DNA of 32,818 bases from Pisciglobus halotolerans (GTDB lineage Bacteria; Bacillota; Bacilli; Lactobacillales; Carnobacteriaceae): contig NZ_FOQE01000020.1 in the NCBI RefSeq assembly GCF_900113675.1, forward strand, positions 11,469 to 44,286, in the 5' to 3' direction. The translations under genes and the position numbers were made by a program. Positions within the stretch are counted from its first letter, which is position 1. Each line of letters opens with the position of its first letter. The notes under the pieces are model-generated. The model ran no database searches. It had not been told where the DNA came from and saw only the letters and a list, made by a program, of their open reading frames with translations. Shown here piece by piece: positions 1-32,818 of the stretch.

Positions 1-481
1 TGGTCAATAAGAAGCATTAATGACAAACTCAGGAGCTGCAACTAGTTTGAGTTGGTCAATAAGAGGCGTTAATGACAAACTCGAGGGCTGCAACTAGTTT
101 GAGTTGGTCAATAAGAGGCATTAATAACAAACTCGAATGCCGTACTGAGTTTGAGTTGGTCAATAAGAGACGTTAACAACAAACTCGAGGGCCATAACTA
201 GTTTGAGTTGGTCAATAAGAAGCATTAATGACAAACTCAGGAGCTGCAACTAGTTTGAGCTGGTCATTAAGAGGCATTAATGACAAACTCAGGAGCTGCA
301 ACTAGTTTGAGCTGGTCATTAAGAGGCATTAATGACAAACTCAAGAGCTGCAACCAGTTTGAGCTGGTCATTAAGAGGCATTAATGACAAACTCAGAAGC
401 TGCAACTAGTTTGAGCTGGTCAATAAGAGACGTTAATGACAAACTCGAATGCTGTACTGAGTTTGAGTTAGTCAATAATCA
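1..481. repeat. Tandem array of 52-bp units, entering from the left edge
   Basis: Units begin at 1, 53, 105, 157, 209, 261, 313, 365 and 417, each with TGGTCA(A/T)TAAGA, and a tenth broken unit begins at 469. The period is exactly 52 bp, with substitutions but no length changes. Each unit carries GAGTTGGTC and, about 14 bases later, GACAAACTC, a near-perfect inverted pair. CAAACT can instead pair with AGTTTG further on, so each unit can form alternative hairpins. Units fall into subtypes: those with CTGCAACTAG near the end, and those at 105 and 417 with GTACTGAG. The period is not a multiple of 3, so this is not a protein repeat. There are no variable spacers, so it is not CRISPR. The left boundary lies outside the window. 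Confidence 0.95.
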
Positions 482-768
482 ATAAGTGCAACATTCGAAA
501 CCAATTCGAATGGATGCGCAAATCGAGTACTTTACCGAATGAGGGATTGTAAGGAGCTAGATGGGTATACATTTGTCAGTGCTAAAGTTTAAGAATCAAA
601 ACTCTCTTTATGCAAAGGGACAGAAGAAGCGGAAATAACTGCATGGTCTATTACTCAGTAGGCATTAAATAAAAATTTTATTTCTACTTCTACATATTGC
701 CTAAACCGCTTCCCGTTTTGTATACTTAGACAATGTGCATCAAGACAAATAAAAGGAGTTGAAAAAGT
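482..768. other. Non-coding stretch between the tandem array and the transporter gene
   Basis: I see no gene here. Just after the array the sequence has a short inverted pair around 490-513 (ATTCGAA / TTCGAAT). The only other recognisable elements are the promoter and ribosome binding site of the following gene. Confidence 0.6.
697..726 (+). promoter_or_regulatory. Probable sigma-A promoter of the EamA-type transporter
   Basis: TTGCCT (697-702) and TATACT (721-726) are separated by 18 bases and lie about 40 bases before the start codon. The ribosome binding site AAAGGAG follows at about 752-758. Confidence 0.55.
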
Positions 769-1680
769 ATGCATTGGTTTATTCCTGCCCTAGTCGCAAC
801 CGTCGCATGGGGTACTGCTGATTTATTTTACAAGAAAGGTGCTGATCCAGCTGACCGTTTCAGTTACTTGAAAACTGTCATCATGGTTGGATTGCTGATG
901 GGGCTGCATGCTTTTTACATCTTGCTCTTCAAAGGCATCGATTACGATCCAAGCTTTATGATCAAATACTTGCCAGTCTCTTTCTTCTATATTTTATCAA
1001 TGGCGATCGGTTATTTAGGTTTACGTTTTCTAGAACTGTCGATCTCCTCTCCCATTCAAAACTCATCTGGAGCAATTGCTGGTTTGATGGCTTTCCTTTT
1101 CCTAGGACAAGTCATGACAACGATTCAATTTTTTGCAGTCGCATTGATTACAGTTGGGGTGATCGTTTTGGCTCTGTTAGAACAACGCCTTGCGGAAGCA
1201 GAACGTCGCTTAAATAAGGAAGTCATTGATCGCAAATACAAATACGGCGCACTTGCTTTGCTTTTCCCATTGATGTACGCCTTTTTAGATTCATTGGGAA
1301 CTTTTGCGGATGCTTGGTTTTTTGATGCCTATGCTGGATTTGGAGAAACGCTTGAAATGCAAGCTAACCTTTCCTATGAATTTACATGGTTGATCGTGGC
1401 GATCCTAGCCTTCATCTATGTTGTGGTGATCAAAAAACAATCTTTCCGTCCAAAAGATCAAACCGATCGTGGCTTAGCAGCTGTGTTTGAAACATTAGGA
1501 CAATTCTTTTATGTTTTCGCCATCAGCAGCAATGCTGTAGTGGTTGCTCCAATGATTTCTTCTTATAGTGTCGTATCTGTCATCCTTTCCCGCATTTTCT
1601 TAAAAGAAAGACTGACAAAGTGGCAATACACGGCAGTCATGGGCATTATCATCGGTATCTTTATTTTAGGATTTGAATAA
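769..1680 (+). CDS. EamA/DMT-superfamily membrane transporter
   Basis: The 303-residue protein is almost entirely hydrophobic, with about ten predicted membrane segments in two halves. The halves are separated by a charged stretch near residues 140-160 (EQRLAEAERRLNKEVIDRK). It opens with WFIPALVATVAWGTADLFYKKGA and its second half ends with SYSVVSVILSRIFLKERL, both typical of the drug/metabolite transporter (EamA) fold in the cytoplasmic membrane. The substrate cannot be read from the sequence; metabolite or amino-acid export is common in the family. The start is supported by AAAGGAG about 10 bases upstream and by a promoter at 697-726. The gene stands alone, closed by a strong terminator. 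Confidence 0.85.
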   Translation: MHWFIPALVATVAWGTADLFYKKGADPADRFSYLKTVIMVGLLMGLHAFYILLFKGIDYDPSFMIKYLPVSFFYILSMAIGYLGLRFLELSISSPIQNSSGAIAGLMAFLFLGQVMTTIQFFAVALITVGVIVLALLEQRLAEAERRLNKEVIDRKYKYGALALLFPLMYAFLDSLGTFADAWFFDAYAGFGETLEMQANLSYEFTWLIVAILAFIYVVVIKKQSFRPKDQTDRGLAAVFETLGQFFYVFAISSNAVVVAPMISSYSVVSVILSRIFLKERLTKWQYTAVMGIIIGIFILGFE

Positions 1681-1701
1681 AAAAGCTTATAAATCACAAA
1701 A

Positions 1702-1756
1702 AATAACCCTCAATCTTTTCAGTCGAACGCTCAAAAGATTGAGGGTTATTTTTATC
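1702..1756 (+). terminator. Intrinsic terminator after the transporter
   Basis: A perfect 18-bp stem (AATAACCCTCAATCTTTT at 1702-1719 with its complement at 1733-1750) is followed by a T run. The A-rich left flank means it could also stop leftward transcription. Confidence 0.9.
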
Positions 1757-1833
1757 TTTATCGTTTGAAAAAACTTATTTTCTTAGAATATATCTTAAAA
1801 CTATTTTGTTAAGATGAAAAAAGCTGTAACCTA

Positions 1834-2283
1834 TTAAATAAATAACATAATTGTTTTTGTAACAAAATTGGCTGTACTTTTTGGCATACTGACTTTAATG
1901 CATGCGTTATAAATTCCGTTTTCTAAAGTACCTGTGTAATGGTTCAATAAGATTTAAAAAGCCTGTTAGCCCAGTATACGATGCGATTACAGTTTTTACC
2001 TTAGAAGGAAGCTTATTGTAAACCTTTCTAATAGCTTTCACTGTCCAAGTAAGTTTCCTCTCTCTAGAGAAGGAATATCAGGAAGTGCTTGTCCATCTAT
2101 TAAAGTAATATCAGAACCTGAATAATTATTAAAGTTTTGCATTTCTTCACTACTAAACCCGTAATCTCTTAGTTCTTCGTTACTCAGATAAAAGCTTTTA
2201 TCAAAATTGTTAAACTACTTTTGATCTAATTCGCTAGCACTTACTACCTGTGTAATCGGTAAAAGATAACTCAGTTCTTATCG
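1834..2283 (-). pseudogene. Decayed gene for a small secreted, bacteriocin-like protein
   Basis: Reading leftwards, a stretch resembling the end of a signal peptide (LLPITQVVSA then SELDQK) begins near 2283 with no start codon. It continues in one frame after an in-frame TAG at 2215-2217, through YLSNEELRDYGFSSEEMQN and ITLIDGQALPDIP, and ends at TGA 2038-2040. The next frame holds WTVKAIRKVYNKLPSKVKTV and LTGFLNLIE. One extra base later a third frame finishes with HYTGTLENGIYNACIK and FVTKTIMLFI, ending TAA at 1834-1836. Corrected, it would be a secreted protein with an acidic N-terminal part and a basic, then hydrophobic C-terminal part. I do not recognise a named family; bacteriocin-like is an inference from size, secretion and composition. 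It has a nonsense codon, two frameshifts and a missing 5' end. Confidence 0.6.
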
Positions 2284-2534
2284 AAAAAGAAGATGATACT
2301 GAAGCATTAAAGTATACAACTTGGGGTAAAGAAAGAGCTGATAAGAGCTATCAGTTATATGAAAAAATTATTTTAGATATTAACATTGCTATAGCAAACA
2401 TAAAATGCTTAAATGAAATACAACAAAATAAAAATCAATTAAGGAAAAGCTTATTTATTCTCGAATCTTTAGAGCTTGCTCAGTTATCTAGCCATTATAA
2501 AGATTTGCTGCTTAAATATAACATTTCTTTATAA
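2256..2534 (+). pseudogene. Orphan ORF fragment without a start codon
   Basis: The frame is open for 92 codons from the TAA at 2253-2255 to the TAA at 2532-2534, but no plausible start codon or ribosome binding site lies at its beginning. The product would be helix-rich and charged (for example EKEDDTEALKYTTWGKERAD, ending DLLLKYNISL). Its start overlaps the broken 5' end of the leftward pseudogene at about 2256-2283, so a rearrangement breakpoint probably lies there. I take it as the C-terminal remnant of a gene whose front was lost. No family recognised. Confidence 0.4.
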
Positions 2535-2576
2535 CAAAACAGAACAAGCTTACCTCTTAAACAAAAAGGTATAAGT

Positions 2577-2954
2577 TCACTTCTTTTTATAATCTGCAAA
2601 TGACTCGTTTGTTCTCTTTGCTGTCTGATTTCTTTTATTTTTACCTGTATTTTTTAACATCAAGCCTGTTTGTAAAAGGAAACATACAAAGGCTAAACCG
2701 CTCATCCATAATAAGGAGCTGTCTGTACTGCCATTAAATTCGTCATACAATACACCTGAAAATAAATTGGCCATGGCTAGTGTAAGCAATAGAATGAACG
2801 AAACGACAAGCCTTGAGAGATTAGCTCCTCTATGGCGGCTAGGCCATATAAAAGCTATACCCGTATTTACCGCTATCCCGATCGTTAACAGTATAAAGAT
2901 TCCTTTAAACATCCACCAATAATGATTTAAAATAACATCAGCATAATCGTACAT
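2577..2954 (-). CDS. Small four-helix membrane protein, unknown function
   Basis: The 125-residue product has about four hydrophobic segments (roughly residues 11-33, 48-68, 80-100 with a weaker N-terminal one) and a basic C-terminal tail (KNTGKNKRNQTAKR). I prefer the ATG at 2954, seven bases after GGAGG, over the GTG one codon upstream. The gene lies upstream of the decayed secreted-peptide gene on the same strand. Small membrane proteins are often immunity proteins next to bacteriocin genes, so that role is possible, but nothing in the sequence proves it. No family recognised. Confidence 0.65.
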   Translation of the reverse strand: MYDYADVILNHYWWMFKGIFILLTIGIAVNTGIAFIWPSRHRGANLSRLVVSFILLLTLAMANLFSGVLYDEFNGSTDSSLLWMSGLAFVCFLLQTGLMLKNTGKNKRNQTAKRTNESFADYKKK

Positions 2955-3150
2955 CACAACTCCTCCTTTTAAATAACAAACGACCTCTTACATGATTTAA
3001 CCATTTCAGTCTTTACAAATCAATCTAAGCTAGCAACTTTAAAAGAAACTTAACGTTGCTTCTTTTACATTTTTTCATGAAAAAATCAGTGCTTTCTGTT
3101 AGGCTAAAAGAGAGTGACCAATTTATTATTAAAGGAGACAAGGCAAAGAC

Positions 3151-3177
3151 ATGACTTCACTGTCTTTTGCCGTATAA
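3151..3177 (+). CDS. Possible 8-codon leader peptide coupled to the oxidase gene
   Basis: AAAGGAG at 3131-3137 precedes ATG at 3151, which opens MTSLSFAV followed by TAA at 3175-3177. The last base of that stop is the first base of the ATG (3177) of the oxidase, giving TAATG. The oxidase start has no good Shine-Dalgarno of its own, so translational coupling would make sense. The spacing of the binding site (13 bases) is long, which lowers confidence. Confidence 0.35.
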   Translation: MTSLSFAV

Positions 3178-4322
3178 TGATGAATCAACCAAAAAAGATC
3201 GCAGTGATCGGCGGCGGAATCGTCGGATCAACTACTGCTTTTTATCTCAGTCAAACAGATACAGACGTTACCTTATATGATGAGGAAACAGGCCAAGCTA
3301 CTTCTGCAGCAGCAGGGATCATTTGTCCTTGGCTTTCGCAACGCCGCAATCAAAAGTGGTACCGCTTGGCAGCAGGTGGAGCTGCATTTTATCCAACTTT
3401 GATGAAAGACATAGGAGAAGGCTTGCAATATTCCGTCATTTATCGTCAAGTCGGTACACTCGTCTTTAAAAAAACGCCTAAGCTGTTAGACAAACTGGAA
3501 AAAATTGTTCAAAAGCGACGTATTGATGCACCGATGATCGGCGAGTTAGCTGTTCTATCCCCTGAAGACATTCAAGAAAAAATGCCTTTGCTTGAAACAA
3601 GGAATCCTGCTTTATTTGCTTCTGGCGGAGCGAAAGTCGATGGTGCCCAGCTGACACAAACATTAAAGGAAAAAGCGCAGCAAAACGGCGTCGTTTTTCA
3701 TAAAAAAAAGGTATCCTTGCACGTTGAGTCAATGGATGAATCTCCTTATATCATTAACGACGGAACGCGCCAAGAGCGCTTTGATGCAGTTGTATTGGCC
3801 GTTGGTGCCTGGTTGCCAAAACTGCTAGAACCATTAGGCTATGCAGTTGATATTCGCCCACAAAAAGGACAGCTGGTCGAGCTGCAGTTGGATGCAGAAA
3901 CGGATGTCTGGCCTGTTGTCATGCCAGACGGTGAAATGGATATCATTCCATTTGCGGGAGGTAAAATCATTGTAGGGGCGACCCATGAAAATGATAAAGG
4001 CTATGACTTGGAGCCGACAAAAGAACAGCTTCAACTGATGCTGCAAGAAGCCAACAAGCTGGTGCCTGAATTAGAAAAAGCAACGATCACACGGACGCGT
4101 GTCGGAACGCGAGCTTATACCTCAGACTTCGCGCCTTTTTTTGGAGAAGTTCCTCATGCTCCACGGCTTTATGCAGCTAGCGGTCTCGGTGCTTCCGGTT
4201 TGACATCTGGTCCTTTGATTGCACGTATGCTGACACAATTGATAAAAGGCGAACAGACAGATTTACCACTGGAAAATTATCCAATTAATGATTATATCCA
4301 AAAATCGAACAGTTCTTCCTAA
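3177..4322 (+). CDS. FAD-dependent oxidoreductase of the DAO family (D-amino-acid/glycine oxidase-like)
   Basis: The product is about 381 residues. It opens with a dinucleotide-binding signature, KKIAVIGGGIVGSTTAFYLS (GxGxxG Rossmann motif), then an acidic residue pair at the end of the second strand (LYDEE). A conserved SAAAGIICPW stretch follows, and it ends with RLYAASGLGASGLTSGP, the C-terminal FAD-contacting motif of the DAO family. Such enzymes oxidatively deaminate D-amino acids, glycine or sarcosine; the exact substrate cannot be told. The frame stays open upstream to a GTG at 3114, but homologous proteins start just before the Rossmann strand, so the tandem ATGs at 3177 and 3180 are better. 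A strong terminator follows. Confidence 0.85.
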   Translation: MMNQPKKIAVIGGGIVGSTTAFYLSQTDTDVTLYDEETGQATSAAAGIICPWLSQRRNQKWYRLAAGGAAFYPTLMKDIGEGLQYSVIYRQVGTLVFKKTPKLLDKLEKIVQKRRIDAPMIGELAVLSPEDIQEKMPLLETRNPALFASGGAKVDGAQLTQTLKEKAQQNGVVFHKKKVSLHVESMDESPYIINDGTRQERFDAVVLAVGAWLPKLLEPLGYAVDIRPQKGQLVELQLDAETDVWPVVMPDGEMDIIPFAGGKIIVGATHENDKGYDLEPTKEQLQLMLQEANKLVPELEKATITRTRVGTRAYTSDFAPFFGEVPHAPRLYAASGLGASGLTSGPLIARMLTQLIKGEQTDLPLENYPINDYIQKSNSSS

Positions 4323-4343
4323 GCTGCTTTTAGACAAAAGCTG

Positions 4344-4392
4344 AACAAAGAAGCGTTCCCTGATGAAATCAACAGGAAACGCTTCTTTGTTA
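4344..4392 (+). terminator. Intrinsic terminator after the oxidase gene
   Basis: AACAAAGAAGCGTT (from 4344) pairs with AACGCTTCTTTGTT (to 4391) around a loop of about 15 bases. The convergent lipoprotein gene ends at 4451, so it may serve both strands. Confidence 0.75.
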
Positions 4393-4450
4393 TGATTGAA
4401 TAGCTACTGAATAAATCGAACAGTTGTTTTTGATCGTACATTCGATTTTT

Positions 4451-5413
4451 TTAATGGACAGGCGTATAGGTTTCATATTTTCCGGATACAGGATCCATTT
4501 TTGTTAAGCTGTCCGAAGATAGATCATATTTAAACATCCCAACCATATTTGAGATTTCTACACCGTCTACTTCATGGGCATGTCGAATCTCGATTTGATA
4601 AGTGGTTTCATTTTCTTTCGTTGCAAAAAACTGGTTATCAGATGGTGAAATACCAGTCTTTTCCACTACTTTGTCTAAAACATAGTTTTGTTCTTCTTCC
4701 AATGTCATTGTTTTTTCTTGTGTAGAAGTAGAAGCACTGGAAGCTGTGCTGCTGTCTTTTTTATCAGCAGGATTGTCTTTTTGACTTGATTCAGTTTCTG
4801 TTTTTTCTGCTGTATCTTGTTTTTGGTCAACAGCGCTATCTTTACTTTCTTTACTTTCCTTACTTTCTTTACTTTCCTTACTTTCTTTACTTTCTTCGCT
4901 AGCTTTATTGACTTGGGTATTTTCGACTTCTGTGTGAGCAGCTGCTGTTTCTTGTTTTGTTATCCACTGTTTGATTTCTTTGTCAGAAGCCATTTTGATA
5001 TTTTTGCCTGTTTCTTTGGTAAATGCTTCCCCTGTGATGACAGATTTGCGTTCAGCTTTATAGTCAGACTTTTCCATTAAGTCATATGTATCATCTTGAA
5101 CGGTTTCTTCCGTTTGAGCAGTTGTTATTTTTTCTTTCAATGCTTCTGCATCGGCTTTTAAATCGGGATAATCTGTTAAATCATTTTGCAACAGCATGTC
5201 GATATTTCCAGCAGCTTCATCATACTTTTCATCACCATAAAGGTCCTGGCTATCTCTGTACATATTCTGATAAGCGGTCTTCTGGTCAGAGGATTCAACT
5301 ACTGCGCTACTTGTTACAGCAGTGTCCGTTTCTTTTTCATTTGCCGTTCCACATGCACTTAACACACCAACACTAGAAAGGACAACAGCTGAATAGATCC
5401 ATTTCTTTTTCAT
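4451..5413 (-). CDS. Secreted lipoprotein with ESK repeat linker, unknown function
   Basis: The 320-residue protein starts with a lipoprotein signal peptide (KKKWIYSAVVLSSVGVLSAC), cysteine 21 being the lipidated residue. Residues about 45-105 form a helical, TPR-like region (YQNMYRDSQDLYGDEKYDEA). The middle, about 155-235, is low-complexity and hydrophilic with six ESK tripeptides. The C-terminal 85 residues (from MTLEEEQNYVLDKV) form a compact domain ending YETYTPVH. It is expected on the outer face of the membrane, the linker perhaps spanning the wall. No enzymatic motif is visible and I do not recognise the family. The start has AAAGGAGG upstream and a near-consensus promoter at 5452-5480. 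It is transcribed alone. Confidence 0.75.
   Translation of the reverse strand: MKKKWIYSAVVLSSVGVLSACGTANEKETDTAVTSSAVVESSDQKTAYQNMYRDSQDLYGDEKYDEAAGNIDMLLQNDLTDYPDLKADAEALKEKITTAQTEETVQDDTYDLMEKSDYKAERKSVITGEAFTKETGKNIKMASDKEIKQWITKQETAAAHTEVENTQVNKASEESKESKESKESKESKESKDSAVDQKQDTAEKTETESSQKDNPADKKDSSTASSASTSTQEKTMTLEEEQNYVLDKVVEKTGISPSDNQFFATKENETTYQIEIRHAHEVDGVEISNMVGMFKYDLSSDSLTKMDPVSGKYETYTPVH
4841..4903 (-). repeat. In-frame 9-bp repeats encoding (ESK)n
   Basis: On the coding strand GAAAGTAAR recurs about six times in a row inside the lipoprotein gene, with an alternating last base that makes an 18-bp higher-order pattern. The unit is a multiple of 3, so slippage would change linker length without breaking the frame. 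Confidence 0.8.
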
Positions 5414-5451
5414 TTTTACTTCCTCCTTTTCCCCTTTTTCGGGTCACCTTC

Positions 5452-5480
5452 ATTATAGATTGAAACACTGTAATTGCCAA
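5452..5480 (-). promoter_or_regulatory. Promoter of the lipoprotein gene
   Basis: Reading leftwards, TTGGCA (5480-5475), a 17-base spacer and TATAAT (5457-5452) lie about 40 bases before the start codon. Confidence 0.75.
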
Positions 5481-5607
5481 TCTTTTTCAAGCCAGGAACA
5501 CATTTTTATACTTTTTTAAGAAACCGTTTCATCTACTTTCTTTCTTCCCGTTTTCTCTTCTATCGTGTATACTGAATGAGAATGAAACTGAAAGAGGTCA
5601 TGTAGGA

Positions 5608-6009
5608 ATGAAAAATTTTTTTGAAGAGTTTAAAGAATTTGCTTTTAGAGGCAATGTTCTTGATTTAGCTGTGGGGGTTGTTATCGGTTCTGCCTTTACG
5701 GCCATCGTAACATCTTTAGTTGAAAATATTATTACCCCTTTGATCGGTATTGTGATTGGCGGCGTTGATTTCAGCAATTTAAGTTACCAATTCGGCAGCG
5801 CAACGATTGCTTACGGTGCTTTTATCCAAGCGGTGATCAACTTTATATTGATTGCATTGGTTGTCTTTACCTTTATTAAGCTGATCAATACTGCTTTGAA
5901 TCGATTCAAGACTCAAGAAGCAACAGAGGAAGAAGAAATTCCTGTAACGGAAACTTACTTGAAAGAAATCCGTGACTTGTTAGCAGAACAAAACAACAAA
6001 AATAGTTAA
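5608..6009 (+). CDS. mscL: Large-conductance mechanosensitive channel MscL
   Basis: The 133-residue protein has the full MscL plan. A short amphipathic N-terminal helix (KNFFEEFKEFAFRGNVLDLA) leads into the first membrane helix with the pore-lining GVVIGSAFTAIV. A periplasm-side loop (about residues 45-68), a second membrane helix (FIQAVINFILIALVVFTFIK) and a charged cytoplasmic helix follow. Length matches the family. MscL opens under membrane tension to release solutes on hypo-osmotic shock. The ATG has AGGA directly upstream and AAAGAGG about 10 bases upstream; TATACT at 5568-5573 may be its -10 box. Single gene with its own terminator. Confidence 0.97.
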   Translation: MKNFFEEFKEFAFRGNVLDLAVGVVIGSAFTAIVTSLVENIITPLIGIVIGGVDFSNLSYQFGSATIAYGAFIQAVINFILIALVVFTFIKLINTALNRFKTQEATEEEEIPVTETYLKEIRDLLAEQNNKNS

Positions 6010-6024
6010 TAACAGCAAATTAAC

Positions 6025-6070
6025 AAGAAGCACTTTGTGACGTCTTATGACCATATGGTGCTTCTTTTTT
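6025..6070 (+). terminator. Intrinsic terminator of mscL
   Basis: AAGAAGCAC (6025-6033) pairs with GTGCTTCTT (6058-6066), followed by a T run. Confidence 0.8.
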
Positions 6071-6126
6071 AATACAATTTTGTTTATCACTTACCTGATA
6101 GTCCATAGAACTTTTTGACTCGGTCA

Positions 6127-6534
6127 TCAGCTTAACATGATCCAAAAACCTAGAATGCAAACCATTAATAGAGAAATGGTGATAAATGAGATAGCTGTCA
6201 TATTCAAGTTAAAAGAAGATTTATTTTCTTCGATACTGCCGTAGTTTTTCAACAAATGCTGATACACAGCTCGGTAACCGATCCAAGCATACACAAAAGT
6301 CAGCATGCCGATCGTGATCAAGGCACCTCCTACGATTAAAGCAATCGTGCCGCTTCCAGTATCCTGTAAAGCTTTACCGATCGTTAATCCTGCACCTGCA
6401 ATCGTGAAACCTGTTCGGATCCATGCAGAATACGTTCGTTCCCCTGCTAATAACGTCCGGCTTTTTGCTAAGTCTGTTCTATCTTGCGCCAATTCTGTAT
6501 TTGATTTTCCTTTTACTTTCTCTTTTTCCAACAT
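6127..6534 (-). CDS. DUF202 (YidH-like) membrane protein
   Basis: The 135-residue protein has a soluble N-terminal stretch of about 40 residues carrying LAGERTYSAWIRTG, the LAxERTxLAWIRT signature of the DUF202 family. Three membrane segments follow (about residues 42-60, 66-88 and 112-133). Function is unknown for the family. The start is supported by AGAGGTG eight bases upstream. It faces mscL tail to tail and is divergent from the next gene. Confidence 0.85.
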   Translation of the reverse strand: MLEKEKVKGKSNTELAQDRTDLAKSRTLLAGERTYSAWIRTGFTIAGAGLTIGKALQDTGSGTIALIVGGALITIGMLTFVYAWIGYRAVYQHLLKNYGSIEENKSSFNLNMTAISFITISLLMVCILGFWIMLS

Positions 6535-6792
6535 CGTGCATTCACCTCTTTTTAAAATGGGCTATGGTATGTATTTTCTCATCGTTACTGAATTTGTGCA
6601 AGCGTTGCATCAGCATCTCTTTGCTGACCAACGGCATCCTTATCCTAGCATGTTCAGACTTTATACGGATGTTTTTTTGGTTGTTTTCCTTTATACTGAT
6701 TCTAACCTATTGAGTAAAAGATGCCTTGCAGCATCCTGCAGCTCGATTGTTAACATTTTTTACATTGATTTTCCTTAATGGGAGTGATGAAA

Positions 6793-7269
6793 ATGAATCA
6801 ATTTTTAGCTATTTTAAATGAAATATTGGCTGCTTCTTTTAAAGGGGTAAGAGGCTATGTAAAAGCAGCCATTAAAATGTCCATCTTGATGTTCATTATT
6901 TTGTGTATCGGTTTGTGGTGGATCGGAATCTCTTGGTGGGGAGTAAAAGCATTAGGAATCGCCATAATTGATATCATTCCGGTATTGGGAAGCGGGATAA
7001 TCATGCTGCCATGGGCTTTGGTCTATCTATTGATGGGTCAGACATCACTTGCTTGGCAGCTCGGATTACTTTATATTGTTTTAGTGATCGTACGTCAGAT
7101 CGCTGATCCATTGATCACCGGCAGAGAAATCGGGGTTCGTCCTATTTACACCCTACTTTCTACAATCATTTGTATTGTCTTATTTGGACCGATCGGAGCT
7201 GTTTTAGGAGCTATAATAGCCGTCATCATCAAAGCCATTTTTGATATCAAAAAGCAGTACACATCATAA
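6793..7269 (+). CDS. Half-size AI-2E transporter-family membrane protein
   Basis: The 158-residue product matches only the C-terminal part of AI-2E/TqsA/YtvI-type proteins, which are normally about 340-380 residues. It has a GYVKA amphipathic start, a helix pair ending IDIIPVLGSGIIMLPW (the family's IPxxGP-like motif), then QIADPLITGREIGVRPI and FGPIGAVLGAIIAVII. About four membrane segments are present. ATG 6793 is preferred because GGGAG lies eight bases before it; ATGs at 6778 and 6787 are in frame. There is no upstream remnant of the missing N-terminal half in 6535-6777. It may be a natural short form or a truncated gene with a new start. Substrate unknown. Confidence 0.75.
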   Translation: MNQFLAILNEILAASFKGVRGYVKAAIKMSILMFIILCIGLWWIGISWWGVKALGIAIIDIIPVLGSGIIMLPWALVYLLMGQTSLAWQLGLLYIVLVIVRQIADPLITGREIGVRPIYTLLSTIICIVLFGPIGAVLGAIIAVIIKAIFDIKKQYTS

Positions 7270-7348
7270 CATTAGAACTTTCACCTAAAAAAGAGTACAC
7301 TAAAATTAGTGAAGGCATCGAACAAATCAAAAGAAAGTAGTGAAGTAG

Positions 7349-8035
7349 ATGAAAAAAATGGTACTTGTCAGACATGGCCAAAGTGAATGGAACTTTACGA
7401 ACCAATTCACTGGTTGGGTAGATGTTGACTTAAGTGAGCAAGGTGTTGCTGAAGCAAAAAAAGCCGGTGATAAAATCAAAGAAGCCGGTATTGAGTTTGA
7501 CGTTGCCTATACGTCTGTTTTAAAACGGGCTATCAAAACATGTCATTACGTGCTTGAAACCTCTGATCAATTATGGGTTCCTGAAACGAAAAGTTGGCGT
7601 TTGAACGAGCGTCATTATGGTGCGCTTCAAGGCTTAAACAAAAAAGAAACTGCTGAAAAATATGGTGCAGATCAAGTTCAGCTCTGGAGACGTTCTTATG
7701 ATACTTTACCCCCAATGATGGATCCGGATGATGAATCGTCCCCACTCCAAGACCGTCGCTATGCCAACTTGCAAAAGCGCACCATCCCAATGGGTGAAAA
7801 TTTAAAAGTTACGCTGAATCGTGTTATTCCTTTCTGGGAAGATCATATTGCACCTTCTCTGCTAATCGGAGAAACGGTTTTGATCGCTGCTCATGGGAAT
7901 TCTTTACGCGCATTGGTTAAATATGTTGAGGAAATCGCTGACGAAGATATTATGGAAGTGGAAATTCCAACTGGCCAACCACTCGTCTACGAGTTAAACG
8001 ACGATTTGACGATTTCTAAAAAATATTATCTATAA
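7349..8035 (+). CDS. gpmA: 2,3-bisphosphoglycerate-dependent phosphoglycerate mutase
   Basis: This 228-residue enzyme interconverts 3- and 2-phosphoglycerate in glycolysis, in the cytoplasm. The phosphohistidine motif [10 protein letters not shown] is at the N-terminus (His about 9). [10 protein letters not shown] and the [12 protein letters not shown] active-site loop follow, and the second catalytic histidine is in [12 protein letters not shown] near residue 181. Length is normal for dPGM. The Shine-Dalgarno is weak for a highly expressed gene (AAGAAAGTAG region). Terminator at 8143-8181. Confidence 0.97.
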
Positions 8036-8142
8036 TATCATGTTCATCTTATTGAATGTTTCTTATTAAACCGTTAAAAAAATGGATCAAACCTATTAAA
8101 AGCACCGACGCTTTCTTCGGCTTGAGCCTTATATCAACAGTT

Positions 8143-8184
8143 AAAAAGCCACCTGTTTTCCTTCGAAAACAGGTGGCTTTTATT
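8143..8184 (+). terminator. Bidirectional intrinsic terminator between gpmA and mntD
   Basis: AAAAGCCACCTGTTTTC pairs with GAAAACAGGTGGCTTTT around CTTC, with A and T runs on the two flanks. The mobile element at 8185 inserted at the end of its T run. Confidence 0.92.
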
Positions 8185-8321
8185 GGTTCTTCTTCTTTTA
8201 ACGTTGGTAAAGAAATTTCCTAAGGTCGATGGGCTACTGAAATTTCTAGAAATAGGATTCTAACGAGTTTAGCATTAAAAAAATTGCTTTTTTACAGACC
8301 AACGTTAAATATTGTAGAACC
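8185..8321 (+). mobile_element. MITE-like palindromic element, copy A (short form)
   Basis: The 137-bp element starts GGTTCTTCTTC and ends ATTGTAGAACC, with terminal inverted repeats built around TTTAACGTTGGT. It is flanked by a perfect 8-bp duplication CTTTTATT (8177-8184 and 8322-8329). No coding capacity. Near-identical to copies B and D. Confidence 0.92.
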
Positions 8322-8327
8322 CTTTTA

Positions 8328-9239
8328 TTAAGATTTTATATGGCTAGAAGCTGCTTGCTTCTTTAAGTTTTTCCTTTGTTTCCAACGGTTTCTTATTGCT
8401 TGAATAGACCCTTTGCTAGGAGAGAATAAAAAGGCGAGTAAACACGTTATTCCTGTCACAACTGCGATCATACCGGCAATAGAAGTATCCAGTACAAATG
8501 CTGCTTTCACTCCAACTAAGCTATTGAAGACAGCTGTGATAAGAGTGATCAATATCATCCTTTTCAGTCGATGCGTGAGCAAGTAGCCTGTTAAAGCCGG
8601 ACCGACCATAAAACCGACAACCAGAATAGAACCAACTGAATCATAAGCACCGACTGCTGTTAGCGATACGAGTGTCATTAACGCATAATGTAAGAAAACA
8701 GGCGAAAAACCCAATGCAGCTGCGAGACCTGGATCAAAAGTTGTGATCTTCAACTCTTTATAGAAAAAGGTAATAAATAACACGTTGATTATTAAAATAA
8801 TCAGCATCGACCACAATACTTTTGGCCCAAAGTCCATTCCAAAGAGGGTCATTCGTCTAAATGGCGCAAAAGCGAGTTCTCCCATGAGCACTGAGTCTGC
8901 ATCCAAATGGACATTTCCAGCATATCTTGTGATCAAGATGATCGCAATACTAAAAAAGAGCGGAAAAACAATTCCGATTGCTGAATCGTTAGATAACAAT
9001 TTGGTGTGCTGTAACGTTTCTATCAGCCAAACGGTTAAGACGCCGACTAATGTTGCTCCCACGATCAAAAATGGCGAGTTTAAATCATTGACCACAAAGA
9101 AGGCTAAGACGATCCCCAGTAAAACAGTATGGGTAATGGCATCTGACAGCATCGTTGAGCCCCGCAGCACTAGAAAGACACCTGGGAGCGAACAAGCTAG
9201 AGCCACTACAACGGCAATCAAGTAGATTTCAACGAGCAT
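8328..9239 (-). CDS. mntD: Manganese-type ABC transporter permease
   Basis: The 303-residue permease of the ABC-3 family has about eight or nine membrane segments and LRGSTMLSDAITHTVLLG, the conserved cytoplasmic loop that contacts the ATPase. It forms the membrane channel with the other permease. ATG 9239 is preferred: AAAGGAG lies eight bases upstream and homologues start at this point (MLVEIYL). A longer frame starts at 9269. It overlaps the upstream permease gene by 11 bp, so the two are translated together. The stop codon (8328-8330) lies in the target duplication of MITE copy A, six bases beyond the element. Confidence 0.88.
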   Translation of the reverse strand: MLVEIYLIAVVVALACSLPGVFLVLRGSTMLSDAITHTVLLGIVLAFFVVNDLNSPFLIVGATLVGVLTVWLIETLQHTKLLSNDSAIGIVFPLFFSIAIILITRYAGNVHLDADSVLMGELAFAPFRRMTLFGMDFGPKVLWSMLIILIINVLFITFFYKELKITTFDPGLAAALGFSPVFLHYALMTLVSLTAVGAYDSVGSILVVGFMVGPALTGYLLTHRLKRMILITLITAVFNSLVGVKAAFVLDTSIAGMIAVVTGITCLLAFLFSPSKGSIQAIRNRWKQRKNLKKQAASSHIKS

Positions 9240-10164
9240 ATTTTTCGCTCCTTTCCTGTTTTTCTTCAATTTGTTTGATGTACGCTTTTTTCTTTCGACG
9301 CTGATTGACCCATCTAATGATCAATCCACGTTTGGGAGAAAAAATCAAACTGATCATCACGATCAAACTGAGGACTAAAACGATAGTGGGACCAGTCGGT
9401 ATTTGTCGTCCGATAGAACTGATGAACGTTCCGGCGACACCTGATACCATGCCAAATAAACCAGCAAGAATCAGGACAACGCCAAGACGATCTGACCATT
9501 GACGTGCAGCAACAGCTGGACCGATCAAGAGCGCACTCATCAAAATAACTCCTACAGATTCCAATCCAAAAATAACAGTCAAAATAATCATAGCTGATAA
9601 GATAAATTGTAAGATCCTCGTTTGGAAGCCAAGAGTTTGCGTAAAGACAGGATCGAAGGCGAAGACTTTTAATTCTTTCCATAAAAGTAAAACCAGCACT
9701 AATATTCCAGCCCCTACTGCTAACAATAACTGAACATCGCTCAATAGCATAGAGGAAGCTTGTCCATAAATAAACTTCTCCAATCCTGCTTGATTAGCAT
9801 TCTCCAATCCTTGGATATGGGTCAATAATACTAAGCCAAGTCCGAAAAAGCTGGACAACACAACAGATAAGGCATTGTCGAATTTAACAGTACTTTTTTT
9901 GCTGATCCATTGGATGAGTGCTGTAGCGATTAAGCCGCTTATCAGAGCTCCCCCTAGCAAATAGACCAAGTCTTTTTTACCAATCAATAAAAACGCGAGC
10001 GCAATTCCCGGCAACGCTGCATGGCTCAGTGCATCTCCAAGCAGACTTTCTTTTCTTAAGGTCGCATAAGTACCTACTACACCGCTCAATAACCCTAAAA
10101 AACCTGTTCCTAACGCTACGATCTGAAAGGTATAATCTGAAAACAAAGCCAACAGCTGTTCCAT
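9229..10164 (-). CDS. mntC: Manganese-type ABC transporter permease
   Basis: This ABC-3 family permease of 311 residues has about nine membrane segments. Near the N-terminus it shows ATLRKESLLGDALSHAALPG, the ATPase-contact loop. The start ATG at 10164 shares its A with the TGA stop of the ATPase gene (TGATG), indicating translational coupling; an in-frame TTG one codon earlier is less likely. The C-terminus is hydrophilic (QRRKKKAYIKQIEEKQERSE). The order binding protein, ATPase, permease, permease equals that of Bacillus subtilis mntABCD. Confidence 0.87.
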   Translation of the reverse strand: MEQLLALFSDYTFQIVALGTGFLGLLSGVVGTYATLRKESLLGDALSHAALPGIALAFLLIGKKDLVYLLGGALISGLIATALIQWISKKSTVKFDNALSVVLSSFFGLGLVLLTHIQGLENANQAGLEKFIYGQASSMLLSDVQLLLAVGAGILVLVLLLWKELKVFAFDPVFTQTLGFQTRILQFILSAMIILTVIFGLESVGVILMSALLIGPAVAARQWSDRLGVVLILAGLFGMVSGVAGTFISSIGRQIPTGPTIVLVLSLIVMISLIFSPKRGLIIRWVNQRRKKKAYIKQIEEKQERSEKYAR

Positions 10165-10937
10165 CAAGGCTGTGCACTCCTTTCTCCCACATTCTGATCT
10201 GTTCGATAGGTTTCTTCAATATTTTTATCGGTAAAAGCAGAAGAAACAGATCCTGCTGCCATCAAAGAACGATTGATAAAGACAACTTCATCAAAATACT
10301 CTTCTACTGTTTGCAAGTCATGGTGGACAACAATCACCGTTTTGCCTTCCGCTACTAACTCATGTAAAAGATTCATAATAATGCGTTCTGTTTTCATATC
10401 AACACCGGCCAAAGGTTCATCTAATAAATAGATATCTGCTTCCTGTGCCAAAGCTCTGGCAAGAAATACTCTTTGTCGCTGCCCGCCCGAAAGCTGGCTG
10501 ATTTGACGATCGGCAAAAGTCTGCATGCCTACTTTTGCTAATTGTTGGGCCGCAATTTCTTTGTCTGCTTTTTTAGCTCGTTTAAACCAGCCAAGACGTC
10601 CATACCTGCCCATCGTGACCACGTCTAAAACCGTTGTTGGAAAATCCCAATCAACAGAACTATTTTGCGGAACGTAAGCTACTTGCTGTTTCACTTCTTT
10701 GTAGGGTGCCATTTGATGGTCATTTAATGAAAATGCTACTTCTCCAGTAAGCGGCTTGATCAACTGCAGCATTGCTTTGATCAAGGTTGATTTTCCTGCA
10801 CCATTTGGTCCGATAATAGCCGTCATTTTTCCTTTTTTAAATCCTAGTGATACATCCCATAAAACAGGGACAGATTGGTAAGCCACTGTCAAATGTTTCA
10901 ATGTGATTGCTTCTTCGCTCATCTTCAACACGTCCAT
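10164..10937 (-). CDS. mntB: Manganese-type ABC transporter ATPase
   Basis: The 257-residue nucleotide-binding subunit powers metal import. It has Walker A GPNGAGKST (about residues 42-50), signature LSGGQRQR (about 144-151), Walker B DIYLLDEP and the switch histidine in VVHHD. The start is uncertain. ATG 10937 lies six bases after the stop of the binding-protein gene with only a weak AAGAAG site. An in-frame ATG at 10922 begins MSEEAITLKHL, closer to homologue starts. Third of four genes from the 3' end, co-transcribed. Confidence 0.9.
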   Translation of the reverse strand: MDVLKMSEEAITLKHLTVAYQSVPVLWDVSLGFKKGKMTAIIGPNGAGKSTLIKAMLQLIKPLTGEVAFSLNDHQMAPYKEVKQQVAYVPQNSSVDWDFPTTVLDVVTMGRYGRLGWFKRAKKADKEIAAQQLAKVGMQTFADRQISQLSGGQRQRVFLARALAQEADIYLLDEPLAGVDMKTERIIMNLLHELVAEGKTVIVVHHDLQTVEEYFDEVVFINRSLMAAGSVSSAFTDKNIEETYRTDQNVGERSAQP

Positions 10938-10943
10938 TCTTCT

Positions 10944-11888
10944 TTATTTCAGTGCATCCACGATCGTATCAATATTTGCACGATACATTTTTATATAGGT
11001 TTCTGCTTGCTGCGCTTTGTCTCCTAAAGAATCGGAATAAAGTTCTCCGCCGATCCCAACTGCCCAGTTCTTTCGTTTCACAGCTGCTTGCAGTGATTCC
11101 ACGGTTTTTGTTGGAACGGAGCTTTCGATAAAAATAGCTTTGATTTGATGATCGGATACAAATTGAGCTAAATCACTCACATCTCTTGTCCCCGCTTCCG
11201 ATTGGGTATTCAAACCTTGTAATCCCACTACTTCAAACCCAAATTCTTTTCCGAAATAGTTGAAAGCATCATGGGCAGTAACCAAATAACGTTTGTCTTC
11301 ATGGACTTCTTCAATGCGAGAAGTAATATAAGCTGATAATTCATCTAGTTCTTTTTGATATCGTTCATTATTGGCTCGATAATCAGCTTCATTTTCTTCG
11401 TCTACTTCGCTCAATTGGTTAGCAATATACTCAGCTGATAGTTTCCAATTCTGGACACTAAACCAAATGTGCGGATCATGGACTAATGATTCATCTTCGG
11501 ATCCTAACACGTTTTCTTTAGGCAGCGCATCTTCGAGGGTAAACGTTATTTTCCCTTGTCGGCCAAATTCATCAAAGATATCTCCCATTTTTCCTTCTAA
11601 GTGAAGGCCGTTATAGACGACGATGTCTGCTTTCATCATTTTCATCACATCTGAAGCAGAAGCTTTATATCCATGAGGGTCTACTCCAGAACCCATTAAA
11701 CCTTCTACTTGCACATGCTCTCCACCGATTTCTTTTAATAAGTCTGACAACATTGTGGTGGTTGCCACGATCTGGATCGGTTCGTCTCCTGTTTCCCCAG
11801 CTTGGTCATGTACGGATGTTTCTTCTTCTCCGCAAGCACTCAGAAGAAGGACGATTCCTGCCAGCATGATGCCTAGCCAACGCTTCAT
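10944..11888 (-). CDS. mntA: Metal-binding lipoprotein of the MntABCD importer
   Basis: The 314-residue protein has a lipoprotein signal peptide ending LLLSAC, so it is anchored outside the membrane, where it delivers metal to the permeases. The expected cluster A-I ligands are visible: His in GVDPHGYKAS, His in VHDPHIWFS, Glu in FIESSVP and Asp in GGELYSDSLG. There is no histidine-rich loop of the kind seen in zinc binders, so manganese (or iron) is favoured. ATG 11888 is chosen over an ATG at 11894 and a GTG at 11897 from the position of GAGAG and the start of the signal peptide. First gene of the operon; operator at 11920-11945. Confidence 0.9.
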   Translation of the reverse strand: MKRWLGIMLAGIVLLLSACGEEETSVHDQAGETGDEPIQIVATTTMLSDLLKEIGGEHVQVEGLMGSGVDPHGYKASASDVMKMMKADIVVYNGLHLEGKMGDIFDEFGRQGKITFTLEDALPKENVLGSEDESLVHDPHIWFSVQNWKLSAEYIANQLSEVDEENEADYRANNERYQKELDELSAYITSRIEEVHEDKRYLVTAHDAFNYFGKEFGFEVVGLQGLNTQSEAGTRDVSDLAQFVSDHQIKAIFIESSVPTKTVESLQAAVKRKNWAVGIGGELYSDSLGDKAQQAETYIKMYRANIDTIVDALK

Positions 11889-11919
11889 TATCATCACTCT
11901 CTTTTTCTAGTATACTTTG

Positions 11920-11945
11920 ATATTTTTAGATTAACCTAAAAATAT
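11920..11945. promoter_or_regulatory. Palindromic operator for the DtxR-family repressor
   Basis: A 26-bp palindrome with arms ATATTTTTAG and CTAAAAATAT around ATTAAC is broken only by one mismatched symmetrical pair. The core TTAGATTAACCTAA resembles the TTAGGTTAACCTAA-type boxes of the MntR/ScaR/EfaR branch of the DtxR family. It sits in the 142-bp gap between mntA and mntR. Reading leftwards TTGACT (11956-11951) precedes it and TATACT lies between it and mntA, so a bound repressor would block mntA transcription. Confidence 0.75.
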
Positions 11946-11977
11946 TGTGCAGTCAACTTAAAGATTTTTTTCAATAT

Positions 11978-12006
11978 TTGGAGACCAAGCGAAAATGGGG
12001 TATAAT
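11978..12006 (+). promoter_or_regulatory. Promoter of mntR
   Basis: TTGGAG (11978-11983), a 17-base spacer and TATAAT (12001-12006). It lies outside the palindrome, so the repressor gene may escape tight autorepression. Confidence 0.65.
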
Positions 12007-12039
12007 ATAGATAATCACACTTGGAAATGAGTGAACCTT

Positions 12040-12702
12040 ATGACACCGAGCAAAGAAGATTACTTGAAAACCATTGTTGAACTTGGCGGAGAAACACGTG
12101 TCATCAATAATAAAGAACTGGTCCAAGCTCTTAATGTTTCTGCTGCATCTGTGACCGATATGAATGCAAAACTATTAAAAGAAAATTTGATTACTCACGT
12201 TCCTTATCGCGGTGTTCAAGTGACGCAAAAAGGTTTGCGCACTGCTAATCAACTCATTCGAAAACATCGCTTATGGGAAGTTTTTTTATCTGAAAAATTA
12301 GGCTACGATTGGAATGAAGTGCATGAAGATGCAGACCGATTGGAGCATGCTTCGTCCGATCTGCTTATCAAGCGTTTAAATGAGTTTTTAGGTGAACCGA
12401 CGCACGACCCGCATGGCGGACTGATTCCTAATGAAGATGGAACAACAGCACAGACCAATTTTTTGCCACTAGTGGAACTTTTTCCCAACGATTCTTTCCT
12501 TTTAAAGGAAGTAGAGGATCAAAAAGAGTTTTTATCTTATCTTTCTAGTAAAGGCATTCACTTAGGCGCTTTTTATCAAGTCAAAGAGATGGACCCTTAT
12601 GAAGGCCCTATCACTTTAGAAAATGAAAAAGGCGAACACATCACATTGGGTTATCAAGCTGCCCGTAATATTTATGTGGATAAAGTCGCAGAAAAACAAT
12701 AA
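12040..12702 (+). CDS. mntR: DtxR-family metal-dependent repressor (MntR/SloR/ScaR type)
   Basis: About 220 residues, the long form of the family. It has an N-terminal winged helix-turn-helix (SKEDYLKTIVEL; helix pair around NKELVQALNVSAASVTDM), a metal-binding dimerisation region (HRLWEVFLSEKLGYDWNEVHEDADRLEH) and a C-terminal FeoA/SH3-like domain from about residue 145. With manganese bound it is expected to repress mntABCD through the palindrome upstream. The start is either ATG 12040, where homologues begin (MTPSKEDYL), or GTG 12031; neither has a strong Shine-Dalgarno. Divergent from mntA. Whether it also controls mntH at 23296 is unknown, as no matching box is visible there. Confidence 0.9.
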   Translation: MTPSKEDYLKTIVELGGETRVINNKELVQALNVSAASVTDMNAKLLKENLITHVPYRGVQVTQKGLRTANQLIRKHRLWEVFLSEKLGYDWNEVHEDADRLEHASSDLLIKRLNEFLGEPTHDPHGGLIPNEDGTTAQTNFLPLVELFPNDSFLLKEVEDQKEFLSYLSSKGIHLGAFYQVKEMDPYEGPITLENEKGEHITLGYQAARNIYVDKVAEKQ

Positions 12703-12724
12703 AGAGTCCATTCAACAAAAACCC

Positions 12725-12766
12725 AAAAAGCCGTCGTCTCCTATAGAGACAACGGCTTTTTATTTG
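12725..12766 (+). terminator. Intrinsic terminator of mntR
   Basis: AAAAAGCCG..GTCTC pairs with GAGAC..CGGCTTTTT around a short loop, with a following T-rich tail. MITE copy B inserted about 15 bases further on. Confidence 0.88.
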
Positions 12767-12779
12767 TGCAAACATTTTT

Positions 12780-12917
12780 GGTTCTTTCTCTTTTAACGTT
12801 GGTAAAGAAATTTCCTACGGTCGATGGGCTACTGAAATTTCTAGAAATAGGATTCTAACGAGCTTAGCATTAAAAAAATTGATTTTTTTACAGACCAACG
12901 TTAAATATTGTAGAACC
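12780..12917 (+). mobile_element. MITE-like palindromic element, copy B (short form)
   Basis: This 138-bp copy differs from copy A at only a few positions. It has a perfect 8-bp target duplication, ACATTTTT (12772-12779 and 12918-12925). It lies between the convergent mntR and rsmI genes. Confidence 0.92.
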
Positions 12918-12951
12918 ACATTTTTTTATCGCTGCGTTTCTTTAAAACTTC

Positions 12952-13830
12952 TTATTCAATCTCATGATAGGCCGCATATACCTCTTGCTTTTTGAGGTGA
13001 CGTACTTTGGCGACTTCTTTAATGGCTTCTTTGCTGCGCACATGTTTCTCACTCATCACTTGCTCAACATGTTCTTGCAAGGATAAAGCTTGCCACGTCT
13101 CCTCTTCTTTGAAACGTGCTCCATTTTCATTACCTTCCACGATCAGACAAAACTCTCCGCGAACCTCACCATCTTGCGACCACGCTATTGCTTCTTCAAG
13201 TGATCCGCGCAAAAACTCTTCGTAACGCTTCGTAAGTTCACGGCACAAAACGATTTTACGGTTGCCGCCGAAGACGCGTTCCATATTTTTCAACACTTCT
13301 TTTAATCGATGCGGCGATTCATATAAGATAAACGTTTCAGGATGCTGGTCCAATTCTTCAAGTGCCGCTGTTTGTTCTTTTTTCTTTCGCGGCAGAAAAC
13401 CGTAAAAGTAAAAAGGCTGCGGGCTTAATCCAGATGCGATCAAAGCTGTTAGACCAGCATTTGCGCCTGGCAAAGGCACTACCGAAATCTGTTCTTTTAT
13501 ACAAGATTTGACTAAATCGTGTCCGGGATCGCTGATGGAAGGCATACCAGCATCACTGACTTGGGCGATGTTCGTTCCTTCTTGCAATTTTTTAAGCAAG
13601 TGTGGGATCCGTTCCTGAGAGTTGTGTTCATGAAAGCTGATTTGACTCGTGTGAATGTCAAAATGATTCAACAATTTCTGGGTGTTACGGGTATCTTCTG
13701 AAGCGATCAAATCAACTTCTTTTAAGATCCGTATCGCTCGCAAAGTCATATCTTCCAAGTTGCCGATCGGTGTCGGTACTAAGTATAATGTTCCCGTCGC
13801 CTGTTGTTCAAAGCTTTTCTGGCTCTTCAT
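12952..13830 (-). CDS. rsmI: 16S rRNA 2'-O-methyltransferase RsmI (C1402)
   Basis: The 292-residue SAM-dependent enzyme of the tetrapyrrole-methylase fold methylates the ribose of C1402 in 16S rRNA. Signatures are LYLVPTPIGNLEDMTLRAI at residues about 16-34, ASEDTRNTQKLLNHF, SDAGMPSISDPG and PGANAGLTALIASGL. Length is normal. It starts 23 bp before the end of the GIY-YIG gene, so the two are translated in an overlapping arrangement as in the yabB-yazA-yabC order of Bacillus. No clear terminator follows before MITE copy B. Confidence 0.95.
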   Translation of the reverse strand: MKSQKSFEQQATGTLYLVPTPIGNLEDMTLRAIRILKEVDLIASEDTRNTQKLLNHFDIHTSQISFHEHNSQERIPHLLKKLQEGTNIAQVSDAGMPSISDPGHDLVKSCIKEQISVVPLPGANAGLTALIASGLSPQPFYFYGFLPRKKKEQTAALEELDQHPETFILYESPHRLKEVLKNMERVFGGNRKIVLCRELTKRYEEFLRGSLEEAIAWSQDGEVRGEFCLIVEGNENGARFKEEETWQALSLQEHVEQVMSEKHVRSKEAIKEVAKVRHLKKQEVYAAYHEIE

Positions 13831-14158
13831 CTTTTGGTTCTCCTTTTTTTGTATGATCCATGACCTTGCAAGGCTGGTTTGTTTGCAACGGAAAAATAAT
13901 CCCCTGCTTTTTTAAAAAGCGCACTTTGTCTTGCCGCGTCTGTTTTTTAAAAGCATATTCCGCGCTAGTTGCCTCGCTGCGTGTGGCATAAGCTTCAGCA
14001 TAGATCATTCGAACAGGTCTGCGGGAAAGCGGCTTTGTATATTTAGCCCCCACTCCTTGGTTATGCTCCTGCTCCCGTCTGTTCAAATCTGTTGTATATC
14101 CGCCGTAGAAGGACCCATCCTGACAATGCAATACATAAAAATAACTATTCTTCTCCAT
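13808..14158 (-). CDS. yazA: GIY-YIG nuclease-domain protein (YazA/YhbQ family)
   Basis: The 116-residue protein carries the GIY-YIG fold: YFYVLHCQDGSFYGGYTTDL holds the two motif strands. It is followed by the catalytic arginine region (NRREQEHNQG), GAKYTKPLSRRPVRMIY and a conserved glutamate in SAEYAFKK. Its cellular role is not established; the family resembles nuclease domains of DNA repair proteins. ATG 14158 is chosen because the domain begins right after it; the frame remains open upstream to 14263 but that part overlaps trmN6. It overlaps trmN6 by 14 bp and rsmI by 23 bp. The last 30 residues form a charged tail. Confidence 0.88.
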   Translation of the reverse strand: MEKNSYFYVLHCQDGSFYGGYTTDLNRREQEHNQGVGAKYTKPLSRRPVRMIYAEAYATRSEATSAEYAFKKQTRQDKVRFLKKQGIIFPLQTNQPCKVMDHTKKGEPKDEEPEKL

Positions 14159-14897
14159 ATAACAACCTTCTGACTTCAGGCAGATACTGATTATCTTCAC
14201 TGTAAACAAACAAAGGCGGCAACACACGAAAACCAGTCTCTTTACCGTCTTTGATGCCTTCAACTAAGACGGTATTAGCTTCCCGATCTTTTTTAGGATA
14301 AACAAAGCGGATCTTTTTGGGGGCCAAGCGATGTTGTTTCATTGTTTCCAAAATTTCCAGCAAGCGATCTGGACGATGGACAAAGTAAGCTTTGCCGTTC
14401 ATTTTCAACAAACCGCTCGTTACTTTTATCACTTCTTCCAAGTTGGTATACAGTTCATGACGTGCAATCGCTAAATGTTGATTAGGATTACGCGTACTTT
14501 TTTCCGTTGCTGCAAAATAAGGCGGATTACACGTGACGACATCGACCGTATCTTTTTTGATCCATGAAGCAGCTTCAGAAAGATTCCCTTCAATGATTGA
14601 AAGCTGTTTTTCCAATCCATTGATTTCGATGCTCCGTTTCGCCATATCTACCAATCTCGGCTGCAATTCAATTCCAACGATGGAACTTTTCGTTTTTTGA
14701 CTCAGCAGCAAGCCCACTACACCATTTCCAGCACACAAGTCAACGATTTTTGCTCTTTCATGTTTAGGAACTTGTGCAAAGTCTGCTAATAGTACAGCAT
14801 CTAGCGAAAACGAGAAAACAGACGGACTCTGAATGATCTCTAAATGGTGGCTCAATAATTGATCCATTCGTTCGTCATCTTGTAACCATTGCTTCAT
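14145..14897 (-). CDS. tRNA1(Val) adenine-37 N6-methyltransferase-like protein (YabB/TrmN6)
   Basis: This is a 250-residue class I SAM-dependent methyltransferase. The SAM-binding motif is VDLCAGNGVVGLLLS (about residues 50-64) and the N6-adenine active site is NPPYF (about 122-126). It matches the YfiC/TrmN6 family, which methylates A37 of a valine tRNA in Escherichia coli; the exact target in Firmicutes is an inference. GGAGA lies six bases upstream of the start, and it begins 17 bp after the oxidoreductase gene. Confidence 0.85.
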   Translation of the reverse strand: MKQWLQDDERMDQLLSHHLEIIQSPSVFSFSLDAVLLADFAQVPKHERAKIVDLCAGNGVVGLLLSQKTKSSIVGIELQPRLVDMAKRSIEINGLEKQLSIIEGNLSEAASWIKKDTVDVVTCNPPYFAATEKSTRNPNQHLAIARHELYTNLEEVIKVTSGLLKMNGKAYFVHRPDRLLEILETMKQHRLAPKKIRFVYPKKDREANTVLVEGIKDGKETGFRVLPPLFVYSEDNQYLPEVRRLLYGEE

Positions 14898-14914
14898 CTA
14901 TTCTCCACGCACCT

Positions 14915-15895
14915 TCACTCTACGGTCAATATGATCTTACCGATATTTTTATTTTCTTCCATGTATTGATGAGCTTGAGCTGCTTTTTGCAAAGGAAAAG
15001 CCGTATCTATAATTGGTTTGATCGTACCATTTGCTAGAAGAGGCAAAGCCTTTTCAACAAATTCCTGTGTTAATGCAGCTTTATAATGATCTAATCTCGG
15101 TGTCAGCAAAGTAGCGGCAAGTGTGATTCGTTTGCCCATAAGCTCAAGCAGATCCACTTCCGGCACCACATGACCGCCTAACGTTCCGATCAATATCCAG
15201 TGTCCATCTTTTTTGATGCTCTTCATGTTTTTTTGCCAGTAGGAAGCACCGACAAAGTCTAGGATCACATCTACTCCAGCTTGATTCGTCCACTCTAATA
15301 CTTGATCAGCAAAATTTTCTTTTTTATAATTGATTCCTTTATCTGCACCCAGCTTGCGGCAAAAATCTAGTTTTTCTTGTGAACCGGCTGTCACGATGAC
15401 GATTGCCTCTGTCAGCTGCTTCGCCAATTGGATAGCAGCCGTTCCGACACCACTTGCTCCTGCGTGAATCAAAACGGTTTGACCTTTTTCTAGCTTGCCT
15501 AACCAATACAGGGTTTGATAAGCCGTTAAGAAAACTTCTGGAATAGCTGCCCCTTCTGCAAAATTTAAACGCTCAGGCAAAACGATAGCTCTATCAGCCG
15601 GTATCGTTACGTATTCAGCATAACTGCCTTGGTTAACAATTCCAGCAACGCGTGTTCCTGGAGCTAAGCTTGGATCTTCACTGTGGTTTTCTTCCACGAC
15701 ACCCGCTGCTTCCACACCTAAGATAGGATAAGGCTCACTTAAAGTAGGATCTTGGCGTTTTAGTGTGTCTGTACGATTGACTGCACTGGCTTTGACTCTG
15801 ATCAGTAATTCTCCCTTTTTAGCAACTGGTTTCTCTCTTTCAACCAAGGTCAAAGCTTCTGCGCTGCCTGGTTTTTTGATCGTTATAGCTTTCAT
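14915..15895 (-). CDS. NADPH:quinone oxidoreductase-like medium-chain dehydrogenase
   Basis: The 326-residue enzyme belongs to the MDR superfamily, zinc-free quinone reductase (Qor/PIG3-like) branch. It has a GroES-like N-terminal domain (AVNRTDTLKRQDP, PILGVEAAGVV), then a Rossmann domain with VLIHAGASGVGTAAIQLAK (GxGxxG-type) and LDFVGASYW. It lacks the structural-zinc cysteine cluster of alcohol dehydrogenases. Such enzymes reduce quinones or enones with NADPH; PIG3-like enzymes can cause redox cycling. GAAAGGG precedes the start. It sits between yabA and trmN6, which are closer in many Firmicutes, and probably heads the operon with trmN6-yazA-rsmI. Confidence 0.88.
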   Translation of the reverse strand: MKAITIKKPGSAEALTLVEREKPVAKKGELLIRVKASAVNRTDTLKRQDPTLSEPYPILGVEAAGVVEENHSEDPSLAPGTRVAGIVNQGSYAEYVTIPADRAIVLPERLNFAEGAAIPEVFLTAYQTLYWLGKLEKGQTVLIHAGASGVGTAAIQLAKQLTEAIVIVTAGSQEKLDFCRKLGADKGINYKKENFADQVLEWTNQAGVDVILDFVGASYWQKNMKSIKKDGHWILIGTLGGHVVPEVDLLELMGKRITLAATLLTPRLDHYKAALTQEFVEKALPLLANGTIKPIIDTAFPLQKAAQAHQYMEENKNIGKIILTVE

Positions 15896-16049
15896 CTAAA
15901 GACCCTTTCTATATCATTTGGTCATCTTCTTTTATATTTCTTCATTCTTTACGGAATCGCTTAGAGACACGATACACTTTGCCGGAACGGCAACAGTACT
16001 TCCAATAATGGTTTTATGTTTCATTTTCCTGTCGCCTCTGTCCACCTCG
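15896..16049 (-). promoter_or_regulatory. Leader region of the oxidoreductase operon
   Basis: No gene. It contains a perfect short palindrome, TTGCCGGAACGGCAA at 15979-15993, able to form a tight hairpin. I see no convincing -35/-10 pair. Confidence 0.35.
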
Positions 16050-16194
16050 CTCCGCATCCTTTTTCTAGTTGAGCTGCGAAAGCCAGAGTCTTTGCAAAAA
16101 AGATAAGTTGTTTTGATGTGCGCTCCGCTGCTCTCTTCAACAACTTCCTGTTTTTGCTGTGACTCTTTCGGGCTTTCTCCGCATCCTTTTTCTA
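16050..16194 (-). repeat. Structured intergenic segment bounded by 18-bp direct repeats
   Basis: The 18-bp sequence CTCCGCATCCTTTTTCTA occurs at 16050-16067 and again at 16177-16194. Between them, read leftwards, AAGTTGTT and AACAACTT form a perfect 8-bp inverted pair about 27 bases apart. GAAAGCC and GGCTTTC form an outer pair, and GCGGAG recurs three times. The nested arrangement suggests a folded RNA in the long leader of the oxidoreductase operon, or a repeat element. Function unknown. Confidence 0.6.
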
Positions 16195-16196
16195 TA

Positions 16197-16248
16197 AAAA
16201 AAGAATTAAGTTTCTTCTCAGGGAAGGTGGACTCAATTCTTTTTGTGT
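16197..16248 (-). terminator. Intrinsic terminator after yabA
   Basis: AAAAAGAATTAAGT pairs with ACTCAATTCTTTTT (to 16244) with one mismatch. It ends the tmk-to-yabA unit and separates it from the oxidoreductase operon. Confidence 0.8.
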
Positions 16249-16252
16249 TTGT

Positions 16253-16597
16253 TTAACGTCTTTCTCCATAGATGACATCTAAACAAAAAGCGCAGGATTC
16301 GTCATTGACACGTCTAGATCCGTAAAACACGTTGCATACGTGAAAACCTTCCTCATATATTTTTTCGAGGTTTAAGCGTGATTTGGACATTTCTGTGCCA
16401 ATGCCGTCTTTGCTGATTTCTTTTTGTTTTTCCAAGTCGCTTAAACGGTCTCTTAAGTGTTGATTCTCTATTCGAAGAGTGGCGTTTTCCTCAACCAAAG
16501 CTTCTACTTCATTTTTCACTTCTGAGATCCGTCCCAGCGTCGCATTGGTATCATTTTCTAATTGAATAAATGTGTCATACAAAGCTTTCTTGTCCAT
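16253..16597 (-). CDS. yabA: Replication initiation control protein YabA
   Basis: The 114-residue regulator tethers DnaA to the sliding clamp and limits initiation. An N-terminal coiled coil (about residues 1-60, leucine-rich with [20 protein letters not shown]) leads to a C-terminal zinc site, FHVCNVFYG and [10 protein letters not shown] (HxC...CxxC). ATG 16597 is chosen because homologues begin with MDKKxLYD; a GTG four codons upstream is possible. In Bacillus and many Lactobacillales a PSP1-domain gene (ricT/yaaT) separates holB and yabA; here only about 60 bp lie between them. Confidence 0.92.
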
Positions 16598-16659
16598 TTT
16601 TTCACCCACTCTTACCTTGATCTCCTTTCAAACATAGCAATGCTCTACTCTGAGCTTGT

Positions 16660-17673
16660 TTAAGTCAAGCTGCTAAGCGGCTTGGACAACTTTTGCATTA
16701 AACGAATGGCTAGCTGTTCAAAAACGCCTTGTGCATTCACATTGCTTTCGAGTTTTTTTTGGCTGAGCAGGATCTCCTCTATCGCCTCAGTCAACTGTTT
16801 TGAACTTTTTTGTGCAATAAACTGGCGAAGTTCTTGCTCATAGCGAGGAAAAGCCAGTTCATCAGCCTGTTGTCCATAAAAAAGCTTTAAAGCATCACGA
16901 TACAACAATAACAGCAATGACAGAGCCAACTTGTACTGCTCTCGTTCTTTAAAATACTGTAGCAAATCAGTCTGTACAAAAATAAAGGCTTCATCATCTT
17001 GTTTCGTTAACCACTTGAACCATTTCCAAATCAATTCGCGTTGGATAGCGAATGTTTCATCTTCACTTAAAGCAGCTGCTTTTTCTATATCATTTGTAAG
17101 ATGTACCAGCAATGCAGCTTGGTTTTGGGAAATGCCTTTGTCCTCCAGCTCTTGTATCAAGATGGGTTTAGGCAGCGGTGAAAAATGGACCAGCTGACAT
17201 CTAGACAAAATCGTCGGCAACAGTCTTTGTTTAGCTGTGGTCAACAGAAAAGCTGTCACTTTACCATCCGGCTCTTCTAAAAACTTCAACAAACTGTTGG
17301 CTGCACCTGCTGTCATTTTTTCTGCATCTTCAATAATAAATATTTTCTGGTCACTTTCGACACCGCTTTTGACGAACTCTGCTTTTAGATCTCTTACTTG
17401 CTCGACTTTGATCGACAAACCATCTGGTGCTACTTCCATCACATCTGGATGCTGATGTTCAAAGACGCGCACACAATTCACACATTTTCTACAAGCTTTT
17501 CCGTCTTGTTTGTTTACACACAAAAGGGAAGCAGCCAGCCATAGCGCAATTTCTTTTTTCCCTGTTCCTCTTGCGCCTTCAAATAAGTAAGCATGAGCCA
17601 ACTTATGCTGTTCAAGGATATGTTGAAATTGTTTTAACAATCGCGGCTGTAAACGTTCAATTTTTTCGTTCAT
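16660..17673 (-). CDS. holB: DNA polymerase III delta' subunit
   Basis: The 337-residue clamp-loader subunit begins with HKLAHAYLFEGARGTGKKEIA, a P-loop in which the usual lysine/serine pair is altered, as is common in delta'. It carries a four-cysteine zinc module (CVNKQDGKACRKCVNC) and the SRC motif (ILSRCQLVHF). ATG 17673 is favoured over the GTG at 17700, since homologues begin near MNEKI and AAGG lies about 12 bases upstream. Transcribed with darA and tmk. Confidence 0.93.
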   Translation of the reverse strand: MNEKIERLQPRLLKQFQHILEQHKLAHAYLFEGARGTGKKEIALWLAASLLCVNKQDGKACRKCVNCVRVFEHQHPDVMEVAPDGLSIKVEQVRDLKAEFVKSGVESDQKIFIIEDAEKMTAGAANSLLKFLEEPDGKVTAFLLTTAKQRLLPTILSRCQLVHFSPLPKPILIQELEDKGISQNQAALLVHLTNDIEKAAALSEDETFAIQRELIWKWFKWLTKQDDEAFIFVQTDLLQYFKEREQYKLALSLLLLLYRDALKLFYGQQADELAFPRYEQELRQFIAQKSSKQLTEAIEEILLSQKKLESNVNAQGVFEQLAIRLMQKLSKPLSSLT

Positions 17674-17770
17674 TTTTCTCACAACCTTATCGCATAGCAC
17701 TCATTTAGCAAATAGATTTGCAAACTAGTAGTTTCCTTGTCTGATAACTTCTGCTTTACGATCAGCTATT

Positions 17771-18100
17771 TTAAAACTTTTGGAATTGATCTACTGGACA
17801 AACGAATACAGTAGCGCCTCCGACTTCCACTTCTACAGGATAAGGAAAGTTGGTTTCCATTGAAACGTCGTAGCTTGATGGCGGCATCATATATTGTTCT
17901 CTTGAAGAACAATTTTCACGAATGATATCTAAAACTTCATCTACCCTTTCCTCTTCTATTCCAATAATAAAAGTTGTATTTCCAGCTTTTAAAAAGCCGC
18001 CAGTAGTAGACAGTTTTGTAGCGCGTATGCCATTTTCGATAAATTCGTTTGATAAGCGGTTTCCATCTTTATCTTGAACAATAGCTAAGACCAGTTTCAT
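17771..18100 (-). CDS. darA: Cyclic di-AMP receptor DarA/PstA (PII-like, YaaQ)
   Basis: The 109-residue protein is PII-like. It opens MKLVLAIVQDKDGNRLSNEF, with the variable TTGGFLKAGNTTFIIGIEE segment that makes up the nucleotide-binding surface, and ends VCPVDQFQKF. Homologues are trimeric cyclic di-AMP binding proteins whose downstream partners are unresolved. ATG 18100 lies after GAAAGGGTG and is preferred to the GTG at 18109. The gene sits in its conserved place between tmk and holB. Confidence 0.92.
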   Translation of the reverse strand: MKLVLAIVQDKDGNRLSNEFIENGIRATKLSTTGGFLKAGNTTFIIGIEEERVDEVLDIIRENCSSREQYMMPPSSYDVSMETNFPYPVEVEVGGATVFVCPVDQFQKF

Positions 18101-18125
18101 AATGAGCACCCTTTCTTTTTCTATT

Positions 18126-18758
18126 TCAGTTACATTGCTTCATAATAACGGTATAACATTCTTGTACTACTTTTTCCAATGTTTGACTTGCATCAATAGC
18201 AACGATCCGTTCCGGGTTTTCCTTTAACAGCAGTAAATACGCGTCACGGACTTTTTCATGAAAAGCCAGTTCTTCCTGATCCAACCGATCATATTGTCTG
18301 TCGGCTTTGCCTTTTTGGATCCTTGCTAATCCTTCTTTGGCTTCAATATCTAAGTAAAGCGTTAAGTCAGGCGACATATTTTCCGTAGCAAATGCATTGA
18401 TCGCTGCGACTTCTTTCATGCCGACCCCTCGAGCCCAGCCTTGATACGCTAAAGAACTGTCTACAAAACGATCGCTAATAACGATTTGACCTTGTTCTAA
18501 TGCAGGAATCACTTTTTCTACCAAATGCTGTCTTCTTCCAGCTGCATATAACAACGCTTCTGTACGTTCGTCCATTTCTGTATGTTCTGGATCCAAAATG
18601 AGCTCCCGTATTTTTTCAGCAATGCGACTGCCGCCAGGTTCTCTCGTAGCCATAACTTCTTGTTGAAGTGCTGCCGATAATTTTGGGACAAGCGCTTGAA
18701 TGACACTCGTTTTCCCTGCTCCATCAGGCCCTTCGATCGTAATAAAACATCCTTTCAA
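18126..18758 (-). CDS. tmk: Thymidylate kinase
   Basis: The 210-residue enzyme phosphorylates dTMP to dTDP. Walker A is IEGPDGAGKTS at residues 8-18, the DR motif is in ISDRFVDSSLAYQG and the lid region follows about residue 140. It begins with TTG at 18758: AAGGAG lies seven bases upstream and no better start exists. Its promoter is at 18791-18819, so the tmk-darA-holB-yabA unit is transcribed independently of recR. Confidence 0.96.
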   Translation of the reverse strand: MKGCFITIEGPDGAGKTSVIQALVPKLSAALQQEVMATREPGGSRIAEKIRELILDPEHTEMDERTEALLYAAGRRQHLVEKVIPALEQGQIVISDRFVDSSLAYQGWARGVGMKEVAAINAFATENMSPDLTLYLDIEAKEGLARIQKGKADRQYDRLDQEELAFHEKVRDAYLLLLKENPERIVAIDASQTLEKVVQECYTVIMKQCN

Positions 18759-18790
18759 AGCAAAAACTCCTTAACTGTATTCTTGTTTCT

Positions 18791-18819
18791 ATTATACTGT
18801 ATCCTGCCCATTCAGTCTA
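18791..18819 (-). promoter_or_regulatory. Promoter of the tmk operon
   Basis: Reading leftwards, TAGACT (18819-18814), a 17-base spacer and TATAAT (18796-18791), about 35 bases before the TTG start. Confidence 0.65.
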
Positions 18820-18992
18820 ATAGGATTTGAAAATCATCATCGGATTCTTTTCTTCAGACCCATCGCTTCGCTTTACTAACTGCATAACACAGCAATCTGA
18901 TCTGCTGTGACGCTGCTTTTACATGTAACGAACTCTTAAGCGGTCAAAAAGTTAATCCTCTTGTTCCTCTTTTGGACTAAATGTAAATCTTT
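18820..18992. other. Non-coding flank between the tmk promoter and MITE copy C
   Basis: No gene or convincing signal is seen. The rest of the 627-bp recR-tmk gap is MITE copy C (18993-19280) and about 105 bp of unremarkable sequence next to the recR stop. Confidence 0.5.
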
Positions 18993-19280
18993 GGTTCTAC
19001 AATATTTAACGTTGGTTTGTAAAAAATCAATTTTTTTAATGCTAAACTCGTTAGAATCCTATTTCTAGAAATTTCAGGAGGCGCATAGGGCCTACTGATA
19101 GCCATGAAAAAAGATGCAATGTGAATCACTTAGTGTTAGGCTTTAGCCGTTACACGAAGTTTGAAGCTTGCAAGCATTGAGACGCGATTTTCGGCTAAAT
19201 GCGTTCTCATGGCTTTCCATCAGTAGCCCATCGACCGGAGGAAATTTCTTTATCAACGTTAAGTTAAAAGAGGAAGAACC
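18993..19280 (-). mobile_element. MITE-like palindromic element, copy C (288-bp long form)
   Basis: The same terminal inverted repeats as the short copies (GGTTCTACAATATTTAACG at one end, AAGAGGAAGAACC at the other) enclose about 150 extra bases. A perfect 8-bp duplication, AAATCTTT, flanks it (18985-18992 and 19281-19288). Three further nested stems lie inside. GGGCCTACTGATAGCCATGA (19088) faces a matching arm at 19207-19229. TTTAGCCG (19142) faces CGGCTAAA (19192). The self-complementary GCTTGCAAGC lies in the centre. No coding potential. Confidence 0.9.
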
Positions 19281-19385
19281 AAATCTTTCAGTTGTACAAC
19301 AAAAGGACAGTGAATAGAGTTCCGCAACTCCTCCATTCTCTGTCCCATATTTTTTACTGTCTTATTTAGGTTCTCTCTTTGACAA

Positions 19386-19982
19386 TTAAATTTCTCGTCT
19401 GCCTTCGACGGCTTTGAGCAAAGTGATTTCATCCGCATACTCAATGTCGCTGCCGACAGAAAGTCCGTGAGCCAAACGAGTCACTTTGATACCGGCCGGC
19501 CTGATCAAACGGGATAAATACGTTGCCGTCGCTTCTCCTTCAGCTGATGCATTCGTCGCCAAGATAACTTCTTGCACTTCTTCCGATTGCAGCCGCTTCA
19601 GTAAAGAAGGAATATTGATGTCTTCTGGTCCTGTGCCTTCGATCGGTGACAAAATTCCATGCAGCACATGATACAACCCATGATATTCTCTGACCCTTTC
19701 TAGAGCCATCACATCCTTGACATCTTCTACAACTAAAATCGTGCTGCGATCACGATCCTTATCTCGACAAATATCACACGGATCGCTTTCAGTGATATTT
19801 CCGCAAATGGAACAATAATGCAAATCGCGCTTTGCGCTGATCAAGGATTTGGCAAAGTCGGTCACGTCCTCTTCATCCATATCAATGGTGAAGAAAGCTA
19901 AACGTGCAGCTGTCTTGGCTCCAATCCCCGGCAATTTCATATAGCTATCCATTAATTTAGATATTGGTTCAGGGTATTGCAT
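19386..19982 (-). CDS. recR: Recombination mediator RecR
   Basis: The 198-residue protein acts with RecF/RecO in loading RecA at gaps. It has the N-terminal helix-hairpin-helix ([16 protein letters not shown]), a four-cysteine zinc finger ([16 protein letters not shown]), a Toprim domain ([14 protein letters not shown]) and the C-terminal [17 protein letters not shown] stretch. Length equals the family norm. A terminator at 20034-20077 separates it from ebfC, so part of its expression may come from its own promoter, which I could not place. Confidence 0.97.
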
Positions 19983-20033
19983 GTCATTTTCCTTTCTTGA
20001 GTGACAGAATGCTTTTCACGTACTTTTTTCTTT

Positions 20034-20077
20034 AAAAAAATGAGATCCTGCAGCAGCATCTCATTTTCACTCTTTAT
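20034..20077 (-). terminator. Intrinsic terminator between ebfC and recR
   Basis: Read leftwards, AAAATGAGAT pairs with ATCTCATTTT around an 11-12-base GC-containing loop, followed by a T run at 20040-20034. Confidence 0.8.
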
Positions 20078-20198
20078 TCGTAGTTTGTTTTAGCAAAACC
20101 TTCTTCTTCGCTTGAATGATCTGATCCAGATTTCTAGGCGAAGAAAAAAATTTGCTTACAGTGAATAGTTTTCTCCTGAGTCTTAAAAAGTGCTGCTT

Positions 20199-20516
20199 TT
20201 ATAAACCAGGAATATTTAATCCATTTGTATATTTTCCCATCACTTTTTCTGATTCAGCTTCAACTTTTGCTAAAGCATCATTTGTTGCTAGTAAAATCAG
20301 GTCTTCCAGTATGCCGCTGTCTTCCGGATCCATTACTTCTGGTTTGATTGCAACGGCGGTCATTTTTTTATCACCGGTAAAGGTTACAGTCACCAAGTCA
20401 CCATTAGCCGTACCTGTAAATTCTTTAGCATTTAGTTCTTGTTGTGCTTGTTCCATTTCTTTTTGCATTTTTTGTACTTTTTTCATCATACCTTGCATAT
20501 TACCCATTCCACGCAT
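20199..20516 (-). CDS. ebfC: Nucleoid-associated protein EbfC/YbaB
   Basis: The 105-residue protein has the family opening MRGMGNMQGMMKKVQKMQKE, an N-terminal helix. A strand region (VTVTFTGDKKMTAVAIKPEV) and a C-terminal helix (LATNDALAKVEAESEKVMGK) follow. Homologues are dimers that bind DNA. It lies 54 bp after dnaX in the conserved dnaX-ebfC-recR order, but a terminator follows. Confidence 0.94.
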   Translation of the reverse strand: MRGMGNMQGMMKKVQKMQKEMEQAQQELNAKEFTGTANGDLVTVTFTGDKKMTAVAIKPEVMDPEDSGILEDLILLATNDALAKVEAESEKVMGKYTNGLNIPGL

Positions 20517-20570
20517 GTATATCTTCCTCTCTCATTTTAAATGTTCCATTTTTTTGCTAAACCATGATTC

Positions 20571-22406
20571 TTAATCATTTTGTACTTCAACGATCTCTTT
20601 GCCAAATAGCTGAACCGCTTCTGTTACGATTGGATCTTCTTTCTGTTCCTCACCGGCTTCATCCACTGGGATCAGTTGGTTCAAACTCTCCCATCCTGCA
20701 TCCGGTTCTGCTGACTCCAGCTGGGACGCGTTTGAAGAAGACGCTGTTTTTTGTGCTTCCTTAGGATGATCAGTTGATTCAGCTTTTGTTCTGGATTGGA
20801 TCTCTTCCTTATGGTGCTTTAAATAGTCGCTCCTGATCATTGGCCATTGCTCAGCCGTAACCGTGATCATTTGAGGTGCATAGCCGATCAGCCGATTCAA
20901 ATAACTGCCGATGGCTTGGACAAGGTTTTCGTCTGAAGCAGCTTTTTGACATAAAATATCATAATCAAAAGAAACGATCAAGCCTTCTGGACTAGCTGCG
21001 ACAGGTGTGGAAGCTTTCATGACAGCCCGCTGTGTCACAGAAAGCATATCTAGCAAATCTGGCCATACATCACGCAACTGCAGCAAGTTTTGTTTGGTGG
21101 CTACACCCAGCACCTTGTAAATGGCTGACACATTTGGTTTAAATGCGCCATTTGCAGCTTTTTTAGGCGCTCTCTTCGCTGGTCTTGCGGCTGTTGTCTG
21201 CGACTGCTGTACACTAAGCGTCTGCAGTTGCTGTTTCAATGCCTGTAGTTCCGACTCTAGTTGCTGTACTTTTTGGCTGTCTGCAGCTTTTTCTTCAGTT
21301 GGAAGAGGTGAAGCAGTGTTTGCTTGCATTTGGGTTAATTTGACTGTTGCCACTTCCAAGTATACATCTGCATGGTTGGTCAGTTTCATTTCCCGCTGCG
21401 TTTCATTCAAAATCTTTATTGTTTCATACAAAGCTGTATTTGAGATCTCCTGGCTCATCGCAGTAAAGGTTTCATCAACGCGAGCCGTTTCCAAAATCTC
21501 AGATTTAGCTGGCGCTTGCTGATAGACCAACAGATCGCGGCTAAATAAAATCATATCTTCCACAAACCGTGCGGCATCTTTTCCTTCTGCCAATATCTCT
21601 TGCAATAAAGACAAGCCTTTTTCTGTGTCATGATGAAGAATAGCTGAAAAGTAATCAATCAGTTTTTCCTGTGTCAGACTTCCGGTTACACTTAATGCAT
21701 TTTCAACCGTCACTGTATCCTCACCATAAGAAATCGCCTGATCCAAAATACTCAATGCATCTCGCATCCCGCCTTCTGCTGCACGTGCAACGATCTGCAA
21801 AGATTCTGGTTCAAAACGAATCTCTTCTTGTTCCAAGATATAAGTCATCCGCGCAATGATCGCTTGAAGCGAAATACGCTTAAAATCAAAGCGCTGTGTC
21901 CGTGAAATGATTGTCAACGGAATTTTATGCGGCTCAGTCGTTGCGAGAATAAAGATAACATTTTGAGGAGGTTCTTCAAGTGTTTTTAACAACGCATTGA
22001 AAGCTCCCGTCGATAACATATGCACTTCATCAATGATGTAGACTTTATAATCTGCAACAGTTGGTGCATATTTAGCTTTATCACGAATATCGCGAATCTC
22101 TTCGACCCCATTATTGCTGGCCGCATCGATCTCAATGACATCATTCAACTGACCTTTAGTGATTGCACGACAAGTTTCACAAGTATTGCATGGCTCGCCA
22201 TCTTTCAAGTTAGGACAATTGATTGCTTTAGCAAATATTTTTGCTGCACTCGTTTTTCCGGTTCCCCTTGGTCCGGTAAAAAGATAAGCATGGCTTGTCT
22301 TTCCTTGAATCAAAGCATTCTTCAATGTTTGTGTAATGGCCTGCTGTCCTGCGATTTCATCAAAACGCTGCGGACGCCATACCCGATAAAGTGCTTGATA
22401 GCTCAT
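20571..22406 (-). CDS. dnaX: DNA polymerase III gamma/tau subunit
   Basis: The 611-residue clamp-loader ATPase begins MSYQALYRVWRPQRFDEIAG. It has Walker A GPRGTGKTS, a zinc module (CPNLKDGEPCNTCETC), Walker B IIDEVHM and the SRC-type IISRTQRF. A long C-terminal tau region with low-complexity linkers (about residues 370-430 and 545-590) should bind the polymerase. It is transcribed away from the SRP RNA gene. Confidence 0.96.
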   Translation of the reverse strand: MSYQALYRVWRPQRFDEIAGQQAITQTLKNALIQGKTSHAYLFTGPRGTGKTSAAKIFAKAINCPNLKDGEPCNTCETCRAITKGQLNDVIEIDAASNNGVEEIRDIRDKAKYAPTVADYKVYIIDEVHMLSTGAFNALLKTLEEPPQNVIFILATTEPHKIPLTIISRTQRFDFKRISLQAIIARMTYILEQEEIRFEPESLQIVARAAEGGMRDALSILDQAISYGEDTVTVENALSVTGSLTQEKLIDYFSAILHHDTEKGLSLLQEILAEGKDAARFVEDMILFSRDLLVYQQAPAKSEILETARVDETFTAMSQEISNTALYETIKILNETQREMKLTNHADVYLEVATVKLTQMQANTASPLPTEEKAADSQKVQQLESELQALKQQLQTLSVQQSQTTAARPAKRAPKKAANGAFKPNVSAIYKVLGVATKQNLLQLRDVWPDLLDMLSVTQRAVMKASTPVAASPEGLIVSFDYDILCQKAASDENLVQAIGSYLNRLIGYAPQMITVTAEQWPMIRSDYLKHHKEEIQSRTKAESTDHPKEAQKTASSSNASQLESAEPDAGWESLNQLIPVDEAGEEQKEDPIVTEAVQLFGKEIVEVQND

Positions 22407-22503
22407 CTTGATTCTTCCTTTCTTGTCGCTTTGATCCTGCCTTTTATTATACGTTAAATTCCTTTAAATTTAAACCTGACTTCAAACGTTCTCGCATAAA
22501 AAT

Positions 22504-22640
22504 GGTTCTTCCTCTTTTAACGTTGGTAAAGAAATTTCCTACGGTCGATGGGCTACTGAAATTTCTATAAATAGGATTCTAACGAGCTTAGCATTAAAAA
22601 AATTGATTTTTTACAGACCAACGTTAAATAGTGTAGAACC
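22504..22640 (+). mobile_element. MITE-like palindromic element, copy D (short form)
   Basis: The 137-bp copy lies between the dnaX start and the SRP RNA gene. It has a perfect 8-bp target duplication, ATAAAAAT (22496-22503 and 22641-22648). The internal sequence matches copies A and B almost exactly. Confidence 0.92.
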
Positions 22641-22675
22641 ATAAAAATCAGTTGGCTTTCTTCTGCAAATGTCTC

Positions 22676-22712
22676 AAAAAAGCACCAGCCTTCTAAAAGG
22701 TTGGTGCTTTCT
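22676..22712 (-). terminator. Intrinsic terminator of the SRP RNA gene
   Basis: Read leftwards, AAAGCACCAACCTT pairs with AAGGCTGGTGCTTT (one G-T pair) around a short loop, then T residues. Confidence 0.88.
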
Positions 22713-22724
22713 AACGTTAACGTT

Positions 22725-22827
22725 TATTATGTACATACAACACATGATGGAGCATACTTAGTGCTGCTTCCTTCCAGACCTGACACGATTCATAAGTCCA
22801 CCATTGTTGTACGGCCTTGCGGCACTT
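22725..22827 (-). ncRNA. ffs: Signal recognition particle RNA (small bacterial type)
   Basis: On the minus strand the conserved helix 8 core GTCAGGTCTGGAAGGAAGCA is present, the Ffh-binding region. The flanks pair: GTACAACA near the 5' end with TGTTGTATGTAC near the 3' end, and GGTGGA with TCCATC. A -10 box TATAAT lies at 22836-22831, so the 5' end is near 22827; both ends are approximate. Position upstream of dnaX is common in Firmicutes. Confidence 0.92.
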
Positions 22828-22839
22828 ACTATTATAGCG

Positions 22840-23207
22840 CAGACCATGAAAAAAAGCCAGTCTTTTCCCGTTTTATTTGTAAAATCACACGCGATAATAG
22901 AGCATCACGCTTGTTAAACGACTTTATCTCACTATTTTTACCGCCATCATTTCTTTTGTGCATACTGTATTCAATATTTTTGCGCTCTGGGCTTTTTTTG
23001 TTTTATCTGATCATAAAGAATACAAAGGAAGAAGCAGTTTTTTATGATTTTAAGCGTGACTTAAAAATGTATTTAGACAGACAGAAAAGTCTTTTTATGA
23101 TACACTGGGTATGAATCTATGAAGGTAGTCTACGAAGCCCAGTCTCGTATTCTACACTTTTCTAAACGATGCTCATCATGAGCTCATTTTTGCCGAAAGA
23201 TTTCTAC
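22840..23207. other. Intergenic stretch between the SRP RNA promoter and mntH
   Basis: No gene supported. It contains the probable upstream part of the SRP RNA promoter and a 13-base palindrome GCTCATCATGAGC (23171-23183). A frame that stays open to 23114 has no ribosome binding site and runs through the SRP RNA gene. Confidence 0.5.
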
Positions 23208-23237
23208 TTGATCGTTTCTATCTAAACGAAATATTTT
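23208..23237 (+). promoter_or_regulatory. Possible promoter of mntH
   Basis: TTGATC (23208-23213), an 18-base spacer and TATTTT (23232-23237). Both hexamers are imperfect and no palindrome like the mntA operator overlaps them. Confidence 0.4.
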
Positions 23238-23295
23238 CGACAGATCATCTATTCACTAAAAAAATCATTATTTCATTTGAAAAAGGAGAGATTAT

Positions 23296-24633
23296 GTGAA
23301 AAAAGATCAGTCTAAAAAAGAAAAAAGTTGGATAAAAAAAGTTGAAAACATCAGCTTAGAAGAAGTCAACAGTTCAGTCAGCGTACCGCCTGAGAATGCG
23401 CCTTTTTTTAGAAAGTTGCTAGCATTTTTAGGACCTGGATCCCTTGTCGCTGTAGGGTACATCGATCCAGGAAACTGGGCAACCTCTATTGAAGGTGGAT
23501 CTAAATTCGGCTATACCTTGCTGAGCGTGATCTTGATTTCAAGTTTGATCGCGATGCTGATGCAAGAAATGTCCGCACGTCTAGGGATCGCTACAGGTAT
23601 GGACTTAGCACAAGCTACCAGTGCTTCTGTAGGAAAAAAGACATCGATTTTTCTATGGCTGCTGACTGAGTTAGCTATCATCGCTACTGATATCGCAGAA
23701 GTTATCGGTTCAGCCATTGCATTGAAATTGCTGTTCCATATTCCCATCCTTGTAGGGATCGTTATCACAACGGTTGACGTTTTGCTCCTGCTTTTACTGC
23801 AAAAACGTAGCTTCCGAATCATTGAAAGTATTGTTGGCGTATTGATGGTCACGATTTTCTTGATTTTTGCCTATGAAGTTGCCCTTTCTCATCCAGAGAT
23901 GTCAGCTTTATTGGAAGGTTTCCTTCCCCATAAAGAGATCATTACAAACTCTGATATGCTTTACGTAGCATTAGGTATCATCGGGGCAACTGTTATGCCG
24001 CATAATTTGTATCTGCATTCTTCTATCGTTCAAACGAGAGCTTATAAACGAACAGAAAAAGGAAAAAAAGAAGCCATCACATTTGCCCGAATCGATTCTG
24101 TCATTTCCCTGACAGCTGCTTTTATCATCAACTCCATGATTTTGATCCTAGGAGCTGCTGCCTTTTATGGAGCAGGACAAGTCGTTAGCGAAATAGAAGA
24201 TGCTTATACACTGTTAGCACCTGCTATCGGTGCTTCTCTTGCCAGTACCTTTTTTGCCGTTGCCTTATTAGCTTCAGGACAAAACTCAACGATCACTGGA
24301 ACTTTAAGTGGGCAAATTGTTATGGAAGGTTTTATTCATCTTCGCATCAAGCCTTGGCTGCGCCGAGTGATCACCCGTCTGATAGCCGTGATTCCGGTCT
24401 TTGTCGTCACATGGCTGGTCGGCGAGAGCGGAACAGCAGAACTGCTGATCTTAAGCCAAGTTATTCTAAGTATGCAGCTTCCTTTCGCACTTGTTCCACT
24501 TGTTAAATTTACGAGCAATAAACAAAAAATGGGACAATTCGTCAATAAAAAATGGGTGACCGCTATTGCTTGGATCGCTACGATCGTTATTATCCTATTG
24601 AATCTTTACTTGATTTACTATACCTTAGCTTAG
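23296..24633 (+). CDS. mntH: Nramp-family manganese/proton symporter
   Basis: The 445-residue protein imports Mn2+ (and related divalent metals) with protons. After a charged N-terminal tail of about 38 residues, it has FLGPGSLVAVGYIDPGNWAT, where the DPGN motif of helix 1 binds metal. The helix 6 motif VMPHNLYLHSS supplies the other ligands. About eleven membrane segments are present. GTG 23296 is the start, seven bases after AAAGGAGA. This is the second manganese importer in the window, 11 kb from mntABCD. Transcribed alone, with its own terminator. Confidence 0.95.
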   Translation: MKKDQSKKEKSWIKKVENISLEEVNSSVSVPPENAPFFRKLLAFLGPGSLVAVGYIDPGNWATSIEGGSKFGYTLLSVILISSLIAMLMQEMSARLGIATGMDLAQATSASVGKKTSIFLWLLTELAIIATDIAEVIGSAIALKLLFHIPILVGIVITTVDVLLLLLLQKRSFRIIESIVGVLMVTIFLIFAYEVALSHPEMSALLEGFLPHKEIITNSDMLYVALGIIGATVMPHNLYLHSSIVQTRAYKRTEKGKKEAITFARIDSVISLTAAFIINSMILILGAAAFYGAGQVVSEIEDAYTLLAPAIGASLASTFFAVALLASGQNSTITGTLSGQIVMEGFIHLRIKPWLRRVITRLIAVIPVFVVTWLVGESGTAELLILSQVILSMQLPFALVPLVKFTSNKQKMGQFVNKKWVTAIAWIATIVIILLNLYLIYYTLA

Positions 24634-24634
24634 C

Positions 24635-24683
24635 AAAAACAGCTCAAAGAAGATGTCTTGATCTTTTTTGAGCTGTTTTTTTG
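24635..24683 (+). terminator. Intrinsic terminator of mntH
   Basis: AAAAACAGCTCAAA (24635-24648) pairs with TTTGAGCTGTTTTT (24667-24680), followed by T residues. Confidence 0.9.
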
Positions 24684-24809
24684 TCTTATCTATCGATAGT
24701 GTTGAACCATTCCTGATCGTTTAGGCAAGTTACCTAACTGATTTGTTTTGCTCTTCTTTATGGTAAAATAAATGAGAACAAATCTGTAAAACAGAAAGAG
24801 GTTATTTCA

Positions 24810-25625
24810 ATGAAAATAGGCTTCATCGGTATTGGCAACATGGCCAGTGCCATCATTAAAGGTCTGATCGCGTCCAAACAGGCATCACCTGAAGACATCT
24901 ACCTAACCAACACGACGCCTTCTAAACTGGCAGCTTTTGTAGAAGAAACAGGCACTCAAGCTTGTCAAACAAATGAAGAACTAGTTGCAACAGTAGATAT
25001 CGTTTTTGTTGCAACCAAACCAGCTGTCTTCCCTGAACTCCTTAAAGAACTGAGTGAGGCTTTTTCACAACATCAACCATTGCTTGTCTCTATTGCTGCC
25101 GGAATCTCTTTGCAACAGTTAACACAATATGTTAACTCAGATCAAGCACTCTCTATCATTAGAGTGATGCCCAATTTAAACACCCAAATTGGGGAAGGAA
25201 TGGCAGCGATTTGCGGCAATGAACATACGACAGAAGAACAGATGCAGACGATCTCAACTATTTTTAATGCTGTCGGCAAGGCAATTCGCTTGCCAGAAAA
25301 AGATTTCAGCGTCTTTTCAGCCATCGCTGGATGCTCTCCAGCTTTTGCCTTCTTGTTTATTGATTCTCTCGCACGTGCTGCCGTCAAAAACGGCCTTTCT
25401 AAAAGCCAAGCTACTGAAATCGCTGCTCAAGCTGTTCTCGGCAGCGCCAAAATGATCTTGGACGGCAGCCACTCGCCAATGGATCTCATCGATCAAGTTT
25501 CTTCTCCAGGCGGGACAACAGTCGAAGGCGTGCTAGCGCTGTTCGACAACCATTTTGTATCTGCTGTTGTAAAAGCTGTTGATGCTGCTACTGAAAAAGA
25601 CCAAAAAATGATGGCAGACAACTGA
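24810..25625 (+). CDS. proC: Pyrroline-5-carboxylate reductase
   Basis: The 271-residue enzyme reduces pyrroline-5-carboxylate to proline with NAD(P)H, the last step of proline synthesis. The Rossmann motif is MKIGFIGIGNMASAIIKGL at the N-terminus. VMPNLN and the C-terminal helix-bundle signature DQVSSPGGTTVEGVLAL match the family. Length is normal. AAAGAGG precedes the ATG. Proline is also an osmoprotectant, but no osmotic regulation is visible. Confidence 0.96.
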   Translation: MKIGFIGIGNMASAIIKGLIASKQASPEDIYLTNTTPSKLAAFVEETGTQACQTNEELVATVDIVFVATKPAVFPELLKELSEAFSQHQPLLVSIAAGISLQQLTQYVNSDQALSIIRVMPNLNTQIGEGMAAICGNEHTTEEQMQTISTIFNAVGKAIRLPEKDFSVFSAIAGCSPAFAFLFIDSLARAAVKNGLSKSQATEIAAQAVLGSAKMILDGSHSPMDLIDQVSSPGGTTVEGVLALFDNHFVSAVVKAVDAATEKDQKMMADN

Positions 25626-25636
25626 TTTCCTAATGT

Positions 25637-25666
25637 AAAGACTCGTCTATGGATGAGTCTTTTTCT
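25637..25666 (+). terminator. Intrinsic terminator of proC
   Basis: AAAGACTC pairs with GAGTCTTT around a 10-base loop, followed by T residues. Confidence 0.8.
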
Positions 25667-25757
25667 AACTGGTTGATTTATGATAAGGGTTTGAATAGTT
25701 AGCAACTTCAACTGATTTTTGTTTTATGAACACCGTTAACTTTTACAAATGAAAGCA

Positions 25758-25795
25758 TTAAAAAAAGAGTTGGCATTTTTCCAACTCCTTTTCTT
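25758..25795 (-). terminator. Intrinsic terminator of the tadA-barnase-barstar unit
   Basis: Read leftwards, GAGTTGG pairs with CCAACTC, followed by seven T residues. Confidence 0.8.
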
Positions 25796-25808
25796 GTTTG
25801 TTATGATA

Positions 25809-26081
25809 TTAGCCTTCTATAATGATGTGCAATGCTTGATTTTCCTTAGCTGCTGTTTTAAAAACGTTCAGCAATGCTTGACCGCCATTTCCTAGGTTTT
25901 CTTGCATTTCTGTTGTATGCACCAGAAGGATCTTTTTCTCAGAAAAGTCGCTAGTTAGACAATCATATAAAGCATCTAAGTTTTTTCCATAATAATCAGG
26001 CAAAAATAGTTTTTCTTTTAAATAAGTATGGAGCGTGTTCCTATCAGTCATTTCTCTTCCGTCTAGAAGAATTATTTTCAT
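25809..26081 (-). CDS. Barstar-family ribonuclease inhibitor
   Basis: The 90-residue protein matches barstar end to end. LPDYYGKNLDALYDCLT at residues 27-43 contains the barnase-contacting helix, with Tyr30, Asp36 and Asp40 at the positions of barstar Tyr29, Asp35 and Asp39. The residue at the place of barstar Glu76 appears to be Thr76. It is expected in the cytoplasm, where it would neutralise the neighbouring nuclease before export. AGGAGG precedes the ATG, stronger than the site of the toxin gene, and the gap to the toxin gene is 12 bp. Confidence 0.92.
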   Translation of the reverse strand: MKIILLDGREMTDRNTLHTYLKEKLFLPDYYGKNLDALYDCLTSDFSEKKILLVHTTEMQENLGNGGQALLNVFKTAAKENQALHIIIEG

Positions 26082-26093
26082 CTAATCATCCTC

Positions 26094-26582
26094 CTAATAC
26101 AATCGTTCAAAGGTTTCATAATGATCATCTGTGTAAAAAATCAATCCATCATTGGAATAAATCAACCGCTTAGCTCCACGATAACCACCATCATAATCAA
26201 TATCCGCTTCAGAATACGTTCTTCCTTTTTTCTCAGGAAGGAGGCCCTCAAAGTTTCCAAAGTGATCGCCGCCAATCGACATATGGTCCGTCACTTCCCA
26301 TAAATTACCTTCAGCATTATCCCAGCCTCGTTGTTCAGCTTCCTTTTTCGTTAAGTAGTTAGGCGGCAACTCACCAAATTGATGAAGATACGCGGCAACG
26401 TCCTCCTTTGAACTATACGTCTTTCCTTTGACGACTGTCGTTTCTTCTTGCTGCATTGTTGTTTGTTCAGCTGCCTCATCTGTTCTCTGTTGATCAGGGG
26501 AGTCACTTAACAGTTGACCGCCGCCAAATAAGATCACCAGCAAGGCTGCAATACTATAGATCCATTGTTTTGTTTGCTTCAC
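26094..26582 (-). CDS. Secreted or membrane-anchored barnase-type ribonuclease
   Basis: The 162-residue protein has a signal sequence (residues about 5-25, WIYSIAALLVILFGGG), an acidic, glutamine-rich linker to about 52, then a barnase domain. Catalytic residues align with barnase: Lys79 (YLTKKEA), Glu112 (NFEGLLP), Arg135 and Arg139 (GYRGAKRLIYS) and His154 (DDHYETF), so it should be active on RNA. It could be released or remain tethered, since the signal has no obvious cleavage motif. It starts with GTG at 26582, overlapping the tadA stop (GTGA), with AAAGGAG ten bases upstream. Paired with barstar next door. Confidence 0.92.
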   Translation of the reverse strand: MKQTKQWIYSIAALLVILFGGGQLLSDSPDQQRTDEAAEQTTMQQEETTVVKGKTYSSKEDVAAYLHQFGELPPNYLTKKEAEQRGWDNAEGNLWEVTDHMSIGGDHFGNFEGLLPEKKGRTYSEADIDYDGGYRGAKRLIYSNDGLIFYTDDHYETFERLY

Positions 26583-27109
26583 GCTTCTCTTTCTCCTTTT
26601 TCTTTCAGCAAAGCTTGTCGTATTTTTTTTGCTTCTTTATTTCTCTTACGCAATGTCCTAAAAAAGTTTGTCAGTAAAGCTGCACATTCTTCTTCTAAAA
26701 CTCCTTTTTCCACTTCGACTTGATGATTGAAACGTTTATCAGCCAATAGGTTCATTAGAGTTCCGGCTGTTCCGCCTTTAGGATCAGGCGCGCCATAATA
26801 AACTTTTTTGATTCGAGATAGAATCATGGCACCGCTGCACATGGGACAAGGTTCTAACGTGACAAATAAATCTGCTTCTTCGATGCGCCAGTTTTCTAGA
26901 TATTGATTGGCTTCGCGAATCGCCATCATCTCAGCATGCGTTGTAGCATCATGTGTTTCTTCTCTTCTATTATGCCCGCGACCAATGATTTCTCCATTTA
27001 AAACGATGACTGCACCGATCGGCACTTCCATTTTTGCTGCTGCTTTTTGGGCTTCTTTGATCGCTTCTCGCATAAAATATTCTTTTTCCATTTTCGTTAA
27101 TGCCATCTT
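26579..27109 (-). CDS. tadA: tRNA adenosine-34 deaminase
   Basis: The 176-residue zinc enzyme converts A34 to inosine in tRNA-Arg(ACG). The deaminase signature is THAEMMAIREA (His ligand and catalytic Glu) and PCPMCSGAMILSRI (two Cys ligands). ATG 27109 is preferred over the frame start at 27247 because AAAGGAAG lies six bases upstream and the domain begins soon after. Its only expected tRNA substrate is encoded at 32445-32518. It heads a unit with the barnase-like and barstar-like genes. Confidence 0.95.
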   Translation of the reverse strand, partial: KMALTKMEKEYFMREAIKEAQKAAAKMEVPIGAVIVLNGEIIGRGHNRREETHDATTHAEMMAIREANQYLENWRIEEADLFVTLEPCPMCSGAMILSRIKKVYYGAPDPKGGTAGTLMNLLADKRFNHQVEVEKGVLEEECAALLTNFFRTLRKRNKEAKKIRQALLKEKGEREA

Positions 27110-27251
27110 GTACTTCCTTTTCTTTTTTCTTTTCCTTATCATATCACAATCTACTTTTCTCCTATACATCCATGAAAAGAATGTTAAAATAAAAGTGAAT
27201 GAAGCCACCACTTTCGTATGAGAAAGGAATATCAACAAAGGAGTCAAATCA

Positions 27252-28112
27252 TTGAACTTTCATCAATTAAAACGCATTTATCCTGAAGCATTCTTAAGTG
27301 AGCAGCCTTCTTCAGATCAAGAGTGGGTCTCATTTCCTTTTCAGCAGCAGTGGATCCAGCTAAAAAAAGAGCAACGAACAGCTTCTGAATTAGCCTTACT
27401 AGAACTTTCTCTTGCTGCTGCAGAACCCAAAAAAGAACATAGGTACTCTAAATGGTATGCTTTTCTGTTTGAACAAGCATCCGCAGTTCCAACAACAGCG
27501 GCTGTCTGTCGTGTGATTCAATTTGAATTATTAAAAAAAGATCGCAATTTCGATGATGATCTTTGGCTGCAATCTTTTAAAAGCTTATTCGATAATGTCT
27601 TAGAAGCCTTTTTTCTCAATGATCATCAAGGGATCCTGATTCAAGATCACCAAAAAGAACAATGGGGTTTGGAAGAAATCACAGGAATCCTGCATACACT
27701 AGATGATGACTTTTCCGTCCGCTCCGCTTGTTATGTAGGCCAATATTGGTCTGTTGCTTCAACTCTGCCTGAAGTCTTCCACGAAGAACAGCGTATTTTT
27801 GCAAAAGAAAAAAATAAAGGCAAAACGGTGGTCACTTTATCCACAGCTGGGTTGAGCTATTATATACAAGATACGTTAACAGCCAGTCCTTTGATGCAAC
27901 AGTTAAAGCAGCAGCTGCTCTCTGATCCTGAAACCAAAGAAGTGATCGAAGCAATGTGGCAAAGCCAAGGCAATATCAGCTTAGCGGCCAAATCACTCTT
28001 TATTCATCGGAATACTTTACAGTACCGCATCGATCGTCTGCAAGAAACTAGTCAACTATCTTTGCGTAACTTAGATGACCTGCTGCTGTGTTACTTGTTA
28101 ACGTTAGAATGA
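27252..28112 (+). CDS. PucR-family transcriptional regulator
   Basis: The 286-residue protein has a C-terminal PucR-type helix-turn-helix: GNISLAAKSLFIHRNTLQYR at about residues 238-257, then IDRLQETSQL and DDLLLCYLLTLE. The N-terminal 200 residues resemble no sensor domain I can name and lack a clear ligand motif. The start is TTG at 27252, eight bases after AAAGGAG. It is divergent from tadA, sharing a 142-bp promoter region. Its regulon cannot be told; no target genes flank it. Confidence 0.8.
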   Translation: MNFHQLKRIYPEAFLSEQPSSDQEWVSFPFQQQWIQLKKEQRTASELALLELSLAAAEPKKEHRYSKWYAFLFEQASAVPTTAAVCRVIQFELLKKDRNFDDDLWLQSFKSLFDNVLEAFFLNDHQGILIQDHQKEQWGLEEITGILHTLDDDFSVRSACYVGQYWSVASTLPEVFHEEQRIFAKEKNKGKTVVTLSTAGLSYYIQDTLTASPLMQQLKQQLLSDPETKEVIEAMWQSQGNISLAAKSLFIHRNTLQYRIDRLQETSQLSLRNLDDLLLCYLLTLE

Positions 28113-28130
28113 CCATGATGCCAAACAAAA

Positions 28131-28228
28131 GAATTTACAGTATTTAACATTGATCAGTAAAAAATCATTTTTTTAATGCTAACCCCTTAAAATCCTATTT
28201 CTTTACTAACGTTAGAAGAGGAAGAACC
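28131..28228 (-). mobile_element. MITE-like palindromic element, copy E (degenerate, internally deleted)
   Basis: A 98-bp relic ends AGAGGAAGAACC and keeps TATTTAAC, TTTTTTTAATGCTAA and AATCCTATTTCTTTACTAACG, but the central part of the short form is missing. One terminus has decayed to GAATTTACAG. The flanks AAACAAAA and AAATAAAA match at 7 of 8 bases. Confidence 0.8.
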
Positions 28229-28265
28229 AAATAAAAAAGATTGCCCCGTTCCCAGAATAACGATT

Positions 28266-28316
28266 AAAAAGCAGCAGTACCTTCACCCATCGATGAAGGT
28301 ACTGCTGCTTTTTTTA
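28266..28316 (-). terminator. Bidirectional terminator between the PucR gene side and the hypothetical gene
   Basis: AAAAAGCAGCAGTACCTTCA pairs with TGAAGGTACTGCTGCTTTTT around CCCATCGA, with A and T runs on both flanks. Confidence 0.92.
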
Positions 28317-28321
28317 ATATG

Positions 28322-28672
28322 TTATTTCTTTACTTTTTTGACAACATCTTCTGTTTTATCTGACAGCAAATCTTTAAATTCCATCGTTGCATCTTTTAAC
28401 TGATCCGTATAGCTGCCAACTTGTCCGCGAAGGTCAGTTACTTTGTCAACTACATTTAATAAGTTTGTTACTTCGTCGTCAGAAAGTTTTTCTACTACAC
28501 TCATTGCTTTTTCGTTTCCGCGCAATTTATCTTTTACAAAATGTTTTGCACGTTTACGATTGATCATTTTCTCCATTTTTTCAACAGCTTTGTCTGAAGA
28601 AAACAAACAAGCTGCTCCGATAACCGCTGCAGCACCTACACCCACAAGAATATTTCTAGTTGTGTTATTCAT
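28322..28672 (-). CDS. Small membrane-anchored hypothetical protein
   Basis: The 116-residue protein has one hydrophobic N-terminal segment (ILVGVGAAAVIGAACLF, about residues 8-24), followed by a charged, helical, lysine-rich region to the end (DQLKDATMEFKDLLSDKTED). This resembles YtxH-type stress or envelope proteins in layout, but I cannot assign it. AAAGGGA precedes the ATG. Single gene between two terminators. Confidence 0.75.
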   Translation of the reverse strand: MNNTTRNILVGVGAAAVIGAACLFSSDKAVEKMEKMINRKRAKHFVKDKLRGNEKAMSVVEKLSDDEVTNLLNVVDKVTDLRGQVGSYTDQLKDATMEFKDLLSDKTEDVVKKVKK

Positions 28673-28729
28673 ATAGATCCCTTTCCTTTCCCTGTCATTT
28701 CTATATCTTTATCATAACAAAAACCATTA

Positions 28730-28788
28730 AAAAAAACGAACGATAAGCGTCCAATGTAAAAATAAATCATCAGACGTTTATCGTTCTC
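28730..28788 (-). terminator. Intrinsic terminator of the ctsR-clpC operon
   Basis: Read leftwards, GAACGATAAACGTC pairs with GGACGCTTATCGTTC with small mismatches, followed by eight T residues. Confidence 0.85.
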
Positions 28789-28798
28789 AATGAAAACT

Positions 28799-31297
28799 TC
28801 ACACTTTTTCTACAGCTGAAGACGTTTCATCTTTCTTATTCTTTCTTTTTGGTTCTTTTACAGTAAACCGAATCTCGCCTTTATTTGCTCCGATCGTTAC
28901 ACTATCGCCAATTTTCAGACGGCCGCTTAACAATTCTTCGCTCAGCTGATCTTCGATTTTTTTCTGAATAGCCCGATGCAATGGGCGTGCGCCATATTCA
29001 GGATCATATCCTTCTTTAGCGATCACATCGATTGCAGCCGGCGTTACTTTAGCTTCAATATCCATTTCTTCCAAACGCTTGATGATCGACTTAGACAACA
29101 ATTTGACGATTTGGTTTAATTCTTCTCTTTCTAGTGAATGGAAGACGATTGTTTCATCGATTCGGTTGATGAATTCAGGACGGAACGTATTCTTGAGTTC
29201 TTCCAAAATACGTTTCTCCATTTGCTTATAATCTTGTTTTTGATCCGTTAAGCTGAAACCAACCGCTTTTTCGTCTCTCAATGCTGTTGCGCCTAAGTTG
29301 GAAGTCATGATCAAAACAGTATTCTTAAAGTCCACTTTACGTCCTTTTCCGTCTGTCAAATGTCCATCGTCTAACACTTGCAGTAAAATATTAAAGACAT
29401 CTGGGTGAGCTTTTTCTACTTCATCCAGCAAGATGACAGAGTAAGGCTTTTGTCGAACTTTTTCTGTTAATTGGCCGCCTTCATCATATCCTACATATCC
29501 TGGAGGAGAACCAATCAAACGACTTGTACTGTATTTTTCCATGAATTCAGACATATCGACACGAATCAACGCATCTTCACTGCCAAACATCGCTTCACTC
29601 AGCGTTTTAGCTAGTTCTGTTTTTCCTACACCTGTTGGGCCTAAGAACATAAAAGAGCCTATCGGACGATTCGGATCTTTCAATCCGCTTCTTGCACGGC
29701 GAATAGCACGTGATACAGCCTCGACTGCTTTATCTTGCCCAATCACTCTTTCATGAAGAATTTGTTCTAGTTTCATTAGGCGATCTGATTCTTTTTGTTC
29801 CATTTGTTGAACAGGAATACTTGTCCATAATGCTACAACTTCTGCAATGTCTTTTTCAGTTACTTGCAAAGCAGCAGCTGGATCTTGCTTTTCTTGTTTT
29901 TTCAATAATGCAGCTATTTTCTTTTGTTGCTGCATCTCTCTTTTACGGATCTGACCCGCTTTTTCAAAATTTTGTCCTTGAATTGCTTCTTCTTTTTCCC
30001 TAACAAGACGATCATATTCCTCCATAGCCGCTGCTACTGGAGTTGGTTTATCCGCCATATCGATCCGAACCTTTGAAGCCGATTCGTCGATCAAATCAAT
30101 GGCCTTATCTGGCAATTGTCTAAATGGAATATAACGAGAAGACAATTGAACAGCTGCGCGTACTGCTTCGTCTGTAATTTTCACGCCATGGTGCTCCTCA
30201 TAACGCGAACGCAATCCATATAAGATTTCTTCTGTTTCATCTGGAGAAGGAGGATCGATTTGAATCGGTGCAAAACGACGTTCCAAAGCAGCATCTTTTT
30301 CAATGTGTTTTTGATATTCATCTAAAGTAGTCGCACCGATCGTTTGCAATTCACCGCGAGCCAGCGCTGGTTTTAAAATATTTGATGCGTCGATTGCTCC
30401 TTCAGCTCCGCCAGCACCGATCAACGTATGCAGCTCATCAATAAATAAGATTACTTCTCCATCTTGGTAAATCTCTTCAATAATTTTCTTCATCCGCTCT
30501 TCAAATTCACCACGGTACTTGGTTCCAGCAACAAGTGAACCCATATCCAGCATCATCAGCCGTTTTTGTGAAAGGGTAGCAGGAACTTCGCCTTTGATGA
30601 TTTTTTGAGCCAAGCCTTCTGCGATTGCTGTTTTCCCAACACCTGGTTCGCCGACCAAGACGGGATTGTTTTTAGTACGTCGACTTAAAATTTGAATGAT
30701 CCGCTGGACTTCTTTTTGACGGCCGATCACTGGATCCATTTTTTCTTCACGTGCCTGTGCCGTCAAATCTCTAGCAAGCGCATCTAAAGTAGGTGTTCCC
30801 ACCACTTGTCTAGCAGATTGTCTTTGACGTCTAGCTTTAGTATTTTTCATTTCACTTTGGCCGATTTTTTTCAACACAACTTGTCTTACTTTGTTTATAC
30901 TGATATCTAAATTTGCCAAAATCTTAGAAGACAAAATATCCTCTTCTCTTAAGATCCCCAGCAATAAATGTTCAGTTCCTACCGTTTTAGAACCCATTCG
31001 CTTCGCTTCATCTGTAGCAAAGGTGATAGCTTGTTTTGCACGAGGAGAATAAGGCAGAGTTGTGAAACGATTCAAATTTGTCATCGTTCCATATCCAGTA
31101 AAAGCTTCTATTTCCTCTCGAATATCCATTTCTGTAACAGAAAATTGTCGTAAAGTTTTTCCAGCAACACCTTCTTCTTCTTTTACAAGTCCTAGAAGGA
31201 GATGCTCCGTTCCCACTGCATGGTGGCGGAAACGTTTAGCTTCTTCTTGTGTGATCATTAAAACGTTTCTTGCTTTTTCTGTAAATAATTCGTCCAT
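28799..31297 (-). CDS. clpC: ClpC-type AAA+ unfoldase (Clp protease ATPase)
   Basis: The 832-residue chaperone delivers proteins to ClpP. It has two N-terminal Clp repeats (about residues 5-145) and a first AAA+ module with Walker [11 protein letters not shown] middle region with the UVR-like [17 protein letters not shown] follows, then a second AAA+ module with Walker [10 protein letters not shown] and FINRIDE near its end. GGAGG lies seven to eight bases before the ATG, and it starts 21 bp after ctsR. McsA and McsB are absent from the operon, as in enterococci and lactobacilli. Confidence 0.97.
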
Positions 31298-31318
31298 TTT
31301 TTCGCCTCCATATAATGG

Positions 31319-31783
31319 CTATTTTTCATATCTCAAATGATTTAAATAAGTTTTTAAAATTCTCGCTCTCATCATTTTTTCCGTTCTTGCTTCTAACATT
31401 AAAATTGATTTGCTCATCGTGCTCATCATTAATACAGCTTCTCGTTTGGTTACAACTTCATCTTCATATAGTTTTTGGATAATAGAATCTGCATCCGTTT
31501 CAGAAATTTGATCTCCAACGATATCTATCATTGTATCTAACATTTCAGCTTCATCCAACAATTTCACCTTGATGATCCGGATATATCCACCGCCACCTCG
31601 TTTGCTTTCGACTAAATACCCTTTTTGAACTGTAAAACGTGTATTGATCACATAATTGATCTGCGAAGGAACACAATTGAATTGATCCGCCATTTCACTA
31701 CGTCTGATTTCTACTTGATTAGTTTGACCTAACACTTTTTTCAAATAAGCTTCTATGATATCTGACATATTTTGATGATCCAT
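31319..31783 (-). CDS. ctsR: Heat-shock/protein-quality repressor CtsR
   Basis: The 154-residue repressor begins MDHQNMSDIIEAYLKKVL. It has the winged helix-turn-helix (EIRRSEMADQFNCVPSQINY), the glycine-rich wing KRGGGGYIRI and a C-terminal dimer domain (EAVLMMSTMSKSIL). It represses clp genes until stress inactivates it. ATG 31783 fits homologues, but no Shine-Dalgarno lies directly upstream; the frame is open to an ATG at 31843, which also lacks one. A large stem-loop at 31793-31870 immediately precedes the start. Co-transcribed with clpC. Confidence 0.93.
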   Translation of the reverse strand: MDHQNMSDIIEAYLKKVLGQTNQVEIRRSEMADQFNCVPSQINYVINTRFTVQKGYLVESKRGGGGYIRIIKVKLLDEAEMLDTMIDIVGDQISETDADSIIQKLYEDEVVTKREAVLMMSTMSKSILMLEARTEKMMRARILKTYLNHLRYEK

Positions 31784-31792
31784 GTGTCTATT

Positions 31793-31878
31793 GTTACTAA
31801 AAACAACTGCAACTTTGCCTAGTATCATAACTGTTTTCAGCATCTATTGCAATGGTGTTTTTTTAGTAACCCCCCTTT
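31793..31878 (-). promoter_or_regulatory. Stem-loop immediately upstream of ctsR with a distal G-rich Shine-Dalgarno
   Basis: Read leftwards, GTTACTAAAAAAAC (31870-31857) pairs with GTTTTTAGTAAC (31804-31793): 11 continuous base pairs, then a 2-base bulge and a C-G pair, with a 52-base loop. AAAGGGGGG abuts the outer arm, and the ATG at 31783 comes nine bases after the inner arm. Folding would place the G-run about nine bases from the start codon. Confidence 0.5.
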
Positions 31879-32082
31879 TCTTTCAAGCCTAACACAAGGC
31901 TACTGATAGATGTGCTATTCTTTTAGCACCGACTTTTTGCAGCAAAACTTTATTACCTTTTTTGTGGAGCTGACATTATCGAACAAACTACTCCTACAAC
32001 ATAAATGAATGAGTTACTATTCTACCAAAAACGAATAGAAAGCTCATTTACTGCGTTTACTGTAAATGAACCAATGCTTTTT
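31879..32082. other. Long leader/intergenic region upstream of ctsR
   Basis: No gene seen. A short perfect hairpin, GTGCTA-TTCTTT-TAGCAC, is at 31912-31929. If the promoter at 32103-32108 is used, this is part of a leader of about 300 bases. Confidence 0.5.
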
Positions 32083-32108
32083 TTTGACTAATCCTGACTA
32101 TTATTATA
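32083..32108 (-). promoter_or_regulatory. Probable ctsR promoter with a CtsR-type operator
   Basis: A -10 box TATAAT (32108-32103) is followed by AGTCAGG-ATT-AGTCAAA (32099-32083). This resembles the CtsR heptad repeat (R)GTCAAA-NAN-(R)GTCAAA: the second heptad is exact, the first has two changes and the spacer differs at its middle base. Its place over the start site suits autorepression. Confidence 0.5.
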
Positions 32109-32157
32109 ATGGAAAAAGAGCTATTTTGGAAGTCTATCTCATTAAATGAGAAAAAAA

Positions 32158-32258
32158 GGTTCCTCATCTTCTAACATTGGTAAAGAAATGGGACTCGAAC
32201 GGGTTTAGCATGAAAAAGAAAGGATTTTTCACTGATGAATGTTAAATATTGTAGCACC
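32158..32258 (+). mobile_element. MITE-like palindromic element, copy F (degenerate, internally deleted)
   Basis: The 101-bp relic begins GGTTCCTCATCTTCTAACATTGG and ends GTTAAATATTGTAGCACC, keeping TAAAGAAAT, ACGGGTTTAGCAT and the T-rich right part. The central part is missing and no target duplication is recognisable, so it is the oldest-looking copy. Confidence 0.75.
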
Positions 32259-32287
32259 ACAAAACTATTCTTTTCTTAAGAAAAACA

Positions 32288-32326
32288 AAAAAACCTAGAA
32301 TACTTAGATTCCAGGTTTTTATTCTT
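32288..32326 (-). terminator. Intrinsic terminator of the tRNA cluster
   Basis: Read leftwards, CCTGGAAT pairs with ATTCTAGG (one G-T pair), followed by seven T residues, 3' of tRNA-Pro. Confidence 0.8.
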
Positions 32327-32328
32327 TA

Positions 32329-32402
32329 TCGGGAAGACAGGATTCGAACCTGCGACCCCTTGGTCCCAAACCAAGTGCTCTACCAAGCTGAGCTACTTCC
32401 CG
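32329..32402 (-). tRNA. tRNA-Pro (anticodon TGG)
   Basis: A complete cloverleaf with acceptor CGGGAAG/CTTCCCG, anticodon loop TTTGGGA and T arm GGTTCGAATCC. CCA is not encoded. Last tRNA of the run. Confidence 0.97.
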
Positions 32403-32444
32403 TAACATAACAAAGCTTCTATCTTTTAGCGATCAAGATAAAGA

Positions 32445-32518
32445 TGCACCCAGCAGGAGTCGAACCTGCAACCGCTTGATTCGTAGTCAAGTACTCTATC
32501 CAATTGAGCTATGGGTGC
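32445..32518 (-). tRNA. tRNA-Arg (anticodon ACG)
   Basis: Acceptor GCACCCA/TGGGTGC and anticodon loop CTACGAA. A34 must be converted to inosine to read CGC and CGA; the deaminase TadA is encoded at 26579-27109. CCA is not encoded. Confidence 0.97.
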
Positions 32519-32541
32519 TTCATATTAAACTATATAAATGG

Positions 32542-32627
32542 TGCCGAGGGCCGGAATCGAACCGGCACGGTTATCACTAACCGCAGGATTTTAAGTCCTG
32601 TGCGTCTACCTGTTCCGCCACCCCGGC
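32542..32627 (-). tRNA. tRNA-Leu (anticodon TAA)
   Basis: An 86-base tRNA with the long variable arm of class II tRNAs, acceptor GCCGGGG/CCTCGGC and anticodon loop CTTAAAA. A CCA end is encoded (32541-32539). Confidence 0.97.
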
Positions 32628-32654
32628 ATTGAACAAGTTGTCTAGTTTACTAGA

Positions 32655-32726
32655 AGCGGAAGACGGGGTTCGAACCCGCGACCCCCACCTTGGCAAGGTG
32701 ATGTTCTACCACTGAACTACTTCCGC
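32655..32726 (-). tRNA. tRNA-Gly (anticodon GCC)
   Basis: Acceptor GCGGAAG/CTTCCGC, anticodon loop TTGCCAA and T at the discriminator position, as usual for bacterial glycine tRNAs. CCA is not encoded. Confidence 0.97.
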
Positions 32727-32736
32727 ATAAAAATGG

Positions 32737-32809
32737 TGCCGGCTAAAGGACTTGAACCCTCGACCCTCTGATTACAAATCAGATGCTCTACCAACTGAGC
32801 TAAGCCGGC
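32737..32809 (-). tRNA. tRNA-Thr (anticodon TGT)
   Basis: Acceptor GCCGGCT/AGCCGGC, anticodon loop TTTGTAA. CCA is encoded (32736-32734). First of the visible run in transcription order (Thr-Gly-Leu-Arg-Pro), which in related bacteria often follows an rRNA operon; more tRNA or rRNA genes probably lie beyond the right edge. Confidence 0.97.
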
Positions 32810-32818
32810 TAATAAAAT

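What the first reader, a model, noticed from the sequence alone, without database searches (positions are those of the whole stretch)
18993..19280. Long form with nested stems appears to be the parent of the short element
Copy C carries about 150 bases that the short copies lack. The short-form junction GGGCTACTGA|AATTTC is what a deletion between CTACTGA and CTCCTGA of the long form would give (shared CTGA). The extra segment is itself an ordered set of inverted pairs (19088/19207, 19142/19192, centre GCTTGCAAGC), so a 288-base transcript could fold end to end. That is more structure than a simple deletion remnant of a transposon needs and may mean selection on an RNA or DNA fold.
Basis: seen in the sequence. 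Interest (0 to 1): 0.6.

Follow-up and report, generated by a model that had tools for sequence, protein, structure and literature searches.

The report
ISL3 miniature transposon carrying a structured RNA
The 288-base segment is a small transposon without a transposase of its own, and its middle is a folded RNA shape that evolution has kept across several families of lactic-acid bacteria, which is unusual because such small transposons normally carry nothing worth keeping.

Summary
Copy C (18993-19280) is a non-autonomous ISL3-type transposon (MITE): GGTTCT/AGAACC ends, exact 8-bp duplication AAATCTTT. It is not unique: I delimited 41 long copies in this genome, 31 with exact 8-bp duplications. 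Complete ISL3 elements with nearly the same ends sit in two relatives.

The inner ~195 bases (19063-19258) are a conserved structured RNA. Across genera the core stays 61-81% identical while neighbouring subterminal DNA falls to 11-56%. In 40 sequences 27 of 48 pairs show compensatory changes; in 51 broader, model-fitted sequences 42 of 48. G-U pairs outnumber A-C mismatches 106 to 25, pointing to the + strand. Rfam has no match over it at its thresholds. The model matches 28 of 246 genomes of the order and 2 of 398 of the class, own genome counted in both. In three Aerococcus-like genomes the RNA lies directly behind an ISL3 transposase gene; in others as dispersed copies without recognisable outer ends. 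Its function is inferred, not shown. Young copies in this genome decay without compensation.

The parts
18985..18992 (.). left target-site duplication AAATCTTT
   Evidence: exact match to 19281-19288; 31 of 41 long copies have exact 8-bp duplications against 0.98 expected when right flanks are re-dealt
18993..19280 (+). long MITE copy C (288 nt; family consensus 282 nt)
   Evidence: this copy has a 6-nt addition near its right end and one extra base in GGGCC relative to the consensus
18993..19016 (+). left terminal inverted repeat GGTTCTACAATATTTAACGTTGGT
   Evidence: nearly matches TIR GGTTGTACAATATTTGACGTTGGT of complete ISL3 elements in G008 and G016
19254..19280 (+). right terminal inverted repeat (reads GGTTCTTCCTCTTTTAAC... 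on the - strand)
   Evidence: the ISL3 counterpart GGTTCTACGTCAACTGACGTTGGT agrees in GGTTCT and AACGTTG/GACGTTG, less in between
19281..19288 (.). right target-site duplication AAATCTTT
19063..19258 (+). conserved structured RNA core
   Evidence: covariance model R1, 187.7 bits, full length 1-195; this copy is one of the 40 sequences the model was built from; covariation
19068..19076 (+). basal helix 5' arm, pairs with 19240-19248 (also 19080-19081 with 19235-19236); last pair A-G not standard in this copy
19092..19106 (+). long stem 5' arm, pairs with 19208-19226 (CTACTGATAGCCATG / CATGGCTTTCCATCAGTAG)
19112..19118 (+). AGA pairs with 19205-19207; TGCA pairs with TGCA at 19169-19172 (TTCA/TGAA, TACA/TGTA and TCCA/TGGA in relatives)
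19128..19160 (+). inner hairpin ACTTAGTGT..GGC-TTTA-GCC..ACACGAAGT (one pair, 19132-19156, broken in this copy)
19174..19202 (+). second inner hairpin GCATTGAG..CTAAATGC (consensus CTCAATG)
   Evidence: pair 19179-19197 is broken in this copy
8185..8321 (-). short form, 137 nt, TSD CTTTTATT
12780..12917 (-). short form, 138 nt, TSD ACATTTTT
22504..22640 (-). short form, 137 nt, TSD ATAAAAAT
28131..28228 (+). 98-nt form without the core, imperfect TSD AAACAAAA/AAATAAAA
32158..32258 (-). 101-nt form without the core, no clear TSD

Best explanation
The segment is a non-autonomous ISL3-family transposon whose cargo is not random filler but a ~195-nt structured RNA that is associated with ISL3 elements of Carnobacteriaceae and (by inference of the name) Aerococcaceae. 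Shown by sequence: transposon ends, duplications, ISL3 elements with nearly the same ends in relatives, the conserved covarying fold, and complete ISL3 elements of other species that carry the same RNA between the transposase stop codon and the right end. Inferred: the RNA is transcribed (from the + strand), and it serves the element rather than each insertion site, for example as a 3' part of the transposase transcript that is bound by or regulates the transposase. The small elements would keep a copy of it much as SINEs mimic the 3' end of their LINE partners (comparison recalled). Once the RNA is lost by deletion, the ends still allow movement for a time (the short forms), but over long times the lineages that persist between genera keep the RNA.
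For: MITE: 41 long copies, 31 exact and 36 with at most one mismatch in 8-bp duplications. Donor type: ISL3 transposases (PF01610) in G008 and G016 bounded by nearly identical TIRs with 8-bp duplications. In G010 the ISL3 ends are of another type (GGCTGTATAATTTTTGGTGTGGATGA), and core copies in G010, and in G015, carry that type of end. Constraint, own consensus against 21 full-length foreign copies: left TIR 62-88%, right TIR 45-80%, subterminal 11-56%, core 61-81%. Fold: 27 of 48 pairs compensated, 189 doubly changed cells against 58.7 shuffled and 20-40 slid; broader set 42 of 48, score 0.632 against 0.169 (fitted to the model); a separate MAFFT alignment of 30 hand-picked copies, none from the window's family, folded anew gives the same architecture, 29 of 36 pairs compensated. 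RNA rather than DNA: GU 106, AC 25 cells; pairs with any GU 28, with any AC 20, of 48. IS-encoded: in G119 the 8 RNA matches found (10 candidates scored) each lie behind an ISL3 transposase frame; the 6 tested for ends are complete 1.78-kb elements with exact duplications. A second ISL3 lineage (46% identical transposase) in G020 and G270 has a reduced RNA at the same place, 44.7 bits, E 2e-9 to 3e-8.
Against: No transcript was seen. Forms lacking the core (137, 98-101, 66 nt) have jumped, so the RNA is not required for movement. Of the 27 ISL3 loci fetched from the window's family none has a convincing RNA (best 14.3 bits), and 25 of 28 from the Aerococcus-like family have none behind the transposase. 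Several genomes with RNA copies (G004, G009, G013, G015) gave no ISL3 transposase match at all, and the own genome none with these ends, so 'ends match the resident ISL3' is shown in G008 and G010 only. The RNA of the second lineage lacks the inner hairpin with its GAAUUA linker. In this genome pairs decay without compensation. No promoter was recognised by eye. In G203 within-genome copies keep pairing (26 compensated, 8 broken) although their outer ends are gone, which fits a host-level role better.
Confidence: 0.5

Rival explanations
1. A host-level regulatory or processing RNA that hitchhikes on ISL3 ends. The host keeps useful copies after their ends decay; the transposon is only the vehicle.
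For: In Aerococcus-like G203 and G112 the RNA is dispersed; flanks of different copies are 22-43% identical (gapless, anchored at the RNA) while the first and last 60 nt of the core are 54-78% identical, and changed pairs are mostly compensated (G203: 26 doubled, 4 one-sided, 8 broken; G112: 11, 9, 2). Tandem same-strand copies at 237-241-nt spacing occur in G010 and G203. The RNA sits in the same gene interval, between ebfC- and recR-like frames, in two species.
Against: Copy number up to 88 per genome, no orientation bias to neighbouring genes (10 sense, 8 antisense in co-directional intervals of 30 long copies examined), uncompensated decay of young copies in this genome, no match in 218 of 246 genomes of the order (strict filters).
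Confidence: 0.3
2. An ordinary MITE hairpin: complementarity is restored by hairpin-templated repair or gene conversion between arms, with no function of the RNA.
For: Prokaryotic MITEs are described as giving stable stem-loop transcripts (review PMC10969869, passages read). Inner segments do flip (short copy L043). Part of the covariation comes from changes shared by clades: some unpaired column pairs also score.
Against: Arm repair does not predict the GU over AC excess (106 to 25), largely conserved unpaired strands (GUGAAUUA, UUUGAAGCU, GAGAC), a 4-bp helix joining stretches about 57 nt apart whose pairs covary (1 of 4, 3 of 4), or a core conserved beyond its own flanks. Slid controls, which keep relatedness, stay low.
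Confidence: 0.1
3. A DNA element: the folded single strand is read by the transposase or by replication proteins.
For: ISL3 ends and transposase are DNA-acting; the segment folds well as a single strand (computed with RNA energies only).
Against: GU/AC asymmetry; core-less forms transpose.
Confidence: 0.1

Closest known systems
Bacterial MITEs of IS origin (review PMC10969869, three passages read)
   Same: terminal inverted repeats shared with an IS, direct repeats, AT-rich intergenic sites, high copy number, stable predicted transcript fold
   Different: here the body is homologous and structurally conserved across genera and families and also occurs inside complete ISL3 elements; the held text of that review has no occurrence of ISL3
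BOX, RUP and SPRITE repeats of Streptococcus pneumoniae (PMC3049150, passages read, some from its abstract)
   Same: interspersed repeats with extensive RNA structure, TIR similarity to an IS proposed (ISSpn2 for BOX), transcripts shown for BOX, judged parasitic by the authors
   Different: modular boxB arrays; the cited RNAalifold structures used 30 copies each from one genome; no matching RNA inside the donor IS is mentioned in the passages read; sequences not compared here
bcr1 and other BCR repeats of the Bacillus cereus group (PMC6542083, passages read)
   Same: 100-400 bp repeats; bcr1 averages 39 copies per strain; mobile features
   Different: mobility tied to a TTTAT motif and a recombination-like mechanism; restricted to one species group
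IS110 bridge RNA (PMC11208160 and PMC11208158, only the starts of the abstracts in the search listing)
   Same: a non-coding RNA encoded in an insertion sequence beside its recombinase
   Different: the IS110 RNA has programmable loops for target and donor DNA; here near-identical copies sit at unrelated AT-rich 8-mers, and ISL3 is a different transposase family

Membership tests
MITE of the ISL3 family | terminal inverted repeats shared with an autonomous ISL3 element | tested here: met
   TIRs of ISL3 elements in G008 and G016, close to but not identical with the MITE's; no intact ISL3 with these ends was found in the window's own draft genome
MITE of the ISL3 family | 8-bp target duplication (8-bp repeat of an ISL3-type transposon: PMC9782665, passage read) | tested here: met
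   31 of 41 long, 12 of 22 short exact; 0.98 and 0.55 expected
MITE of the ISL3 family | no transposase gene | tested here: met
   282-nt consensus; no reading frame of 90 aa or more overlaps the element
MITE of the ISL3 family | mobilised in trans by ISL3 transposase | not testable with these tools
   needs a transposition assay
Structured non-coding RNA | compensatory changes beyond shuffled and slid controls | tested here: met
   (the latter model-fitted); RNAalifold alone
Structured non-coding RNA | strand asymmetry (G-U tolerated) | tested here: met
   106 GU against 25 AC cells
Structured non-coding RNA | transcribed | not testable with these tools
   no expression data
Any Rfam 15 family | covariance-model match over the core at the family's threshold | tested here: not met
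   none at gathering in the window. In 22 loci at E up to 1 two sub-threshold matches touch the core of one locus, L132: JA03 (E 0.045, 25.3 bits, threshold 44) and SSRC8_2 (E 0.64, 17.1 bits, threshold 72); taken as chance
IS110 bridge RNA type guide | RNA differs with the target of each insertion | tested here: not met
   copies within 0.4-0.7% of one consensus (L002, L003, L015) sit at ACTATAAA, AAAAAAGC and AAAAAAAA; loops were not compared with longer target stretches
BOX/bcr repeats | sequence homology or TTTAT/boxB modules | not tested
   no sequence of those families was compared

The most novel reading that the evidence does not exclude
ISL3-family insertion sequences encode a dedicated structured RNA behind the transposase gene. 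Small elements that consist only of this RNA between ISL3 ends have spread it, changed ends as the partner ISL3 changed, and seeded hosts with dozens of copies, some of which were kept by the host after the ends were lost. That would be a new class of transposon RNA with a function in transposition or in the host.
Probability: 0.45. Interest if true: 0.9.

Novelty: new variant of a known kind. Interest (0 to 1): 0.75.

Why it matters
MITE bodies are usually seen as decaying leftovers. A body that keeps its fold across bacterial families, and that also sits inside complete ISL3 elements, means a common DDE transposon family may carry a working RNA. It makes a general question testable: why do some small bacterial repeats keep RNA folds, for the transposon's sake or the host's? 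It also gives a model (R1-like) by which an RNA family not found in Rfam 15 can be annotated in genomes where it is now blank intergenic space.

Tried and rejected
Rejected: that the long form is unique or an insertion into a short copy. That ISL3 fragments at this genome's contig ends are the donor: the three read end in GGCTCTTTGACAAGTAG, not the MITE end. That the RNA is a known Rfam family (two sub-threshold matches in L132 are given in the membership test). That it travels on phages: 0 hits of one narrow motif pattern in viral contigs, a pattern which the window's own copy does not fit, and no phage record by blastn with one Aerococcus-like copy. That it is needed for jumping: core-less forms have duplications. 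That it has a fixed orientation to genes (30 long and 21 short copies). The ebfC-recR orthologue comparison was too close to be informative: RNA 186 of 187, rest 761 of 801 identical. The rnc-plsX pair (RNA 144 of 188, rest of the aligned stretch 586 of 830) may be paralogue replacement rather than descent. None of the 80 recR loci has the element in its flanks. Literature searches listed no paper on such an RNA in ISL3, judged from titles and starts of abstracts; they cover only the held open library. No promoter motif was found by eye in the left flanks of 33 copies; the promoter scanner was not run.

Rows dropped: before alignment A1, 14 loci were left out by name (4 own-genome duplicates, 10 others, mostly partial), then 3 composite or partial ones; of the 41 left, 36 were used plus 4 own copies. 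In one search one of the 22 short copies (L120) is 34% from consensus and was kept. One search examined 30 of the 41 long copies. In one search one of 34 copies had no anchor on the left, two on the right. A4's 30 rows were picked by hand from the matches.

Full report
What is there. Copy C at 18993-19280 begins GGTTCT and ends AGAACC and is flanked by the exact 8-bp repeat AAATCTTT. A search of the window's own genome (G000, 2.44 Mb, 88 contigs) returned 40 scored places, the limit, out of 130 candidates, all matching at 90-100%. From these and further fetched stretches I delimited 41 long copies (277-288 nt, consensus 282) and 22 short copies (134-139 nt, consensus 137). Exact 8-bp duplications flank 31 of 41 long and 12 of 22 short copies; with at most one mismatch 36 and 19. 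Re-dealing the right flanks gives 0.98 and 0.55 exact matches. The left duplicates are 82% (long) and 87% (short) A+T. Forms of 98-101 and 66 nt with the same ends exist. Long and short classes therefore each moved on their own; the family is a MITE.

Long and short. The short consensus is the long one with 145 bases missing between AAATTTCAG and ATCAG|TAGCCC, which share TCAG. Long copies differ from their consensus by 0.4-7.4%. Short copies form a young cohort (2-4%, 9 copies) and an older one (7-13%, 12 copies) plus one outlier (34%). The old cohort mostly has the same junction, so the deletion is old; the long form is still the ancestor because its core is shared with other genera.

Donor. 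The window's host belongs to the Carnobacteriaceae or near it: its RecR is 88% identical to those of Carnobacterium jeotgali and Desemzia. Its draft genome gave five ISL3 transposase fragments; the three whose ends I read are of another type. In relatives G008 and G016, complete ISL3 elements (PF01610) are bounded by GGTTGTACAATATTTGACGTTGGT and GGTTCTACGTCAACTGACGTTGGT with 8-bp duplications, nearly the MITE's ends. In G010 and C. jeotgali (G002) ISL3 ends read GGCTGTATAATTTTTGGTGTGGATGA, and core copies in G010 and G015 carry that type of end. So the same core travels on ends of different ISL3 types. The match to an ISL3 of the same genome is shown in G008 and G010 only; G004, G009, G013 and G015 have cores but gave no ISL3 transposase match.

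The core is constrained. DNA search found the element in 12 of 59 genomes, own included, and in 5 of 16 named genomes: C. jeotgali, Desemzia sp. RIT 804, Desemzia incerta, a Carnobacterium MAG and Atopococcus tabaci (by identical coordinates four of these are also among the 59). In 21 full-length foreign copies, identity to the own consensus is 62-88% in the left end, 45-80% in the right end, 11-56% in the subterminal 25-70, and 61-81% in the core. A neutral MITE body should look like the subterminal part.

The fold. An alignment of 40 copies (36 foreign of 41 prepared, 4 own) gave 48 pairs, 27 with compensatory changes. Counted on the same alignment, 95.5% of cells pair against 86.0% shuffled and 30-45% slid; 189 cells are changed on both sides against 58.7 shuffled and 20-40 slid; 0 of 500 shuffles reach any of the five measures. 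The structure was derived from this alignment, which favours it over slid versions. Single pairs appear in four standard types, for example columns 56/114 (GC 23, UA 11, AU 4, CG 1) and 119/145. Clade-shared changes also let some column pairs outside the structure score. Over all pair cells there are 106 G-U and 25 A-C; 28 of 48 pairs show a G-U somewhere, 20 an A-C: the + strand is favoured. A covariance model (R1) matches 52 places in the own genome and 11 of 18 genomes of the family, 28 of 246 of the order and 2 of 398 of the class, own genome counted in each. With divergent copies added, 42 of 48 pairs show double changes, score 0.632 against 0.169 shuffled (this alignment is fitted to the model). 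A separate MAFFT alignment of 30 copies, none from the window's family, folded without the model gives the same main stem, hairpins and linkers, 29 of 36 pairs compensated. Rfam 15 has no match over the core at its thresholds; in 22 loci at E up to 1 two sub-threshold matches touch the core of one locus, L132 (JA03, E 0.045; SSRC8_2, E 0.64), which I take as chance.

Where the RNA sits. In G119 the 8 RNA matches found (10 candidates scored) each lie directly behind an ISL3 transposase reading frame, one with an internal stop and one interrupted by another insertion sequence. The 6 tested for ends are complete ~1.78-kb elements with exact 8-bp duplications: RNA about 13 nt after the stop codon, a terminator-like hairpin (by eye), then the right end. 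The transposase has PF01610 and the ISL3 zinc ribbon. G020 and G270 carry another ISL3 lineage, 46% identical in protein, 1810 bp, 8-bp duplications, with a shorter version of the RNA at the same place (44.7 bits); it keeps the main stem and the GAGAC hairpin but not the inner hairpin with the GAAUUA linker (one locus per genome fetched). Of 28 ISL3 loci fetched in that family 3 have the RNA behind the transposase; of 27 ISL3 loci in the window's family none does convincingly (best 14.3 bits). One RNA of this kind is 86.6% identical to a stretch of an Aerococcus tenax record, so I take that genus to be Aerococcus; the inference rests on this hit. In G203, G112 and G099 of the same genus the RNA is dispersed without recognisable outer ends; in G203 and G112 flanks are 22-43% identical between copies, the ends of the core 54-78%. 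Inner halves of ISL3 ends can be seen beside some copies, so they look like old insertions.

Who selects it? In this genome the young copies decay: substitutions 2.5% in paired and 2.9% in unpaired core positions, 4.9% subterminal, 2.2% in the ends; of 97 changed pair cells 56 broken, 40 kept by one-sided change, 1 compensated. Elsewhere, as broken, one-sided, compensated: G203 8, 4, 26; G112 2, 9, 11; G010 12, 12, 13; G008 10, 22, 5; G009 23, 31, 30; G015 10, 10, 4. So recent bursts are not guarded copy by copy, but long-lived copies and lineages keep the fold. That fits selection on the mobile lineage, selection by the host on some copies, or both; the data do not decide. Placement gives no orientation bias: of 30 own long copies examined, 10 lie between convergent genes, 10 sense and 8 antisense in co-directional intervals, 1 between divergent genes, 1 at an edge; of 21 short copies 8, 4, 4, 4 and 1 inside a frame (reading frames were found by a simple length rule). 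Core-less forms jump, so the RNA is not required for transposition.

Mechanism. I think it most likely that the RNA is a 3' part of ISL3 transcripts that helps or regulates the element, and that MITEs keep it to share that benefit. This step is inferred; the host-level role is close behind. Comparison with known systems comes last: it works like a MITE and meets the tested defining features of an ISL3 MITE; trans-mobilisation needs an experiment. It resembles BOX repeats in carrying RNA structure (PMC3049150, passages), but a matching RNA inside complete ISL3 elements is, to my knowledge and within the papers listed by my searches, not described.

Noticed in passing
L379 (G203), L403, L404, L407 (G010); L348 (G078), L349 (G161): RNA copies stand in same-strand tandem pairs or a triplet; the spacing is 237-241 nt in G203 and G010 and 246-272 nt in L348 and L349.
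   Followed up: partly
L390 (G112), L397 (G099), L405 (G010): An RNA copy lies next to the 3' end of mnmG (by family search in L390 and L405, by homology in L397) in three genomes of two families, in different orientations, so probably independent insertions.
   Followed up: partly
window 18126-22406; L376, L396, L384: RNA or MITE copies lie in or near the dnaX-ebfC-recR-tmk cluster in the window's genome and in three Aerococcus-like genomes, at different intervals.
   Followed up: partly
G010:C4: All 28 listed RNA places of G010 (of 85 found) lie in the first 1.14 Mb of a 2.47-Mb contig.
   Followed up: no
L043:1501-1637: A short copy whose inner segment is inverted between two GAAATTTC palindromes.
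   Followed up: no
CP127381.1 (Aerococcus tenax, 591,691 bp, labelled plasmid): Holds 10 RNA-like places with no listed gene under the best match; its size suggests a chromosome piece labelled as a plasmid.
   Followed up: no
window 1-582: A tandem array with 52-bp period at the window's edge.
   Followed up: no
window 4827-4916: A 9-bp tandem repeat coding for SKE repeats inside a predicted lipoprotein-like gene on the - strand.
   Followed up: no
L223, L228 (Atopococcus tabaci): A short form lacking most of the core (about 109 nt) with 83-96% identity to the window's family in another genus.
   Followed up: no
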